Assembly: GCA_003232385.1 (NCBI GenBank)
Contig: QIJE01000006.1
Location: forward strand, 71,336-119,049
Origin: a bacterium
GTDB taxonomy: Bacteria > SZUA-79 > Acidulodesulfobacterales > Acidulodesulfobacteraceae
Length of the DNA stretch: 47,714 nucleotides
Direction of reading: 5' to 3'
Position 1 is the stretch's first letter. Every line of letters begins with the position of its first letter. The translations under genes were made by a program, and so were the position numbers. Under the pieces are notes generated by a model. That model searched no databases, was not told the origin of the DNA, and was given only the letters and a program-made list of their open reading frames with translations. Of the stretch, positions 1 to 47,714 are shown piece after piece.

Positions 1-2
1 TG

Positions 3-704
3 ATTTATATGGGGGAAGCTCTTCTTTCCATACCTCGATATCGCATAAATTTCAATAACTTGATAGAACAGATGATTTTTATCGGTATGGATTCGTTTTA
101 CGTAGTAGGATTGACAGGTTTTTTTACCGGCATGGTTTTGTCGCTTCAGGCGTATTATGCGGCTAAAGTTGTAGGTGTTACCTACATGATAGGCCCTACA
201 GTCACGTTAGCTATGACTAGAGAGCTCGGTCCCGTTTTAACGGCCCTCATGATTACCGCAAGATGTGGTTCTTCCATGGCTTCCGAAATAGGCACGATGA
301 AAGTTACCGAGCAGATAGATGCCCTTGAAGTTATGGCGGTAGACCCATATTATTATCTTGCTGTTCCGCGTATCCTTGCCGCAATAATAATGCTTCCGAT
401 AATGGCTATCTTATGTTCTTTAATTGGCATAATCGGAGGTTATGTCGTTTACGCTTATTTTCTCGGGCTTAATCATGTTACCTATATAGAAAAAATATAT
501 CAATATATTAATCTTGGCGATATATACGGCGGTCTTTTGAAATCTGTTTTTTTTGGAGCTATACTTGCTACTATCAGCACGTTTAAAGGGTTCGAAACAA
601 CAGGCGGTGCCAAAGGTATTGGTAAATTTACTACTCAGGCTGTGGTGTTGAGTTCCATTTGTATTCTTTTGGCAGATTATTTATTTACTTCTATTCTCTT
701 TTAA
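3..704 (+). CDS. mlaE: MlaE-type ABC permease, 5' end cut by window edge
   Basis: Integral inner-membrane permease of an MCE/Mla phospholipid transporter. The reading frame is open to the left edge; an internal ATG lies at 9, but MlaE proteins usually have some 20-30 more N-terminal residues, so the true start is probably outside the window. Family hallmarks visible are a GLTGFFTGMVLSLQ-like first membrane segment, the conserved stretch around TRELGPVLTALMITAR and GSSMASEIGTMKVTEQIDAL, and four further hydrophobic segments. It is followed after about 10-15 bases by mlaF and then mlaD, the usual order of the membrane core complex. In the family, MlaE forms a dimer in the inner membrane that moves lipid between membrane and the MCE ring. 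No special regulation can be seen because the promoter is upstream. Confidence 0.93.
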   Translation: MYMGEALLSIPRYRINFNNLIEQMIFIGMDSFYVVGLTGFFTGMVLSLQAYYAAKVVGVTYMIGPTVTLAMTRELGPVLTALMITARCGSSMASEIGTMKVTEQIDALEVMAVDPYYYLAVPRILAAIIMLPIMAILCSLIGIIGGYVVYAYFLGLNHVTYIEKIYQYINLGDIYGGLLKSVFFGAILATISTFKGFETTGGAKGIGKFTTQAVVLSSICILLADYLFTSILF

Positions 705-719
705 TTATTATTTTTGACG

Positions 720-1463
720 ATGATTACATTGTATCAATTATCAAAATCTTTTAACGGTAAAAAGGTGCTTGATAATCTCAATATGAGATTCAAAGAAAGA
801 AGAATAACCGTCATTATAGGTAGAAGCGGCGGTGGGAAGAGCGTTATGCTTAAGCATATAATAGGTTTAATAAAGCCTGATTCGGGAAGAGTTCTAATAG
901 ACGGTATAGATATGAATACTCTAAAAAAAAAGGAACTTAACGAAATAAGAAAAAAGTTCGGGATGGTTTTTCAGGATGGAGCACTTTTTGATTCCCTTAG
1001 CGTATTTGAAAACGTAGCGTTTCCGCTGAGGCAGCACCTTAATCTTCCGGAGGAAGATATACGCTATAAAGTGTATTCTATTCTTAACGATGTAGGTTTA
1101 AACGGACATGAGTCGAAAATGCCCTCTGAAATTTCCGGAGGAATGAGGAAGAGAGTAGCCGTTGCGAGGGCACTAATACTTAATCCGGAGATAATGCTTT
1201 TTGATGAGCCCACTACCGGGCTTGATCCGATTATGTCTGATGTTATAAACAATTTAGTCGTATCAATGCATGATAAATTTAAATTTACCGGAATAATAAT
1301 AAGTCATGATATAAAAGGGGCTTATAAAACCGGCGATGAAATAGCGATGCTTTATAACGGAAAAATTATAGAGGTCGGAACGCCCGAAGAGTTCAAAGAT
1401 TCAAAGAACCCTATAATAAACCAGTTTGTATCCGGTAGCATGAACGGTCCTATTATACTATGA
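720..1463 (+). CDS. mlaF: MlaF-type ABC transporter ATP-binding protein
   Basis: ATPase subunit that energises the Mla/MCE lipid transporter on the cytoplasmic face. The Walker A motif GRSGGGKSV, a Q-loop (FQDG), the ABC signature ([17 protein letters not shown], in the MlaF form SGGM rather than SGGQ), Walker B ([13 protein letters not shown]) and switch His (ISHD) are all present, and the length of about 247 residues is normal. I chose the ATG at 720; a TTG at 714 in the same frame would add two residues, and neither has a clear Shine-Dalgarno sequence. The stop codon overlaps the start of mlaD by four bases (ATGA), consistent with translational coupling. Confidence 0.94.
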
Positions 1464-3037
1464 ATATTAATAAAGAAACCAAAGTAGGTATTTTCACGGT
1501 AGTTGTTTTGCTTATACTTGCTTATTTTTCCGTTAAAGTGGGAAAAATTCATATATTTAAGCCCGAGACGTATACTATTTCAGCTTATTTTAAATCGGCA
1601 AATGGAATAGGTAATGGAACTCTCGTTACTATGGCGGGGATAAAAATCGGAAGTGTTAAATATATCAGGTTAGAAAACAATTTGGCAAGGGTCTACATGA
1701 CGATACTTTCTAAATATAAGGTTTATCCCGTATATGTTGCATCTATCAAGTCTATGAATTTACTGGGGGAGAGCTATATCTCTATTTCACCCGTAAGCAG
1801 TAAGATAGGGTATCATCCGCAGAAACATCTGGATAGTGAAGTTATTAGAAGCGAAATGACCCCTCAGAACATATCTATGCTTATTATGAAATTTGCCAAA
1901 ACGGCAAATAATTTAGAGAAGGTCACCATGTCGCTAAAAAATTCTATAGGGACAAAGGCCGGAGAGAAGAATATAAGAACCATACTTTATAATATCGCTA
2001 TGCTTTCAAGAAATTTGAATAGACTTGTTTACTTGAATCAGCGAAATGTTAATATTATTATGTCTAATTTTGCTTCTATTTCAAAACATATTAACAGATT
2101 AACGATACGGAACAATGCTGCCATAACAAGAACCATACATAATTTTGATTCGATATCTTATAATCTAAAAAAAGAGATTCCGGATATTACTAAGAATATA
2201 AAAGGTCTTTCAGAAAATTTGAATTACATGGTAGCCAAAAATAAAAATAATATAAACAGCAGTTTGAATAATATCAATGCCGGTACTAAAAAATTAAACC
2301 TTACCTTAAATCAGCTATACGATATTTCTTCCAAGATAAATAACGGTCAGGGTACCATAGGGAAACTTATAAACAGAAGTTCTGTGTATGATAATTTGAA
2401 CGGTTCTTTGAAGGGTATCAACAAATTAATGGGCGGTTATAGTCAATTTAAAGTTAAAGTCAATATGGATTCGCGGTATATTATTAGAAGTAAGGAGTCT
2501 ATCTCTCAGATAAACCTTAAATTGCAGCCGTCTCCGGGACACTATTACGAGTTAGGGGTGGCATCGGTACCGATGGGTTACGGTAACACTTACGGTGAGA
2601 CCCAAACAACCACGCAAATAACCAATAGCCCCCCTTCAGGGCAATTTTATCCATCAAGCATAACTACCGATATGACACGATATACTTATTCCAGCAGCGT
2701 TAAATTTAACGCTTTAATAGCTAAAAACTTTTATAATTTTACTTTTCTTGCCGGTTTGTTATATTCTACCGGTGGGGCAGGAATTGATTACTATGTTCCG
2801 GATATGGGAAAGGACCTCAAGCTTTATGTGAGAGTGTTTGGATTAAATATGGACAATAACGGTGTTAACGAGTATGTTAATGCGGGCATATCTTATTCAT
2901 TTTATCGACATTTATTCTTAGATGCCGGATACGATGATATTTTTAACAATAGCGACAGGTCTCTTTATGTCGGCGGGGGCATTAAATTTACCGATAAGGA
3001 TCTTAAATACCTTATTGTCGGAAGTAAAATTCCTTAA
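1460..3037 (+). CDS. mlaD: MlaD, long form: MCE domain, helical rod and C-terminal beta-rich (barrel-like) region
   Basis: Periplasmic substrate-binding partner of MlaEF. One N-terminal membrane segment (about residues 8-25) is followed by one MCE domain (about 38-111, with [17 protein letters not shown] and a [11 protein letters not shown] end). A long Asn/Ser/Lys-rich helical region follows (about 130-315). The last 200 residues (about 325-525) are rich in alternating aromatic and polar residues with repeated short Gly turns, for example [14 protein letters not shown] and [10 protein letters not shown], which looks like an outer-membrane beta-barrel. At 525 residues it is far longer than E. 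coli MlaD (about 180). No mlaA, mlaB or mlaC is seen nearby, so a single protein bridging both membranes is a plausible inference. The start ATG overlaps mlaF by four bases. Confidence 0.88.
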
Positions 3038-3070
3038 TATAAAAATACAAATCCAAAATAAAATAATTAT

Positions 3071-4123
3071 ATGACATCTAAAAAATATAAGCTTACCAGT
3101 TTAACAAGTGCACATGGCTGAGGATGCAAAATAGGTCCGGAGGACCTTTCAAAGATTATAGGTAAATTACCGGTTCCGGAATGCGATAATGTTCTGGTCG
3201 GATTCGGATATAAGGATGATGCCGGCGTTTATAAAATCAGCAATGATACTTGCCTTATCCAAACCGTTGATTTTTTTACTCCGGTGGTAGATGATCCTTA
3301 TGTTTTTGGACAAATTGCCGCGGCAAATGCCCTTTCCGATGTATATGCGATGGGAGGAAAACCTATAACGGCATTGAATATTGCTTGTTTTCCTATAAAT
3401 GTCATAGAAGAAGAAGTTTTCAGCAGGATACTTCTCGGCGGATTGCACAAAATGACAGAAGCGGGCGTTGCACTTTTGGGCGGGCATTCGATAGATGATA
3501 AAGAAATAAAATACGGGCTAAGCGTTACCGGTATTTGTGATATAAATAAAATTTATTCTAATCAGGGTGCGAAGCCGGGGGATATTTTATGCTTAACTAA
3601 AAAATTAGGGACGGGATTTGTCGTAAGTGCCATATGTAAGGATTTTCTTGAGCAAGATACCCTGAATGAGGCTGAGCTTTCCATGTCTAAGCTTAACAAA
3701 TATGCTTCGGAATTGGCTGTTTCTTCGAAATTTCCAAATGCTATGACCGATATTACGGGATTTGGGCTTGCGGGTCATTTAAGCGAGATGATGATTGCAA
3801 GCGACACATGTTGTGAAATAAACTTGTCGTCCCTTCCGGTTATAAGTGGAACGATGGAACTGATAAATAAAGGCGTTAACCCTGCCGGAACTAAACGTAA
3901 TAGAGAATATTTTAGCAAATACGTATCAGTTACGGGTGGCCTTGATGAAATATTATTGCAACTCGCTTTTGGGGCCGAAACATCCGGCGGATTAATATTT
4001 GCCGTACCGGAGGTCAAGATGAACGATTTGAAAAACTTATTTGGCAAGGAGGAGGAGCCGCTTTACGAAATAGGAAGGGTTTTAGATAAAAATACGAATA
4101 GTATTTATATAAAATTTTTATGA
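3071..4123 (+). CDS. selD: Selenide, water dikinase SelD with selenocysteine at position 17 (in-frame TGA)
   Basis: Makes selenophosphate from selenide and ATP, the selenium donor for selenocysteine (and 2-selenouridine tRNA). Reading from the ATG at 3071 through the TGA at 3119-3121 gives 350 residues, the normal SelD length. The N-terminus then reads LTSLTSAHG-U-GCKIG, which lines up with E. coli SelD around Cys17-Gly-Cys-Lys20; the TGA sits exactly at residue 17 and the catalytic Lys falls at residue 20. Without recoding, the first usable start is the ATG at 3284 and the protein would lose its active-site loop. Downstream family motifs are normal: DFFTPVVDDPYVFGQIAAAN, SDVYAMGG, GGHSI and ITGFGLAGH. 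No clear Shine-Dalgarno sequence precedes 3071. It lies 33 bases after mlaD and 30 before an ASKHA ATPase gene. Confidence 0.93.
3119..3150 (+). promoter_or_regulatory. Selenocysteine TGA codon and SECIS-like hairpin of selD
   Basis: The recoded TGA is at 3119-3121. Beginning 11 bases after it is a perfect 6-bp hairpin: AGGTCC at 3133-3138, loop GGA, GGACCT at 3142-3147. Bacterial SECIS elements recognised by SelB are short hairpins immediately 3' of the UGA, with the loop roughly 15-30 nt away and G/U-rich; position and size fit. The sequence is fully inside coding sequence, as in bacterial selenoprotein genes. The hairpin is seen directly; its SelB binding is inferred. Confidence 0.75.
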
Positions 4124-4153
4124 TAAATTATAAATCATACAAACTATAACTTC

Positions 4154-5404
4154 ATGAATTATTCGTTAGGGGTTGATCTCGGCACGACGACTGTGGCAGC
4201 GTTTATAATGGATGAAGGAGGCCGATCTTATCCCATTAAAACCACCTTTAATTTTCAATATCCCGAATTTGGATTAGATTCGGTAAAACGAATCCAGAAT
4301 GGTTTGGATGAAAATTCCGTTAAAAAACTGCAGCGAAAAGCCATATCAACGATAAACGCCTTGATAGACGAAAATAAAAACGAGATAGAATTTGATTACG
4401 ACGATATAAAGGAGATAGTCATAGCAGGCAATACTGTTATGGAGATGGCATTATGCGGTTATCCTTTAGTTTCTCTATCAAAGCCCCCGTATAGATCTCA
4501 GTCTGATATTTTTTTTTATAATAATACTAGTTATTTTAAAGATTTTCATCTGCTGAATAGTAAATTATTCATCTTTCCGGTTCTAGACGGTTTTGTCGGA
4601 GGGGATACCGTTGCATCAATTTATTATTTGGATATGTTAAAAAGAGATAAACCGGTTTTTTTCGCAGACTTCGGAACTAATGTAGAAATAGTTATAGGTT
4701 ATAAAAATAAAATATACACTACTTCGGCTCCTGCAGGGCCGACTTTTGAGGGCGGTAATATAAAGTTTGGAGTTACGGCAAAGAGTGGTGCAATCTCGGA
4801 AGTCACACTTAAAGGCGGTATTTTTAAAGTTAAAACTATAGAAAATTCTATTCCTATCGGAATCTGCGGAAGCGGAATAATGAGTCTAATATATGAGCTT
4901 TTAAAAGGGGGCGTTGTAGATAAAAACGGTAGAATTTTGCCGCCCGAGCTAATAGATTCGGAAAGTTTTTCCGTTGTGGAAAGAGGGCGCAATGAAAACG
5001 AGGTTGTTTTATATTTTGACGGTAAAAACAATATAAGATTTTTTCAAGAAGACATGAGGCAGTTTCAGTTTGCAAAGTCGGCTATCAAATCTGCGTCGGA
5101 AATACTTATGAAAAAATTTAAAATTTCAAACAATGATGATTTTGACGTATACATTTCAGGAACGTTCGGTAGTCATATCAAGCCCGATGTTATAGACCTG
5201 ATCGATATCTTTCCTTTTAATGGAAAAAAAATAAATTTTATTGACGACTCAGTCCTTCTCGGTTGCCAAAAATATATAACATCGGAATCACTTGAAAGGG
5301 ATAGTGAGTTAAGAAATATAATCGATATTTCAAAAAATTTTCCTCTTTCAGGGAGTAAACTTTTTGAGAGCCGTTTTATTGAGAATATATCTTTTCAGCT
5401 TTAA
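4154..5404 (+). CDS. ASKHA-domain ATPase of the RACo / DUF4445 type, without ferredoxin domain
   Basis: Resembles the C-terminal ATPase half of RACo/RamA-type proteins, which use ATP to drive reductive reactivation of corrinoid (cobalamin) iron-sulfur or methyltransferase proteins. Visible markers are a phosphate-binding start (GVDLGTTTVAAFIMD), AGNTVMEMAL, DGFVGGDTVASI, DFGTNVEIVIG, APAGPTFEGGNIKFG, GICGSGIMSLIYELLKGGVVD and SGTFGSHIKPD, in the order found in that family. Full RACo is about 630 residues with an N-terminal 2Fe-2S ferredoxin domain; this 416-residue protein starts directly at the ASKHA domain and has no Cys cluster at its N-terminus, so its redox partner must be separate or its job differs. 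It follows selD closely (30 bases) and overlaps the end of rlmN by 29 bases tail to tail. The exact target is unknown. Confidence 0.75.
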   Translation: MNYSLGVDLGTTTVAAFIMDEGGRSYPIKTTFNFQYPEFGLDSVKRIQNGLDENSVKKLQRKAISTINALIDENKNEIEFDYDDIKEIVIAGNTVMEMALCGYPLVSLSKPPYRSQSDIFFYNNTSYFKDFHLLNSKLFIFPVLDGFVGGDTVASIYYLDMLKRDKPVFFADFGTNVEIVIGYKNKIYTTSAPAGPTFEGGNIKFGVTAKSGAISEVTLKGGIFKVKTIENSIPIGICGSGIMSLIYELLKGGVVDKNGRILPPELIDSESFSVVERGRNENEVVLYFDGKNNIRFFQEDMRQFQFAKSAIKSASEILMKKFKISNNDDFDVYISGTFGSHIKPDVIDLIDIFPFNGKKINFIDDSVLLGCQKYITSESLERDSELRNIIDISKNFPLSGSKLFESRFIENISFQL

Positions 5405-6434
5405 GCTGTCCGCATCCTCCGTTTACGGATTGAGCCTTGGAAAATCTTATAGTTACCGTAAATCCGGCTTTAAATAATTTAGATTTAAAATCCGCTATAG
5501 TTTTATCGTCGGATGTTTCGAAGTTTTTTAAATAAATAGATTTTTTTTCTTTATTTAACGGTATTAAATTAAATTTAACTTTTGAAGGAGAAAACATTTT
5601 AATCAGTTTCTTCGTATTTCCTATATGGTCATTTATATCTTTTATCAGTACATATTCTATCGTTATTTTATTATGTATAGACGGTTTCCTGTCATTTATC
5701 AGCTTAACTATATTTTCTATCGGGAATTTTTTATTTATAGGCATAATTTTACTTCTCGTAATATTATCTGCTGCGTTTAAAGATATAGCAATTTTATATT
5801 TATGATTTTCTATATTCGGCAGTGTACTCAGTACACCGCAAGTAGAAATCGTTATCTTTCTCGGCGCCACGGCAATAAAATTAGCGTTGGATATGATATC
5901 AAGTGATTTTTCTACTTCGGCTATGTTATCTAGCGGTTCGCCCATACCCATAAAAACAATATTTGTAATTTTATTTTCTATATCATCTTCAATAACCAAA
6001 ATTTGTGATATTATTTCTCCTGATGTTAAATTTCTGATAAACCCCAATCCTGAAGTTTCGCAGTAGACACATCCCATTTTGCATCCTATTTGAGATGAGA
6101 CACACAGAGTTTTTCTATTTCTGTAATTTATCAATACGGATTCGATAGTTTCGCCATCTGAAAGTTTTATTAAGTATTTCTTAGAATATCCATCAGAATC
6201 CTCTTCGTATTTAGTATCTACTATTTTAGGGGTTTCGGCGCAAAAATTATTAGCTAATTTTTTTCGTAAAGATTCGGAAAGATCGGTCATTTCGGCAAAA
6301 TCGAATGTTTTGCGGCGATAGATCCATTTCATGATCTGGGTGGCACCGTATTTTTTAAATCCGCTTGTGATGCAGTATTTTTCCAGTTCTTTTTGAGATT
6401 TGTCGAATATCCAATCTTTTCTTTTATTTTCCAT
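5376..6434 (-). CDS. rlmN: Dual-specificity RlmN: 23S rRNA A2503 / tRNA A37 C2-methyltransferase
   Basis: Radical-SAM enzyme that methylates C2 of adenosine 2503 in 23S rRNA and, in studied relatives, A37 of some tRNAs. The 4Fe-4S radical-SAM motif CxxxCxxC is at residues 118-125 (CKMGCVYC), followed by ETSGLGFIRNL and GMGEPLDN typical of RlmN rather than Cfr. The C-terminal methyl-carrying Cys is in NGGCGQL (about residue 341). The length of 352 residues is standard. The start ATG is close to the divergent cbiC gene, leaving a 132-base shared promoter region, and its 3' end overlaps the preceding plus-strand gene by 29 bases. Confidence 0.95.
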   Translation of the reverse strand: MENKRKDWIFDKSQKELEKYCITSGFKKYGATQIMKWIYRRKTFDFAEMTDLSESLRKKLANNFCAETPKIVDTKYEEDSDGYSKKYLIKLSDGETIESVLINYRNRKTLCVSSQIGCKMGCVYCETSGLGFIRNLTSGEIISQILVIEDDIENKITNIVFMGMGEPLDNIAEVEKSLDIISNANFIAVAPRKITISTCGVLSTLPNIENHKYKIAISLNAADNITRSKIMPINKKFPIENIVKLINDRKPSIHNKITIEYVLIKDINDHIGNTKKLIKMFSPSKVKFNLIPLNKEKKSIYLKNFETSDDKTIADFKSKLFKAGFTVTIRFSKAQSVNGGCGQLKAEKIYSQ

Positions 6435-6507
6435 CGTTATCGGTTACAAACTTGTTTTAATCGGTAAAATATGATAAATTTCATCGTGTATGTGTTTTTC
6501 TATAATG

Positions 6508-6536
6508 ATTATAACACTTGCATACATTTAATGGAA
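6508..6536 (-). promoter_or_regulatory. Candidate sigma70-type promoter for rlmN
   Basis: On the minus strand TTCCAT (plus 6531-6536) is followed after 17 bases by a consensus TATAAT (plus 6508-6513), about 75 bases upstream of the rlmN start. The -10 is perfect and the -35 is weak. The region between rlmN and cbiC is divergent, so a promoter is expected here. Confidence 0.45.
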
Positions 6537-6566
6537 TTATACAAAATTTATCGGATATAAAAAATA

Positions 6567-7247
6567 ATGAATTTTAACGATTCGACAAGCAATAATACAG
6601 GTAAGGGCGAAGAAATTTATAAAAAGAGTATTGCAATAATAGATTCTCTTCTAAAAGATAATCGTTATTTTAGTGAGACTTATTCTGAAGCCGAAAAATC
6701 TGTCGTAAAAAGGGTCATCCATGCCACAAGCGATATACGTTATGCAGAAACTGTTTTCTTTACTAATGATTCGGCTAAAAAAGGGATTGAACTCATTAGA
6801 GAGAAGGCTTTCAGGAAAGAACCTTTAAAGATAGTATGCGATTCGGAAATGACTAAGGCCGGTATTAGCAGGAATATCAATAAAAATATACTACTAGACT
6901 TAAACTGCTATATTGGCGCAAATTATAAAACCGACGATAGCGATGTGACGAAGTCGGCTCTTTCCATAAGAGCAGCTATTTCGCAAATATTACCGAATAT
7001 AATCGTGATAGGCAATGCGCCTACTGCCCTAATAGAAACGATGGATCTATGTAAGCGTCTTTATGAGACTACAGACTATAAGCCTTCCTTGATCGTAGCC
7101 ATGCCGGTCGGTCTTGTAGGTGCGGCGGAGTCGAAAACAATATTACATGAGGATAATTTTTATAGCTCTATAGGTAATTTTGGAAATATCGGCGGAAGCT
7201 CCTCGGCTGCGTCGGCAATTAATGCTTTGCTGCGTGAAGGACTATGA
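6567..7247 (+). CDS. cbiC: Precorrin-8X / cobalt-precorrin-8 methylmutase
   Basis: Catalyses the 1,5-methyl shift from C11 to C12 that forms (cobalt-)hydrogenobyrinate during corrin-ring (vitamin B12) synthesis. The family's essential His is in VKRVIHATSD (His52), and the CbiC/CobH signatures IVIGNAPTAL and IVAMPVGLVGAAESK are present. The length of 226 residues is normal. The oxygen-independent (CbiC) form is more likely in an anaerobe, but the sequence alone does not separate it from CobH. No other corrin gene is beside it; the next gene overlaps by four bases (ATGA) and encodes a lytic transglycosylase, so the pairing seems positional rather than functional. No cobalamin riboswitch was recognised upstream. 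Confidence 0.92.
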   Translation: MNFNDSTSNNTGKGEEIYKKSIAIIDSLLKDNRYFSETYSEAEKSVVKRVIHATSDIRYAETVFFTNDSAKKGIELIREKAFRKEPLKIVCDSEMTKAGISRNINKNILLDLNCYIGANYKTDDSDVTKSALSIRAAISQILPNIIVIGNAPTALIETMDLCKRLYETTDYKPSLIVAMPVGLVGAAESKTILHEDNFYSSIGNFGNIGGSSSAASAINALLREGL

Positions 7248-7846
7248 GATTGAATTTATTTATTTTTTTATTAGCGGTTTTTATTAGCGGTTTTGCAATA
7301 AACCTAAATGACACAAAGATTGTCTCCGCCGATATTTATATGCGCGTAGGCGAAAACGGAACTATTTATTTTTCGAATGTTCCGGTCTCAAATGGATACG
7401 AGCTTTATATGCGGACGAAACGCAAGAAAAATGATATTAAAAATTATAGTAATGTTGCGTATAGTAAAATAATAATTGAGGCTTCAAAAAAATATAAAGT
7501 AAGCCGAAATTTGATAGAGGCGGTTATTAAAACGGAATCCGGATTTAATAATCATGCAGTTTCGGATAAAGGAGCAGAAGGTCTCATGCAACTTATGCCT
7601 AAAACACAAAAGTTATTTGATGTATTAAAACCGTTTAATCCATATCAAAACATTTACGGAGGTACAGAATATTTAAAAAGTCTTATTGTAAAGTATGGAG
7701 GAAACATACCGTTAGCTCTTGCCGCTTATAATGCCGGTAGTAAAGCTGTAACTGAATACAATGGAATACCTCCGTATAATGAGACTCATAATTATATTAA
7801 CGAAGTAATACACTATTATAAGAGATATAGTAAAAGTGCAAAATAA
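7244..7846 (+). CDS. Exported lytic transglycosylase, SLT domain (family 1)
   Basis: Cleaves the glycan strands of peptidoglycan in the periplasm. A signal peptide or membrane anchor is visible at residues 1-20. A short beta-rich stretch (about 30-57, containing NGTIYFSNVP) resembles the DUF4124-like region often placed before the catalytic domain. The SLT domain follows, with the catalytic Glu at residue 98 in KTESGFN, then GAEGLMQLMP, NPYQNIYGGTEYL and LALAAYNAG. The start ATG overlaps the cbiC stop. The last 11 bases overlap the GTG start of pgsA. It may assist insertion of an envelope machine or act in wall turnover; nothing nearby says which. Confidence 0.92.
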   Translation: MRLNLFIFLLAVFISGFAINLNDTKIVSADIYMRVGENGTIYFSNVPVSNGYELYMRTKRKKNDIKNYSNVAYSKIIIEASKKYKVSRNLIEAVIKTESGFNNHAVSDKGAEGLMQLMPKTQKLFDVLKPFNPYQNIYGGTEYLKSLIVKYGGNIPLALAAYNAGSKAVTEYNGIPPYNETHNYINEVIHYYKRYSKSAK

Positions 7847-8393
7847 AAAACAAATATATAATACCCCTAACATCTTAACTATTTCAAGAATTTTAATCAT
7901 ACCCGTAATATTTTTTTTACTTTTTTTTAAAGAAGAATTTTACGGCATATATGCTTCTATTTTTTTTGTAATTGCGGTTTTAACAGATTTTGTAGACGGT
8001 TATATAGCGAGAAAAAAGAATATAGTGACTAACTTTGGTATTTTTTTAGATCCTATAGCTGATAAGCTTCTCGTTATAACTATTCTTATAATGCTTATAC
8101 CGTTAAAAAGAATCCCTGCATGGATAGTAGTCATAATTGTATTTAGGGAGATATTTATCATGGGTTTAAGGGCTATTGCAAGCGAAGAAGGGGTCGTTCT
8201 TTCAGCGGGAAGAGAAGGCAAATGGAAAACTGCGTTTCAAATGTTCGGGATATTTTTTCTTCTTGTTCATTATGATAATTTTTATCTTAATTTTGAAAAT
8301 ACAGGGCTTGTCCTTATTTTTATCAGCATAATATTTTCTATAATTTCCTTATATAAATATTTGAAAAGTGTGTCCGGTATATTTATAGGATAG
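7836..8393 (+). CDS. pgsA: CDP-diacylglycerol-glycerol-3-phosphate 3-phosphatidyltransferase
   Basis: Inner-membrane enzyme for the committed step to phosphatidylglycerol. The CDP-alcohol phosphatidyltransferase motif D-x2-DG-x2-AR-x8-G-x3-D-x3-D is complete, with Asp51, Asp54, Gly55, Ala58, Arg59, Gly68, Asp72 and Asp76. Several hydrophobic segments surround it, and the 185-residue length is typical. The start is a GTG at 7836, inside the 3' end of the transglycosylase gene, consistent with translational coupling. The stop is immediately adjacent to the end of the convergent GGDEF gene, leaving no room for a terminator between them. Confidence 0.93.
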   Translation: MQNKKQIYNTPNILTISRILIIPVIFFLLFFKEEFYGIYASIFFVIAVLTDFVDGYIARKKNIVTNFGIFLDPIADKLLVITILIMLIPLKRIPAWIVVIIVFREIFIMGLRAIASEEGVVLSAGREGKWKTAFQMFGIFFLLVHYDNFYLNFENTGLVLIFISIIFSIISLYKYLKSVSGIFIG

Positions 8394-9266
8394 TTAGTTT
8401 TTCCTGCTTTTTAGGTCTATTTTTGCTTCCTCTATTAACAAATCATAGTTTTTATAACTTTTTTTTAAATTTAACTCCGAAATGCCGTATTTTAAAACCG
8501 GTTTTATGCTGTCTTGGAACCTCAATAGTTCTGCAAAATCGCTTTTCATTTTCTTGAATTTATTATAGGCATTCTCATAATATGTATGAGGAAAAATACC
8601 CATAAAATTATTAAAATCCATTCTAAAAAAAATATCGGTTTTTCTAAACTTTTGCTTAAAATAAATACCTATAAATTTAAGCACCTGATTTAGTTTCTCA
8701 TCCCCAAATGTTTGTCCGAAAAAAATTAGATTTTCAAAGTTAAATACAGAGACGGTCAGCGTAGAACCATACCTCCTAGCCCTCTCGGTCTCTCTTGAAA
8801 ATATGTCCGTAAACTGGTTCTTTAAAAACATCCCTGTTATTTCATCATAAACCCTATTGTTTGAATTGAATTTGTTGTTTATGATAAAATTGGCCAAGGA
8901 AGTCAAATCTTGAAAGATAAATAGGGTTCCGTAGAAAAGCCCGAATTTGTTTAAAAGAGTCATGCTTTCTATATGAAAAAATCTTTCTTCTATCGTGCCG
9001 CTTTCTGTCTTTAATTCTATTTTTTTATCTATGGATATAAGCCCAAGTTCGTTTATTTTGATTGTATCGTCGGATAATTCTTCATTATATGAAACAAATA
9101 TCGAATTATTAGAATTTTTAGAAAGTAATTTTGCATATTCGTTCATATAAATTATCTCGCCTCTTATCCCTTTTATTGCAATCGGTATATGAGAAGAAGC
9201 GAATGATTTATCGTAATCTAAATCTATTAATGGATCTATCGGCGGAATTTGCTTTGAAATATTCAT
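8394..9266 (-). CDS. PAS-like plus degenerate GGDEF domain protein
   Basis: The C-terminal 150 residues have the fold pattern of a diguanylate cyclase (DEITGMFLKNQFTDIF, RARRYGSTLTVSVFNFEN, FGDEKLNQVLKFIG), but the active-site GGDEF is replaced by DFNNF at residues 217-221 after Arg215. It therefore should not make c-di-GMP and may instead bind nucleotides or act as a signalling scaffold; this is inference. Residues 25-125 look like a PAS sensor (GEIIYMNEYAKLL, ERFFHIESMTLLN, LFIFQDLT). There is no membrane segment, so it is cytoplasmic. It is transcribed away from the hdrBC gene, with about 110 very AT-rich bases between. Confidence 0.8.
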   Translation of the reverse strand: MNISKQIPPIDPLIDLDYDKSFASSHIPIAIKGIRGEIIYMNEYAKLLSKNSNNSIFVSYNEELSDDTIKINELGLISIDKKIELKTESGTIEERFFHIESMTLLNKFGLFYGTLFIFQDLTSLANFIINNKFNSNNRVYDEITGMFLKNQFTDIFSRETERARRYGSTLTVSVFNFENLIFFGQTFGDEKLNQVLKFIGIYFKQKFRKTDIFFRMDFNNFMGIFPHTYYENAYNKFKKMKSDFAELLRFQDSIKPVLKYGISELNLKKSYKNYDLLIEEAKIDLKSRKN

Positions 9267-9375
9267 GATGTAAAATAAAGCACACTTTAAAATTGAATTT
9301 TTTTTAAATATATTTTATACTATGAATGATAATTTTCTATTATATATATATAATATACAATAAAAAAATATAAAT

Positions 9376-10701
9376 ATGAATAAAGAATATGCTTTTTTTT
9401 GGGGTTGCACTATACAAGCTAAGTTTCCATTTATGGAAAAAGCAACGAGATTAGTGCTTGACAAATTAAAGGTAAAATATAGGGATATTGATTCATTCAC
9501 TTGCTGTCCGGAAAAATCGTTGGTGAAGAATATAGACGAAACGCTTTTTTATTTAACCGGAATAAGGAATATTGCGCTTGCCGAAAATGAAAATATCGAT
9601 ATAATGTCGGTATGCACAGGCTGCTATTCAAATCTGAAACAAATAAAGACAAAGGTCATTTCCAATCCTGCGTATCAAAAAAAGCTAAATCAAACATTAG
9701 AGAGAATTGGCCTAAATTTTTCCGGCAAATCCTCGATATATCATTTTATAGAATTTCTTCATGATGATATCGGACTTGATAAAATCAAGGCAAACGTTAA
9801 ATATCCCCTCAAGAATTTAAATATCGCAATACACTACGGATGTCATTTAGTTAGACCTTCTCATGCAATAAATTTTGATTCTCCTTTTGAACCGCGCAAA
9901 TATGACAATGTTTTAAAAGCGCTCGGTGCCACCGTAGTAAATTATAAAGATAAAATGATGTGCTGCGGACAGGCATTGGATAGAGTTGATGAACATAACA
10001 AGGCATTGGTCATGACTGAAATAAAGTTGAATTCTATTAACGAGAGTAATGCTGATGCAATATCTACGGTTTGCCCTTCATGTTTTACGCAGTTCGATAC
10101 GAATCAGTTTATGCTCTTAAAAAAAGGGCTTGATCATCAAATTCCGGTTATTACGCTGGAAGAACTCATGTGTTTGGCCTTCGGTATAGACGGTGCGGAA
10201 GAACTCGTATCTCAGCATAAAATAAAAGCAGGGAAGTTTATGAAAAAGTTCAAAGGCATTAAGGCTATAGCTGATTATTCTGTTGTTTTGGACAGAGATT
10301 CTTTAGTCAGATGTTATAACTGTTGTGCATGCAAGAATGATTGTCCGATGAGTTTGTCATTTGAATCCTACGATCCTCCTTTGGTTATAAAAATGATTTT
10401 AGATAACGACGTCGAAAGGGCGATGTCTTCAAAGATCGTATGGGAATGTTTGGAATGTCATACATGTTCTGAGTTATGCCCTCAAAATTATAGCTGGGAG
10501 ACTGTCCTTACGACACTTAAAAATCTTGCAATAAAAAACGATATCGGTCCGCATACGGTTAAGAAGGCAGGAGAGCTTTTTTTCAAAACTTTAAAATTCG
10601 GTGCCCCTCAGGAGAGAATGCGTAAAAAATTAGGTCTTCCACCTATAAAAAAAGGTGTTGATACTGAATTTAAAAGAATAATAGATGAAAATATTCTATA
10701 A
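9376..10701 (+). CDS. Fused heterodisulfide reductase-type subunits B and C (HdrB-HdrC)
   Basis: Iron-sulfur electron-transfer protein. The N-terminal part (residues about 5-285) holds two complete CCG domains, each with C...CC...CxxC: first around GCTIQAK, TCCPEK and CTGCYSN, second around GCHLVRP, CCGQAL and CPSCF. In HdrB these hold non-cubane 4Fe-4S clusters that reduce disulfides. The C-terminal part (about 310-400) is HdrC-like, with two CxxCxxCxxxCP motifs (CYNCCACKNDCP and CLECHTCSELCP). The two subunits are separate proteins in methanogens. No hdrA, flavoprotein or hydrogenase gene is adjacent, so the electron partner and substrate are unknown; a sulfur-compound or thiol disulfide role is possible. 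Confidence 0.87.
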   Translation: MNKEYAFFWGCTIQAKFPFMEKATRLVLDKLKVKYRDIDSFTCCPEKSLVKNIDETLFYLTGIRNIALAENENIDIMSVCTGCYSNLKQIKTKVISNPAYQKKLNQTLERIGLNFSGKSSIYHFIEFLHDDIGLDKIKANVKYPLKNLNIAIHYGCHLVRPSHAINFDSPFEPRKYDNVLKALGATVVNYKDKMMCCGQALDRVDEHNKALVMTEIKLNSINESNADAISTVCPSCFTQFDTNQFMLLKKGLDHQIPVITLEELMCLAFGIDGAEELVSQHKIKAGKFMKKFKGIKAIADYSVVLDRDSLVRCYNCCACKNDCPMSLSFESYDPPLVIKMILDNDVERAMSSKIVWECLECHTCSELCPQNYSWETVLTTLKNLAIKNDIGPHTVKKAGELFFKTLKFGAPQERMRKKLGLPPIKKGVDTEFKRIIDENIL

Positions 10702-11153
10702 ATTCGTAATTTGTTGATAGAAATTCAACCGAGACGGTAAAATCTTTTTAGCTACATATTTTTCAGTTATATAGTTATCACTAATTATATTCACCCATAA
10801 GGTGGGTAATGAATAAAAAAAGGATAAAATAAATATATCAAAACAAATGAGTCTGAAGCTGGAATTATGAACAAAAAAATAACTTCGGGGTCTAATACTA
10901 TAATCTATGCCAAAGTCTTAAGGGAATCAAATATAAACTTTCTTGTAGACGAATATATTTGTACTCCTTATTTTTGACGGAGGTTATGAATTTTCTTCAA
11001 TACCCATTAACGATATAGGCATGGACGGTAGATACATGAAAGGCTTAAGAGAATTGATAAACGACAAATATTGTTAAAAAGATGCGTATATGTTATATTT
11101 AAATTAACGATTGATAATGTAAAATCTGCTAAACAAAAGACAGAGAGGTTAAT
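10702..11153 (+). other. 452-base gap between hdrBC and gltB1: contains only a broken small gene
   Basis: No intact gene fills this stretch. It contains short frames only, a weak imperfect hairpin (about 10791-10806, CACC...GGTG) without a T-run, and the frameshifted small gene at 10867-11077. The final 76 bases are AT-rich and must carry the gltB1 promoter or leader, but no convincing -35/-10 pair was found. AGAGAGG at 11141-11147 is the Shine-Dalgarno sequence for the GTG start at 11154. Confidence 0.6.
10867..11077 (+). pseudogene. Broken small gene of unknown function, single frameshift
   Basis: An ATG at 10867 opens 36 codons ending at the TGA 10975-10977 after NINFLVDEYICTPYF. The +1 frame carries straight on from there for about 34 protein-like codons (DGGYEFSSIPINDIGMDGRY, then MKGLRELINDKYC) to a TAA at 11075-11077. 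Joined, the two halves give a small polar protein of about 70 residues. The break is at a run of five T's (10971-10975), a typical site for a one-base insertion or deletion or an assembly error. I do not recognise the family. The only Shine-Dalgarno-like sequence is a weak GG shortly before the ATG. Confidence 0.45.
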
Positions 11154-12287
11154 GTGCTTAAGTTAAAAAATGAGTTTAGTCTTGAAAGGGATATTTCGGG
11201 ATGCGGATTGTGCGGCATCATAAATTCAAAAAAAATTAAAACGAACGGTAGCGATATTAAAAAGGCCATATCTATAGAGCATGACAGAGGGAACGGACTA
11301 GGGGGAGGATTTGCCGTTTACGGAAATTATCCCGATTATGCAGAATTATATGCATTTCATATAATGTACGATAATTTATCGGCAAAAAAAGATGTGGAAG
11401 AATATCTTAAGAATAACTTTATTATCGAAAAAGAAGAACCCATACCGACTTTTAAGACTTCTAAAATTTACGATCACCCATATTTGCATCGTTATTTTAT
11501 AAAACCCAAATCCGATAGGCAAGATAAACTGTTTCATGAACTCGGTGATGATGATTTTGTCGTTAACAGCGTTATGCTGATTAACCAAAATTATAACGGG
11601 GCATATGTTTTTTCAAGCGGGAAAAATATGGGTGCCTTTAAGGGGGTCGGTTATCCGGAAGATATTGCGGATTTTTATAAGTTAGAAGAGATAGAGGGTT
11701 ATATGTGGACGGCTCACAATCGTTTTCCTACAAATACTCCGGGATGGTGGGGTGGGGCACACCCCTTTACATTGCTGGATTGGTCGGTTGTGCATAATGG
11801 AGAGATATCTTCTTACGGTATAAACAAAAGATATCTTGAAATGTATAAATATAACCTCTCGCTCAAGACTGACACTGAGGTTATTACGTATATTCTCGAT
11901 CTTCTTATAAGAAAGCATGGCCTTCCGATCCGGTTAGCTGTTACGGTATTGGCCTCTCCTTTCTATCATAATATTGATAAAATGGATAAAAATAAAAAAG
12001 AACTATTAATTGCTTTGCGACAGATTTACGGCAGCGCACTTTTGAACGGTCCGTTTGCTATCGTATTTAGTTATTCTAACGGTATGATTGCGATGAATGA
12101 TAGGATAAAGCTCAGGCCTCTTATCGCCGCTACTATGGGTCATTTTACCTATGTGGCATCAGAGGAGGCTGCAATAAGAGCAGTGTGTCCTTCTCCTGAT
12201 TCGGTATGGTCCCCTAAAGCTGGAGAGCCGGTTATGGTTGAATTCGAAGAACCAATGTTGCAAAAGGGAGGGTTGGTTAGTTTATGA
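11154..12287 (+). CDS. gltB1: Glutamate synthase, archaeal-type subunit 1 (class II glutamine amidotransferase)
   Basis: Releases ammonia from glutamine for the synthase reaction. An N-terminal nucleophile Cys is at residue 17 in SGCGLCGIIN, matching the CGVFGI start of mature class II amidotransferases; a 16-residue leader would be removed. Further markers are TAHNRFPTNTPG, HPFTLLDWSVVHNGEIS and the stretch with TDTEVITYIL. The start is the GTG at 11154 behind AGAGAGG; the overlapping ATG at 11152 is in another frame and stops within a few codons. The stop overlaps the gltB2 start by four bases. This corresponds to the first domain of the large GltB chain in bacteria, encoded here as a separate protein as in many archaea. 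Confidence 0.93.
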   Translation: MLKLKNEFSLERDISGCGLCGIINSKKIKTNGSDIKKAISIEHDRGNGLGGGFAVYGNYPDYAELYAFHIMYDNLSAKKDVEEYLKNNFIIEKEEPIPTFKTSKIYDHPYLHRYFIKPKSDRQDKLFHELGDDDFVVNSVMLINQNYNGAYVFSSGKNMGAFKGVGYPEDIADFYKLEEIEGYMWTAHNRFPTNTPGWWGGAHPFTLLDWSVVHNGEISSYGINKRYLEMYKYNLSLKTDTEVITYILDLLIRKHGLPIRLAVTVLASPFYHNIDKMDKNKKELLIALRQIYGSALLNGPFAIVFSYSNGMIAMNDRIKLRPLIAATMGHFTYVASEEAAIRAVCPSPDSVWSPKAGEPVMVEFEEPMLQKGGLVSL

Positions 12288-13804
12288 CAAAATCTTCATT
12301 CTCCAATATACAATCTGAATATTTGGCCCTGGTAGACCACAATAAATGCGTTAGATGTAAGAGGTGTATTCAAAATTGCGGATGGGGGGTATACAGTTTT
12401 GGCGGTGATAGAATCATCTCCGATCATAATAAGTGCGTAGCTTGCGGAAGATGCTACACATATTGTCCGGAGGGAGCCATTTCGATTGTTAAAAATCCTA
12501 CTGTTGTTCGAGAAAATGCAAACTGGAAAGACGGTCTCATGAAGGATATATGGAGGCAATCGGAAACCGGCGGTATTCTTATCTCGGGGATGGGAACGAC
12601 TTTTAAATATAAAAAATATTTTGACCATGTGCTTTTAGATGCTTGCCAGGTCACAAATCCTTCTATAGATCCATTAAGAGAGCCTATGGAGCTAAGGACT
12701 TATCTAGGCAAGAAACCTTCTAAATTAGATATTGAGTTTGACAAAAATGATGAACCGATTTTAAAAACTAAAATGCCTCCGCAGATAGAATTGCAGACCC
12801 CGTTTGTTTTTGGCGCGATGTCTTACGGCTCTATCTCACTAAATGCGCAAAAAGCTATGGCTTTGGCTGCTAGGGCATTAGGTATAATTATGAATACGGG
12901 CGAAGGAGGATTGCACGATGATTTAGTCCCATTTGGTAAGAATATTATAGTTCAAGTGGCCTCCGGAAGATTTGGCGTACATAGGGATTATTTAAACAGT
13001 GGAATTGCCGTGGAAATAAAAATAGGACAGGGTGCGAAGCCGGGGATAGGAGGTCATTTGCCCGGTGAAAAAATAGGGGTGGATATATCGAAAACGCGAA
13101 TGATCCCCGTCGGAACCGATGCTATTTCACCTGCTCCCCATCATGACATATATTCCATAGAAGATTTACGGCAACTTATTTTTGCCATAAAAGAAGCTAC
13201 TGATTATGAAAAACCAATTTCCGTTAAAGTAGCAGCTGTGCACAATATAGCGGCTATAGTAAGCGGAATTGTTAGAGCGGGAGCAGATATTGTTTATATT
13301 GATGGTTATAGTGGCGGAACCGGGGCGGCACCTAACATAATAAAGAATCATGTGGGAATACCCATTGAACTTGCTCTTGCTCAAGTAGATGAAAGACTTA
13401 GAAATGAAGGGATTAGAAATGAGGCGTCGATAATTGCGGCAGGGAGTATCAGATCTAGTGCCGATGCGATAAAGGCGATAGCTCTGGGAGCAGACGCTGT
13501 CGCAATAGGAACGGCTGCTCTTGTAGTAATGGGATGCCATGTTTGCGGTAAGTGTAATACCGGAAATTGCAGCTGGGGGATCACGACGCAGAGGCCGGAG
13601 CTTGTCAGAAGGCTTGATCCTGAAGTTTATGGGGAGAAATTATACAATCTTATTTCGGCATGGAGTCATGAGATTCAAGAGGTTTTGGGTGCTATGGGGG
13701 TGAATTCTATTGAGAGCCTGAGGGGATCCAGAGAAAGACTAAGGGGTGTTGAACTAACCGATACAGAGTTGAAAGTTCTTGGAATTAAACATGCAGGGTT
13801 TTAA
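12284..13804 (+). CDS. gltB2: Glutamate synthase, archaeal-type subunit 2 (FMN domain with N-terminal 2x[4Fe-4S])
   Basis: The catalytic core that turns 2-oxoglutarate plus ammonia into glutamate. Two ferredoxin-type clusters come first: Cys22/25/28/32 and Cys51/54/57/61. The FMN-binding TIM barrel follows, with FGAMSYGSISLNAQKAMA, NTGEGGLHDD, GQGAKPGIGGHLPGEKI, GYSGGTGAAP and GADAVAIGTAALVVMGC, and a Cys cluster (CHVCGKCNTGNC) for the 3Fe-4S site. The length of 506 residues is normal for this type. No NAD(P)H-dependent GltD gene is nearby, so electrons may come from ferredoxin through the N-terminal clusters; that is inference. The overlap with gltB1 suggests strict co-translation. Confidence 0.94.
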   Translation: MTKSSFSNIQSEYLALVDHNKCVRCKRCIQNCGWGVYSFGGDRIISDHNKCVACGRCYTYCPEGAISIVKNPTVVRENANWKDGLMKDIWRQSETGGILISGMGTTFKYKKYFDHVLLDACQVTNPSIDPLREPMELRTYLGKKPSKLDIEFDKNDEPILKTKMPPQIELQTPFVFGAMSYGSISLNAQKAMALAARALGIIMNTGEGGLHDDLVPFGKNIIVQVASGRFGVHRDYLNSGIAVEIKIGQGAKPGIGGHLPGEKIGVDISKTRMIPVGTDAISPAPHHDIYSIEDLRQLIFAIKEATDYEKPISVKVAAVHNIAAIVSGIVRAGADIVYIDGYSGGTGAAPNIIKNHVGIPIELALAQVDERLRNEGIRNEASIIAAGSIRSSADAIKAIALGADAVAIGTAALVVMGCHVCGKCNTGNCSWGITTQRPELVRRLDPEVYGEKLYNLISAWSHEIQEVLGAMGVNSIESLRGSRERLRGVELTDTELKVLGIKHAGF

Positions 13805-13824
13805 TCTTGATATATATAATAATG

Positions 13825-13839
13825 AATGCAACTTGCATT
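13825..13839. repeat. Hyphenated palindrome AATGCAA-C-TTGCATT in the gltB2-gltB3 spacer
   Basis: Perfect 7-base arms separated by one base, 21 bases after the gltB2 stop and 34 before the gltB3 start. The single-base centre suits a dimeric protein-binding site better than a hairpin, and no T-run follows, so it is not an ordinary terminator. It may be an operator or an RNA-processing point within the operon. The palindrome is seen; function is a guess. Confidence 0.4.
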
Positions 13840-13872
13840 AAATTAAAATATAGAGGGAGGATTAAGTAGCAT

Positions 13873-14616
13873 ATGATAACGATAGACGCTGTCGGTATGC
13901 ATTATAGGGAACTCAACGTACTAATAAAAGAAGGGATAAAAAGGGGTATAAAGAAATTTTTTCTTGAAAACGTTAATGGACAGTATTATATCGGCGATGG
14001 AATTAAAGGGGATGATGTTGTTATTACCATAAACGGCGTTCCCGGCAATGATCTGGGGGCTTTTATGGATGGACCGACGTTAATTGTTAATAACAATGTT
14101 CAAGATAATATAGGTAATACTATGAATGCCGGTAAAATATTAGTTAAGGGTGATGCCGGAGATGTTGTAGGTTACGGTATGAGAGGGGGAAGAATTTATA
14201 TCTTGGGTGATGCCGGATATAGAATAGGAATACACATGAAGGGATATGACGAACAATTTCCCGTTATAATTATTGGAGGGAAGGTTGGAAGCTTTTTTGC
14301 AGAGTACATGGCAGGAGGGATTATAGTTCTATTAGGGCTTAACGATAACAACTCAGATGAATTTTACGGCGAATACTTTGCTACCGGCATGCATGGGGGT
14401 ACAATATATCTTAGAAAAAAGATAGATTTTTCTAAATACTCAAAGGAAGTTGAACTCTATGAAGCCGACGAAGACGATATGATTTTTTTAAAAAAATATT
14501 TAATTGAGTATTCTGATAGTTTTAATATTCCCCGAGGACAAATTATGGGTAAGCCTTTTTATAAAATTGTACCTTCGAGCGCAAGGCCGTATGCTCATCT
14601 CTATACTTCGGCATAA
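13873..14616 (+). CDS. gltB3: Glutamate synthase, archaeal-type subunit 3 (GXGXG domain)
   Basis: Corresponds to the C-terminal GXGXG beta-helix domain of bacterial GltB, which supports the ammonia tunnel between the amidotransferase and synthase sites. The repeated Gly pattern is obvious: GNDLGAFMDGPTLIVNNNVQ, GNTMNAGKILVKGDAGD, GYGMRGGRIYILGDAGYRIG and GTIYLRKKI. GGGAGG at 13855-13860 provides a good ribosome-binding site for the ATG at 13873. The 68-base gap to gltB2 is wider than the gltB1-gltB2 overlap and contains a palindrome, so its dose may be set separately. The length of 247 residues is typical. Confidence 0.93.
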   Translation: MITIDAVGMHYRELNVLIKEGIKRGIKKFFLENVNGQYYIGDGIKGDDVVITINGVPGNDLGAFMDGPTLIVNNNVQDNIGNTMNAGKILVKGDAGDVVGYGMRGGRIYILGDAGYRIGIHMKGYDEQFPVIIIGGKVGSFFAEYMAGGIIVLLGLNDNNSDEFYGEYFATGMHGGTIYLRKKIDFSKYSKEVELYEADEDDMIFLKKYLIEYSDSFNIPRGQIMGKPFYKIVPSSARPYAHLYTSA

Positions 14617-14677
14617 TATAAATAAACAATGTATTTATTTTAAATTTATGAATGAATTATTTTTGGAGTCTCAAAAG

Positions 14678-14902
14678 ATGGATATTGACAATCTTAATGC
14701 TATAGAGGAAAGGATTATTTTAATCAAAGAGTCATTTGAAAGAATGAAGATGGAACGAGATCAACTTTTAACGGAGGTTAAAGCTAAAGATGACGAGATC
14801 AACGAGTTAAAAGATAAAATGTTGCAAAATGAAGCAGGAAACGATATTGTAATAAAAAAAATCGATAGTATATTAAATAATTTAGAGACGATACAATTAT
14901 GA
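14678..14902 (+). CDS. Small coiled-coil protein, ZapB-like
   Basis: A 74-residue, highly charged protein that is almost entirely coiled coil (ERIILIKESFERMKMERDQ, then heptad-like LLTEVKAKDDEINELKDKM), similar in size and character to the cell-division protein ZapB. GGAG at 14665-14668 lies nine bases before the ATG at 14678; an upstream in-frame ATG at 14648 has no ribosome-binding site and is less likely. It overlaps the start of zapA by four bases, and a ZapA-ZapB partnership at the FtsZ ring fits this arrangement. The family call rests on shape and context, since coiled coils carry little specific signal. Confidence 0.65.
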   Translation: MDIDNLNAIEERIILIKESFERMKMERDQLLTEVKAKDDEINELKDKMLQNEAGNDIVIKKIDSILNNLETIQL

Positions 14903-15177
14903 GTGATTTTATTGAACTTATGATAATGAATCATAAGTTTGTTATAAGTAGTGACAAAGATAAAAGATACTTAGAACGACTTGCGTCGTATGTAAATGCC
15001 AAAGCAGACGAGGTAACGAAAGGAACTAAGTCGGTAGATTCTCTTAATGTTGCCGTTTTGACTGCACTTAATATAGCAGACGACTTTATGTCCGATAAAA
15101 TAGAAGTTAATAATGAAAGTAAAAGGGTTTTAGATAAGGTTAATAATGTTTATAATTATATAGCTAAATCTTCATAG
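14899..15177 (+). CDS. zapA: Cell division protein ZapA
   Basis: Small cytoplasmic protein that bundles FtsZ filaments at the division site. The ZapA pattern is clear: a beta-hairpin start (IELMIMNHKFVISSDKDKRY), the LERLASYVNAKADEVTK helix, then SLNVAVLTALNIADDFMSDK leading to a C-terminal coiled coil. The length of 92 residues is normal. It is co-translated with the upstream coiled-coil gene and is followed by the 6S RNA and 5-formyl-THF cyclo-ligase genes, the same neighbourhood as in many proteobacteria. Confidence 0.92.
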   Translation: MSDFIELMIMNHKFVISSDKDKRYLERLASYVNAKADEVTKGTKSVDSLNVAVLTALNIADDFMSDKIEVNNESKRVLDKVNNVYNYIAKSS

Positions 15178-15198
15178 ATACAATTATGGTTTGGTTTA

Positions 15199-15424
15199 CG
15201 GAATACCCTGCAGTGTTCGATGTCGGGTTTTTAAAATTGACCCAACAGTTGGATAGAAAGGGATTGTCACTGTCCTTTCGGTAAAGAAACATGGGAAACT
15301 TTGATTTTTTACCAATAGGATATACGATTACCACCTATTTTTAATAGGTCTAATTTTAAAACTTCTTCGGCACAAGCGGGGTTTTCTGTGCAACGTGGTG
15401 GTGTCTTTCGCTGCATTTATCCCC
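15199..15424 (+). ncRNA. ssrS: 6S RNA (regulator of RNA polymerase holoenzyme)
   Basis: The 294-base gap between zapA and the 5-formyl-THF cyclo-ligase gene is the classical 6S RNA locus. The 5' end carries CCTGCAGTGTTCG (about 15207-15219) and the 3' end GGTGGTGTCTTTCGCTGCA (about 15397-15415), both as in 6S RNA. TGCAGTG (15209-15215) pairs with CGCTGCA (15409-15415), with one G-U, as the closing stem, and GGAATA/TATCC extends it. A 7-bp internal hairpin lies at 15333-15349. 6S RNA mimics an open promoter and sequesters the housekeeping holoenzyme in stationary phase. Ends are estimated to within about 10 bases. Confidence 0.8.
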
Positions 15425-15471
15425 TTTTATCCCCTTATTTTTATTATTTGTATAGAATAATGTGTTAAAAG

Positions 15472-16056
15472 ATGATTAAGAAAAATGCCATAAGGAATAC
15501 GATGAAAGATAAACGGAATAGATTAAGCGAGCCGCTAATTATGACTTGCAGCTTGGAGATCACCAAAATTGCTTATGATTATATAGTAGTCAATTCATTT
15601 AAAAATGCTGCGATTTATATGAGCATTAAGAATGAGGTGAGGATTGAGTATATGGTAGCTCTTAATAAGGGTAGGGCTATTAATATCTTTCTGCCGGTAT
15701 GTAAAAACTACAATGATATTTATTTTAATAAAATAGATGATATTAATTGTATGCAGAAAGATTATTTCGGCATATCGTGTCCAAAAAACGATTGCGCTAC
15801 CGCTGTGAAAGAAATTGAAGTTTTTTTTATACCGGGGTTAGCATTTGATATGTCTGGAAATAGGGTGGGTTATGGTAAGGGTTGTTATGACGGAATATTG
15901 ACAAAAGCCGAGGAATCTTTGTTTATAGGCGTGTGTTATGAATTTCAGCTAATTTTCAATGATGTTCTAGAGCAGAATAGTCATGATATAAAGATGGACT
16001 ATATACTTACGGAAAAAGGAATGTATAAGGTAAATAATTTACCGCGATTTAGGTAA
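15472..16056 (+). CDS. 5-formyltetrahydrofolate cyclo-ligase
   Basis: ATP-dependent enzyme that turns 5-formyl-THF into 5,10-methenyl-THF and so returns stored one-carbon units to the folate pool. The family signature FIPGLAFDMSGNRVGYGKG followed by CYDGIL is present (about residues 122-143), with an N-terminal basic stretch (KDKRNRL) for ATP binding. The length of 194 residues is normal. The start ATG at 15472 is about 50 bases after the 6S RNA; zapA-6S RNA-cyclo-ligase is conserved gene order (the E. coli homologue is ygfA). Confidence 0.92.
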   Translation: MIKKNAIRNTMKDKRNRLSEPLIMTCSLEITKIAYDYIVVNSFKNAAIYMSIKNEVRIEYMVALNKGRAINIFLPVCKNYNDIYFNKIDDINCMQKDYFGISCPKNDCATAVKEIEVFFIPGLAFDMSGNRVGYGKGCYDGILTKAEESLFIGVCYEFQLIFNDVLEQNSHDIKMDYILTEKGMYKVNNLPRFR

Positions 16057-16083
16057 TATTGTAATAATTAAGGAGAGATATAG

Positions 16084-17646
16084 ATGGCTGAATATTTTTT
16101 AACCGGTATAGTAATTATTTTTTCGGTCGTGTTTTTTATCGGGGGGTTTTTTGTTAAATATATTTTTGATAAAAAATCATCGAATAATGCATTATCAAAG
16201 GCTAATTCTATAATAAACGAAGCAGAAAAAAAAGCGGGAGAAATTAAAAAGGAAGCGATATTAAGCGTCAAAACCGAAATAATAAGACTAAAGGAGATCG
16301 CGGACGAAGAAATTCGTGCGCATAAACAAGAATTAAACCAATTAGGAAAAAGATTGTCGATAAAAGAAGATAACATAGAAAAGAGGATATCCTTAATAGA
16401 AAGAAAAGAAAATGATTTTATGAGGAGAGAAAGGATATTGTTTCAATCGGAAAAGGCAGTTGTTGAAAAAGAGAAAATTGCCGACGAAAAGCTTAAGGAG
16501 AGGATTTTAGAATTAGAAAAAGTATCCGATATGACATCTTTGGAAGCAAAGAACACATTAATAAATTCGATAACTGAAGAGGCAAAACATGAGTCTGCAA
16601 AAGCAATTAAAAGGATAGAAGACGATACAAAAGAAACGGCAGATAGGAAGGCAAAAGAAATCATAGCAATGGCCATTCAGCGTTATGCAGGCGATTATGT
16701 AGCCGAAAAATCTATATCATTAGTTCAACTTCCCAGCGATGATATGAAGGGCAGAATAATAGGGAGAGAAGGTAGAAATATTAGGGCATTGGAATCGGCA
16801 ACCGGCGTTGATTTGATAATTGATGAAACTCCGGAGGCAGTAATTTTATCATCTTTTAATCCTATCAAAAGGGAGATAGCTCGACTTTCCTTGGAAAGAT
16901 TAATAGTAGACGGCAGAATTCATCCGGCTAGAATCGAAGAAGTAGTCGGCAAGGTAGAGGAAGAACTCAATAGGACAATGAAGGAGGCTGGCGAACAGGC
17001 TACGTTCGATATAGGGATTCATGGTATTCATCCGGAGCTTCTTAAGCTTTTAGGGAGATTAAAATATAGAACGAGTTATTCTCAGAATGTTTATAATCAT
17101 TCCGTGGAAGTTGCTTTTCTTTGTGGGATAATGGCATCGGAGCTCAATATTAATGTTAAACAGGCCAAAAGATCAGGCCTTTTGCACGATATTGGTAAGG
17201 CTGTTGATCATGAGGTTGAAGGATCCCATGCTATTATAGGTGCCGACCTGGCAAAAAAATTTGGCGAATCCTCAAAAGTGGTACATGCTATAGCAGCGCA
17301 TCATTTTGATGAGGAACCCAATAGCGTCCTGGCTGTTTTAGTTTCTGCAGCCGATGCTTTGAGTGCTGCGAGGCCCGGTGCCAGGAAAGAAATGTTTGAG
17401 ACCTATGTAAAGAGATTAGAGGGCCTTGAATCAATAGCTAATTCATTCAGCGGTGTTGCTAAGAGCTACGTTATTCAGGCAGGGAGAGAAATTAGGGTAA
17501 TAGTTCAAAGCCAGAAAATAACAGATGAAGATTCCGTTATGCTGTCGAAGGATATTGCTAAAAAGGTGGAGTCTACGCTTCAATATCCGGGACAGATAAA
17601 AGTGACGGTTATCAGGGAAACGAGGGCAACTGAATTTGCTAGATGA
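16084..17646 (+). CDS. rny: Ribonuclease Y
   Basis: Membrane-anchored endoribonuclease that starts mRNA decay. Order of parts: one N-terminal membrane helix (about residues 5-25), a long charged coiled coil (about 35-200), a KH RNA-binding domain (around GRIIGREGRNIRALESATGV) and an HD domain with catalytic LLHDIGKAVDHE and later AHHFDEEP. The length of 520 residues is standard. AAGGAGA precedes the ATG closely. The last 11 bases overlap the ymdB TTG start; the rny-ymdB pair is common in bacteria. Confidence 0.96.
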   Translation: MAEYFLTGIVIIFSVVFFIGGFFVKYIFDKKSSNNALSKANSIINEAEKKAGEIKKEAILSVKTEIIRLKEIADEEIRAHKQELNQLGKRLSIKEDNIEKRISLIERKENDFMRRERILFQSEKAVVEKEKIADEKLKERILELEKVSDMTSLEAKNTLINSITEEAKHESAKAIKRIEDDTKETADRKAKEIIAMAIQRYAGDYVAEKSISLVQLPSDDMKGRIIGREGRNIRALESATGVDLIIDETPEAVILSSFNPIKREIARLSLERLIVDGRIHPARIEEVVGKVEEELNRTMKEAGEQATFDIGIHGIHPELLKLLGRLKYRTSYSQNVYNHSVEVAFLCGIMASELNINVKQAKRSGLLHDIGKAVDHEVEGSHAIIGADLAKKFGESSKVVHAIAAHHFDEEPNSVLAVLVSAADALSAARPGARKEMFETYVKRLEGLESIANSFSGVAKSYVIQAGREIRVIVQSQKITDEDSVMLSKDIAKKVESTLQYPGQIKVTVIRETRATEFAR

Positions 17647-18436
17647 TGATATAAAAATCCTTTTCATAGGAGACATTATAGGAAAACCGGGAAGATTAAC
17701 CGTTAAGATGCTCATAAATGGGTTGATTGATAAATTTAAACCGGAATTTATAATAGCGAACGGAGAGAACTCAGCTCATGGGATGGGGATCACGCCGGAT
17801 ATTGCAGAGTTTTTATTTGATTTAGGCATAGATGTTCTTACTACCGGTAATCATATATGGGACCAAAGATCTATAATTCCGTATATTAATATTCATCCAA
17901 AACTTTTACGACCCGCAAACTATTCTCTTTTGACTCCCGGAAAAGGATACGGTGTTTTCGATTCTAAATTAAAAAAGAAGATAGGCGTTATAAATCTCGA
18001 GGGAAGAGTATTCATGAAGGGATTTGCCGAGTCTCCATTTAAGATCGCTAAAGATATAATCAAGGAAATTCATGATGATGCAGATGCGATAGTTATAGAT
18101 TTTCATGCAGAGGCAACATCCGAAAAAGAAGCTCTTGCATTATACTTAGATGGCGAGATATCGGCATTGCTTGGCACACACACCCATGTTCAGACCAACG
18201 ACAATATAATACTACCTAAAGGTACTGCTTATATAACGGATGTAGGGATGGTAGGTTCAAAGTATTCTGTTATCGGAACCGACAAGGATGTTGCGATAAG
18301 AAAATATCTTACCGGAATGCCCGAAAAATTTATCCCGGAAGAAAGAAATATTATTTTAAATGCTGTTTGCGTAACCGTAGATAAAAAAATAAAATCGAGT
18401 AGTAGTATTGAAAAAATTTATATTAACACAGATTAG
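17636..18436 (+). CDS. YmdB/TIGR00282-family metallophosphoesterase
   Basis: Calcineurin-like metallophosphoesterase; characterised relatives hydrolyse 2',3'-cyclic nucleotides and affect RNase Y-dependent processes. Metal-binding motifs are IGDIIGKPGR, ANGENSAHGMG, TTGNHIWDQR, DFHAEATSEK and GTHTHVQTND, and the length of 266 residues matches. The start is TTG at 17636; ATG triplets at 17643 and 17646 are out of frame and the first metal motif begins about ten residues in, so no later start fits. Overlap with rny suggests a shared job in RNA turnover. Confidence 0.9.
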   Translation: MLDDDIKILFIGDIIGKPGRLTVKMLINGLIDKFKPEFIIANGENSAHGMGITPDIAEFLFDLGIDVLTTGNHIWDQRSIIPYINIHPKLLRPANYSLLTPGKGYGVFDSKLKKKIGVINLEGRVFMKGFAESPFKIAKDIIKEIHDDADAIVIDFHAEATSEKEALALYLDGEISALLGTHTHVQTNDNIILPKGTAYITDVGMVGSKYSVIGTDKDVAIRKYLTGMPEKFIPEERNIILNAVCVTVDKKIKSSSSIEKIYINTD

Positions 18437-18442
18437 ATCTAT

Positions 18443-19789
18443 ATGAATAACGTAAAGCACGGAATAGAAAGCGCGATTAAAGAACAGATGGATGCTATAA
18501 GAAGAGGGAGCGTCGAGATTATAAAAGAAGACGAGCTCTATAAAAAATTGTCGTATTCGTTAAGCAATAACATCCCGCTAAAAATTAAGGCAGGTTTTGA
18601 TCCTACATCTCCCGTCATTCATTTGGGGCATGCCGTTTTACTGAATAAGCTTAGGGTCTTTCAAGAATACGGGCATACCGTGTTTTTTATCATCGGGGAT
18701 TTTACTGCAATGATAGGGGACCCTACCGGAAAATCCGAAACGAGAAAATCTTTATCTAAAGAAAGTGTCTTAAAAAACTCTATAGATTATAAGCGTCAGG
18801 CATTTAAAATATTAAAACCGGAAAAAACCACGATTCTTTTTAACAGTTGGTGGTTGTCCAATATAAAATTAGACGAGTTTATCATGGTTTCCTCAAGTTA
18901 TACGGTTAGAAGAATGCTTGAAAAAGATGATTTTGAAAAGAGATATAAAGATAATAGGCCGATCGCTATACATGAGTTTATTTATCCCTTACTTCAAGGC
19001 TTTGATTCTTTGTTCCTTAAGTCAGATATCGAAATAGGTGGGAACGACCAAAAATTTAATCTTATCGTAGGCAGAGAGTTAATGAAAAGCTTTGGGTTAG
19101 CCCCTCAAGTTATCATGACCATGCCTTTGCTTGAAGGGCTTGACGGAAAGAATAAGATGAGTAAATCCTTGGGCAATCATATAGGGATGTCGGATGAACC
19201 GAATGAAATGTTCGGCAAAATAATGTCGATATCGGATAAAATGATGATTAAATATTATGAGCTTTTAAGTTTAGTTTCTAATAAAGTGCTGGCAGGATTA
19301 AAAAGAGATATAGACGAAGGTTTAAATCCAATAACGGTAAAGAAAATGCTCGCATTAGAAATCGTTGAAAGATATTGGGGTAAATCTTCCGCCGATAAAG
19401 CTCAAAAATATTTTGTGGATAAATATCAAAAAAAAGTTAATCCTGAAGATATAAACACTATAGAACTCAATAGCAAAGATTATGAGAAGTTTATAACCGG
19501 CAGTAAATGGCTACTTAATGACATTCCATCCTTATTGGTTCCGACGGAAGTTATTATCTCATTTCTGAATGGCATAAACGCTGTTTTAAGTAATAGTGAA
19601 GCGAAAAGATTGATTAAGCAGGGAGCGGTTAAAATATATTTCGAAACCGGGGATAAGGATATTATAGAATCTAAGGTTGATATCAATACTTATGTAATCC
19701 CGAAAAACATCAATGAATTCACACTAAAAGTAGGTAAGAAAAAAATATATAAAATTATTAAAAAAAAGCTTGACAATGATGTTGCATAG
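18443..19789 (+). CDS. tyrS: Tyrosyl-tRNA synthetase
   Basis: Class I synthetase that charges tRNA-Tyr. The HIGH-type motif is HLGH at residues 60-63, preceded by KIKAGFDPTSPVIH and followed by GDFTAMIGDPTGKSETRK; KMSKS is at residues 238-242. A C-terminal S4-like RNA-binding region (about 350-445, with NSEAKRLIKQGAVKIYFE) is present. This is the TyrZ-like longer type (448 residues). It lies six bases after ymdB. Its last 20 bases contain the -35 element and part of the spacer of the rRNA promoter. Confidence 0.96.
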   Translation: MNNVKHGIESAIKEQMDAIRRGSVEIIKEDELYKKLSYSLSNNIPLKIKAGFDPTSPVIHLGHAVLLNKLRVFQEYGHTVFFIIGDFTAMIGDPTGKSETRKSLSKESVLKNSIDYKRQAFKILKPEKTTILFNSWWLSNIKLDEFIMVSSSYTVRRMLEKDDFEKRYKDNRPIAIHEFIYPLLQGFDSLFLKSDIEIGGNDQKFNLIVGRELMKSFGLAPQVIMTMPLLEGLDGKNKMSKSLGNHIGMSDEPNEMFGKIMSISDKMMIKYYELLSLVSNKVLAGLKRDIDEGLNPITVKKMLALEIVERYWGKSSADKAQKYFVDKYQKKVNPEDINTIELNSKDYEKFITGSKWLLNDIPSLLVPTEVIISFLNGINAVLSNSEAKRLIKQGAVKIYFETGDKDIIESKVDINTYVIPKNINEFTLKVGKKKIYKIIKKKLDNDVA

Positions 19790-19798
19790 TAATATACT
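19770..19798 (+). promoter_or_regulatory. Strong sigma70-type promoter of the rRNA operon
   Basis: Perfect -35 TTGACA at 19770-19775, 17-base spacer, and -10 TATACT at 19793-19798. The -35 and most of the spacer lie inside the last codons of tyrS (stop at 19787-19789). It is about 115 bases before mature 16S rRNA, the expected leader length, and boxA lies between. Confidence 0.8.
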
Positions 19799-19846
19799 AC
19801 TTAAACACTTCGAGTTAAGGTATTAAGAAAGCCTGCTATAGAAGAT

Positions 19847-19856
19847 TGGTCTTTGA
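19847..19856 (+). promoter_or_regulatory. boxA antitermination site in the rRNA leader
   Basis: TGGTCTTTGA resembles boxA (TGCTCTTTAA-type), the NusB-S10 recognition site that allows Nus-dependent antitermination in rRNA operons. A second, closer copy lies in the 16S-23S spacer at 21734-21743. Confidence 0.65.
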
Positions 19857-19857
19857 G

Positions 19858-19870
19858 AACTAAACAGCAC
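19858..19870 (+). repeat. 5' half of the 16S precursor processing stem
   Basis: AACTAAACAGCAC is the exact reverse complement of GTGCTGTTTAGTT at 21481-21493, just after 16S. The 13-bp stem encloses the whole 16S gene and is the expected RNase III processing helix. An equivalent stem around 23S is formed by TTTAAGTAT at 21798-21806 and ATACTTAAA at 24840-24848. Confidence 0.8.
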
Positions 19871-19910
19871 GCATTAAAAAAAAAATAGTTAATTTCTAAC
19901 ATAATTTACT

Positions 19911-21465
<1,555 letters not shown>

Positions 21466-21518
21466 TAAAGGAGTAAAAATGTGCTGTTTAGTTTTGAAAT
21501 ACCGGTTATTAGGCTTAT

Positions 21519-21595
21519 GGGCCTATAGCTCAGGTGGTTAGAGCACACGCCTGATAAGCGTGGGGTCTCTGGTTCGAATCCAGATAGGCCCACCA
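21519..21595 (+). tRNA. tRNA-Ile (GAT)
   Basis: 77 bases including an encoded CCA. The acceptor stem GGGCCTA pairs with TAGGCCC, the D arm is GCTC/GAGC, the anticodon loop CTGATAA has anticodon GAT, and the T arm is CTGG-TTCGAAT-CCAG. It lies in the 16S-23S spacer, the usual place for tRNA-Ile. Confidence 0.97.
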
Positions 21596-21619
21596 ATAAA
21601 TATGTGGTTTGTGAATAGA

Positions 21620-21695
21620 GGGGGTGTAGCTCAGTTGGTAGAGCGCCTGCTTTGCACGCAGGAGGTCATCGGTTCGATTCCGTTCACCTCCACCA
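21620..21695 (+). tRNA. tRNA-Ala (TGC)
   Basis: 76 bases including encoded CCA. The acceptor stem GGGGGTG pairs with CACCTCC (one G-U), the anticodon stem-loop CCTGC-TTTGCAC-GCAGG carries TGC, and the T arm is intact. It is the second tRNA of the rRNA spacer. Confidence 0.97.
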
Positions 21696-21733
21696 TTAAG
21701 TTTATGAGAATAGTACCGGTTAGATTTTTTATT

Positions 21734-21743
21734 TGCTCTTTGA
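21734..21743 (+). promoter_or_regulatory. boxA antitermination site before 23S rRNA
   Basis: TGCTCTTTGA, very close to the boxA consensus, placed 65 bases before 23S and after the tRNAs, where bacterial rRNA operons commonly repeat boxA. Confidence 0.75.
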
Positions 21744-21807
21744 AAATTGAATGTGAATTAAGCAATTAGTAATTAGGATCAAGGCGAATGTTTTTGTTTT
21801 AAGTATA

Positions 21808-24820
<3,013 letters not shown>

Positions 24821-24889
24821 ATTACATATAAAGCCATTGATACTTAAACTAATTTGCTTAGTTTGCATTCGATTATTTATAGACAAGTT

Positions 24890-25005
<116 letters not shown>

Positions 25006-25011
25006 TTTATT

Positions 25012-25050
25012 TACCCCAAACAACATATAATATGTTTGGGGTATTTTTTT
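25012..25050 (+). terminator. Intrinsic terminator of the rRNA operon
   Basis: Perfect 10-bp stem TACCCCAAAC (25012-25021) with GTTTGGGGTA (25034-25043), 12-base loop, then seven T's. It ends the rRNA operon 19 bases before the prepilin peptidase start. Confidence 0.92.
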
Positions 25051-25068
25051 AATATCTCTTCAGCCATT

Positions 25069-25980
25069 ATGGACTATAAAAATATTGTTTTAATTCAGAC
25101 TTTATTTTCCTATCGTTTTTTTCTTTTCTTTTCTGTATTTGTATTTTTGTTTGGATTATCTATCGGCAGTTTTATAAATGTTCTTATATATAGACTGCCA
25201 AGGAGCCTTTCGATAATATATCCATCTTCAACTTGCCCGAGTTGTGGGGCAAGAATCAAATTTTACGATAATATTCCTATTTTAAGTTATGTAATTTTAT
25301 TGGGTAAATGTAGAGAATGCGGAAGTAGAATTTCGCCGTTATACCCTGTAGTGGAATTTTTAACGGGTGTATTGCTGTATTTGTTGTTTTTGAAATATTT
25401 TTATTATTCGTATTTTATTTTGCATATTAATGAATTTAACGTAGGTTATTTTAGGGATTATATATGGGAACAGTTAAATTATTTTTTTACTTTTGCCTTT
25501 TTTATAATAATTATCATTTCCATAGCTTTTATAGATTCATTACGTAGAATTATTCCGGATACTCTGAATATTTTATTAATAATTTCCGGGTTCGTCGCAA
25601 ATATTTTTTTATTGCATAAATCTATAATGTTTTCTTTGTACGGGTTTTTAATACCTGGATTATTTTTTTACTTTATAGCTTTTTTTTATGAAACCGTTAA
25701 AAAAAAAGAAGGACTTGGAGGTGGGGACATAAAGCTAATCGCTGGAATAGGTTCTTATTTAGGACTAATCGGGGCAATATTTACGATTTTCGTCGGTTCT
25801 ATTTTCGCGTTAGTCGGGTTTATGTTATTTTTTGTATTTCGAAAACTGACAAACGTTGAAGCCGTGAGCTACGATTTTAAAATACCGTTTGGGCCGTTTC
25901 TTTCACTTGCCGCTATTTATTATATATTTTACGGCCATTCTTTAATAAAAATTTATATGAATTTTTTAAAATTATACTGA
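25069..25980 (+). CDS. pilD: Prepilin peptidase / N-methyltransferase (PilD/GspO family)
   Basis: Inner-membrane aspartyl protease that cuts the leader of type IV pilins and type II secretion pseudopilins and methylates the new N-terminus. The N-terminal methyltransferase domain has GLSIGSFINVLIYRLPRSL and two zinc-type CxxC pairs (CPSCG and CRECG); catalytic Asp residues are in FIDSLRRIIPD and GLGGGDIKL. About eight membrane segments are visible and the length is 303 residues. I chose ATG 25069 because the in-frame codon at 25036 lies inside the rRNA terminator. A possible substrate, a pilin-like protein, is encoded at 28079-28429. Confidence 0.93.
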   Translation: MDYKNIVLIQTLFSYRFFLFFSVFVFLFGLSIGSFINVLIYRLPRSLSIIYPSSTCPSCGARIKFYDNIPILSYVILLGKCRECGSRISPLYPVVEFLTGVLLYLLFLKYFYYSYFILHINEFNVGYFRDYIWEQLNYFFTFAFFIIIIISIAFIDSLRRIIPDTLNILLIISGFVANIFLLHKSIMFSLYGFLIPGLFFYFIAFFYETVKKKEGLGGGDIKLIAGIGSYLGLIGAIFTIFVGSIFALVGFMLFFVFRKLTNVEAVSYDFKIPFGPFLSLAAIYYIFYGHSLIKIYMNFLKLY

Positions 25981-26017
25981 TATTGATGTAATATAGTAAT
26001 AGGGGTGATATATTGAT

Positions 26018-26046
26018 TTGACATATTTTTTTTATTATGTTAAGAA
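26018..26046 (+). promoter_or_regulatory. Candidate promoter upstream of the exported propeller protein
   Basis: TTGACA at 26018-26023, 17-base spacer, TAAGAA at 26041-26046. The -35 is perfect and the -10 weak. It would start transcription about 70 bases before the gene. Confidence 0.4.
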
Positions 26047-26121
26047 TAAACATGATAAAAAAAATATGATTTTTATTTTAAGAACGAAAGAAGTTTAAAT
26101 GATTTTATATGGAGAATATGT

Positions 26122-27768
26122 TTGTTTAATATAATGAAAAATAAGAGTTTTTTTATTTTTATTTTTATATTCCTATCTTCGATTTTTATATTTAAAAAAA
26201 ATGCTTTTGCGTATATGAATGTCGGAATAATGCCTTATAAAATTATTTCCACGCATAACAAAAAATATTCATATATTGCACGCGGTATCCCATTGCTTCT
26301 ATCTTCAAGTTTAGCCTCTAGCGATATTCGAATAGTGAGATATTCCGATCTCGTTTCATACATCAAAGGCAATAATATAAATTTTTCGTCGAAAGATTTT
26401 TTAAAATTATCTAAACATTTTAAAATCAATTATTTAATTTTTGGAAGGATTATCAAGATAGGGGATACTTTTGTTCTGCAATCTAACATATTTAGCGTCG
26501 TTAGAGATAAAATAATTTATAGAAATAGCATTCAAGCGCTTGGAAGTAAATTTATCGTCAATGATGTAAATAGGCTCTCTAATATTTTAAAGAAAAAAAT
26601 TGTTTCCATGCATCCGCCGAAGATTTCTTTGCTTAAAAATAAGACGACGGGCAGTGTGCCTGAGGCTATTGGCGGCAGCATGTTTATAAAGCAGTTTGCT
26701 AAGGGTGACAATGGACTCGTTAGGACAGCAGTTAAGGAATATATTATACAAGCTATAAGCACAGGTAGATTTTTATCTAAGGGGATTCAGACCGTTATAG
26801 CAACGAGACATAGAATTATTTTATATAATTTATCCATTAGCGGAAAACTGACCAAATTGGCGCAGCGCGAATTATCTCCAAGGAGTAATGTTATATATGT
26901 CGGATTTTATAGAATTTCCAAAGATCATCGGGCATTAATTATTACCAAGGCGAAACTTGGTGTAATAATATCTTATATGTTGGTTTATAAGAATGATAGT
27001 CTTGTAAAATTAACTAAAAACTATAATCTATTTTTAAGAGTTATGAATTTACCCGGTTTAGGAAATGTTATTGTAGGCCAAAGACCCATTCCAGTAAGTC
27101 CGTCAGGCAGATATTTTAATGATTACGTTATAGGACAGAATAATTATCCTATAGGTCAATTTGGCGGTAAAACTTATGTATATCGGTTTAATAATAGTAC
27201 GAGTACATTAATAAAAACACGGCAACTTGCTTTTTACAATAATATAACGCTCTACGGAACGGTTTACGGAGACATTAAGGGAAACGGTAAAAATTATCTT
27301 TTGGCATTATCTAATTCAGGAAACTTAATGATTATAGACAGCAAAGGAAAAACGATTTATACCGGTCAGAAGACGTACGGAGGGTCTCCTTTACAGGTTA
27401 GCGTCTCGTCTTTTGGAGGAGATTTGAGTTCAACATATGCCGATGGGTTGATATATAATATCCCTGCGCAAATTGACGGACTATATCATAACGGTAAATT
27501 AGATATTATTGTTTTAAAGAATTATAAGCAGGCAGCTTCTCTGCATAATCTTAATTATTACATTAAAAACTCTATATTTAGTCTCACTTGGAATAAAGTG
27601 GGGTTTTATCCTCGCTGGGAGATAAAGCCGATAACCGGTTACAGCGCCGGATTTTCTATTTTTAAGGAAGGCAATGACCTTTATCTATCTGACGGAATAG
27701 TCGAAACCCCCGGCTCTATGTTTACTAAACCCAAAAGTTACATAGCAATTTATAAGATTGAAAATTAG
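26122..27768 (+). CDS. Exported protein with TolB/CsgG-like N-terminal domain and a propeller-like C-terminal region
   Basis: Function unknown. An N-terminal signal sequence (about residues 5-31) is followed by a domain (about 32-150) with the pattern of periplasmic TolB-N/CsgG/FlgT-like modules: VGIMPYK, a small helical part, then INYLIFGRIIKIGDTFVLQS. From about 170 to 548 there are repeated beta motifs ending in Asp/Gly turns (ATRHRIILYNLSISGKLTKL, YGDIKGNGKNYLLALSNSG, IDGLYHNGKLDIIVLKNYK) that look like a VCBS/FG-GAP-type beta-propeller. The start may be the TTG at 26122, seven bases after GGAG, or the ATG at 26134. Likely periplasmic or surface-linked; no operon partner is visible. Confidence 0.6.
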   Translation: MFNIMKNKSFFIFIFIFLSSIFIFKKNAFAYMNVGIMPYKIISTHNKKYSYIARGIPLLLSSSLASSDIRIVRYSDLVSYIKGNNINFSSKDFLKLSKHFKINYLIFGRIIKIGDTFVLQSNIFSVVRDKIIYRNSIQALGSKFIVNDVNRLSNILKKKIVSMHPPKISLLKNKTTGSVPEAIGGSMFIKQFAKGDNGLVRTAVKEYIIQAISTGRFLSKGIQTVIATRHRIILYNLSISGKLTKLAQRELSPRSNVIYVGFYRISKDHRALIITKAKLGVIISYMLVYKNDSLVKLTKNYNLFLRVMNLPGLGNVIVGQRPIPVSPSGRYFNDYVIGQNNYPIGQFGGKTYVYRFNNSTSTLIKTRQLAFYNNITLYGTVYGDIKGNGKNYLLALSNSGNLMIIDSKGKTIYTGQKTYGGSPLQVSVSSFGGDLSSTYADGLIYNIPAQIDGLYHNGKLDIIVLKNYKQAASLHNLNYYIKNSIFSLTWNKVGFYPRWEIKPITGYSAGFSIFKEGNDLYLSDGIVETPGSMFTKPKSYIAIYKIEN

Positions 27769-27809
27769 AATTTTATCTATTATAATAATATGCTATATAT
27801 TATATAGTC

Positions 27810-27886
27810 GGCGGTGTAGCTCAGTCGGTTAGAGCATACGGCTCATATCCGTAGTGTCCGGGGTTCGATTCCCTGCACCGCCACCA
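27810..27886 (+). tRNA. tRNA-Met (CAT), elongator
   Basis: 77 bases with encoded CCA. The acceptor stem GGCGGTG pairs with CACCGCC; anticodon stem-loop TACGG-CTCATAT-CCGTA has anticodon CAT; the T arm is GGG-TTCGATT-CCC within a 5-bp stem. The first pair is G-C, not the mismatched C1/A72 of initiator tRNA, so it is an elongator. An Ile2 (lysidine) tRNA cannot be fully excluded, but the body matches usual elongator Met. No terminator was found downstream. Confidence 0.95.
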
Positions 27887-28078
27887 TTTTTAAACATATT
27901 TGCAATCCCGGTTTCACTTTTGCAGGCTGTCCGTTCGTAAATTTTATTGAAAGCAGTTGGTATGTTTTTGGTGAGGCGATATATCTCAAGGTAAGAGTTT
28001 TAATGTGACGGGATGTCGAAGCCGGGGAAGCTATGCGTATATCGTATGTTTTATTGCAGGTAATAATGATATTATCTA

Positions 28079-28429
28079 CTATTTCCCGCGTGTTAAGTTG
28101 TTGTTATTCGAAATTATCGCGCCGATTTTTCTTTTATAAACAAATCTTTTACCGAAAGGCGTGATTGGGTATCCTTTTTTGTTCACTTTAATATTTTTAA
28201 CAAAGCCTTTTTTTACTAAGACGGAAAGATTATTGGGAAATTTACCGTATTTTACCTTATAAATAACTATAGCTATATCTATTTTATTAATATCTTTTTT
28301 ATAAGTTGATATTTCGGCATATTTTATTACTGTTAAATATCGATGTATAAAAATGACGGAGAGAACGAAAATAAAGATTAGTATGATAATATTTTCAAAT
28401 GATGTTTCAGAATTCTTATTTAATTTCAT
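28079..28429 (-). CDS. Pilin/pseudopilin-like small protein
   Basis: A 116-residue protein with one long N-terminal hydrophobic helix (about residues 11-30) and then a GspG-like globular part: YKVKYGKFPNNLSVLVKKGF followed by VKKNIKVNKKG-type basic sequence and PFGKRFVYK, as in type II secretion pseudopilins and small pilins. The prepilin cleavage site is not canonical: the helix starts SFENIIIL, with Glu at +2 rather than +5 of the usual F-T-L-I-E, and there is no preceding Gly. It may not be processed by PilD. It stands alone and is transcribed away from the diguanylate cyclase gene. Confidence 0.55.
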   Translation of the reverse strand: MKLNKNSETSFENIIILIFIFVLSVIFIHRYLTVIKYAEISTYKKDINKIDIAIVIYKVKYGKFPNNLSVLVKKGFVKNIKVNKKGYPITPFGKRFVYKRKIGAIISNNNNLTRGK

Positions 28430-28539
28430 AATGTTTGTTTAGAAATCAATTAAAAAAATGGATTGTAATAAATTTTTAAAAAGTATAGAATTTGTTATAA
28501 AATAGCCCTAACAATCGTTAAAATGTGCCTTAAAATTTT

Positions 28540-29295
28540 ATGAACAAGAAAAAATATTACTATATAATTTTTTCAATAATAATTATTCAGCTTTCAATAG
28601 AATTTATCTTTTTATTTATTAATTTTATAAATATATTCGACTCAACTTCAAGCATTATTTTTTATAAAGATTTAATTATATTTATTTTTACTCTATCTAT
28701 AGCTTTACTTTTTATAAGATTTAGAAAAGAGATATTTAATAGTGATCTCGAAAGCATGGCATTAAAGGATAGCCTGACTGATCTCTATAATAGAAGATAT
28801 TTTGATATTTTTTATGAAAATATTTTCGCTCAAAGCTCGAGGTATAATATTCCTCTTTCCTTAATAATGTGTGATATAGATTATTTCAAAAAGATTAACG
28901 ATACTTACGGACACGAAAAGGGAGATGCCGTTTTAAAAGAAGTTGCAGGAGTACTAAGGGATAATATAAGGAAGTCCGATATCGCCGTAAGATTCGGAGG
29001 GGAAGAATTTATTTTATGTTTACCGTCTACCCATATTGCCGATGCCATTGATGTTGCCAGAAAAATAAAACAGATGATTTTAAAAATTGAGATTAAAGAT
29101 ATGAAAAAGATTACAATCAGTATGGGAATTACATTCTATAGGGAGGAGTTTAAAAATAAACCCCATGATTTATTTAAGCGCATGGATGATCTGCTTTATG
29201 AGGCTAAGAATAGAGGCAGAAATAGAATAATTTCAGAAGACCACTTGGGCGGTATCGTAGAGGTTGAAGAAAATCCGTGGGTTGACGACCAATAA
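28540..29295 (+). CDS. Membrane-anchored diguanylate cyclase (GGDEF)
   Basis: Makes c-di-GMP from two GTP. Two membrane helices (about residues 7-30 and 43-60) hold a short loop with no sensor domain, followed by a full GGDEF domain. The active site is RFGGEEF (GGEEF at 153-157), and the inhibitory I-site RxxD (RKSD, 144-147) is five residues before it, so product inhibition is expected. SLTDLYNRRYFD and DIDYFKKINDTYGHEKGD are also standard. It is followed after 84 bases by cheV, suggesting a shared role in motility or surface behaviour. Unlike the protein at 8394-9266, this one should be active. Confidence 0.93.
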   Translation: MNKKKYYYIIFSIIIIQLSIEFIFLFINFINIFDSTSSIIFYKDLIIFIFTLSIALLFIRFRKEIFNSDLESMALKDSLTDLYNRRYFDIFYENIFAQSSRYNIPLSLIMCDIDYFKKINDTYGHEKGDAVLKEVAGVLRDNIRKSDIAVRFGGEEFILCLPSTHIADAIDVARKIKQMILKIEIKDMKKITISMGITFYREEFKNKPHDLFKRMDDLLYEAKNRGRNRIISEDHLGGIVEVEENPWVDDQ

Positions 29296-29379
29296 ATAAT
29301 GAAAATATCGTCAGTATGTTGCTGTTTTTTTGATTGGCGTTTATCTAAAATTATAATTTTTCGATAAAGGGAGAAGATT

Positions 29380-30321
29380 ATGCAGAACCAAGTGAACCCG
29401 GGGCACGACATCTTAGAGGTCGGGCAAAACAGGATGGAGCTGGTTGATTTTAGATTATTTAGGATAGATGAAGAAGGAGAAAGAAAGGAAGGTGTTTACG
29501 GAATAAACGTTGCTAAGGTTATCGAAATAATTAAAATGCCTGAAGATATATCGGAAACCCCTAACACGTCGGAATTTGTTAACGGCATGTTTAATCTGAG
29601 AGGTTTTGTCGTTCCATTAGTTAATCTTCCAAAATGGATGGGTATAGTCGAACCGGAAGAATTGGATAGAAAGAATTTTAAAGTAATCATAACCGAATTC
29701 AATAAAATTAAAGTCGGCTTTGTTGTCCATGAGACTACTAAAATAAGGCGTGTTTCATGGAACGATATAAGTGCTCCGGAACTTTCGTCCGTAAGTTCCG
29801 TTGATTCCAAAGTGACAGGTATTATCAAGGTAGAAAATGATGAGCTTTTACTCTTGCTGGATTTTGAGTCTATTGTTGATGAGCTTGGATTCTATAATAA
29901 AGAAAATAAGGAAATAAGCGTAGAGGAAAGAGAATTTAACGGAGATAGGACCATACTTATCATTGATGATTCATCTTCCGCAAGAAAAATGATCAATAAT
30001 GCTTTAATCAAGGAGGGGTTTAAAACTATACTGTCGGAAAACGGTAAAGCGGCATTAGATATACTATATGAAGGTAAATATGAATTAGATGTAATTATAT
30101 GTGATGTGGAGATGCCCGTTATGGACGGTTATACTTTTACAAAAACATTAAAATCCGACGATAAATTTAAAAATATTCCGGTAATAATGCATTCTTCTTT
30201 GAGTGGGGCCGAAAATTCGAGCAAAGGAATGAGTGCCGGTGCAGATTTCTACGTTGTAAAATTCGATCCGGCAGAATTCGTGAACACAATTAAAAAGGCC
30301 TTTAAAAAAATAAGTATATAA
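29380..30321 (+). CDS. cheV: Chemotaxis coupling protein CheV (CheW + receiver)
   Basis: Couples chemoreceptors to the CheA kinase and tunes signalling by phosphorylation. The N-terminal CheW-like domain spans about residues 15-170 (GVYGINVAKVIEIIKMPEDI, GMFNLRGFVVPLVNLPKWMG). A receiver domain follows (about 190-310) with acidic pocket IIDDSSSARK, phospho-acceptor Asp in IICDVEMPVMDG, Ser in MHSSLS and conserved Lys in VKFDP. The length of 313 residues is normal. A GGGAGA ribosome-binding site precedes the ATG. No cheA or cheW is in this window; the nearest partner is the MCP at 33617-35302. Confidence 0.93.
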   Translation: MQNQVNPGHDILEVGQNRMELVDFRLFRIDEEGERKEGVYGINVAKVIEIIKMPEDISETPNTSEFVNGMFNLRGFVVPLVNLPKWMGIVEPEELDRKNFKVIITEFNKIKVGFVVHETTKIRRVSWNDISAPELSSVSSVDSKVTGIIKVENDELLLLLDFESIVDELGFYNKENKEISVEEREFNGDRTILIIDDSSSARKMINNALIKEGFKTILSENGKAALDILYEGKYELDVIICDVEMPVMDGYTFTKTLKSDDKFKNIPVIMHSSLSGAENSSKGMSAGADFYVVKFDPAEFVNTIKKAFKKISI

Positions 30322-30447
30322 AGACAAAATCTACAAAATAATTAAACATATGATTCTTAGAATATCGGGTATAAAATGTTCTTTAATTTATCTCTCTGAT
30401 TAGAATAAACAGGCGGATTCCTTTCTCATATATCATAATTTATTATT

Positions 30448-31161
30448 ATGTCAGATAAAATATTTTTTATAACCGGCACGGATACAAATATCGGCAAAAC
30501 ATTAGTCAGTTTGCTTTTATTACTCGCTTTTAAACAACATGGGTTAAATGCGGGATTTATGAAACCTGTTGAAACCGGAGTTAAAGTTGATAAAGCCGGT
30601 TCTAAGAACTATACGGATGGCAGATATTTAAAAAATCTTGGCGATCTAACCGAAGCTCTTGACGTTATAACTCCGTTTACCTTTAAAAGCCCGTTATCCC
30701 CTTACGCTGCGTCGAAATATGAAGGTAACACATTATGTATCAAAGAGATACTTTTAAGGTTTTACGAGCTGAGTAATAATTATGATTATATGATTGTCGA
30801 AGGGGCCGGGGGCATGCTTGTCCCTTTGAAACAAAAGCATTTTATGATAGATATTGCAAAATATATTGATGCCGGTGTCATTTTAGTTACAAAAGCAGGA
30901 TTAGGAATGATAAATCAAACATTATTAAATATAGAATATGTAAAAATACATGATATAAAAATATCCGGCATAATTATAAATAATGTCCTGAATGAGACTG
31001 ATGAGAGTATATTTTCCAATAAAGAAGTACTTAGCGAATACATTGATATTCCGATTTTAGGAGAGATACCTTATATAGGCACCAAGAAACAGTTGGAAAA
31101 TATAGTCTTACTTAAAAAAATGGCCTTAAAATGTATAGACATTAAAAAGATTTTAATATAA
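30448..31161 (+). CDS. bioD: Dethiobiotin synthetase
   Basis: ATP-dependent closure of the ureido ring of dethiobiotin from 7,8-diaminopelargonate and CO2, the next-to-last step of biotin synthesis. The P-loop is FITGTDTNIGKTL at the N-terminus; MKPVETGV and VEGAGGMLVPL are the family motifs. The length of 237 residues is normal. It stands alone, without bioA, bioB or bioF nearby, between cheV and dapL. A 126-base upstream gap shows no clear operator. Confidence 0.93.
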   Translation: MSDKIFFITGTDTNIGKTLVSLLLLLAFKQHGLNAGFMKPVETGVKVDKAGSKNYTDGRYLKNLGDLTEALDVITPFTFKSPLSPYAASKYEGNTLCIKEILLRFYELSNNYDYMIVEGAGGMLVPLKQKHFMIDIAKYIDAGVILVTKAGLGMINQTLLNIEYVKIHDIKISGIIINNVLNETDESIFSNKEVLSEYIDIPILGEIPYIGTKKQLENIVLLKKMALKCIDIKKILI

Positions 31162-31271
31162 AATATAGTGAAATATTTTTGTTAAAAGTATATTTGTAGA
31201 ATTGATAAAGTATCTATTGATTTAAATTGTTAAATATATTAAATAGGCAGATAAGGAGGATAAAGGGCGAT

Positions 31272-32432
31272 ATGAAATTTAATTTTTCTGAGAGGTTAAA
31301 TAAACTTCCGGCATATCTTTTTGCCGAAATAGACAAAATGAAAGCACAAGTGAAAGCCGGCGGAGTGGACATAATAAGTTTCGGCATAGGCGATCCCGAT
31401 CTGCCGACTCCCAAGGAAATAGTTGACGTATTAAAGAAAGAAAGTGAGATAGACATTAATCAGAAATATCCTTCATATGAAGGACTTCTGGGGTTCAGAA
31501 AGTCCGTTTCAGGCTGGTACAATAAAAGATTCGGCGTTTCATTGGATCCCGGAATCGAGGTTTTATCCCTAATAGGTTCTAAAGAAGGCATAGGGCATCT
31601 TCCCCTGGCTTTTATAAATCCTGGAGACGTAGTATTGATACCGGATCCCGGTTATCCGGTATACAGAGCCGGTACTGTTTTTGCGGGTGGAATTCCATAT
31701 ATTATGCCGTTATTAGAAGATAACGATTTTTTGCCTGATTTTTCTCGTATACCTGCGAATATCTTAGAGAAGGCTAAAATAATGTTTTTAAATTATCCGA
31801 ATAATCCGACTTCGGCAACAGCGGATAAATATTTTTTTAACGAAGTAGTGAAATTTGCAAAAAAGAATAACATTATAGTTGCTCATGATTTTGCATACTC
31901 GGAAATTTATACCGGCGAGAAGGAAAATGATTCTTTCCTATCGGTTAACGGGGCGAAGGATATTGGAATTGAGTTTAATTCGCTCTCCAAGACTTTTAAC
32001 ATGACAGGGTTCAGGATTGGATTCGCAGTAGGAAACGAAGATGTGATAAAAGGACTTGGGGCCGTTAAAACCAATTTGGATTCCGGTGTGTTTCAAGCAA
32101 TACAGCTATCGGCGGCTTATGGATTAGATAACGAATTTCATGTCGTAAAAGATAATAACTCTATATATAAGAAAAGAAGAGGCCTATTAGTAGAGGGATT
32201 GGAAAAATTAGGATATAAGGTTTATAAATCCGATGCTACCTTTTATGTATGGGCGCATGTCCCTAAAATAAATATGACGTCAAAAGATTTTGCGATGTCA
32301 TTATTGAATGAAACCGGTATAATAGTAACTCCGGGTTCCGGATTTGGCGACTATGGAGAGGGATATGTGAGGTTTTCTCTGACCATAAGTGAAAACCGTA
32401 TTAAAGAGGCTTTAATTCGCATGGGTGCATAG
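31272..32432 (+). CDS. dapL: LL-diaminopimelate aminotransferase (class I/II PLP enzyme)
   Basis: Probably converts tetrahydrodipicolinate directly to LL-diaminopimelate for lysine and peptidoglycan synthesis, bypassing the succinylated or acetylated branch. Fold-type I marks: FGIGDPDLPTPKEIVDVL, NYPNNPTSATADK, HDFAYSEIY, and the PLP Lys in SLSKTFNMTGFRIGF; the C-terminal Arg region is GEGYVRFSLT. ATG 31272 has AAGGAGG 12 bases upstream; an earlier in-frame codon at 31227 lacks one. At 386 residues it fits DapL; a related aspartate/alanine-type aminotransferase is the main alternative. The folK gene follows after two bases. Confidence 0.82.
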   Translation: MKFNFSERLNKLPAYLFAEIDKMKAQVKAGGVDIISFGIGDPDLPTPKEIVDVLKKESEIDINQKYPSYEGLLGFRKSVSGWYNKRFGVSLDPGIEVLSLIGSKEGIGHLPLAFINPGDVVLIPDPGYPVYRAGTVFAGGIPYIMPLLEDNDFLPDFSRIPANILEKAKIMFLNYPNNPTSATADKYFFNEVVKFAKKNNIIVAHDFAYSEIYTGEKENDSFLSVNGAKDIGIEFNSLSKTFNMTGFRIGFAVGNEDVIKGLGAVKTNLDSGVFQAIQLSAAYGLDNEFHVVKDNNSIYKKRRGLLVEGLEKLGYKVYKSDATFYVWAHVPKINMTSKDFAMSLLNETGIIVTPGSGFGDYGEGYVRFSLTISENRIKEALIRMGA

Positions 32433-32434
32433 AA

Positions 32435-33052
32435 TTGGAATTCGATAGCATTTTTTACGATATTTGTCTTGGATTAGGAAGTAATATTGGAAGATTAGAG
32501 GATAACCTGCTAAAGGCTATAGATTTAGTAAAAAAAGAGATGACCGATATTGCGGTTATGGTTGCTTCTAACGTTTATTCGTCTTCGCCGGTAGGAAATG
32601 TAAATCAGCCCGATTTTCTAAATTGCGTCATTTTATTTAGATTGTTAAGAAAAACAGGCAAAACTCAAGGTTTTATTGGGACAGGTAGGATTTTTGCGGA
32701 ACGACTTCTTTTGATTTTGAAAAATATAGAAAAAAACATGGGAAGAAAAAATGAAACCGAAAGATATATGCCAAGAGATATAGATATAGATATTCTTTTT
32801 ATTTATGATAATTTTTTAAGAAATTTTGTAAATTTGGAACTACCGGAACTTAAATTACCGCACCCAGAAGTGTTTAATCGCAAATTTGTGCTTTATCCGA
32901 TGTTAGATTTATCTATCTCTTTTAAAAAACCGTTTGACGAAGAAAGTATAAAAAAAGCCCTTATAACATTAAAAAATTTAGATATAGGGGTTTCCCAAAA
33001 AATATTTTGTTATGGTAAATTTGACAAAAAATTTACTAAAATTTTACGCTAA
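32435..33052 (+). CDS. folK: 6-hydroxymethyl-7,8-dihydropterin pyrophosphokinase
   Basis: Transfers pyrophosphate from ATP to hydroxymethyl-dihydropterin in folate synthesis. Signatures: LGLGSNIGRLEDNL, VYSSSPVGNVNQPDFLNC, RYMPRDIDIDILF and LPHPEVFNRKFVLYPM. The length of 205 residues is longer than E. coli FolK (about 159), partly because of an extra segment after NCVILFRLL (around GKTQGFIGTGRIF) before LKNIEKNMGR. The start is a TTG at 32435, right after dapL. The 3' end overlaps the end of convergent speD by four bases. Confidence 0.9.
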   Translation: MEFDSIFYDICLGLGSNIGRLEDNLLKAIDLVKKEMTDIAVMVASNVYSSSPVGNVNQPDFLNCVILFRLLRKTGKTQGFIGTGRIFAERLLLILKNIEKNMGRKNETERYMPRDIDIDILFIYDNFLRNFVNLELPELKLPHPEVFNRKFVLYPMLDLSISFKKPFDEESIKKALITLKNLDIGVSQKIFCYGKFDKKFTKILR

Positions 33053-33456
33053 CGGGCGACAAACTTCTCTTCGCGCTGTACCTTATGGGGAAGTTCTTCG
33101 TCGTAAATAGATATAAGTCCTCTTTTTATCTCCATAATTTGCGGCTCTAAGGACTTGAATCTTTTTATTAAAAATTCTGCTGCTTCTTGAGGCTTTATTA
33201 AATTTCCGCAGGTAAAAATATCCACCGCCGCATAATCATATTCCGGCCATGTGTGTATAGAAAGATGAGATTCTGCTATTATTACCATTCCGCTAATTCC
33301 GAAGGGGTTAAATTCATGAAATTTATATTCCACTATAGTTGCTTTTGCTTCCACCGCCGCATCTAATAAAGCGGTTTCGACAAAATTAAGATCGCCCAAA
33401 ATATTTTTTCCACATTTTTTTAATTCTAAAAGTAAATGCGTCCCTAAAGAATTCAT
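33049..33456 (-). CDS. speD: S-adenosylmethionine decarboxylase proenzyme
   Basis: Pyruvoyl enzyme supplying the aminopropyl group for spermidine. The autocatalytic cleavage site is Glu62-Ser63 in AESHLSIHTWPE; Ser63 becomes the pyruvoyl group, and His68 and Cys83 (FTCGN) match the catalytic residues of the short bacterial/archaeal class in number as well as in place. The length of 135 residues is typical. AAAGGAGG stands nine bases before the ATG. No speE is adjacent. The promoter region carries an inverted repeat. Confidence 0.94.
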   Translation of the reverse strand: MNSLGTHLLLELKKCGKNILGDLNFVETALLDAAVEAKATIVEYKFHEFNPFGISGMVIIAESHLSIHTWPEYDYAAVDIFTCGNLIKPQEAAEFLIKRFKSLEPQIMEIKRGLISIYDEELPHKVQREEKFVAR

Positions 33457-33503
33457 TTTGTCTTACCTCCTTTCTTAAAATTAAGATAAAAACACAATCT
33501 TTT

Positions 33504-33531
33504 ATTATATTTTATACAGCTAAAATTGCAA
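33504..33531 (-). promoter_or_regulatory. Candidate speD promoter
   Basis: On the minus strand TTGCAA (plus 33526-33531), 16-base spacer, TATAAT (plus 33504-33509), about 50 bases before the speD start. The -35 hexamer falls within the inverted repeat at 33519-33544. Confidence 0.55.
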
Positions 33532-33544
33532 GAAAAATTTTAGC
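33519..33544. repeat. Inverted repeat over the speD -35 region
   Basis: GCTAAAATT at 33519-33527 and AATTTTAGC at 33536-33544 form perfect 9-base arms with an 8-base centre. No T-run follows on the minus strand, so it is a poor terminator for the upstream MCP gene. Overlap with the putative -35 makes an operator plausible. Confidence 0.45.
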
Positions 33545-33616
33545 AATTTCATTCGGAAAAAATATTCTTTCCCGCTTCCTTGATTATACTTCCAACTCAA
33601 ATCTTTATGCTGTTAT

Positions 33617-35302
33617 TTATATTTCAAAAACAGCTATGTTTTTAGACAGTATAGATGCAAGTTTTGATAATTCCAAAGCACTGGATTGGATTTGTTCTGC
33701 ACTTGCAGATGTCGATTCTTGTGCTTTTAAGATTAAATCGGATGAAGCAGAGATCTCTTCGGTAACTATCGACTGTTCTTCTGTAGCCGCTGCTATTTGA
33801 GTAATCATATCCTTCAGTCTATTCGCAAGTTCTCTTATGGTTTCGATCCTCTCCCCTGCTTTTTTTGCAACATTGACGCCATTTTTTACTTCCTCTTTTC
33901 CGTTATTCATTGATTCTATGGCCTTTACGGAATCGCCTTGAATGGAAGTTATCATTGATGTAATTTCTTTCGTCGCTTTCGTGGTTCTTTCTGCTAATTT
34001 TCTAACTTCATCCGCTACGACGGCAAAACCTCTTCCCTGCTCACCTGCTCTTGCGGCTTCTATGGCTGCGTTTAGGGCTAATAAATTAGTTTGATCGGCT
34101 ATTTCATCAATTACCGCTATAATCTCCCCTATTTTTTGCGATGAAATACCTAATTCTTCCATTACCGATGATGCTTTATCGACTGCTTTTTCAATCGAAT
34201 TTATCTCTTCAATAACGCCCTGAACTGCAGTGTATCCTTCTTCAGTCGCTTCTTGGGTGTGATCCGCCTCTTTAGCACCTGAACTTGAATTTTTAGCTAC
34301 ATCTATGATGGCCATAGTTATTTGCTTTATCGATTCTACTATTGAAGAACTGCTTTGCTTCATATTTTTCATATTATCCTTAAGCTCTCTCGAAGAGTTA
34401 TTGAGTTCTTCTCCCTGGCTGGAAATGGAATTAACCGCATTATTTATAGATTTAACATTAGAGGATAAAGACTCTATTAGAGTATTGACATGCCCTATGA
34501 GCCTTCCTATCTCATTTTTAGGGTTTACGCTGATTTCTATCTTAGTCCTTATATCTCCACGGGCAACGCATTCTATCCTTTTAATAGCGATTTCAAGTTT
34601 ATCTATTAATGCCCTCTTAAAATAGAAACTTACCAAAAGTAAACCTAGTAGTACTAAAAACGGAGCAATTACAAATATATCAAATAAGGAAGTCATCTTT
34701 TTACTGGAACCGTTAGATATGTTTTTTTCGACGACAGTAAGCGATTTAATAATCGTATGTACTCCATTCCTATAGTAATCAATACTCGCCGTCGGACCGA
34801 AGGTGAAAGGATTTTTTACGAGTTTCACAATCATCGGCCTGTATTGCGCTAAAAATATTTTCAATTTATTCATTGCCGCAATAGATTCCGGATTAGTAGG
34901 TCTTTTTAAATATTTCTTATTTACGCCGAAAACCGTCTTAAATTTTTCATGCTTAAAACCGGAATAAAAACCATTAATGGCTATAATCTGTCCTTTCCTC
35001 CTCAGATGCAGTTTTTTTATTAGTAGGGCTATTTTATTATCTATTTTATAGGGGTTGAAAGCCTTTTTTTCTAATTTTGCAATTAACATTTTATCTTTTC
35101 TGATTTTTGAAAGGTATATTATACTTAAAATATCGCGGTTAGCCATTGATAGGGACGTGATCGTGGAACCGATAACGGACTGCTTGAGCGACGAATATCT
35201 GAAACTGCTAATATAACCGACAATCATTAAATCAATAAAAAGAAAAAGTAAAAACATAACAACCGCTGAAATGTAAAGCCTTGACTTGAAAGTTGAAAAC
35301 AT
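33617..35302 (-). CDS. Methyl-accepting chemotaxis protein
   Basis: Transmembrane chemoreceptor. A first membrane helix at about residues 8-30, a periplasmic sensor of roughly 180 residues (no family recognised; rich in Lys, with [19 protein letters not shown]-like stretches), a second helix at about 208-230 ([20 protein letters not shown]), then HAMP (about 232-285) and a long cytoplasmic helical hairpin. The CheA/CheW-contacting tip, around [20 protein letters not shown] and [20 protein letters not shown], is fully conserved. There is no C-terminal CheR/CheB tether. It is transcribed away from the cytochrome c gene; GGAGGG is just before the ATG. Confidence 0.94.
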
Positions 35303-35356
35303 AGACCCTCCGAAAGATAATAGTAATTATTACTTGTTTGTTTTTTGTGTTTGGCT

Positions 35357-35386
35357 ATTTTAATTCTTATTATGGATAAAGGTCAA
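35357..35386 (-). promoter_or_regulatory. Candidate promoter of the MCP gene
   Basis: Minus-strand TTGACC (plus 35381-35386), 18-base spacer, TAAAAT (plus 35357-35362), about 55 bases upstream of the start codon. It looks like the housekeeping type rather than the flagellar sigma28 type. Confidence 0.4.
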
Positions 35387-35432
35387 TAAAAAAAATAACG
35401 GCGGTTCATATTTTAAGCGGTTTAAAAAGTCA

Positions 35433-35461
35433 TTGACATTAAATTTATTTTATTATATAAA
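35433..35461 (+). promoter_or_regulatory. Sigma70-type promoter of the cytochrome c gene
   Basis: Perfect TTGACA at 35433-35438, 17-base spacer, TATAAA at 35456-35461, about 70 bases before the ATG. Confidence 0.65.
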
Positions 35462-35530
35462 CATATTAAGTATCAAAGGTGTTGTTTTGAGATTAATTCA
35501 ATTTTTTTAAAGGAGGTGAAAAATTCTATT

Positions 35531-35875
35531 ATGCAAAAGATTATCACATTTTTATTAATTGCTGCAGCCTTAACGTTTAGCGCTTCTACGGTTTTTGCCG
35601 CATCAGGGGCATCGATTTTTAGTTCAGAAGGCTGCATTGCTTGCCATGTCATTAACGGCGCAGGCGGTTCAATCGGACCCGACCTTTCGCATGTCGGGAG
35701 CAAAAGGAGTCTTTCATGGCTTAAGACACAGATAACTAATCCATCCGCCCATTTTGCGTCGGGAACTTCCGCCACTATAAACGGTAAGTCCTATATGGTG
35801 ATTATGCCCGGACACAAAAATATTCAGGCGTCAAAGCTTAATGCATTGGCAGATTATCTTGAATCTTTAAAATAA
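35531..35875 (+). CDS. Small periplasmic c-type cytochrome (class I, mono-haem)
   Basis: An electron carrier of 114 residues with a signal peptide (about 1-23, ending VFAASG). The haem-binding site CIACH is at residues 35-39; after GPDLSHVGSKRS and LKTQITNP comes a Met/His-containing stretch (VIMPGHKNI), whose Met is the likely sixth haem ligand, then the usual C-terminal helix. I chose ATG 35531; the GTG at 35516 is inside the AAAGGAGG ribosome-binding site, so it is less likely. It is a single-gene unit with its own promoter and terminator. The oxidoreductase it serves is not in the window. Confidence 0.9.
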   Translation: MQKIITFLLIAAALTFSASTVFAASGASIFSSEGCIACHVINGAGGSIGPDLSHVGSKRSLSWLKTQITNPSAHFASGTSATINGKSYMVIMPGHKNIQASKLNALADYLESLK

Positions 35876-35911
35876 TGATAGGCATTTTAAGGTAATTTTA
35901 AATATTATATT

Positions 35912-35956
35912 AAAACCTTCGGCTTATATTTTGTATTAATGTCGAAGGTTTTTTTT
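35912..35956 (+). terminator. Intrinsic terminator after the cytochrome c gene
   Basis: Stem AAAACCTTCG (35912-35921) with CGAAGGTTTT (35943-35952), a 21-base AT-rich loop, and a T-run to 35956. Confidence 0.8.
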
Positions 35957-35973
35957 ATGTTTACTTAAAATCC

Positions 35974-36003
35974 TTGACGGTTATTTTAATAAATTGATAT
36001 AAT
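35974..36003 (+). promoter_or_regulatory. Sigma70-type promoter for the ahb-exb-pur run
   Basis: TTGACG at 35974-35979, 18-base spacer, perfect TATAAT at 35998-36003, about 45 bases before the ahbAB start. It is the only strong promoter I see before the co-directional run of eleven genes that follows; internal promoters are likely but not evident. Confidence 0.65.
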
Positions 36004-36049
36004 TTGAAAATGCCGTTAAACCTTAATTGTTCATTTAACTGTAAAAAAA

Positions 36050-37036
36050 ATGGAACTGGAATTTACGGATAGAAAAATATTAAATGCGCTTCAAACTAAT
36101 TTTCCTATTTCTATTCGTCCGTTTCTAGGCATTGCTAATTATATAGGTATTTCGGAACAAGAGGCTATAGATAGAATATTAGAATTAAAAAAAAATAAAA
36201 TTATAAGGCAGATTAGTGCTATATTTGATTCTCATAATATCGGATATAAAAGTACGCTTGCAGCGTTTAAGGTAAACGATGATATAACGGATTTCGCCGC
36301 GAACATTATTAATTCTCATAGCGGTGTCAGTCATAATTATCTAAGAAATAACGAATATAATATATGGTTTACCATAACTCTGCCTTCCGAACGAAAACTT
36401 GAAGATGAGATTAAAACTCTGAGTATACGATCTAATGCCTCGGATTATTTAATTCTTCCTACATTAAGGTTGTTTAAAATAGGCGTCAATTTTGATATGA
36501 CGGGAGGGGAAACATCGTCTTTTAAGTTCTTTTCTCATGATGATTTTAAAAATGATTCCGATATTAAAATTACCGATTTTGAAAAGGCATGCATAAGAGA
36601 GCTTCAAAAAGATATTGAAATTAAGCCGGAGCCATTTGAGGATTTGTCGGCTAATTTAGGAATTACCCAGGAAAAATTATTAGATACCATAAAAGATTTT
36701 ATATCGGATAAAAAAATGCGCAGATTTGCCTGTGTCTTGTATCATCAAAAGGCTGGGTTTAGCTATAATGCAATGGGTATATGGAAGTCGCCACAGGAAG
36801 AAGTAGAAAAAAATGGGAAAATAATGTCTTCATTAAAAGAGGTCTCTCATTGTTATTTGAGGCCGGTATATCCGAGAAAATGGGAATACAATATATTTAC
36901 CATGGTACATTCAAAATCTAAAGAGGAAGCATGTATAGTAATGAATAAAATATCACTGCTTACCGGCATAAAAGATTTCGATACTCTTGAAAGCACTAAG
37001 GAATTCAAAAAGGTTAGAGTAAAATATTATGTTTAA
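36050..37036 (+). CDS. ahbAB: Siroheme decarboxylase, AhbA-AhbB fused in one chain
   Basis: Converts siroheme to 12,18-didecarboxysiroheme, the first committed step of the alternative haem pathway of sulfate reducers and archaea (related NirD/L proteins serve haem d1). Each half is Lrp/AsnC-like: a winged helix, then an alpha-beta domain. Half 1 (about 1-165) has TDRKILNALQ and the AhbA-type SHNYLRNNEYNIWFT; half 2 (about 175-328) has DFEKACIRELQKD and the AhbB-type SHCYLRPVYPRKWEYNIF. In Desulfovibrio the two are separate genes, and fusion is known for NirDL. An Lrp-family transcription regulator is the usual misannotation. It overlaps exbB by eight bases. Confidence 0.88.
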   Translation: MELEFTDRKILNALQTNFPISIRPFLGIANYIGISEQEAIDRILELKKNKIIRQISAIFDSHNIGYKSTLAAFKVNDDITDFAANIINSHSGVSHNYLRNNEYNIWFTITLPSERKLEDEIKTLSIRSNASDYLILPTLRLFKIGVNFDMTGGETSSFKFFSHDDFKNDSDIKITDFEKACIRELQKDIEIKPEPFEDLSANLGITQEKLLDTIKDFISDKKMRRFACVLYHQKAGFSYNAMGIWKSPQEEVEKNGKIMSSLKEVSHCYLRPVYPRKWEYNIFTMVHSKSKEEACIVMNKISLLTGIKDFDTLESTKEFKKVRVKYYV

Positions 37037-37631
37037 TCAGGCAAACCTCCTTACGGAGTTTTTTCTATATCCTTTAATATTATGTTCTATTATTATGCTT
37101 GCTATTGTAATCGAAAGGTTTTACAGTCTTAGAAGGTCAAAGATATTTCCGGAAAAGTTTCTGCTTAACATAGAAAAATATTTAAAGGACGGTGATGTCG
37201 ATAAGGCTAAAGACATGTGTATAATGGCGAAGACTCCGATAGCCAAAATTTACCTTACCATTATAGATAATTATAAAAATTCTATTGATACGATTAAACT
37301 TGAGGTTCAGGAATCAGGTAAAAGGGCATATTTAGACCTTGAAAAAAATTTGGAAGGATTGAGTGCCATAACTACGGTAGCTCCGCTCTTAGGTCTCTTA
37401 GGAACAGTCGTAGGTATGATTAAAGCCTTGAGTGCCGTTTCATATCGAAACGGAATTACTAATCCTCATCTTTTGGCTCTCGGTATTTCCGAGGCGTTGT
37501 ACTCTACTGCAATAGGACTTATAATTGCTATAATATCATTTTTATTTTTTAAATATTTTTCTTCAAGGGCTTTTAATTTTGGTATTACAATGGAGGATAT
37601 TGCATCAAGAGTTATATCATTTATAAAGTGA
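37029..37631 (+). CDS. exbB: ExbB/TolQ-type proton channel protein
   Basis: Stator subunit that uses the proton gradient to energise an outer-membrane process (TonB import or Tol envelope constriction). Three membrane segments are visible: about residues 10-30, and two in the C-terminal half. The signature stretch LEGLSAITTVAPLLGLLGTV followed by GMI is typical. The length of 200 residues is normal. The start lies inside the end of ahbAB. exbD follows after 58 bases, but no tonB or receptor gene is in the window, so TolQ rather than ExbB cannot be ruled out. Confidence 0.9.
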   Translation: MFNQANLLTEFFLYPLILCSIIMLAIVIERFYSLRRSKIFPEKFLLNIEKYLKDGDVDKAKDMCIMAKTPIAKIYLTIIDNYKNSIDTIKLEVQESGKRAYLDLEKNLEGLSAITTVAPLLGLLGTVVGMIKALSAVSYRNGITNPHLLALGISEALYSTAIGLIIAIISFLFFKYFSSRAFNFGITMEDIASRVISFIK

Positions 37632-37689
37632 AATTGAATTATTATTTTTTAGATTGAATCTTAAATAACTTTGCTAAGGCAAGATTAGT

Positions 37690-38088
37690 ATGAAGTTTGC
37701 TGCGAAAAGAAAATCCGAGCCGATCATAAACGTTATTAATATGGTAGATGTCTTTTTAACCTTATTAATATTTTTCATGATAACGACTACGTTTGCTTCA
37801 AATCATGGCATAAAGGTACATCTACCTGAGTCCGGCGTAAAGTCGTTTGCTTCGTCTAAAAAGTCGGTGACGATTTACATAGCTAAGTCCGGAAAAATAT
37901 TTTATAAAAATAAACAACTTTCAAAAAAGCAGTTATCATTACTTTTAAAAAATATCAAGGCGGTAAACAGTAATTCTACGGTAATAATTAAAGCCGATAA
38001 AAAATCTACAGTCGCAAGCATTGTCGATGTCATGAGCTTGAGTGTCGAACACGGTCTTTATAAAATAGCTATTGCAACTAAAAAATAA
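37690..38088 (+). CDS. exbD: ExbD/TolR-type biopolymer transport protein
   Basis: Partner of the ExbB channel. One N-terminal membrane helix contains the functional Asp: INMVDVFLTLLIFFMITTTF, about residues 16-35. A periplasmic domain follows (VHLPESGVKSFAS, then VTIYIAKSGKIFYKNKQLS). The length of 132 residues is normal. It sits 32 bases before purB in what looks like the same transcription unit. Confidence 0.9.
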   Translation: MKFAAKRKSEPIINVINMVDVFLTLLIFFMITTTFASNHGIKVHLPESGVKSFASSKKSVTIYIAKSGKIFYKNKQLSKKQLSLLLKNIKAVNSNSTVIIKADKKSTVASIVDVMSLSVEHGLYKIAIATKK

Positions 38089-38120
38089 ATATTTGGAGAT
38101 ACCTATATGGAGGTTACAAT

Positions 38121-39413
38121 TTGATAGAAAGATATTCTCTTCCCGAAATTTCAAAAATATGGTCGCAGGACAATAAATACAGGATATGGTTAGAGGTTGA
38201 GCTTGCCGTATGTACTGCTTATCATGAGTCCGGTAAAATTCCAGATGCATCTTTTGAAGAAATTATTCGAAATGCTAAATTTAACGTCAATGAGATTGAA
38301 AATATAGAGCAGCTTACGAGACATGATGTGATAGCATTTTTAACAAACGTTGCTGAATATGTCGGAGAAAATTCAAGATATATACATCTCGGTCTTACGT
38401 CCTCTGATATTGTCGATACATCATTCTCGCTTATACTGCGACAGGCGCTTAACCTTATTCTTAAAAAAACCGAGGTTCTCAAGGAGTCCCTAAGAAAACA
38501 GGCGTTAAGGCATAAATTTACCCCTATGATGGGAAGAACGCACGGAATGCATGCGGAACCCATTACCTTAGGTTTTAAATTTCTTATATTTTATGAAGAA
38601 ATTAAAAGGGCAGAGGAGAGGATTAAAAAAGCCGTGTCATCGGCTTCGTTCGGCAAACTGTCGGGAGCGGTAGGGACATATGCCAATATACCTCCGGAGA
38701 TCGAAAAAATGGCGTTAGATAGGCTTGATTTGAGAGCTATTTTGTCTAATCAGATAATACAGAGAGACGTTTACGCAGATGCCTTTTATTCCCTTGCGTC
38801 GCTTGGTGCGTCTTGTGAAAAAATAGCCCTTGAGATAAGGCATCTTATGAGAACCGAGGTTTCAGAGATAGAAGAGCCGTTTGCTCCGGGACAAAAAGGA
38901 TCATCCGCTATGCCGCATAAAAAAAATCCGATTGTTTCGGAAAATATTTGCGGTCTTTCAAGAATTTTAAGGTCTAATCTTATTGCGTCTATCGAAAATA
39001 TTCCGCTTTGGCACGAAAGAGATATTTCGCACTCTTCGGTGGAAAGAATTATTGGCCCTGACTCTACTATTTTGGCATATTATATTCTTGATCGGTTGAC
39101 TTACTTAATAGACAATATAGTTGTCAATAAAGATAAGATGATCAGCAATATCGGTTTGACAAACGGGGTAATTTTCTCTCAAAAAGTTTTATTGGCGCTT
39201 GTGAATAAAGGGGTATTAAGAGAAGATGCTTATAAAATAGTACAGAAATTGGCTCACGAAAGTATTCAAACTGGAGTTAACTTTGAAAGCCTTTTGAAGA
39301 AAAACGCAATAGTATTGAAAAGTTTAACATTAGATGAGATAGAAGATATTTTTGATATAAATTACTATTATAAATATATAAATTATATATTTGACAGATG
39401 CGATGTCGTATGA
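38121..39413 (+). CDS. purB: Adenylosuccinate lyase
   Basis: Releases fumarate from SAICAR and from adenylosuccinate in purine synthesis. Fumarase/aspartase superfamily marks: HLGLTSSDIVDTSFSLILRQ, GRTHGMHAEPITLGFKF, and the signature GQKGSSAMPHKKNPIVSENI with its catalytic Ser. The length of 430 residues is normal. The start is TTG at 38121 with GGAGG ten bases upstream. First of a purB-purS-purQ-purL-purF cluster. Confidence 0.95.
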   Translation: MIERYSLPEISKIWSQDNKYRIWLEVELAVCTAYHESGKIPDASFEEIIRNAKFNVNEIENIEQLTRHDVIAFLTNVAEYVGENSRYIHLGLTSSDIVDTSFSLILRQALNLILKKTEVLKESLRKQALRHKFTPMMGRTHGMHAEPITLGFKFLIFYEEIKRAEERIKKAVSSASFGKLSGAVGTYANIPPEIEKMALDRLDLRAILSNQIIQRDVYADAFYSLASLGASCEKIALEIRHLMRTEVSEIEEPFAPGQKGSSAMPHKKNPIVSENICGLSRILRSNLIASIENIPLWHERDISHSSVERIIGPDSTILAYYILDRLTYLIDNIVVNKDKMISNIGLTNGVIFSQKVLLALVNKGVLREDAYKIVQKLAHESIQTGVNFESLLKKNAIVLKSLTLDEIEDIFDINYYYKYINYIFDRCDVV

Positions 39414-39423
39414 AGGGGAAAAA

Positions 39424-39702
39424 ATGATAAAAAAAGCCTTTGTTAAAGTAATGTTAAAAGAAGAAGTACTTGATTCTCAAGGTAAAGCCGTCTTGTCGGT
39501 CCTTAAATCTTCAGGTTATAACAATGTTAAAGACGTAAGGATCGGAAAATACATAGAGCTTACGATAGATTTAGATATATTGAATAAATCCGCCGAAGGC
39601 AAAACCTACACAATGGAAGAGGAAATAGAAGAAATTTCGGGAAAGATTCTTTCTAACCCGTTAATAGAAGAATTTAATATAGAAATAAAAAATAAAAAAT
39701 GA
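39424..39702 (+). CDS. purS: Phosphoribosylformylglycinamidine synthase subunit PurS
   Basis: Small subunit of the PurLQS complex; it bridges the glutaminase PurQ and the synthase PurL. Typical parts: KAFVKVMLKEEVLDSQGKAV, VKDVRIGKYIELTID and EEISGKILSNPLIEEFNIEI. The start is ATG 39424, ten bases after purB (GAAGGGG before it); the frame is open further upstream inside purB, but the family begins here. 92 residues. It overlaps purQ by four bases. Confidence 0.94.
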   Translation: MIKKAFVKVMLKEEVLDSQGKAVLSVLKSSGYNNVKDVRIGKYIELTIDLDILNKSAEGKTYTMEEEIEEISGKILSNPLIEEFNIEIKNKK

Positions 39703-40415
39703 ATAATAATCGTATAAAAGCCGGTATTACCGTTTTTCCGGGTTCTAATTGTGACTTTGATGTTTATTACGTTTTAAACGATATATTTGGGCTTAATACC
39801 TCATATATATGGCATAAAGACAAAATTAACGATATGCGTTCTTATGATTTTATCGTAATCCCCGGGGGGTTTTCATACGGGGATTATTTGCGGTCGGGTG
39901 CCCTTGCGGCAAGAGGTCTGATTATGGAGTCTTTAAAAGATTATGCCGCTAACGGAGGAATAATACTCGGTATCTGTAATGGTTTTCAAATACTTTTGGA
40001 GGCCGGGCTCTTAGCCGGTGCTATGTTAACCAACAATTCTTTGAGATTCGAATGTAAGGATGTTTATCTGAATGTGCTGAAAGACGATACGCCCTTTACG
40101 TGTGACATAAAGAAAGGTTCGATTCTTAGAATGCCGATAGCTCATCATGACGGGAACTATTTTGCCGCACATGATATAATTCAGGATTTTAATAAAAACG
40201 ATAATATTATATTTAAATACTGTGATTCGGCAGGAGAACCCACTGAGGATTCTAATCCTAACGGTTCGCTATTGAATATAGCCGGTATTATCGGTGAAAA
40301 CTTTAATATAATGGGGCTCATGCCTCATCCGGAAAGATCTTCGGAAAAACTAATGGGTAGCGAAGACGGCGGTTATATTTTTAAGTCCATAATAAAATAC
40401 ATAAAGGGAAAGTAG
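39699..40415 (+). CDS. purQ: Phosphoribosylformylglycinamidine synthase subunit PurQ
   Basis: Class I glutamine amidotransferase that delivers ammonia to PurL. VFPGSNCDFD is at the N-terminus, the nucleophile Cys is in GGIILGICNGFQILLEAGLL, and the catalytic His/Glu pair is in MPHPERSSEK. The length of 238 residues fits. The ATGA overlap with purS gives equal stoichiometry. Confidence 0.95.
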   Translation: MNNNRIKAGITVFPGSNCDFDVYYVLNDIFGLNTSYIWHKDKINDMRSYDFIVIPGGFSYGDYLRSGALAARGLIMESLKDYAANGGIILGICNGFQILLEAGLLAGAMLTNNSLRFECKDVYLNVLKDDTPFTCDIKKGSILRMPIAHHDGNYFAAHDIIQDFNKNDNIIFKYCDSAGEPTEDSNPNGSLLNIAGIIGENFNIMGLMPHPERSSEKLMGSEDGGYIFKSIIKYIKGK

Positions 40416-40437
40416 TTAAAATAAGATAAACGGTAAA

Positions 40438-42723
40438 ATGAGTGTATACATGAAAAAACAAGATAATAAACATGAAAAAGCTGAAAATAAAAATTATAAA
40501 TTATTCGGTTTGTCGCAGGATGAATATAAAGAAATAGGCAAATTATTGAAACACGAACCGGACGATTTCGAGCTTGGTATATTTTCGGCGATGTGGTCGG
40601 AACATTGTTCTTATAAAAGTTCTAAGGTTTACCTTCAAACACTTCCTTCAAAAGGTGATAAAGTTTTGATAGGCCCGGGAGAGAATGCCGGAGTAGTAGA
40701 TTTTGGCGATGGAGACGTACTTGTTTTTAAAATGGAGAGTCACAATCATCCGTCTTTCATAGAACCGTTCCAGGGTTCCGCTACAGGAGTCGGTGGGATT
40801 ATGAGAGACATTTTTACCATGGGCGCAAGACCGCTTGCCAATCTTAATTCGTTAAGATTCGGAAGTCATTTACATCCTAAAACACCCTATTATCTTTCCG
40901 AAGTCGTGAAAGGAGTAGGATTCTACGGAAATTGTATGGGTGTGCCGACTGTAGGCGGGGAAGTCGTTTTTGACGAATGTTATAACGACAATATACTCGT
41001 AAACGCTTTTACTATCGGCATAGCAAAACAGGATAGGATTTTTTTGTCCTCTAAATGTGAGGTGGAAAACATAGTAATTTACGTTGGTTCGGCAACCGGA
41101 ATGGATGGAATACACGGTGCCACCATGGCTTCAGAAGAGTTTGATTCAAAGAATAATAAAAAGAGAAGCACCGTTCAGGTGGGTGATCCGTTTACGGAAA
41201 AATTATTATTAGAAGCGTGTATTGAGGCAATGGATAGGAAATTGATAGTATCTATCCAGGATATGGGAGCGGCAGGTCTGACAAGTTCGTCTTTTGAAAT
41301 GGCAGATAAAAGCGGACATGGTATGACGATTGATCTTGATGCTATTCCTCTTAGAACGTCAGGTATGGCCCCTGTAGAGATAATGCTTTCTGAATCTCAA
41401 GAAAGAATGCTCCTATCGTGTAGAGGGGAAAATCTCGATGCTTTGAGTTCTGTTTTCGATAAGTGGGGATTAAGTTGCGTAAAAGTGGGAGAGGTTATAG
41501 ATGAGAAAAATATAAAATTTTATTATAAATCTAAACTTTATAAGATATTTGATGTTGATACGGTAGTTAACGGTCCGGTTTATGAGAGACCAAAAAGAAA
41601 GCCGGATTACTTGAAGAAAATTTTGCCGATAAAAATAAATAATTATGAGATCCCTAAAAACATTAATGATATTGCAGCAAGATTGATAATGCACCCTAAC
41701 ATAGCATCAAAACGACCCGTTTTTACTCAATATGATTATACCATAGGGACAAATACTATAGTACCGCCCGGTTTTTCCGCCGCAGTTCTTAGAATTAAGA
41801 ATGAAGGCAATGGCAATAGATTAACCAAAGGATTTTTGCTTGATATAAACGGTAATTCTAAATATACTTACTTAGATCCTTACATCGGCAGTGCTTTGGC
41901 GGTTATTGAGTGCGCCCGTAATATTTCTGCTTGCGGCGGGACCCCGGTTGCCATTACGGATTGCCTTAATTTCGCAAGCCCGGAAGATCCTGAAACCATG
42001 TGGCAGTTTAGTGAAGCCGTAAAAGGCATAAAGGAGGCGGCAATAAAACTTAAAACACCCGTTATAAGCGGCAATGTCAGTTTTTACAATGAAACCGTAA
42101 GGAAAGAAGGGGGTAATGCGGTGGCTTCTAAGATTTACCCTACGCCCGTAATTGGAATGGTAGGATTTATAGAAGACATTGATAGAGTCGTAACCCCATA
42201 TTTTAAAGATGACGGTGACGAAATTTTTTTATTAGGAAGGCTAAAGGGAGATCTTGGAGGTAGTTTGTATATGGAATACTTTCATAAAGATTTTCGTCAA
42301 AAACCGATGGATATTGATTTGGATTATGAAGTCAATCTTCATAACTGTTTGAGATCAATGATAAATGGTGGTTACATTAAAAGTGCAGTCGATATTAGCG
42401 AAGGAGGAATATTTACGGCATTGACTGAGAGTTCTATTACTAATCCGGATAAGACGTTAGGATTTGTCGTAGAATATGAAGATAAAGAAATGAGATTAGA
42501 CGCTTTTCTCTTTGCAGAGTTAGAGCAGGCTTTTGTATTGACATTAAATAATAAAGCTAAGCCGAAAGAATTTTTTGAAAAAGCTTCATTTTATGATATA
42601 CCTATAAAAATGATAGGTGTAGTAAAAGAAGGAGTAATAAAAATTAATAGCGCTATAGAACTAAAAAGTGATAAAATAAAGAAAGAATATTATTCGGTTA
42701 TAAAAAATATTCTTAGCAAATAA
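40438..42723 (+). CDS. purL: Phosphoribosylformylglycinamidine synthase subunit PurL (small type)
   Basis: Converts FGAR to FGAM with ATP and ammonia. 761 residues, the short form used with PurS and PurQ (the E. coli single-chain enzyme is about 1295). Motifs include [47 protein letters not shown], a Gly-rich [30 protein letters not shown] and [15 protein letters not shown]. The neighbouring purS and purQ agree with the type. The extra Lys-rich N-terminal 20 residues before [14 protein letters not shown] may be partly unstructured. Confidence 0.95.
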
Positions 42724-42762
42724 AATTAAAATTTAAAAAACTAAGCTTAACTAAATTTAAAA

Positions 42763-44169
42763 ATGGGCGAAATTAAAGACGAGTGTGGTGTATTCGGTAT
42801 ATATAACAATGAGGAGGCTCCTAATATTACATATCTGGGGCTTTATGCTCTTCAACATAGGGGACAGGAATCATGTGGTATTGCTTCCTCCGACAATAAT
42901 AATATCTATTTCCATAAAAGCCTCGGCATAGTAAACGACGTATTTAAAGAGAATACGATATCTCAACTAAAAGGCAGGAATGCTATAGGGCATGTCAGAT
43001 ATTCTACGGAAGGGGAAACGCTTGTTAAAAATGCTCAGCCCCTCGTTGCCGATTATTATTACGGTTCTATTTCCGTGGTTCATAACGGAAACATCACAAA
43101 TTCCCGTATGTTAAAAGAAGAGCTGGAAGAAAACGGTTCAATATTTTCCTCGACGTCAGATACCGAGGTAGTAATACATTTAATTGCCTCTTCAACCGAA
43201 AATCTTCTTATAGGTAGGGTTATAGATTCCTTAAGAAAACTTAACGGCGCCTATTCATTTCTTTTTCTTTCAGAGAAAGAAATGATTGCAGCAAGGGATC
43301 CCTTCGGTTTTAGGCCGCTTGTTATGGGAAAACTTAATAATTCCATTGTTTTTGCTTCCGAAACCTGTGCCCTCGATTTAATAAATGCCGAATATATAAG
43401 GGATATTAAACCGGGCGAGGTTATATTGGTAAACGACGATGGAATAAAGAGTTTTTATCCTTTTAGGGTCGAAAAAAATTCCAATTGTCTATTTGAGCTG
43501 ATCTATTTTTCGAGACCGGATAGTCTATTTAACGGAAAATCCATATATAAACTTCGTATTCAAATGGGAAAAGAACTTGCGAAAGAATCGGCGATAAATG
43601 CTGATATAGTGATACCCGTGCCTGATTCCGGTGTTCCAGCCGCATTAGGTTTTTCAAAGGAGTCCGGAATAGATTTTGAAATAGGTTTTACGAGAAACCA
43701 CTATATCGGTAGGACATTTATAGAACCTAAAAGGTCGATAAGGCATTTTGGCGTTAAGATAAAGCTTAATCCGGTTCTTGATGTGATTAAGGGCAAGAGG
43801 GTTATCGTCGTTGATGACTCCGTGGTTAGAGGTACGACGTCAAAAAAGATTGTAGATATGCTTAAGATTGCAGGGGCAAAAGAAACCCACCTACGGTTAA
43901 GCTCCCCGATGGTTATAGCTCCTTGTTTTTATGGAATAGATACACCGGTTAAAGATGAACTTATAGCTTCGAAATATAGCGAAGAAGAGATGAATGCTGT
44001 ACTTGGTGCCAATACCACTAAGTTTCTTTCATTAGAAGGATTAAGAAGAGCGGTAGGGGGTAGGGATAATTTTTGCGAAGCCTGTTTTTCAAATATTTAT
44101 CCTCAAAAAATATACAATGAGGTTCAATACGACAGTCAGTTAAAGCTGTTTAGTAAGGAGATTTTTTAA
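42763..44169 (+). CDS. purF: Amidophosphoribosyltransferase
   Basis: First committed step of purine synthesis: PRPP plus glutamine to phosphoribosylamine. A seven-residue propeptide (MGEIKDE) precedes the nucleophile Cys8 in CGVFGIYNNEE; LQHRGQESCGIAS and HNGNITNSRML are class II amidotransferase motifs, and the PRPP loop is VIVVDDSVVRGTTSKK. Cys residues in NCLFELIYFSRPDS, APCFYG and NFCEACF correspond to the four 4Fe-4S ligands of the Bacillus-type oxygen-sensitive enzyme, which suits an anaerobe. 468 residues. Confidence 0.96.
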   Translation: MGEIKDECGVFGIYNNEEAPNITYLGLYALQHRGQESCGIASSDNNNIYFHKSLGIVNDVFKENTISQLKGRNAIGHVRYSTEGETLVKNAQPLVADYYYGSISVVHNGNITNSRMLKEELEENGSIFSSTSDTEVVIHLIASSTENLLIGRVIDSLRKLNGAYSFLFLSEKEMIAARDPFGFRPLVMGKLNNSIVFASETCALDLINAEYIRDIKPGEVILVNDDGIKSFYPFRVEKNSNCLFELIYFSRPDSLFNGKSIYKLRIQMGKELAKESAINADIVIPVPDSGVPAALGFSKESGIDFEIGFTRNHYIGRTFIEPKRSIRHFGVKIKLNPVLDVIKGKRVIVVDDSVVRGTTSKKIVDMLKIAGAKETHLRLSSPMVIAPCFYGIDTPVKDELIASKYSEEEMNAVLGANTTKFLSLEGLRRAVGGRDNFCEACFSNIYPQKIYNEVQYDSQLKLFSKEIF

Positions 44170-44241
44170 CCGGACGGCATCATTACCTGAAATAATACTG
44201 CGAGATATAAAGAAAATAAATTTAAATTGGTTTTATGGGAT

Positions 44242-44814
44242 ATGAGAAAAGAAAAAGAGCACAAATCGAGAGCGGAAGTGCTTAATGCTATAACAACTCT
44301 TTGTTATGAAAAAAAAGAATTTACCTTAGCTTCAGGCAAAAAAAGCGATTTTTATATAGATTTACGCCGTATTTCCTTCGATGGAAACTATTTATACCTA
44401 ATAGGCAAATTATTATATGACGAGATTATGTCTGATGAATATTTAAATTTTTCAGTGATTGCAGGGGTGCCGATAGGCGGCATACCTTTAATATCTGCAA
44501 TTCTGATCGCCGGCTTTTTAGACGACAACCCGTTAAAGTCTGTTATTATAAGGAAAGAAAAAAAGGGATATGGAAAAGGTAACCTCATTGAGCCGGCACA
44601 ATTTTTATTCAAAGGTTCAAATATTATCATAGTGGAAGATGTCGTTACGACTGGCGGTTCTATTCTGAATACCGTAAAAAATGCCAGAAATGAAGGCTAT
44701 GAAGTTACTGACGCCGTTTGTATAGTAGATAGGCAAGAGGGAGGGGAAGAATTTCTTATGCAAAATGGTATTAGACTCCACTCTATTTTTTGTAGAGAAG
44801 ACATAGTAATATAA
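44242..44814 (+). CDS. pyrE: Orotate phosphoribosyltransferase
   Basis: Makes orotidine 5'-phosphate from orotate and PRPP in pyrimidine synthesis. Motifs: FTLASGKKSDFYIDLRRISF, GVPIGGIPLISAI, VIIRKEKKGYGKG and the PRPP-binding IIVEDVVTTGGSILN. About 190 residues, normal. I chose ATG 44242; a TTG at 44227 would add five residues, and neither shows a good ribosome-binding site. It follows purF by about 70 bases, tying pyrimidine to purine synthesis in one unit. Confidence 0.94.
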   Translation: MRKEKEHKSRAEVLNAITTLCYEKKEFTLASGKKSDFYIDLRRISFDGNYLYLIGKLLYDEIMSDEYLNFSVIAGVPIGGIPLISAILIAGFLDDNPLKSVIIRKEKKGYGKGNLIEPAQFLFKGSNIIIVEDVVTTGGSILNTVKNARNEGYEVTDAVCIVDRQEGGEEFLMQNGIRLHSIFCREDIVI

Positions 44815-44846
44815 AAATAAATTTTAAATTTATTGTAAAAATTGAA

Positions 44847-45542
44847 ATGAAAAAATATATTTATTTAATTATTTTATCCCTCTTTATGCTCGGTACGTCT
44901 TTTTATTTTTCCGGATGTTCGACATTAAGTTCGACAGGAATCTCTTCTGTTGCTAAATCAGAAAGTCCATACGCGGCGATTTCTTCGTCGGATAGATATA
45001 GAAACATATATCTTCAATCTTTAAAAAAATACACCAGGAAAGCCGATATTTACGATAAATTTAATACTGTAATGTATATAGGAGCTACATATTTTACCAA
45101 ACCGTTTATATATGTTCACACAAAAGAATATGCAGAATATTATCCTCTAAATAAAAATGCATTTATAAAAAAACTTAAAAAGTCATACGTCAAATTCGGC
45201 AAGAATATCACATTCTTTGTTTCCGTCTATACACCCGAAAAATCTTATAACGATTTAAATTCAAACCGCTCTATATGGATGGTTTATTTAGTAAATAATT
45301 TAGGTGAGAGTGTGTTGCCGGTTAGCATCAAACTTCCAAAACGAAAGAAGGTATTTTTGAAAAAATTTTTTCCATATATTACCGATTGGTCTAAGCAATA
45401 TATAATAAAATTTCCCATATATTATGATAAAGAAAATAATAAATTATTTATGAATAATGCCGCTAAATGGATAAAACTTGTAATTACGGGTGTAAATGGA
45501 AAAGCGGTTCTGAAGTGGAACTTAAAACATGGCACGCTTTGA
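44847..45542 (+). CDS. Predicted lipoprotein of unknown function
   Basis: A lipoprotein signal peptide ends in FSGC with the lipid-bearing Cys at residue 24; the residue after it is Ser, which would favour outer-membrane sorting by the E. coli rule. The 205-residue remainder is Lys/Tyr-rich and appears mixed alpha-beta (VMYIGATYFTKPFIYVHTKE, NITFFVSVYTPEKSYNDL, SIWMVYLVNNLGESVLPV). No family is recognised. It overlaps the nadB start by 14 bases, so the two are co-transcribed, though the functional link is unclear. Confidence 0.75.
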   Translation: MKKYIYLIILSLFMLGTSFYFSGCSTLSSTGISSVAKSESPYAAISSSDRYRNIYLQSLKKYTRKADIYDKFNTVMYIGATYFTKPFIYVHTKEYAEYYPLNKNAFIKKLKKSYVKFGKNITFFVSVYTPEKSYNDLNSNRSIWMVYLVNNLGESVLPVSIKLPKRKKVFLKKFFPYITDWSKQYIIKFPIYYDKENNKLFMNNAAKWIKLVITGVNGKAVLKWNLKHGTL

Positions 45543-47181
45543 TGTTATCATTATAGGTTCGGGAATAGCGGGTCTTTCTCTTGCGAATAGATTTGACGAA
45601 ACCATTTCTGTCGGTATATTTACAAAAAAAGAAGAAGCGGAATCAAATACCAATTATGCGCAGGGCGGGCTTGCTGCCGTAACGAACCTGACAAAGGACT
45701 CTTACAGAAAACACATAAACGATACCTTGACTGCCGGTGATGGTCTTTGTGATGAGAATATAGTAAAAATGGTAGTAAGGGAAGGACCCGGCGTGGTAAA
45801 CGATCTTTTAAACTGGGGTGTAAACTTTGCAAAATACGAGGAAAATATTAAAGAGTTTGACCTTGGAAGGGAAGGTGGGCACTCAGAGAGAAGGGTTCTG
45901 CATGCAGGGGATATCACAGGGAGAGAGATAGAGAAGGCATTAGTAGATGTCTCAAGAAAGAAGTCAAATATAAAAATATTTGAAAACCATATAGGTATAG
46001 ATTTAATAACCACCCGTAAGCTAAAAGTAGAAATAAAAAAAAGGAATAGAGTCCTTGGAGTATATTTTTTAAATAAAAATAATAACAAGGTAATAACAGT
46101 TAGTGCGGACGTTGTAGTTATTGCTACCGGAGGCGCAGGAAAGGTATTCCTATATACGTCCAACCCGGATATATCAACCGGTGACGGCATCGCTATGGCA
46201 CACAGAGCGGGCGCCAAGGTTGCGAATATGGAATTTTATCAGTTTCATCCGACCATATTGTATCATCCTCAGGCGAAATCTTTTCTGATTTCGGAGGCAT
46301 TAAGGGGAGAGGGAGGCACGCTGAGGTTAAAAGACGGAACGCCTTTTATGGATAAAGTTCATCCCCTGAAGAGTCTTGCTCCGAGAGATATAGTGGCGAG
46401 AACGATAGATTTAGAATTAAAAAAGACGGGTGATGAATGCGTATATTTAGATATGACGCACAAAAGTAGAGAATTTTTAAAAAAAAGATTTCCTGATATT
46501 TTCGAAACGGTTTTAAGTTTCGGTATTGATATATCAAAAGAGTATATCCCGGTAGTTCCTGCCGCTCACTATCTTTGCGGGGGCATTTTGACTGACGAAA
46601 ACGGTTTAACTTCGACGTATAATCTTTACGCAATCGGTGAAGTAGCTTGTACCGGACTTCATGGTGCGAATAGGCTTGCAAGTAATTCTTTATTGGAAGG
46701 GTGTGTTTTCGCGAAAAGGGCTTACGAAGCAATCGCCCCGATGCTTAAAGGGATAAATAAATTAAAGAAAAATGTCGATTTAAAACAGAATGCATTTATA
46801 GAAACCGAACAATCGGTCGGAATGTCTTACTCCCTTCCTAAATGGAAAGATTCCGGTTTTAGCGATAGCGACGAGACGATTGTTACCACCCATAACTGGG
46901 ATGAATTGAGACGTGCAATGTGGAATTATGTCGGCATAGTTCGTTCAGACAAGAGGCTTGAAAGGGCGGAAAGGAGAATAGATAATCTAATCTTTGAAAT
47001 TAAGGAGTATTATTGGAATTTTAAGATTACGCCGGATCTATTGGAACTGAGAAATATAGCCGAAGTGGCAAGTTTAATAATAACATCTGCTATCTTAAGG
47101 AAAGAATCTCGCGGTACGCATTATACCATTGACTATCCAAGCAAAGACGACAAAAATTTCAAGCATCCTACCGTTCTGTGA
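45529..47181 (+). CDS. nadB: L-aspartate oxidase
   Basis: FAD enzyme that makes iminoaspartate for NAD synthesis, passing it to quinolinate synthase; fumarate can replace oxygen as acceptor in anaerobes. The FAD motif is FDVIIIGSGIAGLSLANRF; NYAQGGLAAV, LGREGGHSERRVLHAGD, FYQFHPTILYHP, GEGGTLRLKDGTPFMD and ASNSLLEGCVFAKRA are family hallmarks separating it from fumarate reductase flavoproteins. 550 residues, normal. The ATG at 45529 lies inside the lipoprotein gene. No plus-strand terminator with a T-run was found after it. Confidence 0.95.
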   Translation: MARFDVIIIGSGIAGLSLANRFDETISVGIFTKKEEAESNTNYAQGGLAAVTNLTKDSYRKHINDTLTAGDGLCDENIVKMVVREGPGVVNDLLNWGVNFAKYEENIKEFDLGREGGHSERRVLHAGDITGREIEKALVDVSRKKSNIKIFENHIGIDLITTRKLKVEIKKRNRVLGVYFLNKNNNKVITVSADVVVIATGGAGKVFLYTSNPDISTGDGIAMAHRAGAKVANMEFYQFHPTILYHPQAKSFLISEALRGEGGTLRLKDGTPFMDKVHPLKSLAPRDIVARTIDLELKKTGDECVYLDMTHKSREFLKKRFPDIFETVLSFGIDISKEYIPVVPAAHYLCGGILTDENGLTSTYNLYAIGEVACTGLHGANRLASNSLLEGCVFAKRAYEAIAPMLKGINKLKKNVDLKQNAFIETEQSVGMSYSLPKWKDSGFSDSDETIVTTHNWDELRRAMWNYVGIVRSDKRLERAERRIDNLIFEIKEYYWNFKITPDLLELRNIAEVASLIITSAILRKESRGTHYTIDYPSKDDKNFKHPTVL

Positions 47182-47281
47182 TAATTTATCTATTTCGATC
47201 TTTTCACTAAGCGATAAACCGTATTGATTTAAATATTAGTGAAGCAAGTTCTATTGCTTTAACATATTGCATAATAAAGAT

Positions 47282-47314
47282 AAAAAAGATATCCGATTTA
47301 AAATCGGATATCTT
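47282..47314 (-). terminator. Intrinsic terminator for the minus-strand gene at the right edge
   Basis: Plus-strand AAGATATCCGATT (47286-47298) and AATCGGATATCTT (47302-47314) form a 13-bp stem with a 3-base loop. On the minus strand the hairpin is followed by a run of T's (plus A's at 47282-47287), while on the plus strand no T-run follows, so it serves minus-strand transcription. Confidence 0.85.
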
Positions 47315-47340
47315 AAAATAGAACAAATCTGATGATGCAC

Positions 47341-47714
47341 TTAGGACTGACAAGGCACAAAGTAAAATCCGTCGATGTTGTTGTTTATCGAATATGTAAT
47401 AAGCATAACTGTCGACCGTAGAGCCGTTTGAATAAACATAGTCAATATTGCCTAAAGGTAGAATATACTCATTATTCGGAACGTCAAAACTCGGTTGTGT
47501 AAAATTACTATTAGTGGCGGTAGAGTTATCGCAAGTGGGAGTATATGTTACCGATGATGATATGATGCCGGGACCGACTGCAGTACCTGGAGCAAAATTA
47601 AGCCACCATGAATCCGAAGGTATTGTAGTTAAACCTATGGTTATAGGGTTCCCAAAGTTATAAGCCGTACCGGAGCCGTATCCGGATGATGGCATTAAAT
47701 AGTTCGGCAACACT
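47341..47714 (-). pseudogene. 3' part of a minus-strand gene of unknown function, apparently frameshifted; 5' end outside window
   Basis: From the right edge the frame reads leftwards through a Gly/Ser/Thr/Asn/Pro-rich, secreted-looking sequence (GYGSGTAYNFGNPITIGLT, SDSWWLNFAPGTAVGPGI, PNNEYILPLGNIDYVYSNG, VDSYAYY). Near 47390 that frame turns unnatural (KQQHRRILLCAL...) and runs on through the terminator to 47207. The next frame instead gives SINNNIDGFYFVPCQS and stops at 47341-47343, just before the terminator. A one-base shift near 47383-47395 joins YAYY to SINNNIDGFYF smoothly. The product could be a surface or pilin-like protein; no family is recognised. The apparent GTG start at 47713 is only the window edge. 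Confidence 0.6.

Follow-up and report, generated by a model that had tools for sequence, protein, structure and literature searches.

A selD gene with an in-frame UGA codon and a candidate TusA-family selenoprotein in a lineage of Acidulodesulfobacteraceae

The selenophosphate synthetase gene (selD) in a 47,714-nucleotide stretch of DNA assigned to the family Acidulodesulfobacteraceae carries a TGA codon in frame near its start. This stretch, hereafter the window (C2:71336-119049), belongs to a draft genome of 1.54 Mb in 40 contigs, estimated to be 95.5% complete. The locus raises the question of whether the codon is read as selenocysteine (Sec) and, if so, which other proteins of the organism would draw on the Sec system. 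An earlier note, made from the letters of the window alone, had proposed that SelD is itself a selenoprotein and that further selenoproteins of the genome may be truncated in annotation. The features discussed below are collected in Table 1.

Table 1. Coordinates of selD, its neighbours and the genes of the predicted Sec system (window positions unless marked as genome)
Feature	Position	Strand	Evidence or remark
mlaE-mlaF-mlaD lipid-transport genes, upstream of selD	9..3037	+	context
selD, 350-residue selenophosphate synthetase with one UGA read through (predicted)	3071..4123	+	TIGR00476 and family homology
UGA codon for selenocysteine 17 (predicted)	3119..3121	+	aligned with E. coli SelD catalytic Cys17
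SECIS hairpin (predicted), stem AGGUCC/GGACCU	3133..3147	+	fold, synonymous entropy, Sec versus Cys control
RACo-type ASKHA protein (corrinoid reactivation), gene directly after selD	4154..5404	+	PF14574, PF17651
selA	genome C2:69091-70482		569 bits; ~3.9 kb upstream of selD, just beyond the window
selB	genome C17:11325-13262		318 bits
tRNA-Sec (selC)	genome C10:30893-30984		64 bits (cut-off 47); anticodon UCA
TusA-family gene with in-frame TGA	genome C7:20124-20384	-	88 residues, LDIRGLCUGPPVWAVV

The selD reading frame and its in-frame UGA

The forward-strand frame at 3071-4120 contains TGA 3119-3121 as its sole internal stop and is closed by a second TGA at 4121-4123. When the internal codon is read through, the frame gives the full-length protein that had been claimed, and the product passes curated SelD models along its entire length (362.9 bits against TIGR00476, cut-off 125; 320.7 bits against PRK00943, cut-off 299). 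In a phmmer alignment, residue 17 falls in the catalytic Cys column of E. coli SelD (3u0o) and Aquifex SelD (2yye), in agreement with the placement in the earlier note, and is directly followed by G-C-K, U17-G-C-K20 satisfying the catalytic Cys/Sec-x-x-Lys pattern. The standard ORF list starts selD at GTG 3284 and assigns it 279 aa, exactly the conventional call that had been described; this form lacks the catalytic loop, and the anticipated loss of the active site is thus borne out. A true stop at the TGA, with the shorter protein from GTG 3284 as the actual product, is highly improbable: a standard ORF is present there, but the 71 residues that precede it, the catalytic loop and the start Met among them, proved to be conserved in all relatives, a point that the earlier note had left to be checked, synonymous constraint peaks just downstream of the TGA, and the 279-aa form would be without its catalytic loop. 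No clear Shine-Dalgarno sequence is apparent at 3040-3070, upstream of the conserved selD ATG, and several relatives are alike in this respect.

Conservation across the family carries much of the argument. Exactly one in-frame TGA, together with homology from residue 1, was found in SelD from 30/30 family genomes, so the codon is not there by chance; the motif HGUGCK(I/L)GPEDLS is present in every one of these proteins. Relatives with Cys codons and decayed selD frames were looked for among the family genomes and not found. All the relatives are draft assemblies, as is the source genome, and an assembly error or a pseudogene could in principle produce such a codon; yet the same TGA recurs in 30 separately assembled genomes, the SelD of the other 29 being 69-79% identical to the protein described here, and purifying selection is evident on either side of it, which makes this explanation the least credible of those weighed.

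Reassignment of TGA to a standard amino acid such as Trp or Gly throughout the lineage would also account for a TGA codon that is passed in frame. We rejected it on stop usage: TGA still terminates 12 of the 39 ORFs in the window, selD itself among them, so the genetic code has not been reassigned. Moreover, no TGA in the window other than 3119-3121 breaks a homology-supported frame, homologues have Cys at position 17, and the full Sec machinery is present; reassignment therefore has a negligible chance of being correct. That machinery, the absence of which the earlier note regarded as evidence against Sec, comprises selA, selB and selC, all three of which were found in the genome (Table 1). 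The proposed decoding of UGA as Sec in this organism is supported by all the genomic evidence.

Among known systems, the closest in kind are the Sec-SelD proteins (TIGR00476) of the Clostridioides difficile and Aquifex type, with which the protein described here shares the fold family and Sec at the catalytic position followed by x-x-K, as well as a SECIS element directly downstream and SelA, SelB and selC in the genome. Sec-SelD is a well-known type, as had been acknowledged from the start, and one survey (PMC4561486) put the share of Sec forms among prokaryotic SelD at 19%. Unlike most sampled Sec-SelD proteins, which have GUAAK or GUASK, those of this family have HGUGCK, resembling GCGCK of E. 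coli; the GGA loop and the spacing of 17 nt in the hairpin also set them apart, all these differences being at the family level only. The nearest solved full-length bacterial Cys form, E. coli SelD (3u0o; 226 bits), has the same catalytic loop but differs in having Cys17 in place of Sec17, with no need for a SECIS element.

Judged on sequence and on the properties of its family, from which Sec insertion and enzyme activity are taken, the gene is almost certainly a functional selD that encodes a selenoprotein. UGA 3119 would be decoded by the ribosome as Sec, with the hairpin at 3133-3147 positioning SelB loaded with Sec-tRNA-Sec such that Sec is placed at residue 17, the selenium-handling residue of SelD. 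SelD would then produce selenophosphate from selenide and ATP, and SelA would use selenophosphate for Sec-tRNA; SelD would therefore help to make the amino acid that it contains. For selD, the gain is in annotation, given that the gene is otherwise shortened in this lineage to 279 aa with no active site.

A predicted SECIS hairpin in selD

The predicted hairpin has 6 bp, a 3-nt GGA loop and a distance of 17 nt from UGA to the loop, with a window MFE of -8.2 kcal/mol, and satisfies the published constraints on bacterial SECIS elements, which were taken from PMC13188914. The fold energy of the single sequence is not exceptional compared with shuffles (z -0.78), and comparative tests were therefore applied. 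Across the 30 selD genes, codons 22-25 (GGT CCG GAG GAC) have a total codon entropy of 0.21 bits, the lowest in selD, versus 1.93 bits for the next run of four invariant SelD residues that does not overlap them; the sole change in these codons, GAC to GAT, preserves a G-U pair. In a wider SelD sample, in which a hairpin had to conform to the model with an energy of -5 kcal/mol or lower, such a hairpin was detected in 56 of 60 Sec-SelD genes (93%) versus 2 of 15 Cys-SelD genes (13%), the rates in shuffled sequences being about 9% and 19%, respectively. All 19 family members in this sample (19/19) have the hairpin at spacing 17.

Other uses of selenium and a candidate TusA-family selenoprotein

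The search for other selenoproteins covered named families and loci in the incomplete source genome. In this genome, no in-frame TGA was detected in three molybdopterin oxidoreductases, in the HdrA and FlpD proteins, in CCG Fe-S proteins or in peroxiredoxins. A fused protein of the HdrB-HdrC type, with CCG domains followed by a 4Fe-4S dicluster domain, is encoded in the window at 9376-10701, also with no in-frame TGA. A scan for other TGA-interrupted genes based on codon usage returned few hits, all lacking support, and was insensitive, having missed SelD. The proposal that further selenoproteins are truncated in annotation thus stood in part: a TusA-family gene is indeed lost to annotation, whereas the families tested for formate dehydrogenase and HdrA, both named as possible cases, showed no in-frame TGA in this genome.

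Two destinations of selenium were considered as reasons for retaining Sec and rejected. A Sec-containing formate dehydrogenase alpha subunit (motif ARIUHAPT) was found in only one of eight genomes (G003, C1:713392-715056), where it has its own SECIS-like hairpin at spacing 19, and selenouridine synthase (TIGR03167) had no match in any of the eight genomes searched. Zhang et al. (2006; PMC1794560) argued that in the absence of formate dehydrogenase the Sec trait is maintained by Sec-SelD, possibly in order to sustain selenouridine. Among the seven genomes with no match to Sec formate dehydrogenase, selenouridine synthase was found in none (0/7) and the TusA-family gene with an in-frame TGA in all (7/7); what maintains Sec is therefore a testable question in this lineage.

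The TusA-family gene (hereafter Sec-TusA) was recovered by a PF01206 search, which returned one TusA-family match with an in-frame TGA in each of the eight genomes (8/8). The protein from the source genome scores 40.7 bits against PF01206 (cut-off 28.6) and falls under the NCBIfam TusA and YedF cut-offs. Its Sec falls in the column of the E. coli TusA active-site Cys, with another Cys immediately before it. Compared with the TusA sulfurtransferases (PF01206; E. coli 1dcj, 3lvj), the protein is alike in passing PF01206 and in placing Sec on the active-site Cys column, and unlike E. coli TusA in having Sec for Cys, the extra preceding Cys, and GPP for PxP. A profile search of 291 genomes identified Sec-TusA with the TGA in 27 of the 30 family genomes; outside the family, 12 of 261 genomes had matches, none with TGA. 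Genes for NusB and RibH adjoin all 27 copies (27/27) and the RNase PH gene (rph) adjoins 25 of the 27. No ORF of at least 60 aa is called on the coding strand at this locus.

As in selD, the UGA codon is followed by a hairpin, and in an identical register: it has 7 bp and a GGUC loop at a spacing of 17 nt from UGA. This GGUC-loop hairpin was examined directly in 25 Sec-TusA genes (22 distinct sequences). Over the 22 distinct sequences, 96.1% of cells were paired, compared with 29-51% in slid controls; compensatory changes, with both sides changed, occur in 3 of the 7 pairs, and the covariation score was reached by none of 500 shuffles (0/500). Among the invariant Sec-TusA residues, full fixation of a degenerate codon is seen only for the valine whose codon forms the loop, and no hairpin of this kind was found in four Cys-TusA genes of the same genomes. 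RNAalifold applied to 8 Sec-TusA genes chose a different hairpin, which lacks covariation and has some broken pairs; we set it aside in favor of the strongly supported GGUC-loop hairpin. MFE folding of single Sec-TusA sequences often favors a competing hairpin, and the claim on structure therefore rests on covariation.

From its sequence, we infer that Sec-TusA would relay sulfur (or selenium) in the manner of TusA, by means of its Cys-Sec pair. A TusA based on selenium is of chemical interest in acidophiles that cycle sulfur, because it is the active-site Cys of TusA that bears the sulfur, in the form of a persulfide. A TusA/SirA family was looked for and not found in the selenoprotein catalogues PMC9312934 and PMC13188914 (the latter a 2026 catalogue of 119 families and subfamilies); RefSeq may possibly annotate Sec-TusA. 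TusA/SirA is likewise absent among the new families reported from deep-Sep (PMC12013277), and NCBIfam has no model for Sec-TusA. The genome paper on Ca. Acidulodesulfobacterales (PMC6776010) mentions sirA-like transcripts, and selenium proteins are absent from its text.

The lineage thus contains other genes with the arrangement of UGA plus hairpin, namely Sec-TusA and the Sec formate dehydrogenase gene of G003. The opposite possibility, that SelD is the sole selenoprotein here and the Sec system would work solely for its own upkeep, has a precedent in Helicobacter mustelae, for which Sec-SelD was reported as the only selenoprotein (PMC4607533), and agrees with the finding of neither Sec formate dehydrogenase nor selenouridine synthase in the genome and with HdrA, FlpD, CCG and peroxiredoxin families that have no TGA. 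It is nevertheless unlikely, because this genome and 26 relatives share Sec-TusA, which has a TGA in the catalytic Cys position and a SECIS hairpin supported by covariation. We consider it probable that this lineage (~30 genomes, probably Ca. Acidulodesulfobacterales) has a selenoprotein family so far uncatalogued, namely a small sulfur carrier of the TusA type whose active site is a vicinal Cys-Sec pair and whose gene adjoins nusB and escapes gene callers, and that together with Sec-SelD this carrier maintains the Sec system where neither Sec formate dehydrogenase nor selenouridine synthase was found. Selenophosphate seems to serve Sec alone in the lineage, since the eight genomes yielded no selenouridine synthase, and the TusA-family selenoprotein would be the second user. 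Following up selD in this way exposed a conserved candidate selenoprotein that standard annotation drops entirely.

Genomic surroundings of selD

Of 19 named relatives, 17 retain the order HNH-mlaE-mlaF-mlaD-selD-RACo, and in the remaining 2 the contig starts within mlaD; RlmN and CbiC are both retained in 13 of the 19. The RACo-type ASKHA gene stays adjacent to selD across the family; the matches in its product are confined to the central and C-terminal domains of RACo. Elsewhere in the window, glutamate synthase is split at 11154-14616 into a glutaminase domain (11154), a central Glu_synthase domain with ferredoxin (12284) and a GXGXG domain (13873), and an ORF of 548 aa with no Pfam match (26122-27768) adjoins the rRNA operon.
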